64,000 nt of DNA from Elusimicrobia bacterium GWA2_56_46. GTDB lineage: Bacteria; Elusimicrobiota; Elusimicrobia; Elusimicrobiales; UBA9959. This document shows positions 1-64,000 of this stretch, one piece after another. The notes beneath the pieces were generated by a model. It saw only the letters and a program-made list of their open reading frames with translations, did no database searches and had not been told where the DNA came from. The stretch covers positions 1-64,000 of the forward strand of contig MGTT01000019.1 in assembly GCA_001799575.1 (NCBI GenBank). The letters run 5' to 3'. The first letter of the stretch is position 1; each line of letters begins with the position of its first letter. A program made the position numbers and the translations under genes.

Positions 1-64
1 TCTTCAGATAGGATTTTGCTTCGGCTTCGCTTACATGCCTAGTGCGATGTTTCTTTGGGCTCAT
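1..64 (-). CDS. Partial CDS, N-terminal 21 codons; possible HEPN-domain partner of the nucleotidyltransferase
   Basis: An ATG at 64-62 opens a frame that stays open to the window edge, giving a basic N-terminus (MSPKKHRTRH) followed by SEAEAKSYLK. A strong Shine-Dalgarno, GAGGAGGTG, lies 8 bases upstream inside the 3' end of the preceding gene, and the two genes overlap by 26 bases, so translational coupling is likely. Small proteins coded directly after MNT-type nucleotidyltransferases are usually HEPN proteins, whose first helix often reads like AEAKSYLKKA. The HEPN assignment is inferred from context because the catalytic part lies outside the window. Confidence 0.5.
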   Translation of the reverse strand, partial: MSPKKHRTRHVSEAEAKSYLK

Positions 65-677
65 GGGCCAGCACCTCCTCAAAATGTTTACCGAAAACAA
101 CGCGGCCTTCCTTGATCACGTTCTGGATCAATTTATCTTTCTTATCGAACCGGGAAATAAAATCGCGGCGCCGGATTACATGGGGGGAAAGCATCATTCC
201 GAATTTCGCCAGGAATTTGCCGCCTTTATCCTGTACGCCGGCTGTGATCTTCCGGACATCCAGGGAATTCTCAAGCACGATCATAATATCCAGATCGCTT
301 CCCTGTTTGTTTTCACCTCTGGCCACGCTGCCGAACATGATTATGGAGACAATGCCTTTAGCAGGCAGCGCCTTACGTAGCTCTTCGATCATCGCGCTGG
401 CAAGACCTTGCTCACTGTCAAAAAGGGGGAACAATATATTTTCAACTACGTAACGTGTTCTATTAAGTGAAAACAAATATGACGCCCCCACGGACTTCCT
501 GAGGACAACGCCTGTGGCATAGAGTTCCTGCAGGGCCTGTTGTGCGGCCCTGGGGCTTAGGTCTGCCTTCCTGGCTATTTCCCGTCCCGTGAGTTCGGTG
601 CCGCGGTAAAGGATGCGGAGTATTGTTACTTTCGACTTTTGCCCCAGTAAATCTTCTAACAGGTGTTTTGTGCTCAT
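39..677 (-). CDS. Winged-helix DNA-binding protein fused to a nucleotidyltransferase domain (MNT-like)
   Basis: The 212-residue protein begins with a winged helix (about residues 1-75, with TGREIARKADLSPRAAQQAL as the likely recognition region) and continues into a nucleotidyltransferase fold. The signature GSVARGENKQGSDLDIMI near residues 116-133 carries the GS motif and the DxD metal-binding aspartates. Family members transfer nucleotides or AMP; small MNT proteins commonly act as antitoxins to HEPN RNases by AMPylation. The overlapping downstream gene supports a two-gene module. No clear Shine-Dalgarno precedes the ATG. A dyad at 699-716 lies just upstream and could be the site it binds. 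Target and toxin-antitoxin activity are inferred. Confidence 0.8.
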   Translation of the reverse strand: MSTKHLLEDLLGQKSKVTILRILYRGTELTGREIARKADLSPRAAQQALQELYATGVVLRKSVGASYLFSLNRTRYVVENILFPLFDSEQGLASAMIEELRKALPAKGIVSIIMFGSVARGENKQGSDLDIMIVLENSLDVRKITAGVQDKGGKFLAKFGMMLSPHVIRRRDFISRFDKKDKLIQNVIKEGRVVFGKHFEEVLAHEPKETSH

Positions 678-698
678 ATGGCTATATTAGTAGCTGTT

Positions 699-716
699 TG
701 TATACATTAATATACA
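699..716 (-). promoter_or_regulatory. Perfect 6+6 inverted repeat, candidate operator/promoter of the wHTH-NTase gene
   Basis: The arms TGTATA and TATACA are perfect inverted repeats separated by CATTAA, located 22-39 bases upstream of the start codon at 677. The same AT-rich stretch contains TATATT-like hexamers on the minus strand that could act as a -10 element. Because the encoded protein has a winged helix, autoregulation through this dyad is plausible. No binding data support it. Confidence 0.4.
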
Positions 717-923
717 TATGTTATCATGCAGCTGTCAATCTTTCTGGCCGGTCGCCCCCGCCGCTTATTCTCTTTCCCCGCTGGTTCGATTATCTAATCC
801 ACCCCCCTCGCTAAGCCCGAAAATTTGTTTTTAGATAGTCCTTTGCGACTGAGAAAAGCGTTATATTATGCTTTGTTGCAAAAGTTTGTGCCCCAGCGGT
901 GCCGCTCACGCACGTAAAATGTT

Positions 924-937
924 ACCCACCGGTGGGT
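924..937. promoter_or_regulatory. 14-bp perfect palindrome upstream of the Pif1-WYL gene
   Basis: ACCCACCGGTGGGT is a perfect palindrome about 26 bases upstream of a consensus TATAAT hexamer at 963-968. It lies in the gap between the NTase gene and the helicase (about 678-1014), which otherwise shows only low-quality reading frames. The position fits an operator, but the regulator is unknown. Confidence 0.3.
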
Positions 938-962
938 GGCCAGGGGAATACTGGGTAAATGG

Positions 963-968
963 TATAAT
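963..968 (+). promoter_or_regulatory. Candidate -10 box for the helicase/MFS operon
   Basis: TATAAT lies 47 bases before the ATG at 1015. A transcription start near 975 would leave a 40-base leader and would exclude the longer reading frame that opens at 868. No convincing -35 element is present at the usual spacing. Confidence 0.3.
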
Positions 969-1014
969 TGGGAAAGACTTTGATGCGGCTTGCCGCCCAA
1001 AACTCCCGGCTTTC

Positions 1015-2583
1015 ATGCATAAAAACGTTCCTGAAATTGAGATAAACGAGCAGTTCCGCAAGGCGCTGGAATTGCTGGATCATACCCAAAAAAATGTTTT
1101 TATCACCGGCAAGGCCGGCACCGGCAAATCCACGCTGCTTAAGTATTTCCGGGAACACACCCGCAAGAACATCGTCGTCCTGGCCCCCACCGGGGTGGCC
1201 GCGCTTAACGTCGGCGGCGAGACCATCCACTCGTTCTTCAGGTTCAAGCCGGACATCACGCCGGACAAGGTTAAAAAGGCCAGGGGCCGCAACGCCGATG
1301 TTTACAAAAAACTGCATGCCATCGTTATAGACGAAGTCTCCATGGTCCGGGCCGATCTGCTGGACTGCGTGGACGCTTTCCTGCGAATGAACGGCCCCTC
1401 GTCAATGAGTCCTTTCGGCGGGTTACAGATGATCTTTATCGGCGATCTGTACCAGCTCCCTCCCGTGGTTTCCGGCAATGAACGGGGACTTTTTTCCTCG
1501 CATTACGCCGGCCCTTATTTTTTCAACGCCAAAGTCATGGACGGGCTGGAACTGGAGTTCGTGGAACTGGAGAAAATATACCGGCAGAAGGACGCCGGGT
1601 TTATAAACATACTCAACGCCATACGGAACAATTCCGCTACGGAACGGGAGTTGGCCGTCCTCAACAAGCGGGTGGGCGCGGCGCTTGAAAAAACACAGAA
1701 CGAGGGTTATACGGTGAACCTGCTGGCCACCAACAAAGCGGCATACGAAATAAATTCCGCGCATCTCAGCGCGCTTAAGGATGAAGAGCATGTCTATCCC
1801 GCGCAGATAGACGGGGGCTTCTCAAAAGAATCCTATCCAGCCGACGAGATGCTGGTGATAAAAAAGGGAGCGCAGGTAATGCTCCTGAACAACGATCCGG
1901 CCGGCCGCTGGGTGAACGGCTCGATGGGGGAAGTGGCCGATCTTACGGCCGAACCTGAAAGCGGGGAAGAAGTTATAGTCGTGCGCCTGTCCGACGGTGG
2001 TTTTGAAAAAGTGAAGCCGCATGCCTGGGAGCTGTTCCATTTCACCTACGACCGCGAGGCGGGGAAAGTGGTGACCGAGACGGCCGGCGTTTTCAGGCAG
2101 TACCCGCTCAAGCTCGCCTGGGGCATAACCATCCATAAAAGCCAGGGCAAAACTTTTGAGAGGGCCGTCATCGATTTCGGGCGCGGTATGTTCGCGCATG
2201 GGCAGGCTTATGTGGCTTTGAGCCGCTGCGTCTCCCTGGAGGGGATGTCGCTCACCCGTGCCCTGCGCGGCTCGGATATCCTGATGGATTGGCGGGTGGT
2301 AAAGTTCCTGACCAGCCATCAGTATAAGTTGAGCGAACGCGCCCTGCCGCTGGCCGACAAAGTAACCCTTATCAACAAGGCCATAGCCGCCGGGAAAAAT
2401 CTGGAGATGACCTATTTAAAAGCGGGCGACGAAAAAAGCCGCCGGGTGGTGAAGCCGTTCCGCCTCGGCAGTAAAGTTTTCATGAACCGGGAATTTCTGG
2501 GCATGGACTGCTTCTGCCTGGACCGCAAAAGCGAGCGTGTATTCAGGGTGGACCGCATCCTGGAGTTAAAGCTGTGCCTCTAA
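1015..2583 (+). CDS. Pif1-like superfamily 1B DNA helicase with C-terminal WYL domain
   Basis: A 522-residue protein is predicted from the ATG at 1015. The frame is open from 868, but its first 49 codons are cysteine- and proline-rich and do not resemble the family. Walker A is GKAGTGKST (residues 32-40), Walker B contains DEVSM, motif III reads GDLYQLPP, and the C-terminal motifs include TIHKSQGKTF and YVALSR, all typical of Pif1/RecD-like 5'-3' helicases. The last 75 residues (with NLEMTYLKAG and VKPFRLG) look like a WYL domain, a fold that binds nucleic acid or nucleotide ligands and is known fused to some bacterial Pif1 proteins. The likely role is unwinding of structured DNA, forks or R-loops. 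The MFS gene overlaps its 3' end. Confidence 0.9.
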   Translation: MHKNVPEIEINEQFRKALELLDHTQKNVFITGKAGTGKSTLLKYFREHTRKNIVVLAPTGVAALNVGGETIHSFFRFKPDITPDKVKKARGRNADVYKKLHAIVIDEVSMVRADLLDCVDAFLRMNGPSSMSPFGGLQMIFIGDLYQLPPVVSGNERGLFSSHYAGPYFFNAKVMDGLELEFVELEKIYRQKDAGFINILNAIRNNSATERELAVLNKRVGAALEKTQNEGYTVNLLATNKAAYEINSAHLSALKDEEHVYPAQIDGGFSKESYPADEMLVIKKGAQVMLLNNDPAGRWVNGSMGEVADLTAEPESGEEVIVVRLSDGGFEKVKPHAWELFHFTYDREAGKVVTETAGVFRQYPLKLAWGITIHKSQGKTFERAVIDFGRGMFAHGQAYVALSRCVSLEGMSLTRALRGSDILMDWRVVKFLTSHQYKLSERALPLADKVTLINKAIAAGKNLEMTYLKAGDEKSRRVVKPFRLGSKVFMNREFLGMDCFCLDRKSERVFRVDRILELKLCL

Positions 2584-3809
2584 ACCGCTTTGCCGCTAAA
2601 TTTATCGACCGTTGGAACAGAACCGACCCCGCCCTCAGGGCTTTTCTTTTCGGTGTTTTTTTTCTCGGCATCAACAGCGGCATCCTTTCCACCGCTTTCA
2701 ATAATTACCTGAACGACAGCTTCCGTATGTCGGCTGGGGAGCGTGGTTTTCTGGAATTTCCGCGCGAGCTCCCCGGTTTCCTGCTCATCTTCGTTACCGG
2801 CCTGCTTGCCGCGCTGCCTATCCGTTCCTGGGCGGTTATTACGGGAGTGTTGGCTTCCGTGGGGGTAGCGGGCCTCGGTTTCCTGTCACCCTCTCTGGCC
2901 CTGATGACGGTATGGATGCTGCTCTGGAGCATGGGCGGACATCTTTTTATGACCGTGGAAAGCGTTATGGGCCTCCGGCTAGCCAAAGAAGGCGGCCAGG
3001 GGCGCAGGCTGGGGCAGATAAGCGGCATGACCAATCTGGCGGCTATAGCCGGCGCGGGAGTCGTCTGGCTGCTCGCGAAAATGGCCGGCCCCGGGCTTTA
3101 CAAGGCGGCGTTCCTGATAGGCGCCGCCGCGGCCGCGGCTTCCGCGTTCCTTTTCGCGCGGGTGAAAATGGGCGGCGGCGACGACGCGGCGCCGGGCGGC
3201 AAGCGTTTTGTCTTCAGGAAAAAGTACAAATATTATTACATCCTGAATATCATTTTCGGCGCGCGCAAGCAGATCTTCCTTACTTTCGCGCCGTGGACGC
3301 TGGTCACCGTTTACGGCGCCAATCCGGCCGTAATGGCCTCGCTGATGCTGACGGCGTCTTTTCTCGGAGTGGTGTTCCGCCAGGCTTTCGGCATAGTGGT
3401 GGACAGGTTCGGGGAGCGGAAGATGTTCATCGCCGACGCGGTCATCCTCCTGTTCGTCTGCGCCGGTTTCGCGCTTTCGGCGGATAAACGGCTGCTCTAT
3501 GCCTTATTCATCCTGGACAATCTGATGTTCGCCACGCGGATAGCGCGCACCACTTATCTGAACAGGATCGCGGAGCATAAAGCCGATATCGCGCCGACGA
3601 TCTCGCTGGGCGTGACCATGGACCACGCGGTTTCCATGACGATCCCTGCCCTGGGCGGTATATTATGGGCGGCTTACGGCTACAAGTCCGTGTTCCTGGC
3701 TGCCTCGCTCCTGGCCGTAGCCGGTTTCGCCGCCGCTTTCTCGGTTGACGAGAAACCGTCGCGCGGAGGCCCGGCCGAGGCCAGGCGTGAGATCCCCGCG
3801 CTGGATTAA
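2574..3809 (+). CDS. Major facilitator superfamily transporter
   Basis: This 411-residue protein has about twelve hydrophobic segments and a charged central loop near residues 200-220 (KMGGGDDAAPGGKRFVFRKK), the usual MFS 6+6 arrangement. It starts with GTG at 2574, overlapping the end of the helicase gene by 10 bases, so the two are probably co-transcribed. Nothing in the sequence reveals the substrate. Some MFS proteins of this type are annotated as permeases or drug exporters, but I see no diagnostic motif. A GC-rich hairpin follows the stop codon. Confidence 0.85.
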   Translation: MPLNRFAAKFIDRWNRTDPALRAFLFGVFFLGINSGILSTAFNNYLNDSFRMSAGERGFLEFPRELPGFLLIFVTGLLAALPIRSWAVITGVLASVGVAGLGFLSPSLALMTVWMLLWSMGGHLFMTVESVMGLRLAKEGGQGRRLGQISGMTNLAAIAGAGVVWLLAKMAGPGLYKAAFLIGAAAAAASAFLFARVKMGGGDDAAPGGKRFVFRKKYKYYYILNIIFGARKQIFLTFAPWTLVTVYGANPAVMASLMLTASFLGVVFRQAFGIVVDRFGERKMFIADAVILLFVCAGFALSADKRLLYALFILDNLMFATRIARTTYLNRIAEHKADIAPTISLGVTMDHAVSMTIPALGGILWAAYGYKSVFLAASLLAVAGFAAAFSVDEKPSRGGPAEARREIPALD

Positions 3810-3824
3810 TCAGGCAACGCCGAA

Positions 3825-3842
3825 CCGGCGCTCTTGCGCCGG
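3825..3842 (+). terminator. GC-rich hairpin after the MFS gene
   Basis: A perfect 7-bp stem (CCGGCGC/GCGCCGG) with a 4-base loop lies 15 bases after the MFS stop codon. It has no clear U-run, so it may be a weak or Rho-assisted terminator. Confidence 0.4.
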
Positions 3843-3876
3843 GAATCATTCAACATATCGAGGGGGTATTTTTAAT

Positions 3877-3912
3877 GGGTCCAAAGACCTTGAAAAATTT
3901 CCCTTTAGACCC
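3877..3912 (+). promoter_or_regulatory. Inverted repeat in the leader of the duplicated secreted protein gene
   Basis: GGGTCCAAAG at 3877-3886 pairs with CTTTAGACCC at 3903-3912 with one mismatch. A smaller hairpin, AATGG/CCATT, follows near 3922-3936. Both lie between the MFS gene and the next start codon at 3993, so the mRNA leader may be structured. No known riboswitch family was recognised. Confidence 0.3.
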
Positions 3913-3992
3913 TTTATAGTGAATGGTAAATCCATTATCCTTAAAGTAGGGGCTGGCGCTGAGACGGTTTCCGAGTTACAAGGAGGTCTGTT

Positions 3993-4598
3993 ATGGAAAT
4001 GGTGATAAGCTTGGTAATGGTGCTGATGTCTTCTGGTTCGGCTCTTTTTGCCGGGGGTATTGAACAGCTTAACTCCTCGGCTGGTATTGGCAACAACCAT
4101 GAGATAACCCAGTCGCGCGTTATAAATCCGGCCAGGGCATACGACAGCGAGCAGTTAGAGGTGGATGCGCTTGCCAAGAACGTGCTCAAAAGCCCCGATT
4201 CATTTACTTGGCACCAAATGGCTAATGTGTTGGTGCGTTTAGACGCGATTAGGGGTAGCCTATTCCTGTCTGGCCCGGAGCCGGAGAGGAAAGAGAGGGA
4301 ACGTTTCGACGCCCTGCGGCAAGCCGTCGATAAAGTATATCAGGGTAAGGTTGCACAGATATTCGGAGAAGGATCCTGCACTCGGCCTGATCAGGTCAAA
4401 ATAGAGGCAGAGGCCGTGCTCAAAAGCCCCGACTCATTTACCCTGGAGCAAATGGTTAATGTGTTGGTGCGTTTAGACACGATTAGGGGTAGCCTATTCC
4501 TGTCTGGCCCGGAGCCGGAGAGGAAAGAGAGGGAACGTTTCGACGCCCTGAGGCAAGCCGTCAATAAAGTGTTTCTGGCTAAAACTGGACAGATGTGA
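3993..4598 (+). CDS. Secreted protein of unknown function with an internal 78-residue tandem duplication
   Basis: The 201-residue protein has a short hydrophobic signal-like N-terminus (MEMVISLVMVLMSSGSALFA) and a strong Shine-Dalgarno (AAGGAGG) upstream. Its mature part contains two nearly identical units, each with LKSPDSFT, NVLVRLD, IRGSLFLSGPEPERKERERF and DALRQAV. The DNA copies start near 4181 and 4415, a 234-bp offset, and differ at only a few positions, so the duplication is recent or kept uniform by conversion. The units look mostly helical and charged. I do not recognise the family. A strong terminator follows. Confidence 0.7.
   Translation: MEMVISLVMVLMSSGSALFAGGIEQLNSSAGIGNNHEITQSRVINPARAYDSEQLEVDALAKNVLKSPDSFTWHQMANVLVRLDAIRGSLFLSGPEPERKERERFDALRQAVDKVYQGKVAQIFGEGSCTRPDQVKIEAEAVLKSPDSFTLEQMVNVLVRLDTIRGSLFLSGPEPERKERERFDALRQAVNKVFLAKTGQM
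4181..4570 (+). repeat. Tandem duplication of about 156 bp within the secreted protein gene
   Basis: The segments near 4181-4336 and 4415-4570 are almost identical at DNA level, including long identical blocks around the codons for RGSLFLSGPEPERKERERF. The spacing of 234 bp is a multiple of three, so the reading frame is kept. Confidence 0.85.
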
Positions 4599-4646
4599 AG
4601 TCAGACAGATGTTCGGGTTAATGTTTTAATGGTCTGAAAAGTTGGA

Positions 4647-4683
4647 TTGAAAAGCCCCGCGCTTTCGGCTCGGGGCTTTTCAA
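4647..4683. terminator. Strong bidirectional intrinsic terminator
   Basis: Two perfect 13-base arms (TTGAAAAGCCCCG and its complement) enclose an 11-base loop. The stem is GC-rich at the top and flanked by A/T runs on both sides, so it can terminate in either direction. It lies 48 bases after the duplicated secreted protein gene. Confidence 0.85.
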
Positions 4684-4732
4684 TATCTCGTGTGTTTTTA
4701 TCGGCGTCACACTGGTTTTATCGATAGGAAGG

Positions 4733-4873
4733 ATGGCGGCGGGGTATAACTGGCGGGGTGTCGGACATGGGGCCCAGTGGGCCGAGGAGGAACCGGCGCG
4801 AAGTCGCCGGGCCGGCCGCAGGACCACTGGGCCCCATGTCCGACAGGCCCCCGAACTTGCAGCCCGCCGCCAT
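4733..4873. repeat. Long 141-bp inverted repeat in a non-coding gap
   Basis: The gap 4599-5003 has no credible gene. It holds a large foldback. The outer arms ATGGCGGCGGG / CCCGCCGCCAT lie at 4733 and 4863-4873. The inner perfect 22-bp arms lie at 4759-4780 and 4824-4845. A central stem-loop, CCGGCG/CGCCGG, lies near 4793-4810. Nothing similar occurs elsewhere in the window. It could be a REP/BIME-like element, a small non-autonomous mobile element or a structured RNA. Confidence 0.7.
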
Positions 4874-5003
4874 TTTTCCACTTTCACCCAACAGATTAAC
4901 ATCAATGACGCAGGCTTGTTAGCTGGGATTTGGATTAGGGTGCCTCATTGCGGAAGTCAGGTGGAATTAAGTTGTGTGTCACCTTAACTCATTAACTCAT
5001 GGA

Positions 5004-5351
5004 TTAGCAGGTTTTGGCGGTCAGGGTTTGGAGTTTTTCCAGGATGGTTTTTTGCTGGTTGCGGTCGGACAGCGTCAATGTGTAGTGGAAGTAGCCGCAT
5101 GGGTCCCGCAGAACCTCGGCCACCGCGCCGCGTATCTCTTCAAGTTTTTCTCCGTCAAGTTCGAAGCCCAGGACCAGGACCCTGCCTTTCCTGAACTCAA
5201 ATTGCGACAGGAATTCTATTCTATCCGGGCTTATGGCCGTGGCGCGTCCCCAGAAAGGGGATTCCTCCATCGAGATCCGGATGGTAACGGGAATATATTC
5301 CCTCCCGAAAAATTCAGTTGAATTTTTCGGGTTATCTCGGTTCAGGGACAT
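5004..5351 (-). CDS. Small PilZ-like domain protein
   Basis: The 115-residue protein has REYIPVTIRISMEES near its start followed by short beta-strand-like segments (RVLVLGFEL, FHYTLTL), a layout like single-domain PilZ proteins, which bind cyclic di-GMP. The classical RxxxR and D/NxSxxG motifs are degenerate (ATAISPDRIEFL), so nucleotide binding is doubtful. Its start overlaps the end of the upstream propeller protein gene by 20 bases, suggesting one operon. Two perfect palindromes (5289-5302 and 5304-5331) lie in its first codons, so the true start is uncertain. The call is tentative. Confidence 0.5.
   Translation of the reverse strand: MSLNRDNPKNSTEFFGREYIPVTIRISMEESPFWGRATAISPDRIEFLSQFEFRKGRVLVLGFELDGEKLEEIRGAVAEVLRDPCGYFHYTLTLSDRNQQKTILEKLQTLTAKTC
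5304..5331. repeat. Perfect 28-base palindrome (13-bp arms) at an operon junction
   Basis: The arms CCCGAAAAATTCA and TGAATTTTTCGGG are perfect complements around a 2-base centre. The element begins directly after the stop codon of the propeller protein gene and overlaps the N-terminal codons of the PilZ-like gene. A related hairpin occurs at 28367-28394. A second palindrome, GGGAATATATTCCC, sits at 5289-5302. Confidence 0.7.
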
Positions 5352-6480
5352 TGAAAAGCCAGCCTTTACCTTTGTCCTCGGCGGCGAACCAGATCTTTCC
5401 GCCCCTGGAACTCAGGGCGGTTATTTTAAGGGACTTCGAGGCGTACTGCGGGATCTCCGTCTTAGAGAGAATGGTCTCCGGATCGTCGGGGGAAAGCTTG
5501 ACCAGCGCTTTCAGCCCTTCGTCGGCCACCCACAGGAAGCGGGGATCACAGGCCAGGGCGGTAAGCGTTTTGCCGGGATAGGTGAAAGTTTTCAGTTCGC
5601 TTAAGCCGTCATTGCCAAGGCGTTTGGAGATCACGTTCCCTTCCTGGTAACCGGCCCAGAAGTAAAGACCGTCATAGCAGACGCCGGCAGGGGCTTTAAG
5701 CCCCGGCTTCGTTTTTGAAAGCAGCGTGAACCTGTCGTTTTTCATTCTGCGCTCTATCTCTCCGCCGGCCGCCGCCAGCCATATTGCGTCGGCGCCGTCG
5801 GCCATGCCCACCGGCACGGTGTCCGGGAAAGCGGCGATGCCGGCGATCTTAAAATCCTTGAGTTCGTGTTTGTATACGGCCTGGGTGTACCAGTCGCTTA
5901 CCAGCACCCTTCCTTTATCGAAAGCCAGGCCGGAGGGATGGGAGTATGGCAGTTCGGTCATGGAGGGAGGGGGCAGTTCCCGGCCGTATTTCCTGAAGCC
6001 GTAGAGCCAGCCGGAAACGAATCCGAAGATAAGCGTCATAGCCAGCCCGGCCGCGGCCAGGATCAGTTTGTTTTTCCGGTTAATTTCGGCCCGGTCGGCG
6101 TCCAGCCGGAGGGCCGTGCCGCTTATGTTGAGGGCTTTTTTGTAAAGGGGTTTTATTTCTTCTTCGGTCCAGGGGCTTTGGGCGCAGTCGAAAGCGCCGA
6201 GTTTCATATAGGCGATGGCCTTTGAGGAATCCCGTTTTTTAAGCAGCACCAGCAGCGGCAGCAACGGGGCTATCCTCAACAGTTCCCGTATCTGTATCTC
6301 GGCGGGCGGCTCCTCCCCGTCCACTATGAAGACGGCTTTCGGCCTGGTCTTTTCAAAAACCGCCAGCGCGTCGTTCAGATCCCGCGAGAATACGGCGTCC
6401 GCGCCCAGGTTCCTGAAAATGCTTTCAAGTATTGCGCGGTCCGTCCGCGACTCCACTATTATCTGGACGGTATTGGGCAT
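5332..6480 (-). CDS. Membrane protein: degenerate response-receiver domain, one TM helix, extracytoplasmic beta-propeller
   Basis: Residues 1-115 look like a CheY-type receiver, with a phosphoacceptor-like Asp54 in FIVDG. The conserved lysine position appears to be serine (QSPW near residue 102), so normal phosphorylation switching is doubtful. A transmembrane helix spans about residues 138-161. The remaining 210 residues contain repeated strand motifs such as GLAFDKGRVLVSDW, GVCYDGLYFWAG and ALACDPRFLWVAD, typical of NHL/SMP-30-like propellers. The topology suggests a cytoplasmic pseudo-receiver and a periplasmic propeller. It heads an operon with the PilZ-like gene. Its ligand and partner are unknown. 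Confidence 0.7.
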   Translation of the reverse strand: MPNTVQIIVESRTDRAILESIFRNLGADAVFSRDLNDALAVFEKTRPKAVFIVDGEEPPAEIQIRELLRIAPLLPLLVLLKKRDSSKAIAYMKLGAFDCAQSPWTEEEIKPLYKKALNISGTALRLDADRAEINRKNKLILAAAGLAMTLIFGFVSGWLYGFRKYGRELPPPSMTELPYSHPSGLAFDKGRVLVSDWYTQAVYKHELKDFKIAGIAAFPDTVPVGMADGADAIWLAAAGGEIERRMKNDRFTLLSKTKPGLKAPAGVCYDGLYFWAGYQEGNVISKRLGNDGLSELKTFTYPGKTLTALACDPRFLWVADEGLKALVKLSPDDPETILSKTEIPQYASKSLKITALSSRGGKIWFAAEDKGKGWLFNVPEPR

Positions 6481-6503
6481 AAGTTTAATCGCTGAAATTT
6501 ATT

Positions 6504-6552
6504 GCCATAAGCCGTAGGCCGTACGCCATACGCGGAATGGCTGACGGCTGAA
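6504..6552. repeat. Degenerate heptanucleotide array, 7 units
   Basis: Seven consecutive 7-bp units begin GCCATAA, GCCGTAG, GCCGTAC and end GGCTGAC, GGCTGAA. The array fills most of the 85-bp gap between two leftward genes. Other 7-bp-period arrays with different units occur at 23187, 44711, 45516, 52714 and 56114. Confidence 0.75.
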
Positions 6553-6565
6553 TACCATTTACCCG

Positions 6566-7885
6566 TTACCGGACATCGCCCATTTCCCGGGCCGGAGGCG
6601 CGGGAATTTCCAGTACCGCTCCTTCCACGGGCAGGCCTCTTGAGATATATTTCTGGTTGGCTTCATAGATGCGCTCCCAGAGATTGGGGTTGCCGTAATA
6701 ACGGGAAGCTATGGAGCGCAGAGTGTCGCCCGCCTCCACTTTATGGAGTTTGGGCCATTTCTCCGGTTTCGGAGGGGGCGCCGCTTTTACGGGCTTTGGG
6801 TTTTCCTTCCGGTGTTCGGCTTCTATGATCTGCAGATCCAGTTCCCTGAGCCTGGCCTCCATATCGCGCATACGGGACTGCATTATGGTGAGATCCGTCT
6901 CAAGCACGCCCTTATTGGCCCGGTAGGTGGCGATGGAATTATCAAGCCCGGCTTTCTGGGCGCGCAGCTCGTCTATCTGCGTTTTGAGGGATCCGGCCCT
7001 GGCTCCGGCTTCGCCCACGAACCGTTCGGCGAAAGCGGGCGCGTCGAAACGGTATCCTACGCTGGCGCCGTAGAGGCCGGCGCTCTGGTCCAGGCCTTTC
7101 CAGGGTATGGAGGCCGTGAGATCTATTATCCAGGGAGTGGTGTTAATGCCGAGGCCGAGGGCCAGGTAATCCGGGCCCCCGAGCGTAACGCCTTTACCAG
7201 CGCGAACCTGCAGCAGATTGTTGAAGAGGCCGCGTTCCAGCCCGTAAAAAAGTTCGCTGTAGGATCCGCGCATTTTAAGGTCCATCGCGATAAGATTGCC
7301 TCGCCAGCGGTAAGAATTGCCTATGGTAAGCGCGGTCAGCGGCCGGCCCAGGCCTATGGCCAGGTCGGAGAGGGCAAGGGAAGTTTTGAGTCCCATGTTT
7401 GAAGAAAAGATCAGTCCGCCCTCAACCCCCAGGCCCAGGTGGCTTTTTTCCGGGTCGCGCAGGCTCATGATCTTGAAATTCACTCCGTAAAGCACCGGCC
7501 GCTGCAGATATTTAAGGACAAAGCTGTCGCCCAGGCCCATGTAGAGGGAGTCCATATCGCCGGTCTTTGCCTGGCGAACCGCATGGTAGCCGAGGCCGGC
7601 GATGCGGCTGGTATCCGGCACCGGCCGCGCATAAGCGATGGAAACCTCGCCCGTCGGGGAGAGCGTGGAAATTCTGCGCGCCAGGCCGAAGCGGTTTTCC
7701 ACGCTGTCAAGGTTCCTCAGGCCGGCTGGATTGTAAAAGACGGTGTAAGGGTCGTCGGCCACGCTGGTGAAAGCGGTGCCCAGAGCGTTGGCCCGCGCGC
7801 CCGGACGCAGAAAGGTCAGATCGGCGGCCGCGGCGTTAGCGGCGGACAGGAGCAGACCGAGCATGAACGGAGCGAGTTTGTTCAT
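6566..7885 (-). CDS. PorV/PorQ-like outer-membrane barrel protein with coiled coil and C-terminal LysM domain
   Basis: The start is placed at the ATG at 7885, which begins a normal signal peptide (MNKLAPFMLGLLLSAANAAA). The frame is open to 7939, but that extension does not look like a signal sequence. The first 270 mature residues contain LRPGARANALGTAFTS and DDPYTVFYNPAGL, hallmarks of PorV/UPF0164-type beta-barrels. A coiled coil with many Asp/Glu/Arg/Gln residues follows (about 300-375), then a LysM module near the end (LHKVEAGDTLRSIASRYYGN). LysM binds peptidoglycan, so the protein probably ties an outer-membrane barrel to the cell wall. A PorV-like gene without LysM is at 22907. Confidence 0.8.
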   Translation of the reverse strand: MNKLAPFMLGLLLSAANAAAADLTFLRPGARANALGTAFTSVADDPYTVFYNPAGLRNLDSVENRFGLARRISTLSPTGEVSIAYARPVPDTSRIAGLGYHAVRQAKTGDMDSLYMGLGDSFVLKYLQRPVLYGVNFKIMSLRDPEKSHLGLGVEGGLIFSSNMGLKTSLALSDLAIGLGRPLTALTIGNSYRWRGNLIAMDLKMRGSYSELFYGLERGLFNNLLQVRAGKGVTLGGPDYLALGLGINTTPWIIDLTASIPWKGLDQSAGLYGASVGYRFDAPAFAERFVGEAGARAGSLKTQIDELRAQKAGLDNSIATYRANKGVLETDLTIMQSRMRDMEARLRELDLQIIEAEHRKENPKPVKAAPPPKPEKWPKLHKVEAGDTLRSIASRYYGNPNLWERIYEANQKYISRGLPVEGAVLEIPAPPAREMGDVR

Positions 7886-8006
7886 ATCAACGAAAGACAC
7901 TGCATGGTTCAAATGCCTACTGAACGCATAACCCGGCACATTCCAAATATATTATAATAAAGCATACTCCGAACGTATTAAATTAATATTTCGTTTTCTT
8001 TAAGAT

Positions 8007-9785
8007 ATGAAATCCCGTTCTCTCTTCTCTCTCTTCGCGCTTCTTTTCGTCTTTGCCGGATCCGTCCGGGCCGGGGAGATCAGGGTTATGTACCCGTCCG
8101 AGGGAGATCTGCTGCCCTCCGTTAAAAACACCTTTATCTTCGGCAATATCACGCCTCCGGCCGCCCCTTTCTACATCAATGGAACCAGGATAAACGTTTA
8201 CAGGAACGGCGGTTTCATAGCCTACCTGCCGGTGAGCGAAGGGGATTTTGTTTTCAAATGCGAACTGCTGAGCGGCGCCACCGTGACTTACCTGAGAAAG
8301 GTCAGGATAAAGCAGAGCCCCCAGCCCAGGATTTCCACCGGCGCCCTGCGCCTTGAACTGGTGTCCCCGGCGGGCGACCTCGATCTTTTCCCCGGCGACC
8401 TTATAAATGTCCAGGCTGCCGGTACGCCCGGAAAGAGAGCTGTCTTCTCCATCAACGGCCTGGCCGGGGATGTCGAAATGAGCGAACTGCCCCCCGGCTC
8501 CGGCCGCTATTTCGGCGTTTACCGCGTAAAGGATTCCGACGAGGCCGACAATGCGGAACTGACCGTCAGGTTCAAGACTGGGCTCTTCGCTTCCGGCGCG
8601 CGTGCCGCGTTAAAGGGCCGCGTCCGGATACTCTCCAGGCCCGTGGTCGTGGAAACGTCCACGGATACCGTGATACTGAGGAACGGCCCGGATTCCGGCT
8701 ACCTGATGTTCCTGCCCAGGGGCGTTAAGCTGGTTTCGGACGGCCGGGCGGGCGGTATGCGCCGCATAAGGTTGTCCTCTTCCGAAACCGGGTGGGTGGA
8801 TGAATCAAAAGTGGCGGCTGCCGCCGATACGGCGTTCGTTCCGCAGAACGAGACCGGCACGCTGAAATTTAAAAGAACCGATTCGGGATCCTTGGCCTCC
8901 CTGGCCATGCCGTACCCGGCGGCGTATCTGGCGGAGGAGCGCGAGAATTCCCTCCGGCTGACGCTTTACTACACTAAACAGCACACAAACTGGGTGATTT
9001 ACGATTCCTCGGATACTTTTATAAGGCGGGCGCGTGTTTCCCAGATCGGGGAGAATACCGCGGCCGTGGATTTTGAGTTCGCCCCCGGTTCCGAGCTGGG
9101 CGGCTACGAGGTTTCTTTCGGTACCCGTTCCCTGAACGTGGATTTCAAGCGGATGCCGTCCGTTCCCGGCGCGTGGCCCCGTCCGCTCGCCGGCCTGCGC
9201 GTGGTTCTGGATCCCGGGCATTCGCCCAAGCCGGTTCCGCCTTACGACGGGGCGATCGGTCCCATGGGGACTTTTGAGTCGCAGGTCAACCTGGCGACCG
9301 CGGTTAAGCTCAGGGACGCGCTTTCCGGCCTCGGCGCCGCTGTTTATCTGACGCGCGGCGGAGAGGAGAACGTCCAGCTGACGGACAGACCTAAGATCGC
9401 GAAAGATTATAAAGGCGACATCTTCATCAGCCTTCACAACAACGCCATCGCCGACGGGGAAGATCCGTTCTCCCAGCCGAGGGGCTTTTCGGTCTACCAT
9501 TACCACAGGCACAGTTTCGGGCTGGCCAGGGCGGTGCACGACGCTTACGCGAAGACTCTTCCCCTGCCGGATGAAGGCCTGCGTTTCGGAGATTATGCGG
9601 TGGCGCGCATGACTTATATGCCAGCTATATTGATCGAAAGCGCCTACCTGATCCTGCCCGAGCAGGAGGAAATGCTTAACAGCGCGGCGTTCCAGCAGAA
9701 ACTGGCGGATTCGATAACCGGCGGGCTGCTTGATTTTTTCAAGGTTAAACCGCGCGCGGCGGGCGTAAAAAAGGGGAAAAAATGA
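8007..9785 (+). CDS. N-acetylmuramoyl-L-alanine amidase (Amidase_3) with N-terminal accessory domains
   Basis: The 592-residue protein has a signal peptide (cleavage near GSVRAG) and beta-rich regions, including an SH3-like segment around residues 210-275 (DTVILRNGPDSGYLMFLPRG). A C-terminal zinc amidase domain begins near residue 395. Zinc-site motifs are VVLDPGHS, TFESQVN and ISLHNNA; the catalytic glutamate is in LIESAYL. The enzyme cleaves the amide bond between MurNAc and L-alanine in peptidoglycan, so it probably acts in the periplasm on cell separation or remodelling. Its stop codon overlaps the next gene (ATGA), and it diverges from the LysM barrel gene. Confidence 0.9.
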   Translation: MKSRSLFSLFALLFVFAGSVRAGEIRVMYPSEGDLLPSVKNTFIFGNITPPAAPFYINGTRINVYRNGGFIAYLPVSEGDFVFKCELLSGATVTYLRKVRIKQSPQPRISTGALRLELVSPAGDLDLFPGDLINVQAAGTPGKRAVFSINGLAGDVEMSELPPGSGRYFGVYRVKDSDEADNAELTVRFKTGLFASGARAALKGRVRILSRPVVVETSTDTVILRNGPDSGYLMFLPRGVKLVSDGRAGGMRRIRLSSSETGWVDESKVAAAADTAFVPQNETGTLKFKRTDSGSLASLAMPYPAAYLAEERENSLRLTLYYTKQHTNWVIYDSSDTFIRRARVSQIGENTAAVDFEFAPGSELGGYEVSFGTRSLNVDFKRMPSVPGAWPRPLAGLRVVLDPGHSPKPVPPYDGAIGPMGTFESQVNLATAVKLRDALSGLGAAVYLTRGGEENVQLTDRPKIAKDYKGDIFISLHNNAIADGEDPFSQPRGFSVYHYHRHSFGLARAVHDAYAKTLPLPDEGLRFGDYAVARMTYMPAILIESAYLILPEQEEMLNSAAFQQKLADSITGGLLDFFKVKPRAAGVKKGKK

Positions 9786-10669
9786 GACGGGATCATTTCG
9801 CTTCGGTGTGCGCTTTTTTCGAGGATTTTTCCAAAGGAGGGGCCGATGCCGGCGCGGGCGTCCCCGCGGAGGCCAGAACCGAGGAGGAGCTGTGGCGTTA
9901 CATGATAAAGAACGCCTCGCCGCTTGTAAATTGCCAGGCCGCCACTTATTTTGAGGTCAATGAGGCGCAGAAAACTCTGACTTTCAGGCACAGCACCGGT
10001 CCGGTGGGTGAAGACCTTGTAGGGGTGAGTTTCGGCTATCAGGGGATAGCCGGCTGGTGCGCCGAGAACCGCAAACCCGTTATTGTCAACGATACGGAGA
10101 CGGATCCCCGGTTCACAAAAAAGGTGGATTATAGCACGGGTTTTAAGACCAGTAGCGTTCTGGCCGTTCCGGCGTCCGCGGGGGGCCGGCTTTTAGGCGT
10201 GGTCGAATTTATCAATTCCGCGGAGGGCGGGTTCAGCGCGCAGGATCTGCAGCTGGCGGCGATAATCGCCTCCTGCGTGGCGCGGGACATCTATATCGGG
10301 CGGCTGGAAGTGACCGTGAAACAGCTGAGTTTAAAAGGCGAGAGCACGATCAATAATCTGTCCGGTGGGTTCATCGGTGTGGATCTGGACGGAAAGGTGG
10401 TGTTCTTTAATCCGAAAGCGAAAGAGATCTTTGAAACCGGGGAGGAGTACCTGAATAAGAACATTATTTCGCTTTTTCAGCTCTCTCCGGACATTGTGGG
10501 GGCGATAGGCGATGTGCTGAAACAGGGGAAGACGGTGCGGCGCAAGGAGTTCCGGTACTCGGTGAACGGGAAGACGAAAGTGATCGGGTACAGCTCGATA
10601 AACATAAAAGGCGTGGATGGAACCGTGAGCGGCGCCGGCGTGATTTTCCAGGACATAACTAACCTCTAG
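9782..10669 (+). CDS. GAF-PAS sensory protein without an output domain
   Basis: The 295-residue cytoplasmic protein has a GAF domain (about residues 35-170, with GIAGWCAENRKPVIVNDT and SSVLAVPASAGGRLLGVVEF). It is followed by a PAS domain (about 190-290, with GFIGVDLDGKVVFFNPKAKE and GAGVIFQDIT). Both bind small ligands or cofactors in other proteins. There is no kinase, cyclase or DNA-binding domain, so it must signal through a partner. It overlaps the amidase gene by 4 bases, which links it to cell-wall control by context only. Confidence 0.85.
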   Translation: MRRDHFASVCAFFEDFSKGGADAGAGVPAEARTEEELWRYMIKNASPLVNCQAATYFEVNEAQKTLTFRHSTGPVGEDLVGVSFGYQGIAGWCAENRKPVIVNDTETDPRFTKKVDYSTGFKTSSVLAVPASAGGRLLGVVEFINSAEGGFSAQDLQLAAIIASCVARDIYIGRLEVTVKQLSLKGESTINNLSGGFIGVDLDGKVVFFNPKAKEIFETGEEYLNKNIISLFQLSPDIVGAIGDVLKQGKTVRRKEFRYSVNGKTKVIGYSSINIKGVDGTVSGAGVIFQDITNL

Positions 10670-10737
10670 CCGGATAAGTCCAACCCAAAACCTGACAGAC
10701 GGCTAACAGCAGGAAAACCTCGGTAGGACCAAATATG

Positions 10738-10756
10738 GGCCCTCTATGGGCCTTTT
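10738..10756 (+). terminator. Short hairpin with T-run after the GAF-PAS gene
   Basis: GGCCC (10738-10742) and GGGCC (10748-10752) form a 5-bp stem with a 5-base loop and are followed by TTTT. The position between two codirectional genes suggests a modest terminator. It also argues against an upstream ATG at 10746 as the start of the next gene. Confidence 0.45.
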
Positions 10757-10790
10757 GGCACTGCCGTTTTCGACGTTCCTGGGGTATCAT

Positions 10791-12431
10791 ATGAGTATGG
10801 CAAACACTAATACAACGCATACGGTATCCGCCGCTTTGGCGGCGGTTGTTTTTATCTTTTCCTCTTTACTGGCTTCCCCTTGCGGGGTTTCCGCGGCCGG
10901 TGCCGCCTATCAGGAACTCGCTTCCCGGGTTGAGGTAACCGGCGTCCCCGTCCCGGCGGTTCCGGAAGTTTCCCGGGCCGCGGTTTCCGGCCGCGGGAAA
11001 GCCGGCAAAATGAATTTAAAAGGAGTATCCGCCATCGTAGCCATGAGCGATGACGCGCTGGCCGCCGCCACTCCCGACCAGAAATTGGAAATGCTCAGGA
11101 CTTTGATACTCAGGTCATATCCGAACCAGCGGCCGCCCAGTGACGGCCCCCGGGATCAGGAAGAGCTGGAAGAGGCGATAATCCGCATTCTGGCCTCGGC
11201 CCCGGACGCGGCCTCTTTCGACCGCTTGTACTACCGTCTGAACCATACCTCGCTTTACACCTCAGTGACTTATCAGAGCCGGATACGCGACCTGGCGGAA
11301 AGGGCTCGCGCTTCCGTGAAGCCCGGTGACTGGGAGGGACTGCGCCGGTATGTGGACACCGTTACCGGCACCGCCCATTCCGGGCGCAACCTGATAAAAT
11401 TCCTTATTGACGGGCAAGCGGTTATGAAAGAGGCGGGGCCGCTTCTTATGGCTGCTAAAAATTCCATCCATATAGAAATTTTCCAGCTTCAGGCCGACCG
11501 CATTGGCTGGGGACTGGCCGAAATTCTTTCAGAGAAAGCCAAAGCCGGGGTTGCCGTGCGTTTTCTTATAGACGGGTTCGGTTCCAATGTCGATAATGAG
11601 CCTGGGGTCAGAAAGCTTATCGCGTTCCTGCGCGAAAGCGGCGCCGAGGTGATAGTGAAAGAGCCGCCTCTCTTAAAGGGCCATCTGGATCACCGCAAGA
11701 TCGTGGTTATAGACGGCAAGGCCGGTTTCACCGGCGGGATGAACATCGGAGAGCATTACCAGGAAGACTGGCATGATCAGCAGACCCTGGTCATAGGCCC
11801 GGCCGTTGCCAGGCTTCAAGAAGCTTTTCTGGAACGCTGGCAGGCCGCCGGCGGCCAGGTTCCGTCCGGCGGGGATCTTTTTCCCGCGCTTATGGAATAC
11901 CCGGCGGGCGCCGAAACCCAGGTAGTGGGCCACATGGGCAACAGGGATCAGAATATAAAAGCTATGTATCTGCGTGCGATAGGCACAGCGCAGAGCTCCA
12001 TCCGCATCGCCACTCCCTATTTTGCGGACAAGGATGTAGTCAAAGCCTTGTGCCTGGCCGCGAAGCGCGGGGTCAGGGTGCAGCTCGTTTTCCCGGAAAA
12101 AAACAATCAGAAGCTGGTTCAGAGCGCGGCTAATGCCAGCTATCCCGCCCTTATCAAAGCCGGCGTCGAGATCTACGAATATAAAGAACGCATGGCGCAC
12201 CTGAAAGTGGCGGTCATAGACGGCCGCTGGGCCACGTTCGGCTCTTCCAATCTTGACGCCCGCAGTCTGATAAATAACGACGAGCTTAATCTCATCGTCA
12301 CCGATCCCAGGGTCGCCGGGGACATCGAAAGGCGCTTGTTCGATGTGGATATCCGCAAGAGCGACAGGGTCATTGAATATTCCCCCGGCCTCGGCGATTA
12401 TGTGGCGGGGCAGTTAGGCGGATTCCTTTAA
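10791..12431 (+). CDS. Secreted phospholipase D / cardiolipin synthase-like protein
   Basis: From the ATG at 10791 the product is 546 residues, beginning with a long signal peptide ending near CGVSAAG. It has two HKD active-site motifs: HLDHRKIVVIDGKAGFTGG near residue 300 and HLKVAVIDGRWATFGSSNLD near residue 470. Two motifs in one chain are the hallmark of the PLD superfamily (cardiolipin synthases and phospholipases). Cardiolipin synthases usually carry N-terminal membrane helices. A signal peptide and an alanine-rich N-terminal region suggest a periplasmic or secreted phosphatidyltransferase or phosphodiesterase. Confidence 0.88.
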   Translation: MSMANTNTTHTVSAALAAVVFIFSSLLASPCGVSAAGAAYQELASRVEVTGVPVPAVPEVSRAAVSGRGKAGKMNLKGVSAIVAMSDDALAAATPDQKLEMLRTLILRSYPNQRPPSDGPRDQEELEEAIIRILASAPDAASFDRLYYRLNHTSLYTSVTYQSRIRDLAERARASVKPGDWEGLRRYVDTVTGTAHSGRNLIKFLIDGQAVMKEAGPLLMAAKNSIHIEIFQLQADRIGWGLAEILSEKAKAGVAVRFLIDGFGSNVDNEPGVRKLIAFLRESGAEVIVKEPPLLKGHLDHRKIVVIDGKAGFTGGMNIGEHYQEDWHDQQTLVIGPAVARLQEAFLERWQAAGGQVPSGGDLFPALMEYPAGAETQVVGHMGNRDQNIKAMYLRAIGTAQSSIRIATPYFADKDVVKALCLAAKRGVRVQLVFPEKNNQKLVQSAANASYPALIKAGVEIYEYKERMAHLKVAVIDGRWATFGSSNLDARSLINNDELNLIVTDPRVAGDIERRLFDVDIRKSDRVIEYSPGLGDYVAGQLGGFL

Positions 12432-12692
12432 TTTCCCCAGCGGGCTGGATTTGTAGAGATTTTCTATGAAATCCATACCGGCGTAGCCCGCGAAGAAAGC
12501 GGTTTTCCAGTTGCTTTCGGCAAGCGCCCCCGCTATGCCGCCCAGGATGCCGGAGAAGAAGACGGTGGTGAAGAAGTATGAGTAGTTGAATTTTCCCGAA
12601 GTGCCCGCTTTCCGTTTCTTAAGGAAACTTGAAAGCCCCCTGGCCACGCCGCCCGCAAATCCCGCTATAACGCCTGTTTCAATAGTGTTCAT
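12414..12692 (-). CDS. Small membrane protein of unknown function
   Basis: The 92-residue protein is rich in glycine, with hydrophobic stretches GVIAGFAGGVARGL, YFFTTVFFSGILGGIAGAL and WKTAFFAGYAGMDFIENLY, consistent with two or three membrane segments. Its 3' end overlaps the phospholipase D gene by 18 bases tail to tail. An AAGGAGATTC-like Shine-Dalgarno precedes the start. It follows the endonuclease III gene on the same strand by 19 bases, so they may share a transcript. I do not recognise the family. Confidence 0.6.
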   Translation of the reverse strand: MNTIETGVIAGFAGGVARGLSSFLKKRKAGTSGKFNYSYFFTTVFFSGILGGIAGALAESNWKTAFFAGYAGMDFIENLYKSSPLGKLKESA

Positions 12693-12711
12693 AGAATCTC
12701 CTTTTGAAGTT

Positions 12712-13350
12712 TTACCGCTTGATTCCTTTTTTGGGGCACAGCCCGTTCAGGACGCAGCCGGGGCAGTCCGGATTCCTGGCCCCGCAGACGGCGCGGCCGT
12801 GGCGGACCAGCGCGTGGGCGAACCAGATCCAGTCTTTTTCAGCTATTGTCCCCATCAGGTCTCTTTCGATCTTTACCGGATCGGTCTCCCTGGTCAGGCC
12901 CAGCCTGAAAGCCAGGCGCTTGACATGGGTGTCCACCACCACGCCGGCGGCCACGCCGAAAGCCGACCCCAGCACCACGTTGGCAGTTTTTCTGGCCACT
13001 CCGCGCAAGGTCAGCAGCCGGTCCATATCGGCCGGCACCCTGCCGTTGAATCTTTCGACGATGGCTTTTGAAGTTTCTTTTATCGCCAGCGCCTTGGAAT
13101 GGTAAAAACCGGTGGATCGGATGGCGGTTTCCAGGTCTTTAAGAGGGGTCCTGCCCAGCTCTTCCGGGCCGGGATATCGTTTAAAGAGCTCCGGGGTGAC
13201 GAGATTGACCCGTTCGTCGGTGCATTGGGCGGACAGGATGGTGGCGATCAGCAGCTCGAAAGGGTTCTTGTGGGCAAGCGAACAATCCGCGCCGGGGTAG
13301 GACTTTTTCAGTATCCTTACGATCCCGGCGGCATTGTCTTTGCCGGTCAT
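12712..13350 (-). CDS. nth: Endonuclease III (DNA glycosylase/AP lyase)
   Basis: The 212-residue protein has the helix-hairpin-helix LRGVARKTANVVLG with the catalytic lysine, the catalytic aspartate in VVDTHVKRLAFRLG, and a C-terminal iron-sulfur loop (CGARNPDCPGCVLNGLC) with C-x6-C-x2-C-x5-C spacing. It removes oxidised pyrimidines in base-excision repair. Its ATG overlaps the stop codon of the upstream peptidase gene. Confidence 0.95.
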   Translation of the reverse strand: MTGKDNAAGIVRILKKSYPGADCSLAHKNPFELLIATILSAQCTDERVNLVTPELFKRYPGPEELGRTPLKDLETAIRSTGFYHSKALAIKETSKAIVERFNGRVPADMDRLLTLRGVARKTANVVLGSAFGVAAGVVVDTHVKRLAFRLGLTRETDPVKIERDLMGTIAEKDWIWFAHALVRHGRAVCGARNPDCPGCVLNGLCPKKGIKR

Positions 13351-15317
13351 TTTTTCATCACCGTTCTGAAGAATATTTTTTTCCCGTTTATGACCTGGCC
13401 GTTCTTAACCTTGGCGAAATCCAGGCCGAATTTTTCTTTAAAACTTACTTCGCGCACGGAGCCGGTATCCTGGGTGGCTTCTACAAGCATTCCTCCGCCG
13501 GCATAAAGCATTACGTGGTTTATGCCGGTGAAATTATTTTTTTCGGTGGAGAAGACGAGATCCGCCGGCTTGAGGCTCTCGCGGGATGCCTGGCGCCCGT
13601 AAACGAACTGGTCGGCGGCGTTGCGCGGAAGATCCAGCCCCCAGACCCGGTAGGCGAGGTTCACCAGGCCGGAGCAGTCTATGCCGTAGCCCGAGCGGCC
13701 GCCCCAGTAGTATCTGTCCCCCAGGAACTGGCGGGCGGTTCCCAGGATTTTTTTCCGCAATTCCGCTGGCGCCGGTTTAACGGGCAGGAAGTTCAGGTCT
13801 TTCTCGCTGATCAGGGCGGTATCCCCGCCGGGCAGAAGGATCCGGACAAAGGTGTTTTTCTCCCGGCCCAGGATCCTGACACGCGCGCCGATGGAGAGTT
13901 CCGAAAGCGGCCCTTCGTCGAGCGCCGCCTTTTTATTTTTAACCACGGCGTCCGGTTCCGCGAGGGGGAGGAAAGCGGCCGTTCCCGTTTCCATCCATCC
14001 GGCGTAAGGAGCGTGGACCTTGTCTCCCGGTTTTCCCCCGCGCGGCTGTTCGGGCGCGCTTACTTCCAGCCAGGCGCCGCGCGCGCCGGCGCAGCTTATT
14101 TTTTCAAGCGGAAGGATCTGGCTCTCGATAAGGCCGGGCTCGCCGCCTTTTCCGGATCCGGGCGGCGCGGAGAAAAGCCCGGCCAGCGGCAGGCGCGCCG
14201 TAAGCGGCATCCGCTCAAGCGGAGCCAGGACATAGGCGGTGCCGTATTTATTCTTCAGCCAGGCTCCGGCGAATTCTTTTCGGTCATACACGCGCTCCAC
14301 GGTTTTCTCGTCCGGCGCCGCCGGATCGTTGACAAGGACGTTGCCCTTGCCGTCGAAGCCCCTTATGACCAGGAGATGCCCCTTGGTTTTTTTAAGCGGG
14401 GCTTTTTTCAGTTCATCCGGGCCGAAGGTCACGCTCGCCGCCAGGGGGATGCCGGCGGCCAGGTACAGGCGGGCCTCTTCCAGCGAATTGAAGCGGGCGG
14501 GCCAGGCGTAAAGGCCTTTGGAGCCGGCGTACATGGTGTTGAAAGTCCAGTTCCCGTAAATATTTTCGGCGGTGTCCAGCACGCCGGCCGCGGTTTCCAG
14601 AACCTGCGTCTTCAGGCCGAAGTGGTTGAGCAGCATGGTCAGGGAGGCCGGGCTGCAGATATCTTTAGAGTAATTGACCTGCTGCGACATCTGGGAATAT
14701 CTTGGCACGTTCAGTCTAACGGGTTTAAAGGAGGCGGGCTTGCCGACGGCGCAGGCTTCATTATAGGGCGCGGATGCATCGGTGTAAGTCACGGAGACCA
14801 GGCGCAGGAAAGCCCGCGAGCCGGCTTCGGCCCTGAGCGTGACGCGGTAGCGCAGATACCGCGCTTTAGCCGCGAGCGTTACGACGTCCGTTTCCATCCG
14901 TCCGAACGGATTTTGCTGGTCTTTCACGCTGGCCGTCTCCCCGGCCTGGCTGAAGCCGCCGAATTCAAACCACGGGCTCCAGCCGGTTTCGTTTTTCACC
15001 TGCGCCGCCAGCTCCAGCCGGTCCCGCGGCCCGAGCGCGGCGTTCGCTCCGGCGAGCAGCCGGTTGAAGGGGAAGGCGGCTTTTATGGGGGCGGAAGTTA
15101 AGACGGCTGATACCGGTTTGGAACCGCCGGTGACTACGGAGAGCGCGCCGTCCGGCAGGTCGGAAACCATAAAGTCCTTAAGTTCCGCGTTATCGAAGTC
15201 GCCCGGCAGCAGATGGACGATGGAAACGGAGCGCGCGGGGCAGGCGGGGATGCGGTTTTGGGCTTTTGCGTGCGGTGTCATAAGGAAAATTAAAGAGAAT
15301 AGTCCGCTGATCTTCAC
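13347..15317 (-). CDS. Secreted cysteine peptidase with C39-like and NlpC/P60 domains
   Basis: This 656-residue protein has a signal peptide (MKISGLFSLIFLMTPHAKAQ). A beta-rich region comes first, then a C39-type papain-like domain (VPRYSQMSQQVNYSKDICSP near residue 205, with the catalytic Cys in DICSPASL and His in KGHLLVIRGF). An SH3-like region follows, and the last 130 residues are an NlpC/P60 domain with DCSGLVNLAYR (Cys) and GINHVMLYAG (His). NlpC/P60 enzymes cut peptidoglycan stem peptides between D-Glu and diamino acid. Two peptidase domains in one chain is unusual. The role is probably wall remodelling. Confidence 0.85.
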   Translation of the reverse strand: MKISGLFSLIFLMTPHAKAQNRIPACPARSVSIVHLLPGDFDNAELKDFMVSDLPDGALSVVTGGSKPVSAVLTSAPIKAAFPFNRLLAGANAALGPRDRLELAAQVKNETGWSPWFEFGGFSQAGETASVKDQQNPFGRMETDVVTLAAKARYLRYRVTLRAEAGSRAFLRLVSVTYTDASAPYNEACAVGKPASFKPVRLNVPRYSQMSQQVNYSKDICSPASLTMLLNHFGLKTQVLETAAGVLDTAENIYGNWTFNTMYAGSKGLYAWPARFNSLEEARLYLAAGIPLAASVTFGPDELKKAPLKKTKGHLLVIRGFDGKGNVLVNDPAAPDEKTVERVYDRKEFAGAWLKNKYGTAYVLAPLERMPLTARLPLAGLFSAPPGSGKGGEPGLIESQILPLEKISCAGARGAWLEVSAPEQPRGGKPGDKVHAPYAGWMETGTAAFLPLAEPDAVVKNKKAALDEGPLSELSIGARVRILGREKNTFVRILLPGGDTALISEKDLNFLPVKPAPAELRKKILGTARQFLGDRYYWGGRSGYGIDCSGLVNLAYRVWGLDLPRNAADQFVYGRQASRESLKPADLVFSTEKNNFTGINHVMLYAGGGMLVEATQDTGSVREVSFKEKFGLDFAKVKNGQVINGKKIFFRTVMKK

Positions 15318-15400
15318 AATGGTGTATTGACCTGTTCAATATCCTATAATTATCATGGTATCAAAAAAATCAAGGTGAAGAAACCCGCGATTGACGGCCT

Positions 15401-15850
15401 ATGACCAGAAAAGACCATCTCAGATTTATGGGCGAAGCCCTGAAAGAGGCCCGGAAAGGGTTCAGGGAGGGCGGGATCCCCATAGGCGCCGTGCTGGTAA
15501 GGAGAGGAAAAGTCATAGGCCGCGGGCATAATCGGCGGGTGCAGAAGAAGTCCGCCATCCTGCACGCGGAAATGGACTGTCTTGAAAACGCCGGCCGCCT
15601 TACAGCCTCCGATTACGCCGAATGCGCCATCTATTCCACGCTTTCGCCTTGTTCCATGTGCGCCGGGGCCATCCTCCTCTATAAGATCCCGACCGTGGTC
15701 ATGGGAGAGAACCGCACTTTCAAAGGGCCGGAAAGTCTTTTAAGAAAAACCGTAAACCTGATAAATCTGGATCTGCCGGAGTGCCGCGCGCTGATGGCCG
15801 GCTTTATAGCGGAGAAACCGGAACTATGGAACGAGGATATCGGGGAATAG
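15401..15850 (+). CDS. Yeast-type cytosine deaminase
   Basis: The 149-residue protein matches the eukaryotic FCY1 type closely. It has HAEMDCLENAGRL (His55, Glu57), TLSPCSMCAGAILLYKIP (Cys84, Cys87), VVMGENRTFKG and a C-terminal EDIGE. The His and two Cys bind zinc, and Glu57 shuttles protons. The family deaminates cytosine to uracil. Its short length and the C-terminal tail that closes the active site separate it from bacterial CodA, and the GENRTFKG segment separates it from TadA tRNA deaminases. A GTG at 15374 is an alternative start. It diverges from the peptidase gene, with TATAAT at 15345-15350 between them. Confidence 0.85.
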   Translation: MTRKDHLRFMGEALKEARKGFREGGIPIGAVLVRRGKVIGRGHNRRVQKKSAILHAEMDCLENAGRLTASDYAECAIYSTLSPCSMCAGAILLYKIPTVVMGENRTFKGPESLLRKTVNLINLDLPECRALMAGFIAEKPELWNEDIGE

Positions 15851-15881
15851 GTCGTTCCGGACCTTTTCGTTGATTTTTTTG

Positions 15882-15910
15882 TTGACTTCCGCGCGGGATA
15901 ATGTCATAAT
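15882..15910 (+). promoter_or_regulatory. Sigma70-type promoter of the first RRM gene
   Basis: TTGACT (15882-15887) and CATAAT (15905-15910) are separated by 17 bases. The predicted transcript would have a leader of about 115 bases before the ATG at 16034. A long leader suits post-transcriptional or cold-shock control, but this is inference. Confidence 0.6.
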
Positions 15911-16033
15911 ATTTCTAACAGCATTCCTGAGAACGAAATTTGGTTGCGCTATCTGACCTGGCAACTTCGGTAAGGACGCGCAGAGCGAATAGTGTTTGAA
16001 GGTTTGTTTGAAATGCTAGGAGGATAGAATAAA

Positions 16034-16375
16034 ATGAGCAAGAGAATATATGTGGGCGGTCTGCCTTTTTCGGCCAATGACGAGCAGCTGAGCGCGGTTT
16101 TCGCGTCGCACGGCTCGGTCACCAGCGCTAAAGTCATCACCGACAAGTTCAGCGGCCAGTCCCGGGGCTTCGGCTTCGTGGAAATGTCCAATGACGCGGA
16201 AGCGATGGCCGCCATCGAGAAGCTTAACGGCTCCGACATGGAAGGCCGCAAGCTTACCGTGAATGAAGCGCGGCCTATGGAAGCCCGCGACGGCGGTTCG
16301 CGCGGCGGTTCGCGCGGCGGCTTCGGCGGCGGACGCGGCGGACGCGACGGCGGCGGCGGTGGAAACCGCTGGTAA
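16034..16375 (+). CDS. Glycine-rich RRM RNA-binding protein, copy 1
   Basis: The 113-residue protein is a single RRM with RNP2 (IYVGGLPF, residues 4-11) and RNP1 (RGFGFVEM, about residues 46-53), followed by a tail of RGG-like repeats rich in Gly, Arg and Ser. Such bacterial proteins bind single-stranded RNA; in cyanobacteria they are linked to cold response. The start is fixed by a strong AGGAGGA Shine-Dalgarno. A near-identical copy is at 16564. The tail is longer than in copy 2. Confidence 0.92.
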   Translation: MSKRIYVGGLPFSANDEQLSAVFASHGSVTSAKVITDKFSGQSRGFGFVEMSNDAEAMAAIEKLNGSDMEGRKLTVNEARPMEARDGGSRGGSRGGFGGGRGGRDGGGGGNRW

Positions 16376-16408
16376 ACCAGCCCCAAAAATTTCATAACTG
16401 AAGTTTCC

Positions 16409-16441
16409 CCCGGCCCCTTTTAAAAGGGGCCGGGTTTTTTT
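16409..16441 (+). terminator. Intrinsic terminator after RRM copy 1
   Basis: A perfect 26-base foldback (CCCGGCCCCTTTT and its complement) is followed by seven T residues. This is a textbook Rho-independent terminator, so the two RRM genes have separate transcripts. Confidence 0.9.
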
Positions 16442-16449
16442 CGGGTCAT

Positions 16450-16479
16450 TTGCATTTCGCCCCGCGTTAATGCGATACT
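16450..16479 (+). promoter_or_regulatory. Candidate promoter of the second RRM gene
   Basis: TTGCAT (16450-16455) and GATACT (16474-16479) are separated by 18 bases and lie directly after the terminator of copy 1. The leader to the ATG at 16564 would be about 78 bases. Confidence 0.4.
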
Positions 16480-16563
16480 GTTATATACGGTATTTCTGAA
16501 GACTAAATTCGGCCGCGCGGTTTGTGCGGCGTTTTCAGGGTTATCCCAGGAGGATGGAATAAA

Positions 16564-16869
16564 ATGAGCAAGAGAATATATGTGGGCGGTCTGCCTTTTT
16601 CAGCCAACGACGAGCAGTTGAACGCGCTTTTCTCGGCGCACGGCTCGGTCACCAGCGCTAAAGTCATCACTGACAAGTTCAGCGGCCAGTCCCGGGGCTT
16701 CGGCTTCGTGGAGATGTCCGATGACGCGGAAGCGCTGTCCGCCATCGAGAAGCTTAACGGTTCCGACATGGAAGGCCGTAAGCTTACCGTGAATGAAGCG
16801 CGGCCTATGGAAGCCCGCGACGGCGGCCGCGGCGGCAAGAGCGGCGGTGGTGGTTTCGGCCGCTGGTAA
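16564..16869 (+). CDS. Glycine-rich RRM RNA-binding protein, copy 2
   Basis: The ATG at 16564 is chosen over an upstream in-frame ATG at 16522 because the AGGAGGATGGAATAAA leader and the first codons match copy 1. The 101-residue product has the same RNP2 and RNP1 motifs and a shorter Gly-rich tail. DNA identity with copy 1 is very high from the Shine-Dalgarno through the RRM, and divergence is concentrated in a few codons and the tail. This indicates a recent tandem duplication or gene conversion. Confidence 0.92.
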   Translation: MSKRIYVGGLPFSANDEQLNALFSAHGSVTSAKVITDKFSGQSRGFGFVEMSDDAEALSAIEKLNGSDMEGRKLTVNEARPMEARDGGRGGKSGGGGFGRW

Positions 16870-16955
16870 ACAGTTGTTGAGTAGAGGATAGAAGTCTTCC
16901 CAGCCCCTGCCGCAGGGACTGGTGTTTGCCGGGCGCGCCCGGGTGCGTAACACCA

Positions 16956-17753
16956 ATGAAGATGTTTCACGCTAAATCCTTTCTTCCGTTCCTGCTTTTT
17001 TGCGCCCCCTCCGTTTCTTTCGCCTATGAGGGCGACCCTGTAACCAACGCGGTTAAAGATCTCGCTTACCTGCAGGCCGCGCCGGCGCGTCTGAATGACC
17101 GTCCGGCCGCGTACCTGGCCGGTGGACTGCTGGGCGCCGGCGTGCTTGTTTATTCTTTTGACGGGCAGATAAGGCATATAGCCGCTAAAAATAGAAGTTC
17201 CTCTCTTGACGGCGCCGCGAAGCAGGCGGAAAAGATCGGCAACGGCGGTTATGAGCTGGCCCTGCTCGGCGTTTTCGCCGGCGCGGGCTGGGCTTTCGGG
17301 GACGGCAACCTGACGGACACCGCTTTACTGGCGGTCGAATCCTTTCTGGCCGCCAACGCCGCGGGCACGGTCGTTAAATACTCGGTCGGCAGATCCAGGC
17401 CTTACGGCGAAGACGGCAAGCGCGCTTTCAAACCTTTCGCTTTCAAGACCGTTCATACATCTTTCCCTTCAGGCCATACTACCAGCGCTTTCGCCGTGGC
17501 GTCGGTTCTGGCCGCGCGCTATGATTCTCCCTGGGCGGGGATAGCCGCCTACGGTGCCGCGTCGGCGACCGCTTTGCAGCGGATATATTCCGACAAGCAT
17601 TGGGCCTCCGACGTTTTTTCCGGCGCTGTCCTGGGTACGGCCGTGGGAAGAGCGGTAGTCCGGCCGGCGGAGGGACGTGCCGGAGAAAATGTCCGCTTTT
17701 TTCCCGTCTACGGCCCTGGTTTTTCCGGCGCGCTGGCCGCGCTGCCCTTTTGA
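16956..17753 (+). CDS. PAP2-family phosphatase
   Basis: From the ATG at 16956 the product is 265 residues with a signal peptide (MKMFHAKSFLPFLLFCAPSV). The three PAP2 motifs are present: KYSVGRSRP, PSGHTTSAFA and SDKHWASDVFSGAVLG. The family removes phosphate from phosphatidate, undecaprenyl diphosphate or lipid A at the outer face of the cytoplasmic membrane. The substrate cannot be told from sequence. A role in recycling the lipid carrier used by the glycan genes to the right is possible. Confidence 0.85.
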   Translation: MKMFHAKSFLPFLLFCAPSVSFAYEGDPVTNAVKDLAYLQAAPARLNDRPAAYLAGGLLGAGVLVYSFDGQIRHIAAKNRSSSLDGAAKQAEKIGNGGYELALLGVFAGAGWAFGDGNLTDTALLAVESFLAANAAGTVVKYSVGRSRPYGEDGKRAFKPFAFKTVHTSFPSGHTTSAFAVASVLAARYDSPWAGIAAYGAASATALQRIYSDKHWASDVFSGAVLGTAVGRAVVRPAEGRAGENVRFFPVYGPGFSGALAALPF

Positions 17754-17875
17754 GGGCCTGCGTCCGGGAGGCATTTGCCGGTTCCGGCCTGGGTACTTTG
17801 GCACTTTGAAACCGCCGGGCCGCCGTCTATACTATAGTATGGATCATGGCGCGATAAGTTATATGGCTGACTGCA

Positions 17876-18859
17876 ATGTATAAACGACTCCCTTTTCTTC
17901 TGCTTCTTCTCTGCGCTTCGAATCTCCGGGCCCAGCTCACGGTAAGCATCATTGACGTCGGGCAGGGCGACGCTATTTATATCGAACTGCCCTCCGGCGG
18001 CAATGTTCTCATAGACGGCGGCCCTTCGGGGGAGCCGATCCGCAATTTCCTGAAAGCGAAAGGCGTTACCAGGATAGATCATCTGGTGCTGACGCACCCG
18101 CATAGCGACCATTACCGCGGCCTTAAGAAAGTCTTCGCCGTCGCTGATGTTAAGAATTTTTACGATACCATGGCTGAAAATATAGACGCCGTCGGTGACA
18201 ATAATCTGCGCGAACTGGCCGCCGCGGAGCCGGGCTGCGAAACCCATTTTCCCGTGGCGGGCGCCGAGCTTAAGTGGGATCGCCGGGTCACCGTGAAAGT
18301 ACTCAATTCATGTTCCGAGGTCGTGCGGAGCCGGGACAATGACGTGATAAACAACTGCTCCCTTGTCCTGAGATTCTATTACAACGGTACGGGTATGCTT
18401 TTCATGGGTGACGCTGAGGCCGCGATAGAAGACGCGATGACGCGTGCTTTTAAATCAGGTCTTAATTCCCAGATCCTGAAGGTGGGGCATCACGGATCGC
18501 GCTACTCCTCCACGAGCAAGTTCCTGGCGCGCGTTCAGCCTAAATACGCTTATGTTTCGTTCGGCGCGGACAATGTTTACGGGCATCCCCACATGGAGGC
18601 CCTGGAACGTCTTTGGGTGACAGGCGCGGCGATAATCTCTACCACCGGCGGTACGCAGTCGTTTACCATCCCGGCCATGAAAAGGGGCCAGATTTTACCT
18701 GTCGAACCGATATTCAGCGGGCCCGCGATGACGGCGGCGCCGAGGTTCGTGGATATGACGCTTACCTGGACTCCGGATCCTCATACGGGGATCGGTCTTA
18801 ATTCTCCCGCCATGACCCAACTGGCCGGGGCTGCCGCTCCGGAAATCGCGGTGAAATAG
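17876..18859 (+). CDS. Secreted ComEC-like metallo-beta-lactamase-fold hydrolase
   Basis: This 327-residue protein has a signal peptide (MYKRLPFLLLLLCASNLRA) and a metallo-beta-lactamase core. It starts with IIDVGQGDAIYIELPSGGN, has the metal motif THPHSDHYRG near residue 75, then MGDAE and VGHHGS motifs. These are typical of the stand-alone ComEC/Rec2 C-terminal hydrolase type, proposed to cut DNA or nucleotides. Here it appears periplasmic or secreted and is not fused to a transport channel. A small TTTCAG/CTGAAA hairpin follows at 18860-18878. Confidence 0.85.
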   Translation: MYKRLPFLLLLLCASNLRAQLTVSIIDVGQGDAIYIELPSGGNVLIDGGPSGEPIRNFLKAKGVTRIDHLVLTHPHSDHYRGLKKVFAVADVKNFYDTMAENIDAVGDNNLRELAAAEPGCETHFPVAGAELKWDRRVTVKVLNSCSEVVRSRDNDVINNCSLVLRFYYNGTGMLFMGDAEAAIEDAMTRAFKSGLNSQILKVGHHGSRYSSTSKFLARVQPKYAYVSFGADNVYGHPHMEALERLWVTGAAIISTTGGTQSFTIPAMKRGQILPVEPIFSGPAMTAAPRFVDMTLTWTPDPHTGIGLNSPAMTQLAGAAAPEIAVK

Positions 18860-18885
18860 TTTCAGTTTTAATCTGAAAGTTGCAG

Positions 18886-19716
18886 ATGGGAAAACCATTC
18901 AGGCGTGCGTTCATAGAGATAACCAACGCGTGCAATCTGTCCTGCGGATTTTGCGCCGCCACTTCCCGTCCGCCCGCCTTTATGTCCCCGGAGGAATTCG
19001 AAGCCGCGGCCGCGCAGGTGGAACCGCTGGCGGCCGTGGTTTCGCTTCACGTGATGGGGGAGCCTTTCACTCATCCCCGGCTTCCGGAGATCCTGGGGAG
19101 CTGTTCCCGCCTCGGACTTAAGATCAACCTGGTGACCAATGGAACCCTGCTGGACAGGTTCGGCCCCTCTGTTTTCACCGAAAAATGCCTGAGCCAGCTC
19201 TCTTTTTCGCTGCACGCGCTGGCCGCGCTGCCGCCGCGGCGGAGGCTTGAAAAACTTGGCCGCCTTATTGAATTCGCGGAGAACAAGCCGGAGAGCCTTA
19301 CAGTGGGCTTCCGGTTAAGGGGAAGCGGGGACGATTCTTTTGTAAAAGAAACATCGGCCTATGTGCTGAATTCATTCGCCAAAAGCGCCGGCCTCAGGCG
19401 GACGGATCGCGGCATAAAGCTGCGGGACAAGGTCTATCTGAATTTCGGAGCATTATTCGAGTGGCCCGGCCGGGGGCCCGGCAGGGAGAAGAACGGCTGT
19501 CTGGGTCTGCGGCATCATTTCGCCGTGCTCTGCGGCGGGGAAGTGGTTCCGTGCTGCGCCGATCACGACGGACGCCTCTCCCTGGGCAATATAAAGAAAA
19601 AGCCGCTCGCGGAGATCCTGGGCGGCCCCGCGGCGGCCAGGCTCCGGGACAGCATAGCCGCGAAAACGCCAATGCCCGCTTACTGCGCCGCCTGCGGTTT
19701 CACCGCCCCCTGCTGA
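18886..19716 (+). CDS. Radical SAM protein with SPASM-like C-terminus
   Basis: The start is taken at the ATG at 18886; one at 18880 is also in frame. The 277-residue protein has the radical SAM cluster motif CNLSCGFC near residue 15 and a C-terminal set of cysteines (CLGL, VVPCCADHDG, CAACGFTAPC) that resembles a short SPASM domain for extra iron-sulfur clusters. SPASM proteins often modify peptides or mature enzymes. The substrate is unknown. A possible leader-type peptide gene lies on the opposite strand just downstream (19813-20019), which makes a peptide-modifying role worth testing. Confidence 0.85.
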   Translation: MGKPFRRAFIEITNACNLSCGFCAATSRPPAFMSPEEFEAAAAQVEPLAAVVSLHVMGEPFTHPRLPEILGSCSRLGLKINLVTNGTLLDRFGPSVFTEKCLSQLSFSLHALAALPPRRRLEKLGRLIEFAENKPESLTVGFRLRGSGDDSFVKETSAYVLNSFAKSAGLRRTDRGIKLRDKVYLNFGALFEWPGRGPGREKNGCLGLRHHFAVLCGGEVVPCCADHDGRLSLGNIKKKPLAEILGGPAAARLRDSIAAKTPMPAYCAACGFTAPC

Positions 19717-19812
19717 AGGATGGGTTCCAAATCCTCCGATAAGCGGTAGTCCTAACGGCTTTGGGTTAACGAACCGCAAGATAGTAAAAACGGGGGCACC
19801 CCTTAGTAAAAT

Positions 19813-20019
19813 TTACCACTTGATGGTCGCTCGGCACTCCAATCTGAAAATATAGTATATTGACCCCACCCAAATTACTACTTGAATTACCCGCCCGGTA
19901 TAGGGATCAGTAAATTTTATGAAACCACCGGTGCTTTCCCCGCCGTCCGTGGCTCCCCTTAAAATCATCATCTCTTCATTGGTAACCATCTTGCAGTTTG
20001 GATGCTTCGTTGTTGACAT
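19813..20019 (-). CDS. Possible small peptide with double-glycine-type leader
   Basis: A frame starting at the ATG at 20019 encodes 68 residues. It contains MVTNEEMMILRGATDGGEST, similar in style to bacteriocin or RiPP leaders that end in ExxxLxGG/GA, followed by a hydrophobic core (VIQVVIWVGSIYYIF) and one cysteine. Evidence against is a weak ribosome binding site and a good plus-strand promoter (20013-20042) overlapping the start. The neighbouring radical SAM/SPASM gene makes a modified peptide conceivable. It is a candidate, not a firm gene. Confidence 0.35.
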   Translation of the reverse strand: MSTTKHPNCKMVTNEEMMILRGATDGGESTGGFIKFTDPYTGRVIQVVIWVGSIYYIFRLECRATIKW

Positions 20020-20042
20020 CTTTTTGCTTCGTGTTGTATACT
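20013..20042 (+). promoter_or_regulatory. Strong sigma70-type promoter of the surface-fibre gene
   Basis: A consensus TTGACA (20013-20018) is separated by 18 bases from TATACT (20037-20042). The predicted leader is about 120 bases before the ATG at 20171. It probably drives the fibre, sorting-domain and PorV-like genes. Confidence 0.65.
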
Positions 20043-20170
20043 GCATATGTTGGTTTTATTATGCTTAGTAAAGAATGTTGAGTTTAGATTCAAGAGCGTG
20101 CCGTCAAGGGGGCATATAGGATTTACTGTTATAACAGGTTTGCATTCCGAATTAGTGAGAGGAAAAAAAT

Positions 20171-22258
20171 ATGAATAAAATAATAGCAATATCCATTCTT
20201 CTGTTGACCATGTCATTGGGCCATGCGGAAAATTATAATTCCGTTCCCGTACAGGGAATACTGGATCCGGTGCAAAATATTTATGATGTGAGTGTGGACA
20301 TTCTGGCCGGGGGGAATGTGGTGGGATCAGCCGATAATATCGATTTGCTGCCTGATGCCAGCGGTTATTTTACGGTATTCCTGCGCAATATTAACCCGGC
20401 GATTTTTCAGGGCGCGGATGCCGCGTATGATGTGGTGTTTTCCACCATGGGTTACGAGACACCGATAGCAAGCGCGCCCCTGACCAGCGTTCCATTTGCG
20501 ATGGCGCTTAAAGGCGCCTCGCAGACGGACAATATTATCGGCGCCAAAGGAAATATAGGTATCGGCACTACAAATCCGGCCTACAAGCTCGTTGTTTCCT
20601 CCGGCGCCGGAGAAGCGGGCACAATTTTAGCGGTTTCCACAGGCACTTCCGATGTCTTTTACGTGACCGGAGCAGGCGGGGTTTATGCGAACAAGTTTTA
20701 TGGGGATGCTTCTTCTTTGACCGGTATCACCGCGTCCGGCGGGGATAACCTGGGCAATCATACGGCGACAACTACGCTGCAAATGGCGGGGAATAATATT
20801 TATAACGCCAGCACGATCACCGCTACGGGTGATATAACGGCGGCGCGGTATCAGATAGGCGGCTCGCCGGTGGTTGCAGTATTGCCTGGGGCGGGCAGTT
20901 TCGGCGTGGGTATCAATGCTGGCAAGGTAAACACCGGGAATTATAATTCCTTTATGGGGTATAGCGCGGGTTCCAGTAATACGAGTGGGTGGGATGATAC
21001 GATTATAGGGTATGAGGCTGGCAAGGTAAACACGACTGGCACGCGCAATACTTTTGTCGGCGCCCACGCTGGTAGCGCCAACACTATCGGGGTGAGCAAT
21101 ACTTTCCTGGGTGCAAATGCAGGACTGTTAAACGACGAAGGCACTGATAATGTGTTTGTTGGAGACTTAAGCGGATATAGTAATACCAAAGGAATAGCCA
21201 ATGAGTTTATAGGTTCAGGGTCTGGATTTGGGAACACGACCGGGAGCTATAACTTTTTTGGCGGTGGGTATGCGGGCGGCGGGAACACGACCGGTGCTGA
21301 CAATGTTTATATTGGCCACGCCGCGGGCCGAAATACTAAAACCGGCGCGGGCAATGTGGCAATAGGTTCAGGCGCCGGTATCGGCGCAGCGGGTAATTCA
21401 TTTTCAAGTTCCACTATTGTAGGTTATCAGGCCGGATATTCTGTGCGTACCGGTTCCGCCGATAATATATTTGTCGGATTCAAGGCTGGTTATAATGTGA
21501 CCACGGGCGCGAACAACATAGTGATAGGCGACAATAAAGACACGTCGTCCGCGGGCGCGAGCAACGAGCTTAATATAGGCGGGGTGCTGTACGGCGATCT
21601 ATCGGCTAAGACTATCGGTGTGGCAAGGCAGGTTCCGCAGGCCGCTTTGGACGTAGTGTCGACGGGGACGGCGAACACGCAGTTCGCGCAGATCTGGCGT
21701 GACAGTAATGGCGTGATAAAGTCGTCAATATCAGCCACAGGCGTTCTGATGGCGAATAAGTTTATTGGTGACGGTTCCGGGCTGACCGGGATAGCGGCCG
21801 GTGGCGGGGATAATTTGGGAGACCATACTGCTACCACAAGTCTGAATATGGCCAATAACCAGATAATGAATGTTTCTTCTCTGACCATTATCGGCAACGC
21901 ATTCTCCGTGGGTGGCTCAACGTTGGCTGTGGTAAGTGGAAATGTGGGTATAGGAACAAATAATCCGTCCAAGAAAATGGAGGTGGTCGGTGACGCACTT
22001 TTTTCATCTAACATCTCAACGGTCGCGTTTAACGGATGGATTGATATCGGATTGGAAGTCAAAACAGCGTATGGTGTACAAGATTCTGCGGCAACGTGTA
22101 GTACCGGTAAAATACCAATCGGCGGTGGTTGCCAGGTTACTGACGGCGCCGCTTTGGGGATGAGTTATCCAACGGCCAATGGATGGACGTGTCGAGCGGT
22201 TCTAGGGAGTGGTATTAATGCCTTTGCTATTTGCGCGAGAGTAAAGCCGGAAAACTAG
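20171..22258 (+). CDS. Large secreted beta-repeat fibre-like protein
   Basis: The 695-residue protein has a signal peptide (MNKIIAISILLLTMSLGHA). Two tail-fibre-like modules occur at either end, each with GIGTTNP/GIGTNNP and FYGDASSLTGI/FIGDGSGLTGI followed by GGDNLG and ATTTLQM/ATTSLNM. Between about residues 245 and 450 lie some ten repeats of a 22-24-residue motif of the type NTFVGAHAGSANT, resembling YadA-head or left-handed beta-helix repeats. The C-terminus has four cysteines around CSTGKIPIGGGC. The protein is probably a surface fibre or adhesin, perhaps trimeric. The genes after it suggest export by a PorV-assisted pathway. Function is inferred from architecture. Confidence 0.7.
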   Translation: MNKIIAISILLLTMSLGHAENYNSVPVQGILDPVQNIYDVSVDILAGGNVVGSADNIDLLPDASGYFTVFLRNINPAIFQGADAAYDVVFSTMGYETPIASAPLTSVPFAMALKGASQTDNIIGAKGNIGIGTTNPAYKLVVSSGAGEAGTILAVSTGTSDVFYVTGAGGVYANKFYGDASSLTGITASGGDNLGNHTATTTLQMAGNNIYNASTITATGDITAARYQIGGSPVVAVLPGAGSFGVGINAGKVNTGNYNSFMGYSAGSSNTSGWDDTIIGYEAGKVNTTGTRNTFVGAHAGSANTIGVSNTFLGANAGLLNDEGTDNVFVGDLSGYSNTKGIANEFIGSGSGFGNTTGSYNFFGGGYAGGGNTTGADNVYIGHAAGRNTKTGAGNVAIGSGAGIGAAGNSFSSSTIVGYQAGYSVRTGSADNIFVGFKAGYNVTTGANNIVIGDNKDTSSAGASNELNIGGVLYGDLSAKTIGVARQVPQAALDVVSTGTANTQFAQIWRDSNGVIKSSISATGVLMANKFIGDGSGLTGIAAGGGDNLGDHTATTSLNMANNQIMNVSSLTIIGNAFSVGGSTLAVVSGNVGIGTNNPSKKMEVVGDALFSSNISTVAFNGWIDIGLEVKTAYGVQDSAATCSTGKIPIGGGCQVTDGAALGMSYPTANGWTCRAVLGSGINAFAICARVKPEN

Positions 22259-22332
22259 ACTTGCATTTATTTTACAGGTGAAAGTCATGCAGGCTGTTTG
22301 TAAAGTGTGTGATTATCGGGTGGAGCTCTATC

Positions 22333-22863
22333 ATGAAAGGTAATTTAGTTAAGGGGTTTTTGGCCATTAATCTGATGTTCGGGATTTCTGTCGGAGTTGT
22401 TGCCGGAAAAAATACAAGGATTTCCATAGGAGCGATTCGGCCAGCGTCTGGGCTGGTCAAATCTATTGGGGTCGGGGGGATATTCCTTAATCGGAAAAAA
22501 ACTAAAACAACCGCCCCGGCTTTGGCAAAGCCTATAGCCCTTTCGGCAAGCCCGGCATTTGGCTTGGGTGAAATATATGTATATCCCAATCCCGCTAAAA
22601 GTGGTGCGGTGCCGACATTTCATATAGAATCCGGTGTCGCCGACAGTGTGAGGATAGTCATCTACAGTGTGTCGGGCAGGCAGGTTCATGAATATACGAT
22701 AACTGATCAGCCTCAGACAATGACCACAAACAGTAAAACCGTGGAGGCGTATAAATATGCTTGGAGCGGGCACATAGCGAGCGGCGTTTATTATTATGTT
22801 ATCGAGGCTAAAAAATCGGGTCAGAAGCTGAAAAAGTCCGGTAAATTTGCGGTGATTCGCTGA
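22333..22863 (+). CDS. Secreted protein with T9SS-like/FlgD-Ig C-terminal sorting domain
   Basis: The start is set at the ATG at 22333 (MKGNLVKGFLAINLMFGISV, a signal peptide); an ATG at 22309 is also in frame. Of 177 residues, the last 95 form a domain with IYVYPNPAKSG, VRIVIYSVSGRQV, YAWSGHIASGVYYYVIEAKK and SGKFAVIR. This is the pattern of type IX secretion sorting tails and FlgD-Ig-like domains. Almost nothing precedes the domain, so the protein is nearly a bare tail. It sits between a fibre gene and a PorV-like gene and may act as an anchor or carrier. Confidence 0.7.
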   Translation: MKGNLVKGFLAINLMFGISVGVVAGKNTRISIGAIRPASGLVKSIGVGGIFLNRKKTKTTAPALAKPIALSASPAFGLGEIYVYPNPAKSGAVPTFHIESGVADSVRIVIYSVSGRQVHEYTITDQPQTMTTNSKTVEAYKYAWSGHIASGVYYYVIEAKKSGQKLKKSGKFAVIR

Positions 22864-22906
22864 CGCGAAGTCATCTTTCATAAGATAGAAGGTTATAGGG
22901 GCTTTT

Positions 22907-23857
22907 ATGAAGAAATATCTAATCGCCGGCTGCTTGGCCATTTGTGGGTTTAACACGGTTGCTGCCCTGGAAACCGGCGCGGAGTTCCTTAAAATTGATA
23001 CCGACGCCAGGGCGGTATCCATGGGTTCCGCATATACCGCAACAGCCGACGGCATAAATTCCTTGAGTTATAATCCGGCCGGGCTGGCATCAATAAAAAG
23101 CGCGGAGTTCGGATTCAGCCATACCACCTGGCTTATGGATTCCAGACATGATTTTGTGGGGGTGGGGATGCCGTTTGGAAATAAAACACGGGGAGTGGGG
23201 AGCGGGAAGCGGGGGAGGGCGGCGGTGGGGTTGGGCGTAGTCAGGCTTAGCAACAGCGATATGGAGATCCGTAATGCGGATGAAAGTACGGGGGGCAGCT
23301 TTTCAAGTTATGATCAGGCCGTGACGCTTGGCTTTGCTATGGGTAATCCGGAAATAAAAAGGTGGGGAATGGGCGCGGCGGTGAAATATATTGAAAGTTC
23401 TATTGCCGGTGTGAAAGCGCGGGCGGTGGCGGCAGACTTTGGCCTGAATAGAACGCTCAGGGGTATGCCGGTTACGTTCGGCCTGTCGGTGCAGAATTTG
23501 GGAACCCCGATGAAGTATATAAGCCAGAAGGATCCGTTGCCGCTGACACTGGCCGGCGGCGTTGCGGTGGGCGTAATCTCCGGTTTTAATCTGGCGATGG
23601 ACGTGAAACGTTCCGTTTACGACAAACGGACGACAGTAAGCGTGGGCACCGAATACACCCTAATGTCGGTGGTGTCGCTGAGGAGCGGCCTAACGATGAA
23701 CAGAGACTTTGCGAACAAGGTAGGCTTGGGCGGAGTAAGGGGGAATTTCAGCGCTGGTGCTGGACTGAATTTTTGGGGCATGAATATGGATTACGCAATG
23801 CAACCGTATGGTGAGCTTGGAAACACGCAGAAAATAACCCTCCGCAAAAAGTTTTAG
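22907..23857 (+). CDS. PorV/UPF0164-like outer-membrane beta-barrel protein
   Basis: The 316-residue protein has a signal peptide ending near NTVAA and the family hallmarks GAEFLKIDTDARAVSMGSAY and SLSYNPAGLASI. It ends in an aromatic/charged strand (KITLRKKF) typical of outer-membrane barrels. PorV proteins in type IX systems carry cargo with C-terminal sorting domains to the surface; the preceding gene encodes such a domain. A GC-rich 7-bp-period tract at 23187-23235 encodes a Gly/Arg-rich insertion (GVGSGKRGRAA) that looks foreign to the barrel. Confidence 0.8.
   Translation: MKKYLIAGCLAICGFNTVAALETGAEFLKIDTDARAVSMGSAYTATADGINSLSYNPAGLASIKSAEFGFSHTTWLMDSRHDFVGVGMPFGNKTRGVGSGKRGRAAVGLGVVRLSNSDMEIRNADESTGGSFSSYDQAVTLGFAMGNPEIKRWGMGAAVKYIESSIAGVKARAVAADFGLNRTLRGMPVTFGLSVQNLGTPMKYISQKDPLPLTLAGGVAVGVISGFNLAMDVKRSVYDKRTTVSVGTEYTLMSVVSLRSGLTMNRDFANKVGLGGVRGNFSAGAGLNFWGMNMDYAMQPYGELGNTQKITLRKKF
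23187..23235. repeat. Heptanucleotide array inside the PorV-like coding sequence
   Basis: The units CACGGGG, AGTGGGG, AGCGGGA, AGCGGGG repeat every 7 bases from 23187 to 23214 and then decay up to about 23235. The array keeps the reading frame and encodes a loop rich in Gly, Lys and Arg. Confidence 0.6.
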
Positions 23858-24050
23858 TTATACGGCACTGCCAAGGTTTGTATGCCTCCCGCCCTGCGGT
23901 CGTTGGTGCGCAAAAATCAGACAAATAGTCTTGCATAACCCTGTAAGATACCTCCGCGCACCAATTTCATAGCGATTTGCGGAATTCGGATTATGAAAAT
24001 TCTGAAAAATTGCAAAAAATGGGGCCAGAAATGTTAAGATCATAAATAAT

Positions 24051-25127
24051 ATGAAAAAATTGCCCCGTAAACTGCGAGTGCTTTCAAAACTCGGCTGGAG
24101 CATCCTGAACGGTCTGCTCCTCAAACGCCGGCGGCCCGTTTTTGTCGGCCTGTATATTACTAATCTCTGTAACCTGCGGTGCCAATACTGCTTTGTGAAT
24201 ATTGAAGGCCGTTTTGACGATCCCAAGCGCAAAGGCTTCAGCAAGGAAGAGGTTTTTAAGATCGTGGATGAATTGTACGACATGGGTACCCGCTGGATCT
24301 TTCTTCTGGGCGGGGAGCCGCTGATGCATCCGGACATAGGCCCGATAGTGAAGTATATAACAGATAAAGGGATACTTCTCCACATTCTCAGCAACGGTGT
24401 TCTGATCGAGCGCAAAATAGGAGAGATAGAGCCGGCGGACAGCATTTGTGTGAGCGTGGACGGGGGGGAGGCTTCCACAGACAAAATGCGCGGAGCCGGA
24501 ACGTTTCAAAAAGCCTTGCGGGGCGTTGAAATCGCCTTGGCGCGCGGGATGCTGGTGCGCGTGCATGCCGTCCTCAGCAAACACAGCCTCGGTGAAATGG
24601 AAATGCTGGCGGAAATGGCCAGGCGGATGGGCGTTACCATAACTATTTCTCCGCCGAATTATCTGGGCGCGAGCGGGGATCCGGCCCTGCAGCTGTCTAC
24701 TGCCGAGTACAAGGACTTTTACCGCCGCTACCGGAGTTTAAAAGAACAGGGATTTCCTATCGGTAACTCCTATTATTCCATAGATAAGGCGCTGCATTGG
24801 CCCGTAGGCTATCATGAATTTATCGCCAAGGGCGCCGAGTTCCCGGACTACACCCCGATCCCCTGCGTGATAGGCGAAACTCACGGCTGTATAGACGCCG
24901 AAGGCACCATGTTTAATTGCATCCAGCGCGGCTGTTTGGACGGGCTTAATATAAAAAACGTGGGCATCAAGCGCGCCTGGGACGAACTTCCCAGGCTGCG
25001 CAAGGACTGCGTAAGCTGCGCGTCGGTAAATACCATCGAAACCTCGGCGTATCTTAACCTGCGGCCGGAGATCATGCGGGACGGATTCTCCTTTTTCTGG
25101 AACCGGCGCAAAAAGCAGCGCCCGTGA
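24051..25127 (+). CDS. Radical SAM/SPASM protein
   Basis: The 358-residue protein has the cluster motif CNLRCQYC near residue 40, the glycine-rich LLGGEPLMHPD, and late cysteines (CIQRGC, CVSCAS) fitting a SPASM or twitch domain. A preceding gap (23858-24050) contains no gene. It overlaps the methyltransferase gene by 4 bases, and a B12-type radical SAM gene follows, so the three probably act together, for example in modifying a peptide, a cofactor or a lipid-linked glycan. The specific reaction cannot be read from the sequence. Confidence 0.85.
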   Translation: MKKLPRKLRVLSKLGWSILNGLLLKRRRPVFVGLYITNLCNLRCQYCFVNIEGRFDDPKRKGFSKEEVFKIVDELYDMGTRWIFLLGGEPLMHPDIGPIVKYITDKGILLHILSNGVLIERKIGEIEPADSICVSVDGGEASTDKMRGAGTFQKALRGVEIALARGMLVRVHAVLSKHSLGEMEMLAEMARRMGVTITISPPNYLGASGDPALQLSTAEYKDFYRRYRSLKEQGFPIGNSYYSIDKALHWPVGYHEFIAKGAEFPDYTPIPCVIGETHGCIDAEGTMFNCIQRGCLDGLNIKNVGIKRAWDELPRLRKDCVSCASVNTIETSAYLNLRPEIMRDGFSFFWNRRKKQRP

Positions 25128-25771
25128 AGATTCGTACTTGGATGAAGGGAAAAATGGAGCAGCGTGCCGATCCGAGGCGGATTTTAAAGATACCCTGGAT
25201 ATACCGGTTTTTCCAGGAAGTTATAGGGGGAGACGCTCTCCGCCGCCGTTTTATCAACGAGTATGTGCGAGCCAGAAAAGGGGACAAAGTCGTCGATATC
25301 GGATGCGGCCCGGCTCAATATCTCTTATGGCTTCCGTCTGTGGAGTACATAGGAATTGACACGGATGAAACCTATATCAACGCGGCGCGTAAAAAATACG
25401 GAGGCCGGGGAGTCTTTTTAGTTGGAAGTTCCGAAACATTATTCGACGATCATAGATTTTTAAATGCCGATACGGTGATCTGCTCCGGCGTATTGCACCA
25501 CCTGGATGACGAGGAGGTTGTCCGTCTCCTGAAGTTCGCCCATAAGATCCTGAAAACAGGGGGAAGACTGGTTTCCATAGACAGCTGCTGGGTGCGGAAT
25601 CAGGGTATCCTTGCGAAATGGATCATGTCCAAAGATCGTGGCGGCAATATCCGCACGGAGGAGCATTACCGGGAACTGGCTGAACGTGTATTCCCCAGCG
25701 TAAAAACCACCATAAATTTAACGCCTATGAGAATCCCGACGACCTGTGTCATCATGGAATGCGCGAAATGA
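25124..25771 (+). CDS. SAM-dependent class I methyltransferase
   Basis: The 215-residue protein has VVDIGCGPAQYLLWL (motif I) and VICSGVLHHLDDEEV, the usual class I methyltransferase layout. The start is a GTG at 25124 overlapping the previous stop codon; an ATG at 25142 is a possible alternative. It overlaps the B12 radical SAM gene downstream by 4 bases (ATGA). The acceptor is unknown. Confidence 0.85.
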   Translation: MKIRTWMKGKMEQRADPRRILKIPWIYRFFQEVIGGDALRRRFINEYVRARKGDKVVDIGCGPAQYLLWLPSVEYIGIDTDETYINAARKKYGGRGVFLVGSSETLFDDHRFLNADTVICSGVLHHLDDEEVVRLLKFAHKILKTGGRLVSIDSCWVRNQGILAKWIMSKDRGGNIRTEEHYRELAERVFPSVKTTINLTPMRIPTTCVIMECAK

Positions 25772-27138
25772 AAATAATCCTGATGAAGCCCCTGTATACG
25801 TCCAGGGAAGCGGAGTTTTGCGATATCGGGCTTGGTTATCTGGCTTCCGGGCTGATGCGCGGCGGACACGATGTTAAACTGTTTCTGCGATTCCGTTCCG
25901 AGGATGAATTCAGGGCTGTTCTTGCCGCGGAAAAGCCGGATATGGTCGGGATCAAGGTTTTGACGGTGAATGTGGGCGCGGTGGCGAAAACGATCAAGAT
26001 AGTGCGCGAAAACAGCAAAGCCGTGATCGTTATCGGTGGTCCGCATGTCAGCGGCGACCCTTCCGGGGTGCTGGAGTATGTCCCCGCGGATTACGCGATG
26101 AGTTCGGAGGCCGATCTGGCGTTCGTGGAATTAGCGAGGCTGCTGTCCGCGGGCGCGCTTACGGACGGGCGAAAGTCCCTGCCGGGTTTGATCTACCGGG
26201 AGGCCGGCGTGATCCGGGCTAATCCCCCGGAGGTCATCAACGATCTGGACGCGCTTCCTTTTCCCGCCTGGGAATTGATGCCTCCGGGCAGTCTTCCTTC
26301 GCTGGTTTTCAAACGGTTCCCGGCTGCCGGCATCATAGCGACAAGGGGTTGCAGCAACAGATGTTCGTTCTGCGCCGAGTCGTGCAAAAAGCTGCGCTTT
26401 CGCGGCGTTGAGAGCGTGATCGCGGAGATAAAATATCTGGTTTCCCGCTTCAATGTGCGCGAGATCCAGTTTCTGGACAGTAACTTTACCGCAAAAAAAG
26501 AATATATCGTAGCGTTGTGCCGGGCTATACTGGATAGCGGGCTCTCCCTCGCCTTTTGCGCTCCTAACGGCGGCCGGCTGGAGCACATTGATGAAGAAGT
26601 GTGCGGGCTTCTGGAGCGTATAGGATTTTACCGTATAAACATCGGCATAGAATCCGGAGATCCGGCGATCCTGCGCGCGGTGCGGAAAGATCTGGATCTT
26701 TCCCTGGTGGATGAAAAGGTAAGGCTTTTGCGCAGGCACGGTATCCAGACAGTCGGTAATTTCATGCTTGGCTTTCCGGGGGAGACCCGGCTGCAGATGC
26801 GCAAAACTCTTGATTTGGCCTTGTCCCTCGATCTTACCGCCGCCAATTTTTCCATATACGCGCCGATGCCGGGGACGAAACTATACGACGATCTGGTAAG
26901 CGGAGAAAAGATCCCGCGCGGCCGCGACTTCCAAAACTATAACTTTGTTTCCTATGAAAACAGTCTTTCGGAAATGTCTCCAGGCGAGCTGAGAAAATTC
27001 CGTAACTATTGTGTGACCGCTTTTATCCTGCGCTGGAGGACTTTAAAGACCATCGCCGAACTGATAAAAAGCGGCATCGCGTGGAACAGCCTCGTTCAGC
27101 GCATATACTGGATGTATATTTCAAAATTGATAAGATAA
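25768..27138 (+). CDS. B12-binding-domain radical SAM enzyme
   Basis: From the ATG at 25768 the product is 456 residues. The N-terminal 130 residues look like a cobalamin-binding Rossmann domain (FCDIGLGYLASGLMRGGHDV, VIVIGGPHVSG). A radical SAM domain follows with ATRGCSNRCSFCAESC near residue 195 and later FMLGFPGE. This is the class B layout used for methyl transfer to unreactive carbons or for ring rearrangements. No DxHxxG cobalamin-ligand motif is obvious, so direct Co ligation is uncertain. It ends the tightly overlapping three-gene set. Confidence 0.85.
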   Translation: MKIILMKPLYTSREAEFCDIGLGYLASGLMRGGHDVKLFLRFRSEDEFRAVLAAEKPDMVGIKVLTVNVGAVAKTIKIVRENSKAVIVIGGPHVSGDPSGVLEYVPADYAMSSEADLAFVELARLLSAGALTDGRKSLPGLIYREAGVIRANPPEVINDLDALPFPAWELMPPGSLPSLVFKRFPAAGIIATRGCSNRCSFCAESCKKLRFRGVESVIAEIKYLVSRFNVREIQFLDSNFTAKKEYIVALCRAILDSGLSLAFCAPNGGRLEHIDEEVCGLLERIGFYRINIGIESGDPAILRAVRKDLDLSLVDEKVRLLRRHGIQTVGNFMLGFPGETRLQMRKTLDLALSLDLTAANFSIYAPMPGTKLYDDLVSGEKIPRGRDFQNYNFVSYENSLSEMSPGELRKFRNYCVTAFILRWRTLKTIAELIKSGIAWNSLVQRIYWMYISKLIR

Positions 27139-27176
27139 CACGGCATTTTTAGGGCACGGCGCGGAAGGAGGCGGGC

Positions 27177-27632
27177 ATGAGGCTGATGGGGCATGCGGCG
27201 GCGGGGGCCGGGTTGGGCGCTTTGGTGTATCAGGCGACGGCGGATTGGCGGCTGGCGGGGGTCGCGGCGGGGACGGAGGTCTTTGTGGATCTTGATCACG
27301 TTCTTGAGCACCTTTTCCGCAGCGACCGCCCTTTGTGCCTTAAAACATTCTTTTCCCGGCGCAATTCCCTGGACTGGCCTAAAATGGTTTTTATATTCCA
27401 TGCCTATGAATGGGTTGTTCTTCTGGCGGTCGCGGCCGCATATTTCGCTTCCCCGCTATTGTGGGCCGCCGCTTTGGGCGCGGTCGTTCATCTTTTTCTT
27501 GACGAAATAGGCAACAGGCGTTTTATTTATCCCGGCTATTTCGCTTTGGGATTTTATTTTTTCAGTTACCGTTTGTTCAGGGGCTTCCGTGTTGAAAAGC
27601 TGATCCGCGAAGCCGGCGGGGATCGCCAATGA
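27177..27632 (+). CDS. Small integral membrane protein, YdjM-like putative metal-dependent hydrolase
   Basis: The 151-residue protein has about four hydrophobic segments and conserved-looking polar residues in FVDLDHVLEHLF, FIFHAYEWVVLLA and VVHLFLDEIGNR. This resembles the YdjM/LexA-associated family of membrane hydrolases, whose His and Asp residues may bind metal. A strong GGAAGGAGG Shine-Dalgarno fixes the start, and its end overlaps the next gene by 4 bases. Family assignment is tentative. Confidence 0.55.
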   Translation: MRLMGHAAAGAGLGALVYQATADWRLAGVAAGTEVFVDLDHVLEHLFRSDRPLCLKTFFSRRNSLDWPKMVFIFHAYEWVVLLAVAAAYFASPLLWAAALGAVVHLFLDEIGNRRFIYPGYFALGFYFFSYRLFRGFRVEKLIREAGGDRQ

Positions 27633-28345
27633 CCGGGTTAAAGAAAAATGTGTCGGTGTTCGATGCCGATGCCCGTGAAAATACCGGTTACCGTTATACG
27701 ACCGGGGCGTCTTTTTCGTCCACTGTCGCGAACCGGAGGATGACCGAGGCGACGCTGCAATGGATCGGAGAAGATTGCAGGAGCGTCCTCGACGCCGGCT
27801 GCGGCGATGGGACTTACGCGAACGATATCCGCCTGGCCAGACCCCGATTGGAGATTACCGGGGTGGATCCGGCCGCCGGCGCGATAGAGGCCGCCAGAAA
27901 ACGCTACCCCGGCATCACGTTTTTTGTGGGCGATATTCTCCGGCCCGGGACATTCACGGGGAAGCGTTTCGATCTGGTCATAATGCGCGGCGTTTTGCAC
28001 CATCTCTCCGATCCGGCGGCCGCGCTCCGGCACTGCGCCGGGCTGGCTGACAGGATCCTGATAATAGAGCCTAACGGAAACAATCCGATCCTGAAAGCGA
28101 TAGAACAACTGTCCAGTTACCACCGTGAACATGAGGAACGATCATTCCCCCCGCGGCTTCTGCGGCGCTGGTGCCGTGAGGCCGGGTTAGACGTTGCGGC
28201 GCTGGACTTCATCGGTTTCGTGCCTTTTTTCTTCCCGACGCTTCCGGCAAAGATAATTTATTTTTTTCAGCCCTTTTTGGAGAGAGTACCGCTGGTGGGC
28301 AGATTCTTCGGCGCGCAGACGGTCATTCTTTGCCGGAAAAAGTGA
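27629..28345 (+). CDS. SAM-dependent class I methyltransferase
   Basis: The 238-residue protein has SVLDAGCGDGTYAND (motif I), the acidic ITGVDPAAGAIEAARKRY region and LVIMRGVLHHLSDP. Its C-terminus (PFFFPTLPAKIIYFFQPF) is hydrophobic and could touch the membrane, suggesting a lipid-linked acceptor. It overlaps the YdjM-like gene and ends at a shared convergent hairpin. Confidence 0.85.
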   Translation: MTGLKKNVSVFDADARENTGYRYTTGASFSSTVANRRMTEATLQWIGEDCRSVLDAGCGDGTYANDIRLARPRLEITGVDPAAGAIEAARKRYPGITFFVGDILRPGTFTGKRFDLVIMRGVLHHLSDPAAALRHCAGLADRILIIEPNGNNPILKAIEQLSSYHREHEERSFPPRLLRRWCREAGLDVAALDFIGFVPFFFPTLPAKIIYFFQPFLERVPLVGRFFGAQTVILCRKK

Positions 28346-28366
28346 GGCTCAATGGCCCGAAAATCA

Positions 28367-28394
28367 CCTGAAAAATTCAACTGAGTTTTTCAGG
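28367..28394. terminator. Convergent hairpin terminator
   Basis: CCTGAAAAA and TTTTTCAGG form a 9-bp stem with a 10-base loop between the rightward methyltransferase and the leftward glycosyltransferase. The A and T runs suit bidirectional termination. The sequence resembles the palindrome at 5304-5331. Confidence 0.7.
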
Positions 28395-29762
28395 CTAATG
28401 GAACCTTTGCGCGATGTCCGCATGCTTTTCCAGTATCTGTACTACGAAATTGGCGTAAAGCAGCAGCGTCATCGCCGCGGCGGCGGTCAGTCTGCCGGAG
28501 ACGCCGGCCATATCCGACCTCCTGAGCCTGGAGATCATTTCCGGCGCCAGATAAAAACCGTAGGAGGCCAGGATTATAATGAACGGCACCAGCTGGAACC
28601 TCATGCGCCCGCTGGCGAAAAAAAGCGTGGCGAACACCAGCGTATTAAGGCATATTGTGATGGTGGAAATAACCGCGCTTCTGTTTTTCAGGGAAAAGAC
28701 CGCGCCTAAAAAGCAGGCCGGCAGCAGCAGGAAATGCGTGAGGATGCTCAGGAAGAAGAAAGTTTTCTTCAGAGGATAAGGTCCGTTGTTCATATCAAAA
28801 TGGGTCCGGAGTGACCAGTATTTGGATAGTTTAAGGAAAAAAAGCTGCGCCTCCCGTGCCGGGTGGTTTACCGCGTAATCCACCGCCAGCTTAAACGCCA
28901 CCTGGCTCGCCTTAAGCCCTGAGAGGGATTTGTCGGTGTACCACTTACCGTAATCCTTATCCACGAAGTAGAAATCGGCGCCGCCGGTGGCCGACGGGTT
29001 GTGGCCGATGAATATAGAGGGCCCGTCGTGCGGAGCTAGAAGTACAAAGCCGCCGTATTCATAATAATTCCTCACGGTCCACGGCGAGATGACGAGAAAG
29101 GTAAATAGAGCGAATTTCGCCGCCGCCCAAGCGGCCTTTTTTTTGTCCGTTTTTGGGGCCGGCGGCCTTTGGGACGGCGCCGCCGCGGAGCTGTCGTACA
29201 TGAGGAAGATCCAGAGCAGCAGCGCGGGAAAAGTTATCAGGTATATGCCTTTCGTAAGGCAGGCCATCCCGAAAATGGCTCCGGTAAGCACGGGGGATCT
29301 CTTCAACAGAATGAGGTAAACCACCGCGCACAACAGAAAAAGACCGAGAGTCTCGGACATCAAAACGCCGGAGAACCAGATCATATCCACATAAAAACAG
29401 GAGATGAAAAGCGCGATGATGCCCGCCGTCTTGTTGAAAGTTTCTTTTGCCGTCAGATATATCAGGAGACAAGTGAGTGAGGAGAGTACGGATTGCGCGG
29501 TATAGAGCGGCATATAGCCGTCGCCGAAAACGAAAGTTACGGCCGCAAGCAGCAGCGGATAGGCGGGAGGGTATTCCGCCGGGTATTTCGCGTGATGCAG
29601 GATCGCCAGGCGGGCGCTGTCGTAGGTGGCCATATCGGTCCATGGCGCTACGCCCGCGGCAAGCCACGAGTAGATTATTCTGGCGGCCAGCCCGGCCGAC
29701 AAAACAAGAAGCACACAGCGCGTTTCCCGGTTATCCCAGTCTAAAAATATCTTCAGGTTCAT
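28395..29762 (-). CDS. Multi-spanning membrane glycosyltransferase, GT39/PMT-like
   Basis: The 455-residue protein has about ten hydrophobic helices and an early periplasmic loop with WTDMATYDSARLAILHH and YPAEYPPAYPLLLAA, the acidic loop typical of GT39/GT83 (ArnT-, PMT-like) enzymes. These use polyprenyl-phosphate sugars on the outer face of the membrane. It is transcribed leftwards, unlike most neighbours, and probably has its own promoter in the 180-bp gap to 29944. Confidence 0.8.
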   Translation of the reverse strand: MNLKIFLDWDNRETRCVLLVLSAGLAARIIYSWLAAGVAPWTDMATYDSARLAILHHAKYPAEYPPAYPLLLAAVTFVFGDGYMPLYTAQSVLSSLTCLLIYLTAKETFNKTAGIIALFISCFYVDMIWFSGVLMSETLGLFLLCAVVYLILLKRSPVLTGAIFGMACLTKGIYLITFPALLLWIFLMYDSSAAAPSQRPPAPKTDKKKAAWAAAKFALFTFLVISPWTVRNYYEYGGFVLLAPHDGPSIFIGHNPSATGGADFYFVDKDYGKWYTDKSLSGLKASQVAFKLAVDYAVNHPAREAQLFFLKLSKYWSLRTHFDMNNGPYPLKKTFFFLSILTHFLLLPACFLGAVFSLKNRSAVISTITICLNTLVFATLFFASGRMRFQLVPFIIILASYGFYLAPEMISRLRRSDMAGVSGRLTAAAAMTLLLYANFVVQILEKHADIAQRFH

Positions 29763-29943
29763 GTATCTCTCCGGAGTTCGGTCTGCGTATGCATCCCCGC
29801 AAAACCTGCCGAAAAATAATCGTTATTATACCTTTTTCTTAGTAATGGCCAGGCTCTCGTAGTTGTGGCGCCAGTTTAGGCCTGCCCCGGCGTCCGGCGG
29901 TCAATTTGCTTGAAGCGCAGGAATTAAGATACGATAGTGAACA

Positions 29944-30633
29944 ATGAAACTGACAGTTGTTGTAACCGTCTATAATGAGAAGAACACGATACTTAAGGCC
30001 ATCGAAGAGGCCGCCAAAATTTCCATAGAGAAAGAGATAATCGTAATAGACAACTGTTCCACCGATGGGACGCGCGAACTTTTGAGCGATTTGTCCGATA
30101 AAACCATAAAAGTGGTTTTTCAGCCGGCCAACTACGGCTACGGTATGTCGGTAATAACCGGGATGATGCTGGCCCGCGGGGAGTACATATTCGTGCATAA
30201 TTCGGATCTGGAGTATCCGCCTGACTGCGTATACGGAATGCTGGAACTGGCTGAGAAAGAAGGCTTGGATGCTGTTTTCGGTTCAAGATTGCTTGCGCGG
30301 GGCCGAGAATCCGTTTTTAAGATCCTCCTGGAAAGGCCCTTTTACCTGGGAACGCTTATCACCACGTCCATGGCCAATATTTTCTACAACAGGGATTTTA
30401 CGGACGTGATCGGCAACAGGCTGTACAGGACGGCTTCTCTGAAAAGGGTGGCCCCGGAAATATCCGGCATCGGTTTCGATTTTGAAGTGATAAGCAAGCT
30501 CTGTAAGTACGGCTTTAAGGTGAGGGAATGGCCCGTGGAATATCATCCCCGCACGGCGGGCAAGAAGGTAAAGGCCTATGATATCATCCCCGCCGTGCTG
30601 ACTATGGTTAAAATAAAGTTCTTCCGGAAATAA
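29944..30633 (+). CDS. GT2 glycosyltransferase, polyprenyl-phosphate sugar synthase type
   Basis: The 229-residue protein begins VVVTVYNEKNTI and has IVIDNCSTDGTRE and the metal-binding region HNSDLEYPP (NSD in place of the usual DAD). It lacks C-terminal membrane helices, as in short dolichol-phosphate-mannose synthase-like enzymes. It probably makes a polyprenyl-phosphate sugar donor for one of the membrane transferases. The gap 29763-29943 upstream has a possible TTGCTT / TACGAT promoter. Confidence 0.85.
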   Translation: MKLTVVVTVYNEKNTILKAIEEAAKISIEKEIIVIDNCSTDGTRELLSDLSDKTIKVVFQPANYGYGMSVITGMMLARGEYIFVHNSDLEYPPDCVYGMLELAEKEGLDAVFGSRLLARGRESVFKILLERPFYLGTLITTSMANIFYNRDFTDVIGNRLYRTASLKRVAPEISGIGFDFEVISKLCKYGFKVREWPVEYHPRTAGKKVKAYDIIPAVLTMVKIKFFRK

Positions 30634-30771
30634 CACTTACCTCCGTGGTCTTTCCTGGGCGGATGTCCGTCCGGACGCGGGGTGATTTTATTTAAGCCGG
30701 CTTATCCAGGCATTTGGGGCGGCGCCGGAGGTGGATAGCGGACGGTAAAATTTTGTTTAATTGAAGAAACT

Positions 30772-31584
30772 ATGGATAACGGGGTATGCGGCATAGCGCC
30801 TTACGAGATCAGGAAGATCATCCTTGAGCAGTCAAAACGCGCGAACGTGGGGCATATCGGTTCCGCCCTTTCCGTGGCCGACATCATAGCTGCGCTTTAC
30901 GGCGGGGCGATGAAGACGGCGAAAGATAAGGATCCGGAGCGCGACCGCTTTGTGCTTTCCAAGGGCCACGCGGCGCTCGCGCTTTATGCCGCTTTATATC
31001 TGAAAGGCTATATCTCGCGCAAGGAGCTGGATACTTTCTGCGGGGAGGGTTCCCGCCTGGGAGTGCATCCCGAGAGCTGTCTCTCTTGCGTGGATTTTTC
31101 CACCGGTTCGCTCGGGCAGGGGCTCTCCATGGCTGCCGGAGCGGCCCTGGCGGCCCGGCTTCAGAATTCTCCGCGCCGCGTTTTCGCGCTGCTGAGCGAC
31201 GGCGAGTGCAACGAGGGCTCGGTCTGGGAGGCTGCGATGTTCGCGGCCCATCATAAGCTTTCCAATCTTATAGCGGTGTTGGATCTGAACGCCCAGCAGG
31301 CGTTCGGTTACACGGAGGACGTGCTTTCGCTGTCCCCCATGGCCGCGCGCTGGCGCGCGTTCAATTGGGACGTGCATGAGATAGACGGCCACGATATTAA
31401 CGCCATACAGGCCCTTATCGGGCGGCTCAGCTCCGCGCCGGGATCCCGCCCGCATATTCTTGTGGCGCGTACGGTGTTCGGCAAAGGCGTGCCGTTCATG
31501 GAAAACAAAATAAAGTGGCATTACTGGCCGATGTCGGACGAGGAATACCGGCAGGCGCTGGATGCCGTCAGGGAGTCCGCATGA
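30772..31584 (+). CDS. Transketolase-like protein, N-terminal (TPP-binding) subunit
   Basis: The 270-residue protein has KRANVGHIGSALSVADIIAA, RFVLSKGHAALALYAALY and FSTGSLGQGLSMAAGAAL, plus the thiamine-diphosphate motif in SDGECNEGSVWEAAMFAAHH ending in VLDLN. It forms an active pair with the next gene, overlapping by 4 bases. Split transketolases occur in archaea and in some sugar-biosynthesis clusters. Here, flanked by glycosyltransferases and an epimerase, it may make a two-carbon-extended or branched sugar rather than serve the pentose pathway. Confidence 0.88.
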   Translation: MDNGVCGIAPYEIRKIILEQSKRANVGHIGSALSVADIIAALYGGAMKTAKDKDPERDRFVLSKGHAALALYAALYLKGYISRKELDTFCGEGSRLGVHPESCLSCVDFSTGSLGQGLSMAAGAALAARLQNSPRRVFALLSDGECNEGSVWEAAMFAAHHKLSNLIAVLDLNAQQAFGYTEDVLSLSPMAARWRAFNWDVHEIDGHDINAIQALIGRLSSAPGSRPHILVARTVFGKGVPFMENKIKWHYWPMSDEEYRQALDAVRESA

Positions 31585-32507
31585 GAGGCGCGTTCGTCCG
31601 GACGCTGGTGGAACTGGCCGTTAAGGATCCGCGCATCCTTCTTTTGACCGGGGATATCGGCTACATGGCGCTGGAGCCGTTCGCGGAAAAATTCCCGGAT
31701 CGTTTTTTTAACGTCGGTGTGGCGGAACAAAACATGGTGGGTCTGGCGACGGGACTCGCGGAAGCGGGCTTTATACCGTTCGTTTACTCCATTGCGACAT
31801 TCGTTTCTCTGCGGCCGTATGAGTTCATACGCAACGGCCCCGCTCTCCACCGGCTGCCCGTGCGGATGGCGGGGGTAGGCGGCGGGTTCGAATACGGACA
31901 TAACGGAATAACGCATCACGCGCTTGAGGATGTGGCCGTTATGCGGACGCAGCCGGGCATCTCCGTTGTCGCGCCGGCCGACCACGAACAGACCGGTGCC
32001 GCTCTTCGCGCGACCTGGGATCTTCCCGGACCGGTCTACTATCGTCTTGGAAAAGACGATAGGACCGTGGTTCCCGGGCTGAACGGCCGTTTTGAACGTG
32101 GCAGAGTCCAGCGGATAGGCGGGGGAGAAGATCTGCTCATTATCGCCCTGGGTGGCGTGGCGAAAGAGGCCGCTGCGGCGGCTGAGATTCTACGCGAAAA
32201 GGGTATTGCGGCCACCGTGGCGGTGGCGGCGGATATAAATCCGGCGCCGGCGGATGATATCGCCGCTTTGGCGGGGGATTTTAAAACGGTAATGACGGTC
32301 GAGGCCCATTATATTTCCGGGGGGCTGGGCTCGCTGGTGGCCGAGATCATAGCTGAGCGCGGTTTGTCGTGCAAACTGACGCGCTGCGGCGTTAGACTTC
32401 AGCCGGATGGTTCTTCCGGCAGCCAGGAGTATCTGCACCGGCTTCACGGGCTGGACAGGGCGTCGCTGGCTGAAACCGCGTTCCGTTTGGTGGACGCGGG
32501 GGGCTAG
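31581..32507 (+). CDS. Transketolase-like protein, C-terminal (pyrimidine-binding) subunit
   Basis: The start is the ATG at 31581 overlapping the partner gene (ATGA). The 308-residue protein has the glutamate that activates thiamine diphosphate in NVGVAEQNMVGLATGLAEAG, the substrate loop GGGFEYGHNGITHHALED, and a C-terminal regulatory domain (LLIIALGGVAKEAAAAAEIL). Together with the N-terminal subunit it makes a complete enzyme. The pair should be cytoplasmic. The GT2 gene starts 10 bases downstream. Confidence 0.88.
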   Translation: MRGAFVRTLVELAVKDPRILLLTGDIGYMALEPFAEKFPDRFFNVGVAEQNMVGLATGLAEAGFIPFVYSIATFVSLRPYEFIRNGPALHRLPVRMAGVGGGFEYGHNGITHHALEDVAVMRTQPGISVVAPADHEQTGAALRATWDLPGPVYYRLGKDDRTVVPGLNGRFERGRVQRIGGGEDLLIIALGGVAKEAAAAAEILREKGIAATVAVAADINPAPADDIAALAGDFKTVMTVEAHYISGGLGSLVAEIIAERGLSCKLTRCGVRLQPDGSSGSQEYLHRLHGLDRASLAETAFRLVDAGG

Positions 32508-32517
32508 AAAAAACAAC

Positions 32518-33477
32518 ATGACGGATCTGGAAAGAAAAGGAAAGTTGAGCGCCATCATCGCGGTATACCGGGACGCTCCCGCCGTGCCCGTAATGTACCG
32601 GCGGCTGAAAGCGGTCTTTGAGAAACTCGGGGTCGAGCATGAGATAATTTTTGTAAATGACAACAGCCCCGACAATGCCCGGGAAGTTCTGGCGGATCTT
32701 GCCGCCGGGGACAAAAGGCTTATCGTAGTAAACCACGCCAGGAATTTCGGTTCGCAAAACGCCTTTACCAGCGGCATGCGCATAGCTACCGGGGACGCTG
32801 TCGTCCTGCTGGACGGAGATCTTCAGGATCCCCCCGAGCTCATTGAAGAATTTTACGGAAAGTGGAGGGAGGGCTACGACGTAGTTTATGGCGTCAGGGT
32901 GAAGCGGGAGGCTTCGCTGTTCATGCAGTGGTCCTACAAGTGTTTTTACTGGATCTTTCACGCCATGTCCTATGTGCCGCTCCCGCTCGACGCCGGAGAC
33001 TTTTCCCTGATCAGCCGCAGGGTGGTGGACGTGATCAACGGCCTGCCGGAAAACAACCGGTTCATCCGCGGGTTGAGGGCCTGGGCCGGATTCAGACAGA
33101 CGGGAGTTCCTTATGTCAGGCCGGAGCGTCCGTTCGGCATTACGACGAACTCGCTTCTCAAGAATCTGGACTGGGCGCGGAAGGCGATCTTTTCGTTTTC
33201 CTATGTCCCGCTTGATTTTATCGTATGGCTGGCTTTTGTGACCGTTACCGGTTCTTTCGCGGCCATGATGTTCCAGTTCCTCTCGCGTCTCCTATATCCC
33301 GGCTTGGCTCCCCGGGGCTATACCACCCTGATCCTCCTGATCCTCTTTATGGGGGGGATCCAATTGCTCAGCCTGGGTATTATCGGTTCCTATCTCGCGC
33401 ATATTTACGACGAAGTGAAGCGGCGCCCTTCGTATGTGGTCGAGAGTTATTTTAATTACCCCCCCGGATCATCCTAG
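32518..33477 (+). CDS. GT2 glycosyltransferase with C-terminal membrane helices (GtrB/DPM-like)
   Basis: From the ATG at 32518 the product is 319 residues. It has SAIIAVYRDAPAVPVMYRRL, IIFVNDNSPDNAREVL and the metal motif in VVLLDGDLQDPPELIEEF. Two hydrophobic helices near the end (FIVWLAFVTVTGSFAAMMF and a second one) are typical of GtrB-type enzymes that put sugars on undecaprenyl phosphate. It follows the transketolase pair by 10 bases, which suggests that pair feeds its sugar substrate. Confidence 0.88.
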   Translation: MTDLERKGKLSAIIAVYRDAPAVPVMYRRLKAVFEKLGVEHEIIFVNDNSPDNAREVLADLAAGDKRLIVVNHARNFGSQNAFTSGMRIATGDAVVLLDGDLQDPPELIEEFYGKWREGYDVVYGVRVKREASLFMQWSYKCFYWIFHAMSYVPLPLDAGDFSLISRRVVDVINGLPENNRFIRGLRAWAGFRQTGVPYVRPERPFGITTNSLLKNLDWARKAIFSFSYVPLDFIVWLAFVTVTGSFAAMMFQFLSRLLYPGLAPRGYTTLILLILFMGGIQLLSLGIIGSYLAHIYDEVKRRPSYVVESYFNYPPGSS

Positions 33478-34395
33478 ATGCTTAACATTGAATTGCGCCC
33501 GACCCGTTGCGCGATATGCGGCGCAGAGGGTAACGCGGCCGAGCTGTATCCGGCGAATTTCGATATGGGCGCGTTCAATCCCGCGGTGTTCTCCGCCAGG
33601 CGCGTGCCGGACCGGATACATTACCGTATAGTAAAATGCGCGGCGTGCGGCCTGGTGCGTTCGGACCCGGCGGTCGATCCGGAAACGCTTGCGTCGCTTT
33701 ATTCGCAGAGTACGTTGGATTATGCATCCGAGATACAGAATCTTAAGGCGACCTACGGCCGGTATCTGGCGCGCGCGGCGAAATACCGCGGTCAGAAGGA
33801 AGCCTTGCTGGAAATAGGCTGCGGCAGCGGTTTTTTTCTTGAAGAGGCCCTGGCGCAGGGGTATAGCGGCGTATATGGAGTTGAGCCGAGTGTGGCGGCC
33901 GTGGAAAAAGCCTGCCCGGCCGTGCGCCCCGGCATTTCCGTCGGCGTCATGCGGCGCGGATTATTTGGGGAAGAACAATTCGATATCGTTTGTATGTTCC
34001 AGGCCCTGGACCATATGTCCGACCCCGGCGCCCTTCTCGAGGAATGCCGGCGGATACTGAGGCCCGGTGGAGTGGTGTTGACCCTGAACCATAACATCGA
34101 CGCTTTTTCAGCGCGGATTTTAGGTGAAAGAAGTCCGATCATAGACATAGAACACACTTTTTTGTACGGGCCCCGGACGCTTACACGCGTTTTTGAAAGC
34201 CGGGGCTTCCTGGTCAGGGAAACGGGCGCGGTCTTTAACCGGTATTCTCTGAATTATCTGGCTCGTCTTTTGCCGTCGCCGCCGGCGCTGAAGCTTGCGT
34301 TGAGCCGTTCTTTTGACGCCGCGGGCATCGGCGGCTGTCCGGTCAGCGTGCCGCTCGGGAACATGTATCTGATAGCGATGAAGAGGAAAAAATGA
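33478..34395 (+). CDS. SAM methyltransferase with N-terminal zinc-finger-like motif
   Basis: The 305-residue protein starts with a Cys4 zinc motif (RCAICG, then KCAACGLVRSDP), followed by ALLEIGCGSGFFLEEAL (motif I) and CMFQALDHMSDPGALLEE. This resembles methyltransferases of the C-methyltransferase and Methyltransf_13 type that act on sugar nucleotides or glycans. It begins right after the previous stop codon and overlaps the epimerase by 4 bases. Confidence 0.82.
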   Translation: MLNIELRPTRCAICGAEGNAAELYPANFDMGAFNPAVFSARRVPDRIHYRIVKCAACGLVRSDPAVDPETLASLYSQSTLDYASEIQNLKATYGRYLARAAKYRGQKEALLEIGCGSGFFLEEALAQGYSGVYGVEPSVAAVEKACPAVRPGISVGVMRRGLFGEEQFDIVCMFQALDHMSDPGALLEECRRILRPGGVVLTLNHNIDAFSARILGERSPIIDIEHTFLYGPRTLTRVFESRGFLVRETGAVFNRYSLNYLARLLPSPPALKLALSRSFDAAGIGGCPVSVPLGNMYLIAMKRKK

Positions 34396-35366
34396 AGCGC
34401 GTTATTTTGACCGGGGCGGCCGGATTTGTGGGCGCTAATTTGGCGCACCGCCTGCTTAGGGAGGGGCATGAAGTGCACCTTCTTGTCCGGCCGGGCGGCG
34501 ACCGTTGGCGGTTGGGCGGGATCGGTTCCCATGTCGTTTTTCATGAAGCCTCTCTTGGCGACCGGAGGAAACTTTCGGAGATCGTTTCGGCGGCAAAGCC
34601 GGAATGGATCTTCCACCTGGCGGCGCATGGCGCTTATTCCTGGCAGACGGACGCGGCCCGGATGGTAGAGACGAACGTGACGGGCACCATAAATCTCCTC
34701 GAAGTCTGCCTGGAACGCGGATTTGAGGCTTTTATCAACACAGGCTCGTCTTCGGAATACGGATTCAAGGATCATCCTCCTTCGGAGCGGGACTGGCTTG
34801 AGCCCAACAGCTGTTACGCCGTGACTAAGGCCGCCGGAACGCAGTACTGCCGGTACGCCGCCAGGAGAGGAAACGCTCATGTCGTCACCCTGCGGCTTTA
34901 TTCGGTGTACGGCCCGTACGAGGCGCCCGGCAGGCTGATACCGGCTTTGGTACTCAACGGCTTCAAAGGCGCGCTGCCTCCCCTGGCGGCCCCGGAAGTC
35001 GCGCGCGATTACGTTTACGTAGACGATGTCTGCGACGCGTACCTCCTGGCGGCTTCGCGCCGGGAGACGGAACGGGGAGCGGTTTATAACGTGGGTACGG
35101 GAACGCAGACAACGCTGCGTGAGGCGGTAGAGATCGCGCGTAAAGAACTGCGTGTCCGGGCCGAACCGGAATGGGGCGCCATGCGGAACCGTTCCTGGGA
35201 TACTTCCTCATGGGTGGCCGACAACCGGCTTATACACACACAGCTCGGCTGGAGGCCGCTATTTGATTTTGCGGCCGGGTTTCATAAAACCGCGGAGTGG
35301 TTTTCCGGACATCCGGATCTTCTTGGGTTTTACGGGCGTTCGGCGGGAGAGGTGCGGCGCCGATGA
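34392..35366 (+). CDS. NAD-dependent sugar-nucleotide epimerase/dehydratase (extended SDR)
   Basis: The 324-residue protein has the Rossmann motif TGAAGFVGANLAHRL, HLAAHGAYSWQTD, the SSSEYG strand and the catalytic YAVTK. These mark extended short-chain dehydrogenases acting on NDP-sugars (epimerases, 4,6-dehydratases, reductases). The substrate is not clear. The gene overlaps both the methyltransferase and the following small membrane protein gene by 4 bases. Confidence 0.88.
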   Translation: MKRVILTGAAGFVGANLAHRLLREGHEVHLLVRPGGDRWRLGGIGSHVVFHEASLGDRRKLSEIVSAAKPEWIFHLAAHGAYSWQTDAARMVETNVTGTINLLEVCLERGFEAFINTGSSSEYGFKDHPPSERDWLEPNSCYAVTKAAGTQYCRYAARRGNAHVVTLRLYSVYGPYEAPGRLIPALVLNGFKGALPPLAAPEVARDYVYVDDVCDAYLLAASRRETERGAVYNVGTGTQTTLREAVEIARKELRVRAEPEWGAMRNRSWDTSSWVADNRLIHTQLGWRPLFDFAAGFHKTAEWFSGHPDLLGFYGRSAGEVRRR

Positions 35367-35494
35367 AAAAGAAAGCGCTGTTCGCCGCGATCGTCGCCTG
35401 GTCCGCGGCTAATTATCTGATATATTATTCGCGGCTGCCTTCCAACAGGTATGTGGAAAAGGTCTTGATAAAGGCCGCCGCTTTCCTGAAATGA
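35363..35494 (+). CDS. Small one-helix membrane protein, 43 residues
   Basis: The ATG at 35363 overlaps the epimerase stop codon, and the stop codon overlaps the next ATG (ATGATA), so it fits tightly in the operon. The product (KKKALFAAIVAWSAANYLIY at the start) has one membrane helix and a basic tail. Its preservation between overlapping genes supports translation. It may be a small partner of the large membrane transferase that follows. No family recognised. Confidence 0.55.
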   Translation: MKKKALFAAIVAWSAANYLIYYSRLPSNRYVEKVLIKAAAFLK

Positions 35495-37398
35495 TATTAA
35501 CCCTGCCATTGGATCTCGGAATTATCGCCGCTTTCATGCTGGCCTGCGCCGGGCTTGGACGTTGGCTCCAGACCTTGTTAGGCCGGCCAGGCGGCGCGGG
35601 AGTCCTGGAAGAGAGTTTGATCTCCTGCGGTATCGGTATGTTCGCCGTTTCCTATCTGACTTTCGGCATGGGGTACCTGGGTCTTCTTTATAAGCAGGTT
35701 TTTCTCTCCGTCCTGCTGCTGCTCTTATGGCTGACCAGGCGGGAGATAGCCGGGCTTTACGGCGGGGCCGGCGGGTTTTCTCTAACGGGCGCGCTCCGCG
35801 CGGCGGCAGCGGCCCTGGCGGAAAAACTGCGGGGTTTATCACGGGCTGAAAAGGCGCTGCTCGGCGTCCTGTTCACGGCGGTTCTTTTTAACCTCTTATT
35901 CAACTATTGTCCGCCGACCGCGGAAGATGAAACAAGCACGCATCTGGGTATCCCGGCCAAGTGGCTGGCGCATCACGCCATTTACGCCCTGCCGGGCGCG
36001 TCCGCCCAGTATTTCCCTTCCGGCGCGCTTACGCAATACACGTTTTTGGCCGCCGTCGGTTCGATACAGACAGCCAGGCTTTTTCATTACATTTCCGGGC
36101 TTTTCTGTCTGGCGGCGGTCTATCTGCTGGCGCGTAAATTCCTGGACCGGCCGTCGGCAATGCTTGCCGCCGCCATCTTCTACACGATCCCCGTCGTCAC
36201 TTCCCTTTCCGGGGTCGGCAACACCGATTTCGTAACGCTCATGTACGCTTTGCTGGCCGTTTATGCTTTTCTCAACTGGCTTTCGGAAAAAGGCCGGCGC
36301 TGGCTGCTTACCGCTGCGATCTTTACCGGGGCGCACGCGGCCTGTAAATATACGGCGTTTCCGCTGCTGCTGATCTTTCCCGCGCTCATCCTTTACGAGG
36401 AAAGGCGGCGGCTGTCGCGCGCCGTTAAACAGGCGGCTGTATTCGCGTTCGTTTCTTTCTCCGCGCTTGCGCCGTATCTGCTGCGGAACGCCGTCATTAC
36501 CGGCAATCCGCTCTATCCCAAAAAACTGTTTCATTTTAAGTACGATGAACTCCTGTACCTGACCGCTTTCAAGGGGGAATCGCTCTCCGATCTTTTCAGA
36601 AATATAGGCGATTTAACCACGGGGGACGTTATTCTGGGGATTGGGCCTCTGTTCGCGGCGTTTTTCCCGTTCATATTCCTGTTCAGGATCAAGGACGGCT
36701 CCGGCCGGAATATCACTCTATGGTTGTTCGCTATCGCGGCGCTTAATTACCTGCTGTTGTTCGCGACCGGTATAACATTCCGGTTAAGCCGCCACAGCCT
36801 GATCAGTTTCGCCCTGCTGTCGGTTCCGACAGCAGGCGCCGTGGCGCAGATCTACCGCACCATGAGTATGCGCGGTTATGTCATCTTCCTGCTCTCACTT
36901 TCATTCCTGGCCGATCTTTCGCTTTCCGTCTATTTCGGAGGAAAACGTTTGCCGGTTTTTCTGGGCGCGCAGTCGCGGCGGGACTATTTCGACCGGGGCT
37001 ATTACGATACAAGCGGTCAGTTCTTTATTCTCAAATACATAAATTCCGGCATCCCGCCTGGCGCCGGCATTTTTTTCCTGAGCGATCTTACCGTGCCGCA
37101 ATTGAGCTATCCCGGACACCGGGTGTTCGGGATGGACGCGTTCGGGGAGAAATTTTATCGTTCCGCTCCGGCGGCCGCGGCGGCGGAGCTGGAAGCGCGT
37201 GGGATAGATTATCTGGTCGTTAATCTGGACAGCTTCGAGGCGGACAGCGCGGGGACGCTGTATTGGAAGATCAGCCGGGGAAAACTTCCGGTCAAATGGT
37301 TTACGCCCGGCTTTGCGGAGCCGGTGATCACGCGGGACAACGTTACGCTGTATGTCCTGAAAGGACGGAGTAAAACCGCTGGCGGCCCCTCCAGATAG
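35491..37398 (+). CDS. Large multi-spanning membrane glycosyltransferase (GT39/83-like)
   Basis: The 635-residue protein has about twelve hydrophobic helices and the acidic loop FNYCPPTAEDETSTHLGIPA near residue 138, followed by YFPSGALTQYTFLAA, typical of C-type polyprenyl-sugar-dependent transferases. The C-terminal 130 residues form a soluble domain (GIPPGAGIFFLSDLTVPQL, ELEARGIDYLVVNLDSFE) as often seen in this family. Its end overlaps the convergent gene 37343-38572 by 56 bases. Confidence 0.82.
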   Translation: MILTLPLDLGIIAAFMLACAGLGRWLQTLLGRPGGAGVLEESLISCGIGMFAVSYLTFGMGYLGLLYKQVFLSVLLLLLWLTRREIAGLYGGAGGFSLTGALRAAAAALAEKLRGLSRAEKALLGVLFTAVLFNLLFNYCPPTAEDETSTHLGIPAKWLAHHAIYALPGASAQYFPSGALTQYTFLAAVGSIQTARLFHYISGLFCLAAVYLLARKFLDRPSAMLAAAIFYTIPVVTSLSGVGNTDFVTLMYALLAVYAFLNWLSEKGRRWLLTAAIFTGAHAACKYTAFPLLLIFPALILYEERRRLSRAVKQAAVFAFVSFSALAPYLLRNAVITGNPLYPKKLFHFKYDELLYLTAFKGESLSDLFRNIGDLTTGDVILGIGPLFAAFFPFIFLFRIKDGSGRNITLWLFAIAALNYLLLFATGITFRLSRHSLISFALLSVPTAGAVAQIYRTMSMRGYVIFLLSLSFLADLSLSVYFGGKRLPVFLGAQSRRDYFDRGYYDTSGQFFILKYINSGIPPGAGIFFLSDLTVPQLSYPGHRVFGMDAFGEKFYRSAPAAAAAELEARGIDYLVVNLDSFEADSAGTLYWKISRGKLPVKWFTPGFAEPVITRDNVTLYVLKGRSKTAGGPSR

Positions 37399-38572
37399 CG
37401 TAAGCTGCGAAGATCATTATGTAGGGATCCAGCGGTACTCTGTAGCGGATCATCGCGAAAAAAACCAGATGGACGGCGGTGTAGGTAGCGAAAAGGGCCA
37501 GCAGCAGTGATGTTCTTTTAAATTCTCCCGCCGACAGTATTATTCCCAGGAAACATAATGGTATATAAATTCCGGAAGTGGCCATAGCGGCGTATTTCTG
37601 CCATTTATAGGCCATCATCGGGTAGAGCCGCCAGAAGTGGACAAGTCTAAGGCGGATAAGATGCGCGAATTTGTAGGGATTTTCTTTTATCCAGGCCAGG
37701 GCCCTCTCTTTGCAGAGTTTGTCTCTTTCGGGCAGCGGCAGATTTGAGATATAGTCCCAGTCTTTGGGAGGTAGGAGAGAAGGCGCGGCGTCAGTAGAGG
37801 GGACGTCGGAGCCCCCGCGCATTTCCCCGTAGAGAGCTTCATCTGAAACGGCGTTATACAGCGTGTACCAGGGGGTGGAGACCGGCATAGTGTAACCCTG
37901 GCCGTGATAAAAATAATTTCTGAAAGTCCAGGGCGCTATGGTCAGGAGCGTGAATACGCCTACCAGGAACCCGGTTCTTAATTTCCCGGTCTGCCACCAG
38001 AGCCAGGCGCAGGCGCATAAAAAGAAAGGTAGGGTGGTGGACTTGGTCAGGGCGGTCAGGCCCGCAAGCAGACCGGCGGCGGCCAGGTTTTTCCAGCCCG
38101 GTTCGCGGCTGGTTTTGACGATGTAAAAAACGGACGCGGCCAGCAGGAACGTGAGCAGGGTTTCGCTGAGGAGATCGGCGGTATAGGCTATGAAGTAGGG
38201 GTAAAAGGCGGCGAGAGTTCCGGCTATGCGTCCCACGGTTTCATTAAATAACCTCTCCGCCGTTTTAGCCGTCAGCACGCAGGTAGCTGCTCCAAGTCCC
38301 GCTTGCGCCAGGAATACAGGAGTCGCCGACTTTCCGAAAATAAAAAAGAAGCCGCCAAGGAAAAAAGCGTAGCCTGGCGGCCGCCAGGAGCCGCCGAAGC
38401 CCTGGCCACGGGCTATCCGCCAGCCGATGTCCATCCAGTCGTAGGCATCGGGCGAGAGCTGTCCGTGGGCGAAGAACAGGACATAGGCGAGCCGTATTAA
38501 AAAAGCCGCCAGGAAGAGGGCAACGGGGAAGCGCAGGAAATAGCGATGGGCGTCTTCCGTGGTGATTTTCAT
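37343..38572 (-). CDS. Multi-spanning membrane glycosyltransferase, GT39-like
   Basis: The 409-residue protein has about nine membrane helices and an early acidic loop with HGQLSPDAYDWMDIGWRIAR, the expected catalytic loop of GT39/GT83 enzymes, followed by GFGGSWRPPGYAFFLGG. Its start overlaps the stop codon of the GT2 gene upstream by 4 bases (38569-38572), so the two form a donor-synthase/transferase pair. Its 3' end runs 56 bases into the facing gene. Confidence 0.82.
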   Translation of the reverse strand: MKITTEDAHRYFLRFPVALFLAAFLIRLAYVLFFAHGQLSPDAYDWMDIGWRIARGQGFGGSWRPPGYAFFLGGFFFIFGKSATPVFLAQAGLGAATCVLTAKTAERLFNETVGRIAGTLAAFYPYFIAYTADLLSETLLTFLLAASVFYIVKTSREPGWKNLAAAGLLAGLTALTKSTTLPFFLCACAWLWWQTGKLRTGFLVGVFTLLTIAPWTFRNYFYHGQGYTMPVSTPWYTLYNAVSDEALYGEMRGGSDVPSTDAAPSLLPPKDWDYISNLPLPERDKLCKERALAWIKENPYKFAHLIRLRLVHFWRLYPMMAYKWQKYAAMATSGIYIPLCFLGIILSAGEFKRTSLLLALFATYTAVHLVFFAMIRYRVPLDPYIMIFAAYAIWRGRQRFYSVLSGHTA

Positions 38573-39444
38573 GTCCTGGTCTTTCTGCTGAGGGTGACGA
38601 TCAGATCCGCGAGGAGGCCTATCATCATGGTGTTGAAGGTGAAAGTCATCATTACTATGCCGGTCTGGCTTAAATGCCTATAGGCGAATATATCGAAAAT
38701 GAACTTGAGCATACTCAAGACGAACGAGGCGGCGATAAGCGGTATGAAGATCCTCAGGGGGTTGAAATACATCACCGTCCTGACGATAAGGCTGATGTAG
38801 TTGTAGGTGTCCCTGAAAGGCGTAAAGGAGGATTTGCCGCCCATGCGTTTATAATAATCCACCGGGACGAATTTCACTGGGTGGCCGTTGAAGAGGAAAG
38901 AAAGAGTGATGGTGCTTTCCCAGGAATGCGAATCCGGCAGGAGATAGAAATATTTGAGGGCGGTTTCTTTCTTGAAGACGCGCAGTCCGGAGTTCAGGTC
39001 GGGGATCTTGTGGCGGGTGAGATATTCCGCGAGTTTGCGGATCAGGAACTTGGGCAGCCAGCGTATCAGGGAAACGTGCACGTTCGGCCCCGTGCGGGCG
39101 CCCACCACCATGTCATATTCGCCTATGAGCCTGGCCAGGCCGGGCATTTCGTGGTTGGGGTAGGTTCCGTCGCCGTCGGTGGTGGCTACGATGTCGTATT
39201 TGGCGTTCAGGATGCCGGTTTTTCTGGCGGCTCCCACACCCTTGTTAACGGGGTGGGTTATGAGTTTGACGCCTTTGGCCTTGGCTATCTCTCCGGACTT
39301 GTCCAGGGAAGCGTCATCTATGACGATTAGTTCATAGGTCATCCCGGAGGCGTCCATGGCTTTTCGGACCGAATCGATGTCGTGCGCTATCGATTCTTCC
39401 TCATTGTAGACCGGAATAATGACGCTGATCATTTTTTTCTCCAC
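38569..39444 (-). CDS. GT2 glycosyltransferase with C-terminal membrane helices
   Basis: The 291-residue protein has SVIIPVYNEEESI, LIVIDDASLDKSGEIAK and the metal motif in IVATTDGDGTYPNHEMP, plus two C-terminal helices (IFIPLIAASFVLSMLKF and TFNTMMIGLLADLIVTL). This is the DPM1/DPMS-like type that makes polyprenyl-phosphate sugars. It is followed in an overlapping operon by a GT39-like enzyme that probably consumes the product. Confidence 0.88.
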   Translation of the reverse strand: MEKKMISVIIPVYNEEESIAHDIDSVRKAMDASGMTYELIVIDDASLDKSGEIAKAKGVKLITHPVNKGVGAARKTGILNAKYDIVATTDGDGTYPNHEMPGLARLIGEYDMVVGARTGPNVHVSLIRWLPKFLIRKLAEYLTRHKIPDLNSGLRVFKKETALKYFYLLPDSHSWESTITLSFLFNGHPVKFVPVDYYKRMGGKSSFTPFRDTYNYISLIVRTVMYFNPLRIFIPLIAASFVLSMLKFIFDIFAYRHLSQTGIVMMTFTFNTMMIGLLADLIVTLSRKTRT

Positions 39445-39559
39445 GTTAAGATAGTTTAAACCGCTATTTGGCCGGGTCGCTGGTTATGGAAAGGCGGCCG
39501 GCCTTCCGCCCCGCAGCCTTGCAAAATTCTACAATATTTGGGGCCCGGTAACCCGTACT

Positions 39560-40408
39560 TTACGTCCTTTCCAACAGCAGATTCAGGTATTTTTCTCCGG
39601 CGCAGAGGGCCGTCAGTTCTTCCGGAGAAGCCTCTTTTACCGAGCAGGTTTCTTCGTCCAGATATTTCATGGTAAAACCGTAAGAAAGCAGTTTTTCAAG
39701 GAACGCGCCGGGCCCGGCGCCGGCCTTTTTCAGCAGGGCGGGTGAAAATTCGCACAACATTGTAAGACCCGGTGAATTCCGTATGGTTCTTTCCATGCCG
39801 GCAAGAGCCCGGAATTCCGCTCCCTGGATGTCCATTTTTATAAAGTCGGCTCTGCCCTGCGGTCCAAGCTTCCCATCCACTGAAATCGTGTTTATGTTAA
39901 TGGACTTCCGGTCGTCGCCGGAATCAAAGATCCTGTGATCGCCCCGGTGCTCTTCGGACAGGAATAGCTTCTCCGCCCCGTCCCCTTCCGAGACCGCTTT
40001 TTGCTCGCACTCCACGTTCTTGCGGTTATTTGCGTCCAGGGTCTTTCTGAGCAGACGAAAATTGTCAGGATCCGGTTCAAAAGCTATCACCCGTCCGGTT
40101 TCGCCGGCAAGGCGGGAAAAAAGCAGGGTAAAAAAACCTATATTAGCGCCGATATCCAGAACGGTCATTCCGGGCCTGATGAAGCGGGCGTAAACTGAGT
40201 ATTCCAGGCTGGACGGCATGGTCTTCTTCCAGAGCAGGGCGGCCAGCAGTCTGTCCGGAGAATCGGCGTAGAGGATCCCTTCCGGAGAGCGCACCGCTAT
40301 GTCCGTTCTGGGCGCAAGCTTGAAGATCAGGCGGGCCGCTTTCCTGACAAGGGAAGAGGAAGCCGCGAATATGACCAGCGCGTGTAATTTTTTAAATATC
40401 AAATTCAA
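39560..40408 (-). CDS. FkbM-family methyltransferase
   Basis: The 282-residue protein has GMTVLDIGANIGFFTLLFSR, VIAFEPDPDNFRLLRKTL and FIKMDIQGAEFRALAGME, the FkbM signature. These enzymes add O-methyl groups to sugars or polyketides and are common in glycan clusters. It stands alone between two divergent or intergenic gaps (39445-39559 and 40409-40500). The gaps show no further genes. Confidence 0.88.
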   Translation of the reverse strand: MNLIFKKLHALVIFAASSSLVRKAARLIFKLAPRTDIAVRSPEGILYADSPDRLLAALLWKKTMPSSLEYSVYARFIRPGMTVLDIGANIGFFTLLFSRLAGETGRVIAFEPDPDNFRLLRKTLDANNRKNVECEQKAVSEGDGAEKLFLSEEHRGDHRIFDSGDDRKSININTISVDGKLGPQGRADFIKMDIQGAEFRALAGMERTIRNSPGLTMLCEFSPALLKKAGAGPGAFLEKLLSYGFTMKYLDEETCSVKEASPEELTALCAGEKYLNLLLERT

Positions 40409-40500
40409 AACTGTTTCTCTCCAGTTTCCAGCCAGCGGCAGTTATCGTCCTGGGAGATATTCTACAAAAAAATGCTATGCTTATTGTTTTTGGAGGACGA

Positions 40501-42102
40501 ATGAACAGAAAGTCATTTTTATTGCTCTCGCTGGCGGTCGCCTGCGCGGCCTTTTTGCGGTTCTGGGCGCTGTCCGAGCGGGGTTTTTTGCTCTGGGATG
40601 AAGCCTATTACGCGCTTGAAGGAAAAACTATCCCTTCAGCTATTTCCTATATTATCGGCGGAGGTAATGTTTCCGGACTGAAAGAATACCTGATAGCCAA
40701 AGGCTGCATACTGCCTACGGGAACCGGGAAACCGGTTTTCATGCTGCTGCTTTCGGCCTGGGGGATCGTTTTCGGGACCGGCGACTTTGCCGGCATGGCT
40801 ATGACCGCTTTCTTCGGGGTTCTCTGCGTGGCGCTGGTTTTTTTCGCGGCTTATAAATATTCCGGCGCTCCGGCGGGGTTGCTTGCGGCGTTCCTCCTGG
40901 CTTTTTCCGGACTGCATGTCTGGTATTCCCGCAGTCTCATGTCCAACTCGATAGCGGTCTTTTTTCTCCTCTGCGGTTTGTTGCTGTACCTTTCCTGGGC
41001 CGTGTCTCCCGGCGCTCGCCGTCTGCGCGGCCTGGCGGCGGGCGCGGTTATCGGTCTGGCTTTCATGACGCATTACTCGATGCTGCCGAATCTGGCCGCG
41101 CTCGCCGTCTGCGAGGCCGTAAGGCTTTGGAGCGCGCGGGATCGCTTTCGCGCCGAAGCGGTCAACGCTCTTATACCGGCCGCGGGTTTTGCCGTAGTCC
41201 TTGCCGCGTGCGAGCTATGCTATGCCGCCGTTTTCAGGGTGGCAGGAGAAAGGCTTGGCGATGTGGCGCATTTGACTTATTTCCAGTATCTGCTCCGGCA
41301 GTTTCTCTGGAACGCTCCGGAAACTTCTTTCGGAGGCTGGAAATTCTACCTTCACGGCTTCGCCGGGGTTTCAGGCTGGTTTTCCGTGTGGCTCTATCTC
41401 GCGGCCCTGGCCGGCTCCGTCTATTTGTTCATCAAAAGGCCGGCTCTTGGCGTCGGGGTGTTTATACTTCAGGCCTGGGGAACTCTGCTGTTCTGGACGT
41501 TGAATCCGGGCACGGCGGCGCTCAGGGCCTTTGTGGCGTTTGCCCCATTTTCAGCCATAACGGCCGGCTTTGTGGTTTCCGAACTGGCCGGCATGATTGG
41601 CCGTCCGCTGGCGAGGGGCGCGCTTTATGCCCTGCCGGTTTTGGCCGTGGTTTTCAGCGGCGGCGGGGCGTTGGCCGAAATGCTGCAAGCAAGGTCGGTT
41701 TACCCCGCGGCCGCGGCATGGCTTGCCCCAAAAGGGCCTGACGAAGTTGTAAGTATGCTGGCCTGGCCTTTCATGCAGTTTTATATGGAGGGTAAAATTT
41801 ACGCCAACCACGACAGGATCGAAACCAGGGCGGATCTGGAGCGGGCCGTCCGCGGCGGAGCGGGATACCTTATGACCGATAACGCGGAGAAAGTGGTTTT
41901 TGAAATGAGTAAGACCGGCGTCTATCCGGATCTGGTCGGGATCATAAACAGCGGGCGTCCGGAGGCGGAATGGAAATTCGGCCGCGGGGGACGTTTCCTG
42001 GCTTACGATTCCATGTTATACCCGTTGACTATCACGGAAGTGAAAATTTATCCGCTTGGACGGCGGGCCGGAACTGAGAGAAAATCCGCGCCGGCCCGGT
42101 GA
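40501..42102 (+). CDS. Multi-spanning membrane glycosyltransferase, ArnT/GT39-like
   Basis: The start is the ATG at 40501 (frame open from 40477), preceded by GGAGGA. The 533-residue protein has some ten helices and the classical early motif FLLWDEAYYALEGK, close to the ArnT/PMT acidic motif. A soluble C-terminal tail follows (VVSMLAWPFMQFYMEGKIYA). It likely transfers a sugar from a polyprenyl phosphate to a lipid or glycan acceptor on the outside of the membrane. Confidence 0.85.
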   Translation: MNRKSFLLLSLAVACAAFLRFWALSERGFLLWDEAYYALEGKTIPSAISYIIGGGNVSGLKEYLIAKGCILPTGTGKPVFMLLLSAWGIVFGTGDFAGMAMTAFFGVLCVALVFFAAYKYSGAPAGLLAAFLLAFSGLHVWYSRSLMSNSIAVFFLLCGLLLYLSWAVSPGARRLRGLAAGAVIGLAFMTHYSMLPNLAALAVCEAVRLWSARDRFRAEAVNALIPAAGFAVVLAACELCYAAVFRVAGERLGDVAHLTYFQYLLRQFLWNAPETSFGGWKFYLHGFAGVSGWFSVWLYLAALAGSVYLFIKRPALGVGVFILQAWGTLLFWTLNPGTAALRAFVAFAPFSAITAGFVVSELAGMIGRPLARGALYALPVLAVVFSGGGALAEMLQARSVYPAAAAWLAPKGPDEVVSMLAWPFMQFYMEGKIYANHDRIETRADLERAVRGGAGYLMTDNAEKVVFEMSKTGVYPDLVGIINSGRPEAEWKFGRGGRFLAYDSMLYPLTITEVKIYPLGRRAGTERKSAPAR

Positions 42103-42121
42103 AATGTCATGAGACGGCAGG

Positions 42122-43534
42122 TTATTGCAGTTTGAATTTGGTGAAAGCGACGAACGACATTCTGAAAAGCAGCAGACCGTGGCGGAACCTGCTGATCTTG
42201 GTTTCTCCGTACTTCCTTTCCTTGTAGCCCACTGGCACCTCTACGATCTTAAGATTCAGCTTGCTGGCGCCGAAAAGCAGGTCGAAATCGCCGAAAGGGT
42301 CGAAGTCTCCGAAGTAGGGGCGCCCGGCCTTTATCTTGTCGTAATTAGAGCGCAGCAGCACCTTGGTGCCGCAAAGGGTGTCCTTGATCCGCTGGCCCAG
42401 CGTCCAGGTGAAGATAAGGGAGAAAGTCTTGTTGCCCAGCATATTCAAAAAGCGCATGGCTCCTTTTTCCATGGGGTAGACCAGGCGCGAGCCGTTGATG
42501 AATTCGCCTTTTCCCTCGCTTATGGCGGTGTAAAATTTTTTCAGGTCTTCGGGTACCACGGTCAGATCGGCGTCCAGGATCATAAGCACGTCCCCCGCGG
42601 CCGCGTCGAAGCCTTTCCTGACGGCGTCGGCTTTGCCGAAAGCTCCGCCCTGAAGGAGGATCTTTACCGGGATTTCCGGGTGTTTTGCCGCTTCTTCCCT
42701 GATCTTTTCAACCGTGCCGTCGGAGGAATTTCCGTCCACGAAAACCAGTTCCGTGTTTTTGCCGATGGCGGGCAGTTCTCTGAAAAGGCGCTCCATGTTG
42801 CCGGCCTCGTCGCGGCAGGGGACTACGACCGAAACGGAGTAGCCTTTTATCTCGGGTCTGGCGGGTGTCTCGCGCGCGATTATGAATTGTATCATGCCCA
42901 GTTCCTTGAGAAAAGGCAGTTTCGCCAGGAACTTGTTGAAAAAAACGGAAAGCAGCGGTATGCGGAACGGCAGCAGGAAACGATAGCCTTTTTTTATGAC
43001 CTCGTAGTTGTTCAGGTAAAGCAGATTCTCTATATCCGCCAGGGCCAGCCAGTTCTGGCGCGGGTTTTTAGCCTTAAGACCGGCGGCTTCCGCCAGGATC
43101 ACCAGCGGTTCCCAGAGAGGATTGTAGGACGTAATGGCTACGCGGGAGCCCGGCCCGGTGACTTTTGAGAGGTTGCGGAAAGCCAGCCAGATGTCGTCGA
43201 GGTGGCCCAACAGATCCTGCATGACCACGTAGTCGAACTTCTCCGTTGCCGCGAGGGATTCGATGTCGTCTTCGGCGAAATCAAGCTCCGGGTGGCGTCT
43301 TTTCGCGGCCGCGGTCATGGCCGGGCTGAAATCCAGTCCCAGCGCCTGCGCGGGCTTCAATTCCGCCAGCAGGTCTCCGGTGCCGGAGCCTATTTCCAGA
43401 ACCGAGGCGTTTTCCGGGATTACGAAACGGAAAAAGTCCCTCAGTTCCGAGTGATAATAGCGGTTCCGTCCGCGCCAGACGTCGCGGGTGCCGGCGGATT
43501 CGTCAAAGAATTTGATCCTTTCCGCTTTTGTCAT
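42122..43534 (-). CDS. Fusion of a class I methyltransferase with a GT2 glycosyltransferase
   Basis: The 470-residue protein has a methyltransferase domain at residues 1-210 (ASVLEIGSGTGDLLAELKP, FDYVVMQDLLGHLDDIW) and a GT2 domain from about 228 (SVSVVVPCRDEAGNMERLF, LVFVDGNSSDGTVEKI, MILDADLTVVPEDLKKF). The GT2 half resembles polyprenyl-phosphate sugar synthases and has no membrane helices. The fusion suggests that methylation and sugar loading act on one substrate. The aminotransferase gene lies 22 bases upstream in the same direction. Confidence 0.88.
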   Translation of the reverse strand: MTKAERIKFFDESAGTRDVWRGRNRYYHSELRDFFRFVIPENASVLEIGSGTGDLLAELKPAQALGLDFSPAMTAAAKRRHPELDFAEDDIESLAATEKFDYVVMQDLLGHLDDIWLAFRNLSKVTGPGSRVAITSYNPLWEPLVILAEAAGLKAKNPRQNWLALADIENLLYLNNYEVIKKGYRFLLPFRIPLLSVFFNKFLAKLPFLKELGMIQFIIARETPARPEIKGYSVSVVVPCRDEAGNMERLFRELPAIGKNTELVFVDGNSSDGTVEKIREEAAKHPEIPVKILLQGGAFGKADAVRKGFDAAAGDVLMILDADLTVVPEDLKKFYTAISEGKGEFINGSRLVYPMEKGAMRFLNMLGNKTFSLIFTWTLGQRIKDTLCGTKVLLRSNYDKIKAGRPYFGDFDPFGDFDLLFGASKLNLKIVEVPVGYKERKYGETKISRFRHGLLLFRMSFVAFTKFKLQ

Positions 43535-43556
43535 AAACGCGGCTCAACCCGGAGGA

Positions 43557-44693
43557 TTAGACTGAAACTTTCCGGACAAGAGAGTCCTTTACCGCGTCGG
43601 TCACGGCTTTTATCTGTTCGCCGGTCAGTTCGGGGAACATCGGCAGGGAGAACACCGTGTCCTGCGTTTTCTCGCAGACCGGCAGATCGCCCCGCTTGTA
43701 GCCCAGGCGGGCGTACGCTTTCTGCAGATGCAGGGACACGGGATAATAGATCTGGTTGGCTATGCCGCTTTCGGTGAGAACCTTCTGCGCGTTGTCGCGC
43801 ACGGCTTTCGAGCCGAAGCGGATGGTGTAGTAATTGAACGAGTGTTTGCAATCGGGCCGGACTACGGGTGTTTCGCACACGTCTTTCAGGGCGGCGGCGT
43901 ATTTCGCGGCCGCGGCGTTGCGCATTTCCGTCCATTTGAGCACGCGCTTGAGTTTTACGGAAAGTATGGCGGCCTGGATGGTGTCCAGGCGGGAGTTGAA
44001 GCCTTCCATGTCGTGGAGATAGCGCACTTTGCTGCCGTGGTTCCTGAGCGCTTTGAGTTCCGCCGCTATCTCCGGATCGTTAGTGGTCACCAGTCCGCCG
44101 TCGCCGAACGCGCCCAGGTTCTTGGCGGGGAAGAAGCTGAAAGTACCGCAATCGCCTATGGCCCCTGTGTATTTCCAGTCCTTTCCGCCGGTTTTGTACT
44201 GGGCGGTGAAAGACTGGGCGCAGTCCTCGATCACTTTAAGGCCGTGTTTTTTGGCCAGGGCCATGATGGGATCCATGTCCGCGGGGTGGCCGTACAGGTG
44301 AACCGGGATGACCGCTTTCGTTCTTTTGGTGATCTTCTTCTCCACGGATTTCGGATCTATGTTGTAGGTGTCGGGTTCTATGTCGGCGAACACCGGGATA
44401 GCCCCGGACTGGCTGATGGTCTCGGTGGTGGCTATAAAGGTGAAAGGGGTGGTGATGACCTCGTCGCCGGGCTTTATTCCGGCGGCGACAATGGCGAGCC
44501 TGAGCGCGTCGGTGCCGTTGGCCACGCCCACTGCGTATTTTGAGCCGTTAAGGGCCGCAAATTCGTTTTCGAACTTCGCCACTTCCTCGCCCAGGATAAA
44601 ATTGCCTTTGTTCATCACGGCCCTGACCGCGGCTTCCGCTTCGTCTTTGATAGCGGGATAGCCCGCCAGCAGATCCACCATGGGTACTTTCAT
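43557..44693 (-). CDS. DegT/DnrJ/EryC1-type sugar aminotransferase
   Basis: The 378-residue protein has NGTDALRLAIVAAGIKPGDE, TTPFTFIATTETISQSG, VIEDCAQSFTAQY and the PLP-lysine region SFFPAKNLGAFGDGG near residue 189. The family transfers an amino group from glutamate to a keto-sugar nucleotide. It would supply an amino sugar for the glycan. A heptamer repeat stub (44711-44731) lies upstream. Confidence 0.92.
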   Translation of the reverse strand: MKVPMVDLLAGYPAIKDEAEAAVRAVMNKGNFILGEEVAKFENEFAALNGSKYAVGVANGTDALRLAIVAAGIKPGDEVITTPFTFIATTETISQSGAIPVFADIEPDTYNIDPKSVEKKITKRTKAVIPVHLYGHPADMDPIMALAKKHGLKVIEDCAQSFTAQYKTGGKDWKYTGAIGDCGTFSFFPAKNLGAFGDGGLVTTNDPEIAAELKALRNHGSKVRYLHDMEGFNSRLDTIQAAILSVKLKRVLKWTEMRNAAAAKYAAALKDVCETPVVRPDCKHSFNYYTIRFGSKAVRDNAQKVLTESGIANQIYYPVSLHLQKAYARLGYKRGDLPVCEKTQDTVFSLPMFPELTGEQIKAVTDAVKDSLVRKVSV

Positions 44694-44710
44694 ACAAGAA
44701 CCTCCGTACC

Positions 44711-44731
44711 AGGATTCAAGATTCCGGAATC
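44711..44731. repeat. Three-unit heptanucleotide array
   Basis: AGGATTC, AAGATTC and CGGAATC follow one another exactly. The units match those of the larger array at 45516-45610. The element lies in the divergent promoter region between 44693 and 44807. Confidence 0.55.
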
Positions 44732-44792
44732 CCTATAGGTTAATTGTATAAAAATACTCCGGGACGGGACAAATAAGAAATGGCTTATTTGT

Positions 44793-44798
44793 TATAAT
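44793..44798 (+). promoter_or_regulatory. -10 box placed for a leaderless or nearly leaderless mRNA
   Basis: TATAAT ends 8 bases before the ATG at 44807. No Shine-Dalgarno is visible before that ATG. A hairpin (AAATAAG/CTTATTT, 44771-44790) lies just upstream. The arrangement suggests a transcript with almost no 5' leader. Confidence 0.4.
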
Positions 44799-44806
44799 TA
44801 CAATTA

Positions 44807-45517
44807 ATGAAGACGAGCGTGATCATACCGTCCTTTAACGAGATAAAAACCCTGCCCGAGATCCTTAAAAAGATAGCGGAGCTGCCCATAGACAGGGAAG
44901 TGGTGGTGGTGGACGACGGTTCCACCGACGGCACCAGGGAATGGCTGGAGCGGGCGGCGGCCGGCAAAGCCTTTCCGTTCGTTCTTAAAGTGATAAAGCA
45001 CGAGGCCAATCAAGGCAAGGGCGGGGCGCTGCTCACCGGTTTCGCGGCCGCCGAGGGCGACATCGTTATTATCCAGGACGCGGATCTGGAATACGACCCC
45101 GGCTATATTCCGGAGATAGTGCGGCCGATAGCGGAGGGGGGCTACGACGTGGTTTACGGCTCGCGGCTGCTTTCCGGCCGTACCAGGACCCACAATATCA
45201 TGTACCTCTGGGGGAACCAGTTCCTGACTTTTCTCACGGCGTTTCTGTTCGGCGTGAAAATGACGGATTCCTATACCTGTTACAAGGCTTTCAGAACCCC
45301 GCTGGTGCGCTCCCTCGGTCTTGTTTCCGACGGCTTTGAGATCGAAGCCGAGATCTCCTGCAAGATCGCTTTCAGAAAATATAAATTCACCGAAGTTCCC
45401 ATCGCCTACGCGCCCAGGTCAAGGGGGGAAGGCAAGAAAATAAATTACAGGGACGCGGTCAAAGGCGTGCTCAAGATTTTAGAATTGAGGATTAAGAGTC
45501 TATTTGCCGGAATTTAA
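44807..45517 (+). CDS. GT2 glycosyltransferase, polyprenyl-phosphate sugar synthase type
   Basis: The 236-residue protein has SVIIPSFNEIKTLPEIL, VVVVDDGSTDGTREWL and IVIIQDADLEYDPGYIPEI with the DAD metal motif, and ends without membrane helices (LKILELRIKSLF). It resembles short DPM1-like enzymes and is related in layout to the protein at 29944. The end of the gene is drawn into a 7-bp-period sequence (TTGAGGATTAAGAG). Confidence 0.88.
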   Translation: MKTSVIIPSFNEIKTLPEILKKIAELPIDREVVVVDDGSTDGTREWLERAAAGKAFPFVLKVIKHEANQGKGGALLTGFAAAEGDIVIIQDADLEYDPGYIPEIVRPIAEGGYDVVYGSRLLSGRTRTHNIMYLWGNQFLTFLTAFLFGVKMTDSYTCYKAFRTPLVRSLGLVSDGFEIEAEISCKIAFRKYKFTEVPIAYAPRSRGEGKKINYRDAVKGVLKILELRIKSLFAGI

Positions 45518-45610
45518 GATTCCGGATTCAGGATTTAAGATTGCGGATTAAATAAAAGTGCTTCGGCGATCTTAAATCTTCAATCTTGAATCCGAAATCT
45601 TCAATCGCTT
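45516..45610. repeat. Inverted pair of heptanucleotide arrays
   Basis: The left arm has five units at 45516-45550 (AAGATTC, CGGATTC, AGGATTT, AAGATTG, CGGATTA). The right arm has six units at 45569-45610 (ATCTTAA, ATCTTCA, ATCTTGA, ATCCGAA and so on), roughly the reverse complement. The arms are separated by an 18-base spacer with a CTTCGG-type loop. The element fills the gap between the GT2 and WecA-like genes. Confidence 0.8.
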
Positions 45611-45632
45611 TTATTCCCCGGAGGTTCCCAGC

Positions 45633-46673
45633 GTGCGCGACTTAATAGAGAATTCAAGGCTTTATCTGCTGGCTTTCATGGTTCCGCTGGCGCTGTCGCT
45701 GGTTCTGACGCCGCTTCTGAGGCTGCTGGCGCTCCGGTTCGGATATGTGGACGCGCCCGGCGCGGAAGTTAAGACCCATAAGCAGGTCACTCCGCTCCTG
45801 GGCGGGGCCGCCATCTTCCTGGCTTTTTCGGCGGGGCTGGTTTTCATGCGGTTCTACACGTCTTTTCCCACCGGCACGCTGCGCGACCTGCGCGTCATCC
45901 TGGCCGGGGGCCTTGTCATGTTCGTTCTGGGGCTGATAGACGATCTGAAAAAACCGCATGGCCTGGGCTTTAAAACCAAGTTCTTCATACAGTTTTGCGT
46001 GGCTTTTTTTGTGGCGCTTTACGGGGTCAGGATAAATTTTATAAATCCCGATCATCTCTCTTTCATCCTGAGCATGGTCTGGATAGTGGGGGTATCCAAC
46101 GCTTTCAACATCATAGACGTCATGGACGGCCTGTCGGCCAGCCAGGCGGTGATGGCGGCGCTCGGGTTCCTGCTTATCTCTTTCCCTTCCGAGGCTATCT
46201 ATGTCAATGTCGCCTCGGCGGCGCTGGCCGGCGGCGCGCTGGGATTCCTGCCGTATAATTTTTCGAAGAGGATGAAGATCTTTATGGGGGATTCCGGGAG
46301 CCTTGTCTGCGGGTTCACCCTGGCGCTGGTGTCCATGGGAACCAGCTACAGCGCGGTGAATCCGCTGGGTGTTTACGCGCCGCTTTTCATCCTGGCCATC
46401 CCTCTTTACGACACTCTTTTCGTGTCGGTCATGCGCCTCCGGCGCGGGCATTCTCCGTTCATCGGAAGCAGGGATCATTTCGCTCTGCGGCTTGAGAAAC
46501 TTGGTTTTTCCAGGCCCCGGATAGTTTTTCTCACCGCCATGGCTTCGCTGGCGCTTTCCGTGTTCGCTTTCCTCGTCACGCAGGTTCCGCCGGTCTGGGG
46601 CGCTCTCATCTACCTGGTGGTGGGCGGAGAATTCCTCCTGGTCAGCGCCGGCATCTCCAAAATAAAAATCTAA
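45633..46673 (+). CDS. WecA/TagO-like polyprenyl-phosphate sugar-1-phosphate transferase
   Basis: The 346-residue protein has about eleven helices and the MraY/WecA motifs FVLGLIDDLKKPHGLGFKTK, SNAFNIIDVMDGLSASQAV and FMGDSGSLVCGF. It transfers a GlcNAc- or MurNAc-like phosphate from a UDP-sugar to undecaprenyl phosphate. As an initiating transferase it probably starts the glycan built by the surrounding genes. It converges on the histidine kinase with a 6-base gap. Confidence 0.9.
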   Translation: MRDLIENSRLYLLAFMVPLALSLVLTPLLRLLALRFGYVDAPGAEVKTHKQVTPLLGGAAIFLAFSAGLVFMRFYTSFPTGTLRDLRVILAGGLVMFVLGLIDDLKKPHGLGFKTKFFIQFCVAFFVALYGVRINFINPDHLSFILSMVWIVGVSNAFNIIDVMDGLSASQAVMAALGFLLISFPSEAIYVNVASAALAGGALGFLPYNFSKRMKIFMGDSGSLVCGFTLALVSMGTSYSAVNPLGVYAPLFILAIPLYDTLFVSVMRLRRGHSPFIGSRDHFALRLEKLGFSRPRIVFLTAMASLALSVFAFLVTQVPPVWGALIYLVVGGEFLLVSAGISKIKI

Positions 46674-46679
46674 CCCGGC

Positions 46680-48674
46680 TTACGCCGCGGATGGCGGCGC
46701 CGGCGGCACCGGCAGGTAAACTGAGAATTTTGCTCCTTTCCCCGGCTCGCTTTCCAGTTCTATCGTTCCCGCGTGCCGCGTCACTATTTCATGCACCAGG
46801 GACAGTCCCAGCCCGGTTCCTTTCCCGACTTCTTTTGTGGTGAAAAAAGGATTGAAGATCTTGGCATGCAGTTCCTTTGGGATCCCGCTGCCGGTGTCGG
46901 AAACGTCAATGCGGATAAAATCCTTTCCGTCCCGCCGGGACAGGGAGGTTCCGATCGTGAGCCTGCCCCCGGAAGGCATCGCGTCTATCGCGTTGGAGCA
47001 CAGGTTGATTATCACCTGCTGGAGCTGTCCGCTGTCGGCCGTTATCATGGGCAGCGGACTCCGGAGGTCTTTGACGATCTCCACGTTTTGCATCCGGGCC
47101 TGCGGCAGAATAAGGGAGAGCGCCGACTCGATGCTGGAATTGGGATCGAACGCCGGGTGCGCCGAGCGGCTGGACGCTCTGGAGAAGACAAGCAGATTCT
47201 GCACCAGCTCTTTGCAGCGCATCGCTTCGCGTTCTATTGATTTAAGCGGGGTTTTCAGCGGGTCATTTTCTTTTACGGTTTTCACCAGGCTTTGCGCGAA
47301 TCCCAGAATAATTCCCATCGGATTATTGATCTCGTGGGCCACTCCGGCCGCGAGCTGGCCTATGGCGGACATTTTTTCGGACTGCCGTGTCCGCGCCTCC
47401 ATGTTTTTTTGTTCGGTCGTGTCCGTGATGGTCTGGATGACCGAGATCACGTCCCCCTCGTTATTCAGCAGCGGGTAGCTGCGGGCCTCGTACGAGGCCG
47501 TTCCGCCGGGAGCTTCTCTTTTGTACTCGGCTCTGGCAGGTTTTTTTGTTTCAAGAGCCGCTTTCGCCGAACATTCCCCGGTTTTCGTAAAGCAAGGCGT
47601 GTCGCAGCGGTGGAACGCCTCGTAACAGGGTTTTCCGATCACTTCATCAAGCGGCCTGCCGGCCAGGCCGCAGAAAGCGGGATTCGCCAGGATAATCCGG
47701 TACTGCGTATCCGTCACTATCAAGGGGCCCACATTTTCCATAACGCCTTTAATGAAAGCTTCCGTTTTTTTGCGTTCCTGAACTTCTTTGTTCAGTTCGT
47801 CCCGGTTGACGGTGGTGTTCCGGAGACTGGAGACCATTTTATTAAAAGCTTCCGCAAGCTCCCCCAGCTCATTATCCGCGGTTATGCCTATCCGTCCGCT
47901 TAGATCCCCGGTTCTGGCCACGGCCGAGGCGGTGGCGGTGATGGCGAGGATAGGCCGCAGAGTGGTGCGCGAGAAAAAATAGGCGAGGATCAGCAGAAGC
48001 GCGAGGATTGACAGCACGGTGACCGCGGAAATATTGAATACGGCGGTTCTTGTGCTCAGCTCTATGAAAGAGAGGGCTTTTCTTAAGGTTTCTTCTTCAT
48101 AGCGTTTTTGCATTTCAAGAGTGGCGGCGATGATCGTCTGGTTGTATTGCGCCTGCCTGGAGAACCCGTTTTTTGACAATTCCAGTTCAAAAAATCCCAC
48201 GTCCGTTCCGCCGGATCGAACCGGCAGGAGGATCTTCATGGTGTCCGGCGAACGGGCGCTTCCGAAAGCTTTCGCAAGCGGCCGCTTTTTCGCGTCCAGG
48301 TAGGCGCCGTAAACCACATTTTTGTTCCTGACAAGAGCCTGGAGATGGCAGTTCAAAGCTTTTAGGTCGCCGTTTCGCAATTTGTCCGGCCCTAATTCCG
48401 CCATCAGCTCGGCCAGGGCTTTTCCGGTATCCTGCGCCGAAGCCAGCTGATTGGCATCGCTTCGTTCCGCCAAAGTCTGGAGGGACTCTCCGAACATCAT
48501 CGAATTCATCTCCGTGTGTTTGTTGAGAAGCGCGTAGATCTCCACCAGCGAGTTCTTCTGGTGGGCGATGATCACGGCCCCCGCGAGTGTCAGGATCGAC
48601 AGAACAGCCGCGGTGACAAGGGAAAGATATTTTATTCCGAGTCTGGATCTGAATGTCGTAAGGAATGGCAGCAT
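46680..48674 (-). CDS. Sensor histidine kinase (TM, HAMP, PAS, HisKA, HATPase)
   Basis: The 664-residue protein has TM helices near 20-38 and 217-236, a periplasmic domain between them, a HAMP region (about 237-290) and a PAS domain (about 308-420). The PAS domain holds four cysteines (GKPCYEAFHRCDTPC, TGECSAKAAL) that could bind a metal or cofactor. A histidine kinase core follows with GVAHEINNPMGIILGF (His about 447), NLCSNAID and DTGSGIPKELHAKIFNPFFT. No response regulator gene is adjacent. It lies 24 bases after a PhnD-like binding protein gene. Confidence 0.92.
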   Translation of the reverse strand: MLPFLTTFRSRLGIKYLSLVTAAVLSILTLAGAVIIAHQKNSLVEIYALLNKHTEMNSMMFGESLQTLAERSDANQLASAQDTGKALAELMAELGPDKLRNGDLKALNCHLQALVRNKNVVYGAYLDAKKRPLAKAFGSARSPDTMKILLPVRSGGTDVGFFELELSKNGFSRQAQYNQTIIAATLEMQKRYEEETLRKALSFIELSTRTAVFNISAVTVLSILALLLILAYFFSRTTLRPILAITATASAVARTGDLSGRIGITADNELGELAEAFNKMVSSLRNTTVNRDELNKEVQERKKTEAFIKGVMENVGPLIVTDTQYRIILANPAFCGLAGRPLDEVIGKPCYEAFHRCDTPCFTKTGECSAKAALETKKPARAEYKREAPGGTASYEARSYPLLNNEGDVISVIQTITDTTEQKNMEARTRQSEKMSAIGQLAAGVAHEINNPMGIILGFAQSLVKTVKENDPLKTPLKSIEREAMRCKELVQNLLVFSRASSRSAHPAFDPNSSIESALSLILPQARMQNVEIVKDLRSPLPMITADSGQLQQVIINLCSNAIDAMPSGGRLTIGTSLSRRDGKDFIRIDVSDTGSGIPKELHAKIFNPFFTTKEVGKGTGLGLSLVHEIVTRHAGTIELESEPGKGAKFSVYLPVPPAPPSAA

Positions 48675-48698
48675 AGTGGGAGAATCCGGGCTTCAAAG

Positions 48699-49595
48699 TC
48701 AGTATTTGAACTTTACTTTGTCCAGAACCTTTCTTACCGGGTCGAAATCGGCGTTTTTCGAAGGGATGAAAGTTTCGACCCCGCCGGGAAGGTTCGCGGC
48801 GGAGACCAGTTCTTTCGGCAGTCTTAGAAACGCTTCTTTTACTTTCTTCGCCGTTTCGGGCTTCAATCCGGTCCTCGCGGAAAGGGGCCAGGCCGGATAG
48901 CGCGGGGTTTGGGCCAGGATCCGGATCTGGCTTGTGTCGATGCGGTCCGTCATGATCTCAAGGATGCCGTTCCGTATCGTGCCGAAGTCGGCTTCCCGGT
49001 TGTAGACCGCCATCACCACTTTTTCCTGTTTGTTTCCGGGGGACTCGGTCAGGGCGCAATCTTTCAGGAGATCTATCTTTTTGTCCATAGCGTAGGCGTT
49101 CTGGAATATAAAGCCGGCCGCGGAGGTCTTCCCCACGATCCAGCCTTTTTTCCCCTTGATGTCCGCAAAAGTTTTTATTCCGGGATCGTCCGCGCGGGAA
49201 ATAAAAAGACCGTAAAAATCGTCCGTCCCTTTGGGCGTCATCGCCAGAGCAAAAACTTCATGAAAGATCTCCTCTGACTTTTTTCTGGTCGAGATTTGTG
49301 CATAGATGACGGGATTTGAATACGCAAAATCCACTTTTCCTTCTCTGCAAAGCTTCATATGCTCGGCGAAGTCTTTGGGAAAGACCATCGTGAACTTTAT
49401 GCCGGTTTCTTTCTCCACGCGGTCAAGGAGGGGGCGCCACGCCGAAAAAGTAAGGACATTTGTCAGCTGCGGCAGCATGGCGAAAGTCAATTCCTCCGCC
49501 GCGCGCGCTCCTGGGGCCGAAACTTCGGCGTATACCGCCAAAACCAGGCAGACGGCCAGGGCGCGGCCCGGCAGGAAAGCGGCTATTTTTGACAT
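48699..49595 (-). CDS. PhnD/AioX-like periplasmic binding protein
   Basis: The start is set at the ATG at 49595, preceded by AAGGGGGAA; it gives a clear signal peptide (MSKIAAFLPGRALAVCLVLA). The frame is open to 49733. The 298-residue protein has LTFAMLPQLTNVLTFSAWRP, VDFAYSNPVIYAQIST and FADIKGKKGWIVGKTSAAGF, the pattern of phosphate/phosphonate-type binding proteins. No permease or ATPase gene is near, and a histidine kinase gene follows. Binding proteins of this type paired with kinases sense oxyanions such as arsenite, phosphite or phosphonate. The ligand here is unknown. Confidence 0.82.
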   Translation of the reverse strand: MSKIAAFLPGRALAVCLVLAVYAEVSAPGARAAEELTFAMLPQLTNVLTFSAWRPLLDRVEKETGIKFTMVFPKDFAEHMKLCREGKVDFAYSNPVIYAQISTRKKSEEIFHEVFALAMTPKGTDDFYGLFISRADDPGIKTFADIKGKKGWIVGKTSAAGFIFQNAYAMDKKIDLLKDCALTESPGNKQEKVVMAVYNREADFGTIRNGILEIMTDRIDTSQIRILAQTPRYPAWPLSARTGLKPETAKKVKEAFLRLPKELVSAANLPGGVETFIPSKNADFDPVRKVLDKVKFKY

Positions 49596-49675
49596 ATTCC
49601 CCCTTAATCCGGCATTACCGCCGATAATCATCACTTTATTATATAAAAAAACCGCTTTGCTTCGCCGGGTTGTCG

Positions 49676-50068
49676 TTAGTCCGCCGTTATTTCGAATTCC
49701 GGCGGATCCTGCAAATGGCGCTTTACGGCGCAAAGTCCCGCGGCTTTCAGTATGGCGTCCCGGTACTGGGGGGGGAAATCCGGCGGGAGGCGCATTTTCA
49801 TGGCCACTTTTTTCACCAGGCGCGACTCCGGATCAAAATTGAAAGAAACGATTATTTTGAACCCTTCCGTGGAGAGATTCCGGTTCCGCATGAAATCCAC
49901 CGCGTAGATCCCCGCGCAGGTGCCAAGCGAGGCCAGGAACAGGTCGAAAGGCGTGGGCGCGGAACCTTCGCCGCCCGCGCTTTTGGGCTGATCCGTCTTT
50001 ATTTCAAAACCGTGCCAGGCCGCGTTTATTTTTTTGTTTCCCCCGAAAGTTATTTCCATGTCAGCCAT
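49676..50068 (-). CDS. OsmC-family protein
   Basis: The 130-residue protein has TPFDLFLASLGTCAGIYAVDF and LKAAGLCAVKRHL, placing the two redox cysteines of the OsmC/YhfA family. Some members reduce organic hydroperoxides, while the YhfA type has unknown activity. An AGGAGGATC Shine-Dalgarno lies ahead of the ATG, and the gap to the HD-GYP gene upstream is 14 bases, so it is probably in the same operon. Confidence 0.85.
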   Translation of the reverse strand: MADMEITFGGNKKINAAWHGFEIKTDQPKSAGGEGSAPTPFDLFLASLGTCAGIYAVDFMRNRNLSTEGFKIIVSFNFDPESRLVKKVAMKMRLPPDFPPQYRDAILKAAGLCAVKRHLQDPPEFEITAD

Positions 50069-50082
50069 AAGTTTTGATCCTC

Positions 50083-51243
50083 CTAGAAATTGTACTTATG
50101 CAGCTCTTTGGCGAGGCCGGGGATGATCGTGGATCTGCCGTCGGTAACGGCGCAGATCTTCAGGATGTCTCCGTAGACGCGCTCGAAAGCCTCCACCACG
50201 TCCGGGTCGAAAGCTTTGCCGGTCTCTTCGCGGATATAATCCCGCGCCTTTTCCGGGGCCCATTTCGGTTTATAGACCCTTGGCATACATAGGGCGTCGA
50301 ACACGTCCGCCACCGAAACTATGCGGGCGCAGACCGGGATATGTCCGCCTTTCAGCCCGGAGGGGTAGCCGCTGCCGTCGAATTTCTCGTGGTGGGAGCC
50401 CGCCACTTTACAGGCGATCTGGAGGAGGCTGCTTTCCGCGCCGGAAAGTATTTTCGCCCCGTAAAGCGTGTGTTTTTTCATCTCCTCGAATTCTTCGGGG
50501 GTCAGTTTGCCGGGTTTCAGAAGGATGGCGTCCGCTATGCCCACCTTGCCGATGTCGTGGAGGGGGCTGGCGTAGCGGATGGTTTCCACTTCCCGTTCCG
50601 GCAGGCCCATGCCCTGGGCGATAAGGGCGGAATATTCGCTTATATGCCGCAGATGGATGGCGGTATCCTGCTGGTCGCGGTATTCCGCGGTTACGGCCAG
50701 CCGGTAGATGGTCTCCAGCTGGGATTTGGAAAGGCTTTCGTAAAGCTGGGCGTTTTCAATAGCCGAAGCGGCGAGCGACCCCAGGAGCTGGAGGATACCT
50801 TCGTCGTCCGTATCGAAAGCTCCCTCATCCTTGTTTATGACCTCGAACACTCCTATGATGTGTCCGCCGACGTTCTTGAGCGGAACCGCCAGAATGCTCC
50901 GGGTGCGGTAGCCGGTCATCATATCCAGGTCGCGGTTGAAGCGGTTGTCATGATAGGCGTCGGCGATATTGACGGTCGCGCCGGTCGCGGCGACGTGGCC
51001 GGCGATGCCCTTTCCGAACGGCACCCGGATCTCGGTCTGCTGCATTCCCTGCGCGATCTTGGACCAGAGTTCGTTGGTCTGCCTGTCCAGGATGAAAACC
51101 GAGCAGCGGTCGCCGTTCAGCATCTGCTGCACCTGCCCGGCTATGACCTCAAGCAGCCTCGTGAGGTTGGTTTCGGCGGCGATGAGCCCGCCGAATTTTA
51201 CCAGCATGTTCAGTCTTTTCTCAAGTTCTTCCGTGCGGGTCAT
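50083..51243 (-). CDS. GAF-HD-GYP protein, predicted cyclic di-GMP phosphodiesterase
   Basis: The 386-residue protein has a GAF domain (about residues 20-165, with GKGIAGHVAATGATVNIADA and SILAVPLKNVGGHIIGVFEV). An HD-GYP domain follows with LHDIGKVGIADAILLKPGKL, SHHEKFDGSGYPSGLKGGH and ARIVSVADVFDAL. The metal ligands and the GYP motif are intact, so it should hydrolyse cyclic di-GMP or cGAMP. It is the only intact cyclic dinucleotide enzyme in the window; the PilZ-like protein at 5004 is a possible effector. It follows glcF-like by 27 bases. Confidence 0.9.
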   Translation of the reverse strand: MTRTEELEKRLNMLVKFGGLIAAETNLTRLLEVIAGQVQQMLNGDRCSVFILDRQTNELWSKIAQGMQQTEIRVPFGKGIAGHVAATGATVNIADAYHDNRFNRDLDMMTGYRTRSILAVPLKNVGGHIIGVFEVINKDEGAFDTDDEGILQLLGSLAASAIENAQLYESLSKSQLETIYRLAVTAEYRDQQDTAIHLRHISEYSALIAQGMGLPEREVETIRYASPLHDIGKVGIADAILLKPGKLTPEEFEEMKKHTLYGAKILSGAESSLLQIACKVAGSHHEKFDGSGYPSGLKGGHIPVCARIVSVADVFDALCMPRVYKPKWAPEKARDYIREETGKAFDPDVVEAFERVYGDILKICAVTDGRSTIIPGLAKELHKYNF

Positions 51244-51257
51244 ATAGGTATTGTACT

Positions 51258-51277
51258 AAAAAGGTACCTGTTACCTT
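51258..51277. repeat. Short hairpin repeat, AAGGTA/TACCTT family, copy 1
   Basis: AAGGTACCTGTTACCTT forms a 6-bp stem with a 5-base loop in the 27-base gap between two leftward genes. The reverse complement matches copies at 61252-61273 and 61291-61310. Confidence 0.6.
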
Positions 51278-52617
51278 GTCAGATTGTCCATGTAAACGCT
51301 GTAGTGGACGGCCCTGGCGGAGGGATATTTTTTCTTCAGGCCCGCGTTCAGCTGCAGCAGACAGGAAGTGGCGCCCGCCAGAACCGTTCCGGCCTGCGTC
51401 GAAGCGATGTTCCGTATTTTGCGGTCGGCTATCCGTTCCGAGAGCGCGGTCTGGGTGAAAGCGTAGGCTCCCGCGCCGCCGCAGCACCAGTCGCTTTCCG
51501 GCAGTTCCACGAAAGCTTTCCCCGCTATTTTTTTCAGCGTCTCGCGCGGTTCCGAGCGGATGCCCTGGCCGTGGCAGGCGCGGCAGGAGTCGTGATAGGT
51601 TACGGTTTCGCCGTCGGCCGGTCCGCGGCCCTTTATTTTATCCGTCGGCAGGGCTTCCAGGATGTCCTTTACGGCTTCGGCGAAAGCTTTCGCGCGCGGC
51701 CGCCATTCTTCGTCTTCGGTGAAAAGCTGCTCGTAGCTTTTCATGAAAGCCACGCAGGAGGAACAGTCTCCCACCACGGTAAAACCGCCGAGAGCTTTCT
51801 TTAGTTCCTCGAAACGCAGGATATTCTTTTTGGCGAACTCCCTGGCTTCGGTAACGCGGCCGTAGTTGTAGGCGAGGAGGCCGCAGCAGAAGTTGTCGGT
51901 GAACACACCCGGCCCCAGGAACCGCTTCAGGAGCGCCACCGTGGCGGCCCCCACTTCGGTGAAGACGTAATTAGGCCCGCAGGGGGCGAAGTAGGCCCAG
52001 GCGGCCTCTTTTTTACCTTCCGGCTTCAGCGCCGGGTCTTTCAGTAGGATCTTCCTGAGAAATTTCAGGGGAGCGTGTTTGAGCGCGTCCTGGGCCGCGC
52101 CCAGCGCCGGCAGGCCGAGGAAATCATAAAACCCCAGTTTGCCGGCCAGGGCCGCCAGCCCCAGCCTTTTCAGCAGATAACCGGCCTTGAGAGCGAGCTC
52201 GAAAACACCGCGTCTGTTCAGGAGCAGATCCACGCCCAGGCGCGCGGCGAAGCCCCGGCCGTAGCCGTCCCGGCTTCTCCGCCCTTCCAGCACCAGGTCG
52301 GGAGTGGGTACCTTGGCGTAGCAGACCGAGGAGCAGGCCCCGCACAGCAGACAGGTGGAGAAAGATTCCCGCGCGGAGTCTATGTCGCGGGTCTTGCCTT
52401 CTATCAGGAGGCGCAGGAACTGGTTCCTGCCGCGCGCGGAAATGGTCTCGCGGCCGGTCAGCATATAAGTCGGGCAGACGGTTTCGCAATAGCCGCACCG
52501 GTTGCACTGGGCCGCCGCGTCATAGACCGTCCGCTCGCCGAGATCGGTCAGCAGATGTTTCAGGTGGAACGGCTCCTGCGTATGGTCGTAAAGTTCGTTA
52601 ATGTCGTATTTAGTCAT
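51271..52617 (-). CDS. GlcF-like iron-sulfur subunit of an alpha-hydroxyacid oxidase
   Basis: The 448-residue protein has two ferredoxin-type clusters near the start (CNRCGYCETVCPTYML and CLLCGACSSVCYAKVP). It then has two CCG-type domains (DNFCCGLLAYNYG and SDWCCGGAGAYAFT), as in GlcF, GlpC and HdrD-like proteins. It would pass electrons from the FAD subunit to a quinone or other carrier. Its ATG overlaps the stop codon of the GlcDE-like gene by 8 bases. Lactate or glycerol-3-phosphate oxidase is also possible. Confidence 0.88.
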   Translation of the reverse strand: MTKYDINELYDHTQEPFHLKHLLTDLGERTVYDAAAQCNRCGYCETVCPTYMLTGRETISARGRNQFLRLLIEGKTRDIDSARESFSTCLLCGACSSVCYAKVPTPDLVLEGRRSRDGYGRGFAARLGVDLLLNRRGVFELALKAGYLLKRLGLAALAGKLGFYDFLGLPALGAAQDALKHAPLKFLRKILLKDPALKPEGKKEAAWAYFAPCGPNYVFTEVGAATVALLKRFLGPGVFTDNFCCGLLAYNYGRVTEAREFAKKNILRFEELKKALGGFTVVGDCSSCVAFMKSYEQLFTEDEEWRPRAKAFAEAVKDILEALPTDKIKGRGPADGETVTYHDSCRACHGQGIRSEPRETLKKIAGKAFVELPESDWCCGGAGAYAFTQTALSERIADRKIRNIASTQAGTVLAGATSCLLQLNAGLKKKYPSARAVHYSVYMDNLTR

Positions 52618-54697
52618 AGATCCACGGGTTCAGCAGATTTCCCGGGTCGAAAGCTTTTTTCAGGCGGCGGTGGTATTCGTCCGGCTTAAATTCCACCGGA
52701 TTGCGACCGTCGGCCTGTGACTTGTGTCTCATGACCGGTGTCTTGTACCCTGTGTCCTGCGCCCCGGCATGGAGAGTCGTCCTGAGGGTGACGGTAAGTA
52801 TCACACCGTACGCGCCCAGGGAGCCGCAGAAAAGTTTCATGGCGTCGTAACCGGCGACGTTCTTGACGGTCTTGCCGCCGAAAGAGAGAACGGAGCCGTC
52901 GGCCAGGGCCACGTCCATTCCAAGCAGGATGTCCCGCGCCGGAGGCCAGACTTTCGCCGCGATAACGCCGCCCAGCGTTCCGTCAAGGTCCGGCAGCATT
53001 ATGCTGAAGCCGGCTTTTTTCAGCCATTTTCTCAGTTCTCCGACCGGCACGCCGGCCTCGGCGCGGACGGTGAAATTTTCCCGGTCCAGTTCCAGGATCC
53101 TGTTAAGGGCGGTCGTGTCCAGCGCTTTGCAACCGGCGCCGTCCCATTTCCCGCGCAAAGGCCGCTTGTCCCGCCGCAGGCTTTCTCCCGACCCCGTTAC
53201 GGCCGTTTTTGCGCCGAGGTTATGCCGGGACTGAAGTTCGGTTATCAGGACGGCCGCAGCCTCTCCCAGAAAGCCTGGCGGGAAAGCGCGCGTCCTGGCG
53301 CGGCGGTCCTGCGCCACGGGCAGGATCTTGTCCGGATTGACCAGATCCCTGGGGTCGAAAGCGGCTTTTATGGCGCCGAAGAAATCCAGCGTGGCCGCGT
53401 CGTACATCCAGTTCATGGCCACCCGTTTCTCAACGCCTATGCCATGTTCGCCGGAGATGGCGCCGCCCAGCCGGATGCAGCTTTTGAGGATTTCGTAGCC
53501 GGCATTCCTGACGCGCTTCACTTCCTGGAGATCGCGCGCGTCGAACAGTATGTTCGGGTGGAGATTGCCGTCCCCGGCGTGGAACAGGAGCCCGGCCGTT
53601 AACTTATACCTTGAAAGTATGTCTCTGGTTTCCCGGAGGGCTTCCGGCAGTCTGGGGCGGGGAACTACTCCGTCTTCGACCATGACGTTCGGGGCCAGGC
53701 GGGCCATGGCGGGATAGGCGCCTTTGCGGGCGGCCCAGAGGGCTTCCCGCTCGGCGGGATCCGCGGCGGTTTTAAAAGAGGTGGAGAAAGAGGTCTTGCA
53801 GATCTCCATGATGGCGCGCAGCTCTCCCGCGACCTTCTTGTCGCTCGCGCCGTCCAGTTCTATGAGGAGGATGGCGTTCGTGCCCGGGGGATAATCCGTT
53901 TTGAGATTTTTTTTGGCGGCGTCCAGGGAGATCTTGTCCATCGCCTCCAGGGCACGGGGCACTATGCCCGCTCCGATTATCCCGGACGCCGCGCTGACGG
54001 CGTTCTCGACGGAGGCGAAAGCGGCCACGGCGGTCTGCACGACTTTCGGTTTTTCAAGGATCTTAAGCCAGGCCCTGGTGACTATGCCCAGCGTGCCCTC
54101 CGAACCGATGAGCAGGCTCATCAGATCCGGTCCGGGATCTCCGTATGACCAGAGCTTCACGTCCCCTTCCGGGGTGACGACTTCCAGGCGCTCCACGTTG
54201 TCCGAGGTAACCCCGTATTTCAGGCACTGGGGGCCGCCGGCGTTCTCGCCGATGTTGCCGCCTATGGTCGAGACTTTCTGGCTGGCCGGGTCGGGCGCGT
54301 AGAAAAAGCCGAATTTCTCCAGTTCAATCTGGAGGCGCAGGTTCACCACCCCGGGCTCCACCAGGGCCAGGCGGTTGATGGTGTCGATCTGGCGGATCCT
54401 GTTTAGAAGCGACAGGTTGAAGATCACGCCGCCTTTAAGCGGAATGGTGCCTCCGGAAAGATTTGTGCCCGCTATCCTGGGGAGGTACGGGATGCCGGCG
54501 GCGTAAAGGAGTTTTGCCGCGGGCGCCACCTGATCCGTGGAGGTGAAGCGTACGACGGCTTCCGGCTTCGCGCGCGCCAGGCCCGCGTCATAGGAATACA
54601 TCAGGAGTTCGGCCGCGTCGGTGAACACGTTCTCCGGCCCCGCGATATTTTCCAGCGCCCGTCTGACCCCTTCGTCGAAGCTGCGTTTTTGGAACAT
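52610..54697 (-). CDS. GlcD-GlcE fusion: FAD-linked alpha-hydroxyacid oxidase
   Basis: The 695-residue protein joins two FAD-binding (PCMH) units. Residues 1-460 are GlcD-like (YLPRIAGTNLSGGTIPLKGG, STIGGNIGENAGGPQCLKYG, the LFHAGDGNLHPN segment and SGEHGIGVEKR). Residues 470-695 are GlcE-like (AVTGSGESLRRDKRP, FSIMLPDLDGTLGGVIAAK and a late FDPGNLLNPW). In E. coli these are separate proteins of glycolate oxidase. Natural substrates of such enzymes are glycolate and D-lactate. A 7-bp-period array (52714-52762) inserts a loop, AQDTGYKTPVMRHKSQADG, near the C-terminus. Confidence 0.88.
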   Translation of the reverse strand: MFQKRSFDEGVRRALENIAGPENVFTDAAELLMYSYDAGLARAKPEAVVRFTSTDQVAPAAKLLYAAGIPYLPRIAGTNLSGGTIPLKGGVIFNLSLLNRIRQIDTINRLALVEPGVVNLRLQIELEKFGFFYAPDPASQKVSTIGGNIGENAGGPQCLKYGVTSDNVERLEVVTPEGDVKLWSYGDPGPDLMSLLIGSEGTLGIVTRAWLKILEKPKVVQTAVAAFASVENAVSAASGIIGAGIVPRALEAMDKISLDAAKKNLKTDYPPGTNAILLIELDGASDKKVAGELRAIMEICKTSFSTSFKTAADPAEREALWAARKGAYPAMARLAPNVMVEDGVVPRPRLPEALRETRDILSRYKLTAGLLFHAGDGNLHPNILFDARDLQEVKRVRNAGYEILKSCIRLGGAISGEHGIGVEKRVAMNWMYDAATLDFFGAIKAAFDPRDLVNPDKILPVAQDRRARTRAFPPGFLGEAAAVLITELQSRHNLGAKTAVTGSGESLRRDKRPLRGKWDGAGCKALDTTALNRILELDRENFTVRAEAGVPVGELRKWLKKAGFSIMLPDLDGTLGGVIAAKVWPPARDILLGMDVALADGSVLSFGGKTVKNVAGYDAMKLFCGSLGAYGVILTVTLRTTLHAGAQDTGYKTPVMRHKSQADGRNPVEFKPDEYHRRLKKAFDPGNLLNPWIYD
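52714..52762. repeat. Heptanucleotide array inside the GlcD-GlcE coding sequence
   Basis: Seven 7-bp units follow one another, including CCTGTGA, CTTGTGT, CTCATGA and ending CCTGTGT, CCTGCGC. The stretch encodes the loop around DTGYKTPVMRHKSQ, which lies between the GlcE FAD core and its last helix, where a family member would not need it. Confidence 0.75.
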
Positions 54698-54711
54698 AAT
54701 TAAGAATTCAA

Positions 54712-56097
54712 CTATCTGCCCAGTTTGAGCTTGGCGGTGAAATGCGCCAGCGCCCTGGGGGCTTCCACTACCTCCAGGCCTTTTATGCTCTTTTTGTTCC
54801 TGGCGATCATGCCCAGCACTTCTATGACGTAATCTATGTGGCTCTGCGTATAGACGCGCCGGGGCATGGCCAGGCGAACCAGTTCCATCGGCGCCGGCAG
54901 GAAGCCGCCTTTGGCGTCCCTGCGGCCGAACATCAGCGTCCCTATTTCTACGCCCCTTATCCCGCCCTCCAGATAAAGCCGGCAGGCAAGCGACTGGGCC
55001 GGGAAATTCCGCGGTTGTATGTGGGGCAGAAGTTTCTTGGCGTTTATGTAGACGCCGTGGCCGCCCGGGGGATTCACTATCGGGATGCCGTGTTTCAGCA
55101 GGCCTTCGCCGAAATATTCCGCCGAGCGCAGCCGGTACTGGAGATAGTTTTCATCCAGCACTTCGCGCAGGCCGATGGCGATAGCTTCCAGGTCGCGGCC
55201 GGCCAGGCCGCCGTAGGTGGCGAAGCCCTCCGTCAGGATAAGGAGCTGGCGGGCTTTGGAAGCCCAGTCTTTGTTGTTCAGGGCCAGGAAGCCGCCCATA
55301 TTGGCGAATGCGTCTTTCTTGGAACTCATCCAGGTTCCGTCGGCCAGCTCGAACATGGACTCGGCTATTTTCCGCACCGGCACGCAGCCGTAGCCCTTTT
55401 CGCGCAGTTTTATGAAATAGGCGTTTTCGGCGAAACGGGCGCAGTCCAGGAACAGCGGGATGCCGTATTTGTGGCAGATGCTCTGGGCGCCTTTCAGGTT
55501 CTCCATGGAGACCGGCTGGCCTCCGAGCGAATTATTGGTTATCGTCATCACGCACAGCGGGATGTTCTTAGCGCCTTTTTCCCTGACGAATTTTTCCATG
55601 GCGGCCAGGTCGGCGTTGCCTTTGAAAGGGGCCGGCTTGTCGAAATCCATAGCGGCTTTGGAGGGGAAATCCATGGCCTGGGCGCCGGAAGCCTCCACGT
55701 TGGCGCGCGTGGTGTCGAAATGCGAATTGGAAATGACATACTTGCCCTTGCCGCCGATGAGGGTGAAAAGTATCTTTTCCGCGGCGCGGCCCTGGTGGAC
55801 CGGAATGACCTCCGCGAAACCGGTCAGGCGTTTTATCTCTCCCTCAAAATTATAGTAACTGCGCGCCCCGGCGTAGGACTCGTCGCCCGTCATGATGCCG
55901 CCCCACTGCGCGGCGCTCATCGCGCCCGTCCCGCTGTCGGTCAAAAGATCTATAAGAACTTTCTCGGCCCTGATGTTGAAAAGATTGTAATGCGCGGCGT
56001 CCAGGATCTTAAGGCGCTCCTCGCGGGTGGTGAAGCCCAGCGGCTCCACGGTCTTTATCTTAAAAGGTTCGATTATCGTTTTCCATTTCCATTCCAT
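54712..56097 (-). CDS. tnaA: Tryptophanase (beta-eliminating lyase)
   Basis: The 461-residue PLP enzyme matches the tryptophanase/tyrosine phenol-lyase family along its length, with LTDSGTGAMSAAQWGGIMTG, VIPVHQGRAAEKIL, FLDCARFAENAYFIK, the PLP lysine in SSKKDAF (near 261) and TYGGLAGRDLEAIAIGL. Residues that separate the two activities favour tryptophanase: Asp128 in SHFDTTR (Thr in tyrosine phenol-lyase), the EIG motif (ERG in tyrosine phenol-lyase) and His452 in AHFTAKL (Phe in tyrosine phenol-lyase). It converts tryptophan to indole, pyruvate and ammonia. No tnaC-type leader is visible. Serine or cysteine may also be substrates. Confidence 0.9.
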   Translation of the reverse strand: MEWKWKTIIEPFKIKTVEPLGFTTREERLKILDAAHYNLFNIRAEKVLIDLLTDSGTGAMSAAQWGGIMTGDESYAGARSYYNFEGEIKRLTGFAEVIPVHQGRAAEKILFTLIGGKGKYVISNSHFDTTRANVEASGAQAMDFPSKAAMDFDKPAPFKGNADLAAMEKFVREKGAKNIPLCVMTITNNSLGGQPVSMENLKGAQSICHKYGIPLFLDCARFAENAYFIKLREKGYGCVPVRKIAESMFELADGTWMSSKKDAFANMGGFLALNNKDWASKARQLLILTEGFATYGGLAGRDLEAIAIGLREVLDENYLQYRLRSAEYFGEGLLKHGIPIVNPPGGHGVYINAKKLLPHIQPRNFPAQSLACRLYLEGGIRGVEIGTLMFGRRDAKGGFLPAPMELVRLAMPRRVYTQSHIDYVIEVLGMIARNKKSIKGLEVVEAPRALAHFTAKLKLGR

Positions 56098-56113
56098 GAG
56101 AGGGGCTCCTTAC

Positions 56114-56148
56114 AGTAGTGGTTAGTGGATAGTGGTCAGTGACTGATG
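56114..56148. repeat. Heptanucleotide array, 5 units
   Basis: AGTAGTG, GTTAGTG, GATAGTG, GTCAGTG and ACTGATG follow one another exactly in the 52-bp gap between the DUF1646 gene and the tryptophanase gene. The array ends just before the stop codon of the upstream gene. Confidence 0.75.
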
Positions 56149-56149
56149 T

Positions 56150-57199
56150 TTATTGTACAAATATGGTCATCAGTACGAAATAGACCGTCATCAGGGCGGC
56201 GCCGCAGGGCAGCGCGGCTTTCGCCCATTCTCCTGATTTTATATTGAGCTTGGCGGCGCTTATGATGTTCGGGATATTACCCGGGATGAGCATCCCGCCT
56301 GAGATGAGCAGGCCCATGAGCGTGAACTTGACCTGCTTGTCGGTCATTATCGGAACCAGCTCGGCCGCCGCCAGCGTGGCGTTGTCCAGTATGGCGGACA
56401 ACGAATTGGCCCAGTAAAGTCCCCAAATCGGCATTCCGGGCACAAAACGTTCGGCCAGCGGCGTAAGGCCCGCGCCCAGAAAGATAAGCGCCATGACAAA
56501 GAGGTACACTTTCAGGGCGCGGAGCGCGACGCTTCGATTGGTTTCCAGGGCGTCTTCGGTAAGACCGAGGCCGGCCGGATCAGCCCTGCCTGCCGCGCTG
56601 GCGCCCAAAAAGGCCATGACCAGAACCCCGGGCACGACCCAGAGGCCTATCTGCCTTATAAGATAAAAAAAATCGGCGTTGTGCGGCGCGTCTTTCAGTT
56701 TAGCCACCGCGATGGTCGACAGCGGCTCGCCTATAGGGGTCAGCGCGGCGCCAAGGCCTATGGCGAAGCAGGCGTAGACCACGATCTTTATCTCGCGGTT
56801 CCTTTCAAGCTTCAGGATGCTGATGATCTCGGCCAGCGCGAGGGCGGCTATAATAGCCGTCATCAGGCTTGAACCCAGGCCGAGAAATAGTATTACCGCG
56901 AAGACCGCCCGGCGCAGGCCAAGCGCGTTTATGAGAAGCTCCAGCCAGCCTTTGAGTTTCGGGCGCGCGGCCCTGAAAGCGAAACCCAGCGCCAGCACCG
57001 CCAGAGTTATCTTAACCGGCGCGCTGAACGCCTCTTCCACCAGCGCCGCGCTCCAGCGGTCTGAAATGGTTACCGCGGCCAGGCCCATCACGAACAGAAA
57101 GGCCTCCAGCTCCTCCTCCGCTTTTTTTACGGAAAAAGGCAGGACAAGCGTGAGCATCATGACAACCGCAAGACCGCCTATGGTGAGATATTCGCTCAT
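56150..57199 (-). CDS. DUF1646-family membrane transporter
   Basis: The 349-residue protein has about ten helices and the motifs LVLPFSVKKAEEELEAFLF, GLGAALTPIGEPLSTIAVAK and ANSLSAILDNATLAAAELVP, typical of DUF1646 proteins related to ion transporters of the NhaD/CitM type. The TPIGEP and DNATLA loops would line the transport path. It is directly upstream of tryptophanase in the same direction, so a role in moving tryptophan, indole or counter-ions is possible but not shown. Confidence 0.75.
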   Translation of the reverse strand: MSEYLTIGGLAVVMMLTLVLPFSVKKAEEELEAFLFVMGLAAVTISDRWSAALVEEAFSAPVKITLAVLALGFAFRAARPKLKGWLELLINALGLRRAVFAVILFLGLGSSLMTAIIAALALAEIISILKLERNREIKIVVYACFAIGLGAALTPIGEPLSTIAVAKLKDAPHNADFFYLIRQIGLWVVPGVLVMAFLGASAAGRADPAGLGLTEDALETNRSVALRALKVYLFVMALIFLGAGLTPLAERFVPGMPIWGLYWANSLSAILDNATLAAAELVPIMTDKQVKFTLMGLLISGGMLIPGNIPNIISAAKLNIKSGEWAKAALPCGAALMTVYFVLMTIFVQ

Positions 57200-57260
57200 A
57201 TAAAAATAGTGCTACAATAATACAATTACAATTCTATTACTTTTGGGGCCGTAAAAGAAA

Positions 57261-58175
57261 ATGGATAAATTAAAAAAGCCGGTGGGCCTCTTCCTGTGCG
57301 GGGGCGGCGCTTTGGGGAGCTGGCAGTCCGGTGTGCTGTCCAGGCTGGTTTCCGGCGGGATGGATTTCGACGTCGTGGCGGGTTTCAGCGTGGGCTCGCT
57401 CAACGGGGCGGCTTATTGCTATGGCAAGACAGGGGAACTGCGGGGGATCTGGACCGGCCTGAAGCCGGACCGCATCCTCTCCATCCGGCCCGGCTATCAT
57501 AATATCCCGCTGGAACTTTATCAGCATCATAAGCCGGGATTTTTTTCCAGGATCGGATTTCTGTTCCAGAAGCACGCCTCCAGGATGTATTTGTTCTCTA
57601 ACGCGCCCGTCTATGATTTCCTGAACTCCTGGCTCTCTAAAACGGGCGTCAATTTCAGCCGCAATATAAATTTCTACGTTATCAGCCATGCCGTTGAGAT
57701 GAAGCTGCCTTACATCGTCAGGTTCGAAGGCGGCGCCCGCGGCCACAACCTTTCTTTCGTGGATGCGCTGGTGGCCAGCTGCGCCATTCCCAGCATTTTT
57801 CCTCCGGTCGAAGTAACCGAGCACGGCCGAACCTATCACCTGGTGGACGGCGGCGTGATCGGTATCGCCAATATAAACCTTAATATCTTCGAGGGCTGCG
57901 GAACCATAGTCATGATAGGCAACTCGCGGGACGAAGACCTGAATTTTCCCTCCGCGGGGGCTTTCGGCTATTTCGAGTCCAGGGCCAGGAAAATGCTCGC
58001 CATCCACACCCAGAAGATCTACGAGTCGCGCGTCTTTATAAAATCGGAGCCGGAAGTGCATTACATCAAACCTCCGGTGGATCTGAATCTCGGCGTGCTG
58101 GAATTCGAGGGCGCCAAGTGCGGCCGCGCTTTCGATATAGGCGTAAGAGAAGCCGAAAAATGGCTTCGGAAATAG
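57261..58175 (+). CDS. Patatin-like phospholipase
   Basis: The 304-residue protein has the oxyanion hole CGGGALGSWQSGVLSRL, the serine motif GFSVGSLNGAAYC and the catalytic aspartate in LVDGGVIGIAN. The Ser-Asp dyad marks the RssA/patatin family, which removes acyl chains from lipids. It is probably cytoplasmic and membrane-associated. Its stop codon lies within the left arm of a 9-bp hairpin (58168-58194). Confidence 0.88.
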   Translation: MDKLKKPVGLFLCGGGALGSWQSGVLSRLVSGGMDFDVVAGFSVGSLNGAAYCYGKTGELRGIWTGLKPDRILSIRPGYHNIPLELYQHHKPGFFSRIGFLFQKHASRMYLFSNAPVYDFLNSWLSKTGVNFSRNINFYVISHAVEMKLPYIVRFEGGARGHNLSFVDALVASCAIPSIFPPVEVTEHGRTYHLVDGGVIGIANINLNIFEGCGTIVMIGNSRDEDLNFPSAGAFGYFESRARKMLAIHTQKIYESRVFIKSEPEVHYIKPPVDLNLGVLEFEGAKCGRAFDIGVREAEKWLRK

Positions 58176-58194
58176 GGGACAGCGACCTATTTCC
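58168..58194. repeat. 9-bp-arm hairpin overlapping the patatin stop codon
   Basis: GGAAATAGG (58168-58176) and CCTATTTCC (58186-58194) are perfect complements around the loop GGACAGCGA. The stop codon TAG is in the left arm. The loop is of the GGGGACAG type seen in dispersed repeats of other bacteria. It could serve as a terminator or as a repeat element. Confidence 0.6.
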
Positions 58195-58209
58195 CTATTC
58201 GCTGATTTT

Positions 58210-59055
58210 ATGTTCGACCTGAATCTCCTTAATTCTTCCCTGTTGGTGATATTCGGATTCTTTATCGGCATCCTGGGCTCCGTCATGGGCGTCGGAGGCG
58301 GGATCTTCATCGTGCCCATGCTTGTTCTGGCGCTGGGCATCCCCATACACCAAGCCATCGCGGTGTCGCTGGCCGCTATCGTGGCGTCTTCAAGCGCGGT
58401 GGCGTCGGTCAATGTGGAACGCGGACTCGCCAATATGCGCCTGGGGGTCGCGCTTGAAGTGACCACTGCTTTGGGCTCCATCGCCGGAGCGCTCCTGGCC
58501 GGCCGCCTGTCTTCCAACATAATTCAATTGCTGTTTGCCCTGGTGCTTTTTCCGGTTTCGGCTGGTATGTTCATGAAAGGCCGCCGCGCTCTGAAACACG
58601 GCCACGCGCGTCCCGCGCCCGCCGCCGCCGACGCTATCCCCGGAGTTTTCGATTCGGAGTTCTTCGACCATTCAATAGATTCCAGCACTTCCTACCGGGT
58701 AAAAAATATGACGCCGGCTTCGTTTATTTCATTTTTTGCGGGCGGGCTTTCCGGCCTGCTGGGCCTGGGCGGGGGAATAATACAGGTGCCGATGATGAAT
58801 CTCCTCTGCGGGGTGCCTATCAAGGCCGCCGCGGCCACCAGCAATTTTCTGATAGGGGTTTCGGCCGCCGCCAGCCTCTTCGTTTATTTAAAAAAAGGCT
58901 ATCTTATGCCCGAACTGGCGGCCGTGATAATTATAGGGGTTCTGCTCGGTTCTTTCGCGGGGATCTATATCCTGTATAAGGCCCGTTCCGAAAAGATCCA
59001 GATAGCTTTCTCGGCGCTGGTGTTCATCGTGGCGGTGAAGATGCTACTGAAGTAG
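58210..59055 (+). CDS. TauE/SafE-family permease
   Basis: The 281-residue protein has eight or so helices in two similar halves, with GSVMGVGGGIFIVPMLVLAL in the first and SGLLGLGGGIIQVPMMN in the second, the repeat typical of TauE/SafE sulfite and organosulfonate exporters. Substrates of the family are sulfite, sulfoacetate and other small organic anions. The next gene, 6 bases downstream, encodes DUF1634, a common partner. Confidence 0.9.
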   Translation: MFDLNLLNSSLLVIFGFFIGILGSVMGVGGGIFIVPMLVLALGIPIHQAIAVSLAAIVASSSAVASVNVERGLANMRLGVALEVTTALGSIAGALLAGRLSSNIIQLLFALVLFPVSAGMFMKGRRALKHGHARPAPAAADAIPGVFDSEFFDHSIDSSTSYRVKNMTPASFISFFAGGLSGLLGLGGGIIQVPMMNLLCGVPIKAAAATSNFLIGVSAAASLFVYLKKGYLMPELAAVIIIGVLLGSFAGIYILYKARSEKIQIAFSALVFIVAVKMLLK

Positions 59056-59061
59056 AGAATT

Positions 59062-59346
59062 ATGAACAGAGTTTTTTCTGACAAAGAGTTCGGAAAACTT
59101 ATCCAGCGTACGCTGCTGGCGGGCGTGTCCCTGAGCCTTTTTTTCTTTTTTCTGGGTTTCGTTCTCAGGTTTTCAGGCTTTCAATCCGCCGGCGCGGCGC
59201 TGCGGGCGGGGGTGCTGACGCTGGCGCTTACGCCGGCGGCGCGTGTAGCGATGCTGGTCTACGGCTATTGGCGCACAAAAGAATACCGTTTCGCCCTGGC
59301 CTCCTTCACAGTCCTGGCCCTCCTCTTCATTTCGGTTCTGTTGTAA
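59062..59346 (+). CDS. DUF1634-family small membrane protein
   Basis: The 94-residue protein has three hydrophobic segments (LLAGVSLSLFFFFLGFVLRF, LRAGVLTLALTPAARVAML, FTVLALLFISVLL). The order TauE/SafE followed by DUF1634 is widespread, so it is probably an accessory subunit of the permease. The role is inferred from context. Confidence 0.85.
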   Translation: MNRVFSDKEFGKLIQRTLLAGVSLSLFFFFLGFVLRFSGFQSAGAALRAGVLTLALTPAARVAMLVYGYWRTKEYRFALASFTVLALLFISVLL

Positions 59347-59353
59347 GGAAAGA

Positions 59354-59443
59354 GGGACGCCCTTAGTTAATTAGTTTTTTTGCGTTGTTTTACCGGGGGG
59401 CAACCGGCATTCGGAAGCGAAACTAATTAACTAAGGGCGTCCC
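59354..59443. repeat. 24-bp perfect inverted repeat flanking a convergent gap
   Basis: Arms of 24 bases, starting GGGACGCCCTTAGTTAATTA at 59354 and ending in its complement at 59443, flank a 42-base loop. They sit between DUF1634 and the convergent L,D-transpeptidase-like gene, and the right arm overlaps the last codons of the latter. A shortened relative (GGGGCACCCCTTAGTAAAAT) occurs at 19793. Confidence 0.75.
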
Positions 59444-60424
59444 CAATTCCCTTATTTCTATCTGGACTTTGCGGCCGAGTTTTTCCTGTTCGGAGATAAA
59501 CTCGTTAAGCTTCAGCAGGCAGCCGGGGCGCAATTTAACGCAGCCGCTGGTGTCGCGGAACCGGAAATCCCTGATCTCGCGGCGGCCCGCGTAGCGCGGA
59601 TCCGTCAGGCGCTTCGGCGCATCCCACCGGTCGGTGTGCACGGCCCAGCCGGAACGTCCGTAAGGGCCGTAATAGTAAAGGGGATTATGCGCCAGCTGCG
59701 CCGCCTGCCTGGCCGCGGCCTCCGCAGAGTCCGCGGCTGGGCGCCGCTCAAAATATTCCGGGACCGCGCCGGGCAGGCGCAGGCCGTAGGCCTGGTTCCA
59801 GACCAGGTCGATCGGCACGGCCGCATCGCCCTTATTGTACCAATGCCTGTACACGGCGGAAAAATAGGGTTTTGGCCCGCCGTCCGTGTTCTTTATCCTG
59901 CTCAGGAATTCTTCCTCGCCATCGGGGTCTTCCGGCCCGCCCAGAGCGGCTATCTCGTAGCGGCCGGGTGTTATATTCCTGGCGTCGTAGATGCCAGGAA
60001 CCGCGGCGCCGTCAGCCTCGTTCCGCGGCGCGTAATAAATGGTGACGCCGTCTATACGCCCGCTTTGCCAGCCCGGCCTGGGCGAGTCCGAGGTTTTTCC
60101 GCGCCCAAGCGCCTCGCACTGGTAAAGGCCCGCTCCGGCGCCGCTTTCCAGCTCAAAACTGATCACGCCCGCGCGGGCCCTGTCCCGCGGCAGAAGCACC
60201 AGCGCGCGGGAAATTTTTTCGTCTTTCAGGCCAGTCAGCCCGTTAAGTCCGAGCGTGGCGGCCCTCGAACGCAGTCCGGCCGTAAGTTCCCCCATGGCAG
60301 GCCTGTCGGTGGGGATAAACGGCGGCAACAGGCGCGCGTCCGCATTAAGCGGCTCCCGCGCCGCACGTCCGGCGCAGCCGGCGGACAGTATAATGACCGC
60401 GCAGAAGACGGCGTTTTTATTCAC
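59423..60424 (-). CDS. L,D-transpeptidase-like lipoprotein
   Basis: The 333-residue protein has a lipobox (ILSAGC, Cys17), so it is probably a lipoprotein. Late motifs GRSGWAVHTDRW and FRDTSGCVKLRPG match the H and SxGC pattern of YkuD L,D-transpeptidases. These make 3-3 peptide cross-links or attach proteins to peptidoglycan. The C-terminal tail after the active-site Cys is short. A second YkuD gene lies just upstream, so the pair may have divided tasks. Confidence 0.78.
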   Translation of the reverse strand: MNKNAVFCAVIILSAGCAGRAAREPLNADARLLPPFIPTDRPAMGELTAGLRSRAATLGLNGLTGLKDEKISRALVLLPRDRARAGVISFELESGAGAGLYQCEALGRGKTSDSPRPGWQSGRIDGVTIYYAPRNEADGAAVPGIYDARNITPGRYEIAALGGPEDPDGEEEFLSRIKNTDGGPKPYFSAVYRHWYNKGDAAVPIDLVWNQAYGLRLPGAVPEYFERRPAADSAEAAARQAAQLAHNPLYYYGPYGRSGWAVHTDRWDAPKRLTDPRYAGRREIRDFRFRDTSGCVKLRPGCLLKLNEFISEQEKLGRKVQIEIRELGTPLVN

Positions 60425-60435
60425 AGTTTTTATGA

Positions 60436-61134
60436 CTACTTCGCCGGTTTACCCGGAGTGATGCCTTCCACGCAGATGACGGCGTTGTTTTTTCCGTTAG
60501 CGCGAACCAGATCGTAAACTGTTTTGGAATCCGCTTTTGACAGGCGTATGCAGCCATGGGAAGCCGGCCGGCCCAGCAGCGCTTCCGCTCCGGTGGCGTG
60601 TACGGCTATATTCCCATTGAAAAATATAGTGTTGGCCATGGGCGCGTTATTATAGAGGCTGGAATAGTGCATGGGTTCCATCGCGTCCGGGGCGAAGCAC
60701 TTTCCGCTGCCGGGTGTGCCGTGGCCGGGAAGAAGCCCGGAGGAGATCTTGAATTCCCCGGTGAGTTCAGCGGATCGTACCCTCAGGCGCTGGCTTGTAA
60801 GATCCACGGTTATGTGCACGGCGGCGTTCTGTATCCTGCCGGGATCCGTTATCAGGTAACGGAAAAATCTGAGCCCGAAAGCCTCCTCGACCTCTTCCGG
60901 TGTGTGTTCATCTATGAACCTGTCGGGATCCGCCATGGCTTCCTCGCGCAGGCTCAGGCCCCGGTCTTTCACGCCGGGGTCGCGCCGCGCGGCGGCTTCC
61001 GGCACGGCCGGGATTATAAGCGCCGACCCGCTCACTCCAAGGCCGGAGAGTTCCGCGCGCAAGTCCCCGGTATCCATCGAAAAACAGGGATAGGAAGTTA
61101 TAGCCGCCAGAACAAAAAGTATGAACCGTTTCAT
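60436..61134 (-). CDS. L,D-transpeptidase (YkuD domain)
   Basis: From the ATG at 61134 (frame open to 61182) the product is 232 residues with a signal peptide (MKRFILFVLAAITSYPCFS). The YkuD domain carries IAVHATG, then LGRPASHGCIRLSKADSKTV, the catalytic His and Cys with the SHGCIRL signature. It forms L,D cross-links in peptidoglycan from tetrapeptide donors. It is separated from the lipoprotein-type enzyme downstream by 11 bases, so they are probably co-transcribed. Confidence 0.9.
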   Translation of the reverse strand: MKRFILFVLAAITSYPCFSMDTGDLRAELSGLGVSGSALIIPAVPEAAARRDPGVKDRGLSLREEAMADPDRFIDEHTPEEVEEAFGLRFFRYLITDPGRIQNAAVHITVDLTSQRLRVRSAELTGEFKISSGLLPGHGTPGSGKCFAPDAMEPMHYSSLYNNAPMANTIFFNGNIAVHATGAEALLGRPASHGCIRLSKADSKTVYDLVRANGKNNAVICVEGITPGKPAK

Positions 61135-61251
61135 TATTATTGTCCTCCACTCCAAATCCGACCCGCTGATCATATGTCGCATATAATGTAGCCCAGAACC
61201 GCCGTTTTCGCCTGAGCCGAAAGTACCATCCCCGCCCGGTCTTTTGGCCTC

Positions 61252-61310
61252 AAAAAAGGTAACAGGTGCCTTTGATATGTTTTTATGTTGAAAGGTAACA
61301 GGTACCTTTT
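61252..61310. repeat. Two copies of the AAGGTA...TACCTT hairpin repeat
   Basis: AAAAAAGGTAACAGGTGCC (61252-) and AAAGGTAACAGGTACCTTTT (61291-61310) are close copies, each able to form a hairpin with an ACAGG loop. They match the copy at 51258-51277 in inverted orientation. They lie in the 236-bp divergent gap 61135-61370, which contains no gene. Confidence 0.7.
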
Positions 61311-61370
61311 GCTTTTGGGGCGGTAGTTTGTTTTAATTATAGGGGGGGAACGGAGATTGAGGAAAGAAAA

Positions 61371-62381
61371 ATGAAGAATAAACTTGAATTTTCGGCTATC
61401 GTGCCGGTGGCCGGGGCGGGAACCCGGCTCAGGCCGCATACCCATACTTATCCCAAGGTGCTGCTGACCGTGGGCGACAAACCCATTCTGGGCCATATCC
61501 TGGACGATCTCTCACGGGCCGGGATCAAGAAGATCTATATGGTCATAGGCGGGATGGGCGATAAGATCAAGACCTATGTCGCCGGGAAGTATCCCAGGCT
61601 GAACGTCACCTACATAGTGCAGGAAGAGCCTAAAGGCCTGGGGCACGCCATCTGGATAACCCGCAATTATGTCAAAGGCCCCGCGATCGTAATGTTGGGC
61701 GACACGATCATTTCCGCCGATCTGGGAAAATTTCTTAACGCCCGGCAGGACGCTATCGCGGTAAGGGAAGTCGCCGATCCCAGGCGCTTCGGCGTGGTGG
61801 AGATAGAGAAAGGGCGTATCGTCAATATGGTGGAGAAGCCGCAGCATCCGCCCTCCAATATGGCGATCGTGGGTATCTACGCTTTTAAGGATACTCAGCC
61901 TTTGTTCCGGGGCCTGGACAGTCTGGTCCGGTCGGGTAAGACCACAAAGGGGGAGATACAGCTGACCGACGCCCTGGTTACGATGCTCAAAAGCGGGCAT
62001 AAATTCAGCCCGGTTCCGATAGACGGCTGGTATGACTGCGGGAAGCCGGAAACACTGCTTGAGACCAACCGTTATATACTTGAGAAGAACAAGCCGGCCT
62101 ACCGCGCGCCGGGCTGCGCCGTAGTGGAGCCGGTGTATATCTCGCCCAGGGCGAAAGTTTCCAATTCCATAATAGGCCCGTACGCGTCCATCGGGGATGG
62201 CGCTATCGTGGACTACTCGATAGTTTCGGATTCGATCATCAACGAGAACGCGGTGATCATGAACATGAATCTGAGCAAGTCGCTGGTCGGCCCGAGCGCG
62301 ACGATAATAGGCCGCCGAGAGCAGATAAATATAGGAGAGAACTCCGAGATCAGGTTCGACAAGACCGTCTGCGACCTGTAG
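61371..62381 (+). CDS. Sugar-1-phosphate nucleotidyltransferase with left-handed beta-helix domain
   Basis: The 336-residue protein has the nucleotidyltransferase signature PVAGAGTRLRPHTHTYPKVL (residues 12-31), GHAIWITRN and VMLGDTIIS. A C-terminal hexapeptide-like region (VEPVYISPRAKVSNSIIGPY, SIGDGAIVDYSIV) follows. This is the StrD/RfbA-long, GlmU-like type that makes dTDP- or UDP-sugars, probably for the glycan genes to the left. The exact base and sugar are not clear. Confidence 0.85.
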   Translation: MKNKLEFSAIVPVAGAGTRLRPHTHTYPKVLLTVGDKPILGHILDDLSRAGIKKIYMVIGGMGDKIKTYVAGKYPRLNVTYIVQEEPKGLGHAIWITRNYVKGPAIVMLGDTIISADLGKFLNARQDAIAVREVADPRRFGVVEIEKGRIVNMVEKPQHPPSNMAIVGIYAFKDTQPLFRGLDSLVRSGKTTKGEIQLTDALVTMLKSGHKFSPVPIDGWYDCGKPETLLETNRYILEKNKPAYRAPGCAVVEPVYISPRAKVSNSIIGPYASIGDGAIVDYSIVSDSIINENAVIMNMNLSKSLVGPSATIIGRREQINIGENSEIRFDKTVCDL

Positions 62382-62399
62382 GAGCTGTGAGGCGGTAAC

Positions 62400-62418
62400 G
62401 CCGGGCTGGCAGCCCGGC
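62400..62418. terminator. GC-rich convergent hairpin
   Basis: GCCGGGCT (62400-62407) pairs perfectly with AGCCCGGC (62411-62418) around GGC. It lies between the convergent nucleotidyltransferase and PTS genes and has no strong T-run. Confidence 0.45.
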
Positions 62419-62427
62419 GCCATTTCC

Positions 62428-64000
62428 CTATAAGGACAGCAGCGCTTTCATCTCCATTCCGTATTGATCCGCGTTCAACCCCACGATCAGGTGGGTCACC
62501 CCGCCCGGCAGTTCCATGATCTCGCTCACGCCTGCCTTTTTCAGCCGGCCCGCGTCCAGCTTTTTTCCGGGCGCCATAGTCACCCGCAGCCGGGTCTGGG
62601 CGCACACTTCCACGGAACCGATCGCTTCGGCCCCGCCCAGGGCGTTGATCCAGGCCCGCGCCTTGACGGCGGCTTCCGGATCGCGCTCAGGTTCCACAAA
62701 ACCGGCGGCGGGAGCCGCGGCCGCGGCCGGTTTCTGATCCGTTAATTCCGCTTCCGGCCCCGCAGTGGAGAGGTACTCCTCCAGATCCGTTTTCATATTC
62801 TCGGATTGCGTGCCGAAGATGGCCTGCACCCCGCTGCCTGCCACCATAACCCCGGCCGCTCCCAGGCTCTTGAGGCGTCCGGCGTCCACTTTTGAGATGT
62901 TGTGCACTTCCACGCGCAGGCGGGTGATGCAGGCGTCTAGACTTTTCAGATTGCTCTTGCCGCCGAAAGCCAGGGCAAGCTGGTGCGAGAACTCATGGAC
63001 CGGCCTGGACTGCGCCGCCTCGTCCCCGGCTTCCGGCTCCCTGCCGGGCGTGGCCAGATTCCATTTTCTTATGGCGAAATTGAACAGGCCGAAGTACATA
63101 AAACCCCACAGGGGGCCGATCACCAGCAGCCAGAGGGCATGCGTCGATTTCGGGAAGAGGACGATATAGTCTATGAGGCCGTGGGAGAAAGTCGTGCCGT
63201 GTTTTATGCCAAGCAGTATGCACATGACGAACGCCGCCCCGGAAAGGACGGCGTGAAGTCCGTAAAGGACAGGCGCCAGGAACATGAAAGCGAACTCTAT
63301 TGGCTCCGTGATCCCGGTCAGGAAAGAGGTAAACGCCGCCGAGATCATGATCCCGCCTATCCTTGCCCGCTGCGCCGGTCTGGCGTTGTACCAGATCGCC
63401 ATGGCGGCCGCGGGAAGCCCCCACATCTTGAACAGATATCCGCCGGCCAGATTCCCGGCCGTCGGATCTCCGGCGGCGAACCGGTATAGCTCTCCGTGGA
63501 TCATTTTCTGGGCCGCGGGGTCGAAGTATTGCCCGACCTGAAAGAAGAAGGGCACGTTCCAGATATGATGCAGACCGAAGGGGATGAGTACCCTTTCCAC
63601 CACCCCGTAGATGCCGAATGCCGTGGCCGGAGATCCGGACGACGCCCAGACCGAGAAGCGGGAGATCGCGCCGCCGATGGGCGGCCACACGAAACTGAGA
63701 ACGCAGCCGATTATAATGGCCGCGAAAGCGCTAAGAATAGGCACCAGCCTCTTGCCGGCGAAGAAGCCCAGGTATGCCGGCAGTTTTACACGATAGTACC
63801 GGTTAAAGAGAAACGCGGCCGCCGCGCCGATAAGGATGCCTCCGAACACGCCGGTGTCCATCGAATTTATGCCCATCACAGGCGTGAGGGTCGTGTTCAT
63901 CATCGCGCCCATTACGCCCATGGTCGCGATCATGACCGCGTAGCCCACCGTGCCGGCCAGCGCAGCCACTCCGTCGTTGTTGGTAAAGCCCAGGCTTACG
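62428..64000 (-). CDS. PTS sugar permease, EIIC with two EIIB domains (partial at the window edge)
   Basis: The frame continues past the window edge: residues before a GTG at 63969 read [14 protein letters not shown], a typical EIIC motif. The EIIC part includes [19 protein letters not shown] and [18 protein letters not shown], of the glucose/N-acetylglucosamine family. Two EIIB domains follow: the first with [12 protein letters not shown] (phosphorylated Cys), the second with [13 protein letters not shown] (Cys again). An Ala- and Pro-rich linker separates them. It imports and phosphorylates a hexose, probably GlcNAc or glucose. No EIIA is visible here. Confidence 0.88.

Follow-up and report, generated by a model that had tools for sequence, protein, structure and literature searches.

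Heptamer arrays and heptamer-armed palindromes in the gene gaps of an Elusimicrobiota genome, with patchy occurrence among its relatives

Tandem arrays with a 7-bp period, built from recurring unit families, are spread through the genome of the uncultured Elusimicrobia bacterium GWA2_56_46 (G000). Some are arranged as palindromes, a subset of which shares a common core; arrays stand at sites where relatives have none, and their distribution among related genomes is patchy. Our leading but tentative reading is that they are non-autonomous, non-coding DNA elements whose seeding would occur in trans and whose growth would proceed by 7-bp slippage. A heptamer excess as such is known in many prokaryotes; what appears to be new here is the palindromic element with its core, and the recurrent insertion at a single site. 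With an array-rich species, a nearly array-free congener, one gap filled independently and a centred palindrome, the origin of heptamers becomes testable by comparison and experiment.

Heptamer arrays in the window and in the genome

The window is the whole stretch of 64,000 nucleotides analysed. It was scanned with 21-bp templates derived from the genome's own unit families, allowing ≤ 3 mismatches, which gave 39 matches compared to 0 in the reversed window. The sequence-only reading had listed six places with a 7-bp rhythm (6504, 23187, 44711, 45516-45610, 52714 and 56114). Five of these are real and were recovered by the templates, whereas 23187 was not recovered. The sites are as follows, with the evidence in brackets:

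6504..6573, no strand assigned: composite heptamer array (sequence, period-7 score 17/21, family templates)
23186..23219, no strand assigned: the 23187 site, not a supported member (15/21 matches, no family fit, within a coding gene)
44708..44736, no strand assigned: two to three GATTCNN units, fragment or relic (family templates)
45508..45607, no strand assigned: palindromic element with GATTNNR arms (folds as DNA, z = -3.3; family templates)
52714..52762, no strand assigned: degenerate CYTGTGN array of 6-7 units (family templates; in the FAD-oxidase coding region)
56112..56145, no strand assigned: AGTGGTN array (period-7 score, family templates)

The stutter at 6504-6552 is as had been claimed, with the units GCCATAA, GCCGTAG, GCCGTAC, GCCATAC, GCGGAAT, GGCTGAC and GGCTGAA, and the register is carried on past 6552 by TACCATT, TACCCGT and TACCGGA, ending at 6573. 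By family, the array consists of four GCCRTAN units, GCGGAAT, two GGCTGAM and three TACCNNN units. It fills the 85-bp gap between a response-regulator-like gene (5332-6480, minus strand) and a LysM gene (6566-7885, minus strand), and the stop codon of the latter (TTA at 6566-6568 of the plus strand) is provided by the last family of the array (TACCNNN; unit TTACCGG). The heptamer array seen at 45516-45610 also exists, but it had been overlooked that this is a single palindromic element with inverted heptamer arms: a GATTNNR array (45508-45554), a centre and an inverted array (45563-45607). The element sits between two glycosyltransferase genes, the first of which takes its stop codon from the array. 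The AGTGGTN array fills the 52-bp gap between genes 54712-56097 (minus) and 56150-57199 (minus). The CYTGTGN units at 52714 form an insertion in the FAD-oxidase gene, missing from the aligned orthologue of the congener G002. The GATTCNN fragment, in the gap upstream of gene 43557-44693 (minus), is not conserved in G002 either. A GC-rich coding repeat at 16286-16359, with periods 9, 12 and 24 in a small ORF, is unrelated to the heptamers.

Judged by period alone, the window contains 3 period-7 tracts where simulations give about 0.35, and tracts of period 9 or 12 are similarly frequent in it; its array density is below the genome average. Taken alone, the period-7 signal of the window is suggestive only, whereas the genome-wide signal is decisive. 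Of the 2.66-Mb genome (30 contigs), 840 kb were sampled, and a tract was counted if 16 or more of 21 positions matched at lag 7. Some of the sampled stretches had been picked at matches of an earlier pattern search, which slightly inflates the density; the later contiguous stretches are free of this bias. The concern that period 7 might be no commoner genome-wide than other periods was tested and did not hold: 99 period-7 tracts were found, compared to 1-5 for periods 4, 5, 8, 10, 11 and 13, and five order-2 Markov simulations gave 0-5. Periods that are multiples of three were also raised, nearly all within coding sequence.

Genes were predicted with a simple codon-usage caller, and counts close to gene ends are approximate. 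Intergenic sequence, 12.5% of the total, holds 60 of the 99 arrays (about 11-fold enrichment), which bears out the proposed genome-wide, mostly intergenic system with several unit families. Predicted coding sequence contains the other 39, and several families occur inside large predicted genes (L054:2330-3927, L055:280-767, L066:16028-16452), which suggests tolerated insertions. Few arrays lie in divergent gaps, i.e. those with promoters (4 of 105, P = 4e-6 for the depletion). Arrays lie closer to stop codons than to start codons: in G000 and genus g11 the median distance is 7-11 bp on the stop side and longer, 33-50, on the start side, a pattern absent in genus g3. No clear strand preference was seen. 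Purifying selection on permitted sites is the simplest reading of this placement.

The consensus units of 63 strong arrays formed 18 clusters, including a masked N run, compared to 33-43 clusters for random units of the same composition; the biggest comprise 17, 9 and 8 arrays. About eight families cover nearly all arrays, mainly GGGATGA, GGCTAAA, CTTGTGA, TTACYGG, GCCRTAN, AGTGGTN, GATTNNR and GGGTARA, and the units are thus not random. Units do vary between loci, as had been noticed, but this variety is not limitless, since the same families turn up at different loci and in different genera. The positions of a family are partly near-invariant and partly free (TA in GCCNTAN, AGTG in AGTGNNN; P = 2e-3 to 1e-11), and the free positions of GCCNTAN are identical in a second genus. 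Homogeneous long arrays exist as well, e.g. (TCATCCC)n and (GCCTTTA)n. Unit order was no better than shuffled in five of six families and marginal for GATTCAA (4 of 200). Period-8 arrays, some as inverted pairs, accompany the heptamers at L101, L102, L103, L106 and L107 (g3, g5); thus, 7 is the dominant but not the sole unit length. A CYTGTGA array was also seen in six IMG/VR viral contigs (L221-L226) of differing GC content, so that this unit occurs beyond Elusimicrobiota genomes too; these contigs gave no sign of a viral source of the arrays.

Palindromic form and its centre

The array-rich genomes sampled yielded 41-44 inverted pairs, with about five units per arm and a centre of 5-30 nt, giving palindromes of about 100 bp. 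An inverted partner within 90 bp was present for 38 of 110 strong intergenic arrays (~35%), and 36 of 41 inverted pairs lie in gaps between same-strand genes. The arms match mainly at the fixed unit positions, and unit order is mirrored weakly at most. Apart from contig-end duplicates, no flanks are common to the copies, and no MITE-like terminal inverted repeat was established among them. Outer ends of inverted elements at L053, L088, L111 and L197 carry the weak motif AACAGC (5 seen compared to ~1.1 expected), which hints at a terminal sequence. Separately, a short palindrome, GAAAAATTCARTTGAATTTTTC, recurs close to gene ends in G000 and G002 (L009, L075:18430-18460, L150).

A subset of the inverted pairs has a common 14-bp centre, TAAGGARYTCCTTA. 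In samples of genera g3, g11, g5 and g6, 10 of 11 sites of the form AAGGA...TCCTT lie between heptamer arms, compared to 0 of 12 in array-poor genomes (P ~1e-5). Whole-genome counts of the full centre over 295 genomes are 39 and 27 (g3), 18, 13 and 12 (g11), 3 (G001) and 0-2 elsewhere; the reversed-pattern control gave 0-1. G000 itself has one exact copy genome-wide, looser centre sites in its sample lie near an array in 1 of 9 cases, which is close to chance, and the inverted pairs of this genome mostly have other centres. The arms flanking the 14-bp centre are GGGTAGA in g3 and both GCCATAN and GGGTANA in g11; G000 and G001 have GCCATAN, g6 and g10 an AGAAGTC-like unit, and G004 and G017 (L190, L204) octamer-like arms. 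Since different arm families surround one centre, the centre outlasts the arms. Its orientation relative to genes is unbiased (about 6 vs 9).

Gain and loss among relatives

The congener G002 has 1 array in 491 kb. Genera g3, g5, g6 and g11 have 10-33 arrays per 100 kb with overlapping families, and samples of g4, g12, g13 and family f2 contained essentially none. Whole-genome counts of three consecutive CTTGTGA units in the 295 Elusimicrobiota genomes agree with this: G000 has 27, G001 and G002 have 2 apiece, g11 reaches 264, and g4, g12, g13 and f2 have 0-2.

The gap between the LysM and response-regulator genes differs from lineage to lineage. In three genera it is filled by different families, GCCRTAN in G000, (GGCTAAA)12 plus (ACTGGTY)11 in G016 and CTTGTGA units in G013; it measures 38 bp in G002, and 5-10 bp with no array in G024, G006 and G029. 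Different families, or none, at one orthologous gap indicate that arrays enter gaps independently, and ancestral slippage is hence not the explanation at this place. The suggestion that the arrays mark active genome remodelling fits this one gap, given the different arrays in different lineages. The orthologous gap of G005 (JACQYT010000008.1; L011/L039, upstream of 1501/5001) has, in place of a heptamer array, three consecutive, unrelated, near-perfect palindromes.

At the G002 orthologue of 45508-45607, the two genes overlap by an ATGA stop/start and there is no insert; the gap corresponding to 56112-56145 has a different sequence. An apparent decayed inverted pair of GGCTAAA type in G002 indicates that array loss and decay probably occur too. 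No target-site duplication was recognisable against empty sites in relatives that are only 75-80% identical.

Several enzymes were considered as agents or correlates, and none among RVT_1, Y1, MutS, DinB and Ku tracks the arrays. A reverse-transcriptase origin (retron, DGR or group II intron) was rejected because RVT_1 is absent in G000 (98.8% complete) and elsewhere scattered regardless of arrays. Y1/RAYT transposases occur in array-rich and array-poor genomes alike, with an array near 3 of 20 loci, which is not above background. MutS is present in nearly all genomes, DinB does not follow the arrays and Ku was found in no genome examined.

Known repeat systems and explanations weighed

Among the intergenic tandem repeats of prokaryotes, heptamers are the commonest, and they have no known function (SPADE survey, PMC6344855). 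The sequence-only reading had named the heptamer repeats of cyanobacteria; that setting does not apply, as the host belongs to an Elusimicrobiota lineage, for which no heptamers were found in the literature searched. The arrays resemble STRR/LSSR in being 7-bp units, intergenic, genome-wide and of several unit sequences per genome, and they show the same excess of period 7 over other periods, chiefly between genes; for Calothrix, several heptanucleotide units per genome are reported as cited in PMC4692102 and PMC4679880. They differ in the many inverted pairs, the palindromic centre of a subset and the different families at one orthologous gap.

GGGNATC repeats of Xanthomonas and Nostoc (PMC4692102) lie between aligned genes, near stops, are depleted divergently and include some inverted repeats, all of which they share with the arrays described here. 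However, that system has one G-quadruplex-forming unit with strand preference near genes, mostly at the same loci in related species, whereas the present units are mostly not G-quadruplex-forming, show no clear strand preference and differ at one locus. No GGGNATC-type unit is among the families here; GGGATGA and GGGTAGA bear GGG, yet differ. In Beggiatoaceae, TAACTGA repeats (PMC4679880) are likewise intergenic direct repeats of patchy distribution, missing from a close relative. They consist of one unit, placed a short way upstream of start codons, and include essentially no inverted repeats (169 direct sets compared to 1 indirect), whereas the arrays here are nearer stops; the TAACTGA family was not found in the census.

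REP/BIME sequences with RAYT (PMC3733652, GTAG/CGTC-tagged REPs) are also short intergenic palindromes in many copies. In contrast to them, no conserved foot tetranucleotide was seen here, the stem is a tandem array, and Y1 genes neither flank the elements nor correlate with them. Compared to MITEs, near-identical copies with terminal inverted repeats are absent and unit order is mostly not conserved. The literature searched contained no description of a palindrome with inverted heptamer arms and a conserved centre, which is weak evidence as most subscription papers lay outside the search.

According to the trans-seeding reading, the basic form would be the ~100-bp palindrome of about five units, a short centre and about five inverted units, and single arrays may be its halves, relics or expansions. 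A putative trans-acting process would seed elements at new gaps from a unit set shared within the lineage. Growth and reshuffling would follow by 7-bp slippage, possibly aided by folding of the single strand into hairpins, and hairpin-assisted inversion may contribute. Elements would persist where harm is small, i.e. past stop codons, in same-strand gaps, rarely at promoters and sometimes in tolerant coding stretches, so that tolerance rather than a cellular function would keep them. Where the process is lost, apparently in G002, arrays would decay. The period-7 excess, the small unit library recurring at unrelated loci and in several genera, the different arrays at one gap, the array-free orthologous site of 45508-45607, the inverted pairs, the core between heptamer arms, the near absence in G002 and the signs of a DNA-level element speak for this reading. 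The missing common flanks, a unit order that is mostly no better than shuffled, the rarity of the core in G000 and the fact that no enzyme tracks the arrays and that no terminal inverted repeat or target-site duplication was established speak against it.

A more specific version is possible but doubtful. It takes the elements as a new class of mobile DNA palindromes with the 14-bp centre and arms of tandem units that are 7 bp, at times 8 bp, long; arms would be swapped between lineages while centre and architecture persist, and the class would be the source seeding multi-family arrays across bacterial genomes.

Pure replication slippage would amplify chance 7-bp near-duplicates in situ, with 7 bp matching the contact length of the polymerase (proposed by Mrazek 2007, as cited in PMC4692102 and PMC4679880). 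It accounts for the 7-bp specificity and for homogeneous long arrays, but we consider it unlikely. Simple slippage, which had been offered as an origin, leaves the shared unit library, the inverted pairs and the array-free orthologous sites unexplained: units should differ freely, whereas a few families recur; neither inverted pairs nor a common centre would arise; a seed is needed, which orthologous gaps do not have; and period-8 arrays are present in some genera as well. The combined evidence argues that slippage alone is insufficient for heptamer arrays.

Binding of each unit by a small DNA-binding protein like Omega (ribbon-helix-helix), with the arrays as operators, centromere-like or nucleoid sites under selection, would be the chief mechanistic rival that carries a function, and it appears rather unlikely. 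In the Omega/parS system of pSM19035 (PMC9499535), contiguous WATCACW heptads stand in direct and inverted order; the mixed order here, the four to five contiguous units, the fixed and free unit positions shared by two genera for GCCNTAN and the unbiased palindromic centre would all suit such binding. That system has one unit at a few plasmid promoters, whereas the units here are many and spread over hundreds of sites in the chromosome. Omega-like binding would account for the fixed positions, but not for eight or more unrelated families, sites unstable between relatives and the near absence in the congener. No PF07764 match was obtained in the genome; control genomes gave no match either.

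Transcription terminators or stabilisers of mRNA 3' ends, with inverted arrays acting as RNA hairpins past stop codons, would agree with the same-strand gaps after stop codons and with hairpin folding. This is distinctly improbable: a T-run of at least 5 follows just 5 of 41 inverted pairs, arm mismatches on the sense strand are no more often G.U (84) than A.C (95), most arrays are unpaired and the congener lacks arrays. No Rfam family matched. The missing G.U excess together with the absence of a clear strand preference points to a DNA-level element.

An assembly or metagenome artefact, for which some arrays at contig ends might speak, is scarcely credible, as identical families occur in many independent assemblies and other periods and simulations are near zero. 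At one such end, the start of contig C21 of G000 (L054:5-576), CTTGTGA and GGGATGA arrays build a long inverted repeat that pairs perfectly (51/51 and 55/55) and may be a fold-back of the assembly.

Follow-up and report, generated by a model that had tools for sequence, protein, structure and literature searches.

A three-gene module on one contig of Elusimicrobia bacterium GWA2_56_46 encodes a repetitive fibre protein without a type IX sorting tail, a small protein made almost only of such a tail, and an outer membrane barrel of the PorV family. We propose that, after export, the tail protein remains docked in a PorV barrel of its own and acts as a foot for the fibre, which is the likeliest of the readings weighed here and is held tentatively. 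The three genes represent a concrete module from which surface fibres may be built in uncultured Elusimicrobiota. The window analyzed comprises 64,000 nucleotides (positions 1 to 64,000 of contig MGTT01000019.1, here C19), and the assembly of the source genome comprises 2.66 Mb with 98.8% completeness. In the following, C-numbers denote contigs of the source genome and L-numbers denote stretches or loci of this genome and of its relatives.

The module extends from 20013 to 23857, and the window ORFs and their translations include the three same-strand (+) genes where the initial annotation had placed them. The gap between fibre and tail gene is 50 bp, that between tail and PorV gene 43 bp, and a scan of the locus gave no strong terminator-like site between the three genes. 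Upstream of the fibre gene, a sigma-70-like promoter (TTGACA-18-TATACT; 20013..20042, +) matches 11 of 12 consensus bases and is assigned by consensus only. It is the best among 15 sigma-70-like matches in the region 19700–24200, for which shuffled sequences lead to an expectation of 6.5. The promoter overlaps the start of a small ORF on the opposite strand (19813–20046, −; 77 aa), which is located between two radical SAM genes and showed no Pfam or NCBIfam match. The ATG-started part of this ORF opens with MSTTKHPNCKMVTNEEMMILRGATDGG, a start which we take to resemble a double-glycine peptide leader. Directly downstream of the triad, the region 24051–27138 encodes radical SAM, methyltransferase-like (assigned by eye) and B12-binding-type radical SAM proteins.

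The fibre gene (20171..22258, +) encodes a protein of 695 aa, which begins with a Sec-type signal peptide (recognized by eye) and an N-terminal domain; next come the repeats, about eleven units of 17 residues each, and then a stalk and a small end containing Cys. The N-terminal domain (approximately residues 19–127; 20225..20551, +) is represented by an HMM common to nine other fibre genes examined and is predicted to consist mostly of strands, with pLDDT values of ~73–91 over residues 11–90 of a model beginning at protein residue 19. The NTFVGAHAG-type repeats, of which about ten had been annotated, are real and occupy residues 244–450 (20900..21520, +). Autocorrelation peaks at 17, 34 and 51, and the self-identity of residues 236–460 at these shifts is 0.34, 0.28 and 0.25, respectively, compared to a mean of 0.10. 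The count of about eleven, from residue 244 to approximately 450, was made by eye and from the period, and two stricter motif patterns matched nothing. In agreement with its annotation as tail-less, the fibre showed no tail match in Pfam and NCBIfam profile searches. Also, it belongs to no NCBIfam family and had no Pfam match, to YadA or any other family, up to an E-value of 1; neither an autotransporter domain nor a C-terminal membrane anchor barrel, as in YadA-type trimeric autotransporters, was found. The model of the whole fibre reached a mean pLDDT of 51, and fold searches gave nothing usable. The repeats match marine phage virion proteins with 32–42% identity (12 phage records, and PHROGs as well). 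A viral origin of the fibre was considered and rejected, as the phage records cover only part of it, mainly the repeats, and scans of viral contigs gave no relative, whether the fibre or the tail alignment A2 was used as query.

The second gene (22309..22863, +) encodes 184 aa when read from a GTG codon; the likelier start is the ATG at 22333, with GGTGGAG upstream, resulting in 176 aa. Its product consists of a signal peptide, ~45 residues predicted to be disordered and a type A-like C-terminal sorting domain (residues 79–184; 22543..22860, +) including Lys179 (22843–22845). With 32.3 bits against TIGR04183 it lies above the cut-off of 23, while 25.7 bits against Pfam Por_Secre_tail are just below the cut-off of 27; its description as almost only a T9SS-like tail holds. 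The structure model is a beta-sandwich with residues 81–184 in blocks of pLDDT 87–98, and together with the TIGR04183 match it identifies a type A sorting domain with an Ig-like beta-sandwich. Among its best structural matches are the tails of PorZ (5m11; Z 10.7, rmsd 3.7, 94 aligned residues, 28% identity) and PorU (6za2; Z 10.5, rmsd 2.7, 93 aligned residues, 23% identity), with unrelated Ig-like folds scoring within 1 Z of both.

The third gene (22907..23857, +) encodes a PorV/PorQ-family outer membrane barrel of 316 aa. It was annotated as a PorV-like barrel, which is confirmed by 153.8 bits against NF033709 (cut-off 90) and a match to the solved PorV chain 6h3i_F (E 2.1e-6); the equivalog models for PorV, PorQ and PorV2 remain far below their cut-offs, and the family assignment applies at the subfamily level only. 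Other PorV-family proteins of ~545–590 aa possess an extra C-terminal half beyond the barrel (L080 on C20, L085 on C2 and L070 on C6).

Tail genes and PorV genes are closely associated in the relatives. The tail search led to 80 named loci, of which 79 have a gene called at the tail match, and in 65 of these 79 the next gene encodes PorV (another gene in 11, locus end in 3; median gap 8 bp). As a control, PorV directly followed 3 of 477 neighbouring non-tail genes. In the source genome, a tail gene directly precedes 12 of 22 PorV-family genes on the same strand, counted in stretches picked around PorV and tail matches. Distances between tails correlate with distances between PorVs (Spearman 0.892, 77 pairs), and the maximum of 500 within-genome permutations was 0.751. 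Within single genomes, the coefficients were 0.891 for JACQWV (5 pairs; 19 of 1000 permutations as high), 0.818 for MGUA (5 pairs; 83 of 1000) and 0.662 for JAGVVD (7 pairs; 69 of 1000); the 12 pairs of the source genome alone gave a rho of 0.285, which is short of significance (112 of 2000 permutations as high). Judged from the gene pairing and these sequence comparisons, most type A-like tails here have a private PorV barrel.

A basic residue six positions from the tail end is present in 81 of 83 PorV-paired and in 21 of 26 unpaired tails (Fisher p 0.008), as read by eye from the C-termini, with 5 tails at locus ends left out; the contrast is weakened by the relatedness of sequences and by L168_3, which was counted as unpaired though PorV sits just upstream. 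The two paired tails without this residue are L161 (interrupted frame) and L166_4. It is also missing from the tails on C4, C16 and C3, and those on C4 and C16 have Met at this position. According to the available text of PMC10994853, an almost invariant lysine near the tail C-terminus contacts PorV in bound translocons, and the basic residue represented by Lys179 probably corresponds to this lysine.

The source genome also encodes a SprA homolog, a 1795-aa ORF (C9:28000–33387) with 140.7 bits against TIGR04189, below the equivalog cut-off of 200. In the PDB, a profile from 14 such SprA-like ORFs matched solved SprA chains only (E 2.5e-20). With TIGR04189, each of the 41 genomes examined from the order gave a match, every one below cut-off; a negative result for SprA with PF14349 in 21 genomes was disregarded, as TIGR04189 finds SprA in all 41. 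PorV-family genes occur in all 41 genomes as well (3–39 per genome in the own family, 1–3 in the sister family), and tail relatives were found in 22 of the 25 own-family genomes, compared to none of the 16 from the sister family. The 80 named tail relatives belong to Elusimicrobia or Elusimicrobiota MAGs or to bins labelled only 'bacterium'. In some proteins, the single C-terminal domain is replaced by 3–6 tail-like domains (L012, 2–2767, on C14; L013, 2–2752, on C17; L174). For the motor, GldM (TIGR03517) gave no match in the source genome at E 10, and GldL (TIGR03513) none in the source genome and a weak one in 1 of 25 genomes (21.2 bits, cut-off 68.3). Because GldL and GldM were not found, a diverged motor being possible, we call the system type IX-like. 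The C25 sortase family PF01364 was matched in 0 of 41 genomes, and the control genomes gave no match either. The type IX context assumed in the initial annotation was thus recovered in part: a divergent SprA homolog, PorV paralogs and tail-bearing genes are present, but GldL/GldM (PorL/PorM) were not found in the source genome. At the level of gene content, the existence of a T9SS context in this genome is supported.

It appears very improbable that the locus is not related to type IX secretion at all, with an ordinary Ig domain of the FlgD/fn3 type as the tail and a structural porin or FadL-type transporter as the barrel. The tie of generic Ig folds with T9SS tails in structure scores, weak Pfam matches to FlgD_ig and Toluene_X and the missing GldL and GldM would fit such a reading, but it is opposed by the PorV/PorQ subfamily score of the barrel, the reciprocally matched SprA homolog, the pairing of tail and PorV genes, and the rank and identity of the PorZ and PorU tails among the top structure matches.

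Tail, PorV and tail-less fibre were found together at 8 loci in 6 genomes, the triad of the window being one of the 8, with a bare tail in 5; as the triad stretches were picked for tails and PorVs, the 8 loci are not a rate. On C6 of the source genome, a 399-aa tail protein and two fibres are encoded, with PorV beyond a small opposite ORF. The order tail-only gene, PorV, fibre is present at L091, L092 and L089, the fibre of L089 being partly masked and its N-terminal domain unseen. L168 contains PorV, a tail-only gene, two fibres and then a second tail and PorV, and L163 and L166 contain tails of 435 aa and at least 341 aa, respectively, together with PorV and fibre. At L090, a tail-only gene and PorV are followed by the contig end. 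The fibres across the triads are unlike each other and comprise 17-residue repeats, YadA-like heads, phage-fibre-like repeats or collagen-like repeats. On C4 and C16, a fibre gene (a fragment on C16) and a tail gene occur, PorV being absent; at C4:32516–33648 (L009), small genes lie between fibre and tail, one of them nucleotidyltransferase-like (toxin-antitoxin type) with a partner. The fibre at C16:180821 is located behind PorV and separated by several genes from the closest tail gene, which is upstream; the fibres on C7, C22, C26 and at C6:93947 have neither a tail nor a PorV neighbour, those on C7 and at C6:93947 ending near a contig end. The outcome named beforehand as speaking against the module, that the three genes never occur together in relatives, did not arise. 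Clusters recur in relatives, but they are not orthologous triads, since gene order and fibres vary.

The source genome encodes tail-only proteins in the window, on C4 (187 aa; 56% identity to the window tail) and on C16 (176 aa; 54%). Between the window and C4 genes, dS is 2.02 and dN 0.36, and between C4 and C16 dS is 0.33 and dN 0.12. As silent-site divergence far exceeds replacement, indicating purifying selection, these genes are not decaying. In a tree of 113 tails, with modest branch support and long branches that meet, the 20 tail-only rows need 6 state changes, of which well-supported branches force at least 3; among the 20, L156 seems to be a large cargo whose frame is broken. Passenger-less tails next to PorV are located in several separate clades of this tree. 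With these data at hand, we regard it as rather unlikely that the three genes are neighbours only, with tail and PorV stemming from a cargo and PorV pair that lost its passenger, the fibre using its own route, and shared regulation or gene traffic, not a complex, keeping them together. This would be consistent with the window tail and PorV both being near those of the C18 pair, whose cargo has at least 2364 aa, with the variable order of the three genes, with the C4 and C16 tails that have neither PorV nor the lysine, and with the fibre genes that have no tail or PorV neighbour. The purifying selection on tail-only genes, the 8 loci with all three parts and the several clades of passenger-less tails next to PorV argue against it.

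Tail-only genes also precede other secreted proteins. A recurrent operon (L101, L178, L184, L173 and L175) comprises a tail-only gene, an overlapping or abutting PorV gene, and genes for a ~680-aa fn3-bearing and a ~340-aa protein, both of which are secreted and tail-less. Related tail-only operons without PorV (L093–L095) keep the ~680-aa and ~340-aa partners. The 674-aa partner in other tail-only operons was rejected as a fusion link, because all that it has in common with tail-bearing giants is its fn3 module, a promiscuous domain. The tail genes examined, of which many long ones are cut at the locus edge, gave no fusion of fibre and tail. That passenger-less tails locked in a private PorV carry out or anchor tail-less partners in trans, having evolved more than once in Elusimicrobiota, where a sortase-less system would need one PorV per substrate, is possible rather than probable; if true, the partners would be fibres as well as the 680-aa and 340-aa secreted proteins. 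In the window itself, it seems unlikely that the tail is a detachable export signal, the fibre and the tail-only protein binding in the periplasm and leaving together via SprA. The fibre does have its own signal peptide and no tail, tail-only genes precede the two other tail-less families, and SprA passes cargo tail-first, held by PorV, according to the available text of PMC10994853. However, our literature search gave no precedent for tail-less co-secretion, a repetitive fibre, which is probably oligomeric, would make the complex a demanding cargo, and the fibre-tail binding is putative.

For the preferred reading, a docked tail as foot of the fibre, we envisage the following steps. The 184-aa protein would be a type IX-like substrate without passenger and would leave via the divergent SprA, like other tail proteins of the phylum. 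Its tail would be bound by the PorV-family barrel encoded just downstream and would probably stay docked there, because no tail-cutting sortase was detected (the control genomes also being without a match). Such permanent docking would follow the example of Porphyromonas, in which PorV retains the PorU tail and PorQ the PorZ tail. The short N-terminal stretch, which would remain exposed after docking, would serve as foot for the co-expressed tail-less fibre. Homology, gene pairing and co-variation point to export and docking, and the gene neighbourhood is what suggests a separate foot on which the fibre may stand. The foot may also carry the fibre through SprA, and the role as carrier or cap suggested in the initial annotation is likewise putative. 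Were the sortase truly missing, all tails would remain on their barrels, in accordance with one PorV gene for each tail gene. Provided that every tail retains its own barrel, tails would act as anchors no less than as export signals, an idea of which a bare tail next to a fibre without tail would be the simplest natural test. Counted against the foot are the C4 and C16 paralogs without PorV and basic residue, the four fibres of the source genome without either neighbour, the lack of a fibre-tail fusion, the weak own-genome distance test, the SprA matches all below cut-off, and GldL and GldM not being found.

The type IX system has been called exclusive to Bacteroidota (available text of PMC12618676) or restricted to the FCB group (PMC11285876), and the available parts of PMC7031533, PMC12204202, PMC8542988 and PMC8857248 report none in Elusimicrobiota. 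The phylum examined here has a SprA homolog, PorV paralogs in large number and type A-like tails paired with PorV. Neither private barrels for type A tails nor tails acting in trans appeared in the literature searched on PorV families and paralogs and on tail-less co-secretion.

The proposed docking resembles PorU:PorV and PorZ:PorQ of P. gingivalis, where a surface protein is held on a PorV-family barrel by its type A tail, which is retained without cleavage, and the modelled fold of the window tail matches both tails. As far as described in the available sections, the tails of PorU and PorZ are retained, and PorV and PorQ, respectively, hold these two proteins (PMC5562754, PMC10202324), and in porU mutants uncut substrates remain on PorV (PMC5562754). 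Unlike PorU and PorZ, which are large attachment-complex proteins, the docked protein would be nearly bare here, with a separate fibre encoded alongside; also, in difference to a PorU:PorV-type system, PF01364 was matched in none of the 41 genomes (nor in the control genomes). The fibre, with its short glycine-rich beta repeats, is similar to phage tail-fibre-like and YadA-head-like fibres, and the fibre of one relative has YadA_head repeats. Unlike these, the window fibre is chromosomal and located beside tail and PorV genes, and no autotransporter domain was found in it. Concerning gene arrangement, the available text of PMC12618676 and PMC10202324 describes a cognate PorP/SprF gene downstream of type B tails, type A tails being served by PorV, and that of PMC9143113 describes anchoring of type B tails by PorP-like barrels. 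As in the type B pairs SprB-SprF and PG1035-PorP, in which the barrel is described to double as surface anchor (available text of PMC12618676 and PMC9143113), the barrel gene here lies directly downstream of its own tail gene. Unlike in these pairs, type A-like tails (TIGR04183) are combined with barrels of the PorV/PorQ family, and unlike here, the type A tails in the published accounts available are served by PorV without one PorV-family gene per cargo. In Bacteroidota, type B tails with PorP/SprF are a known case of the one-barrel-per-tail arrangement; here, it is found for most type A-like tails.
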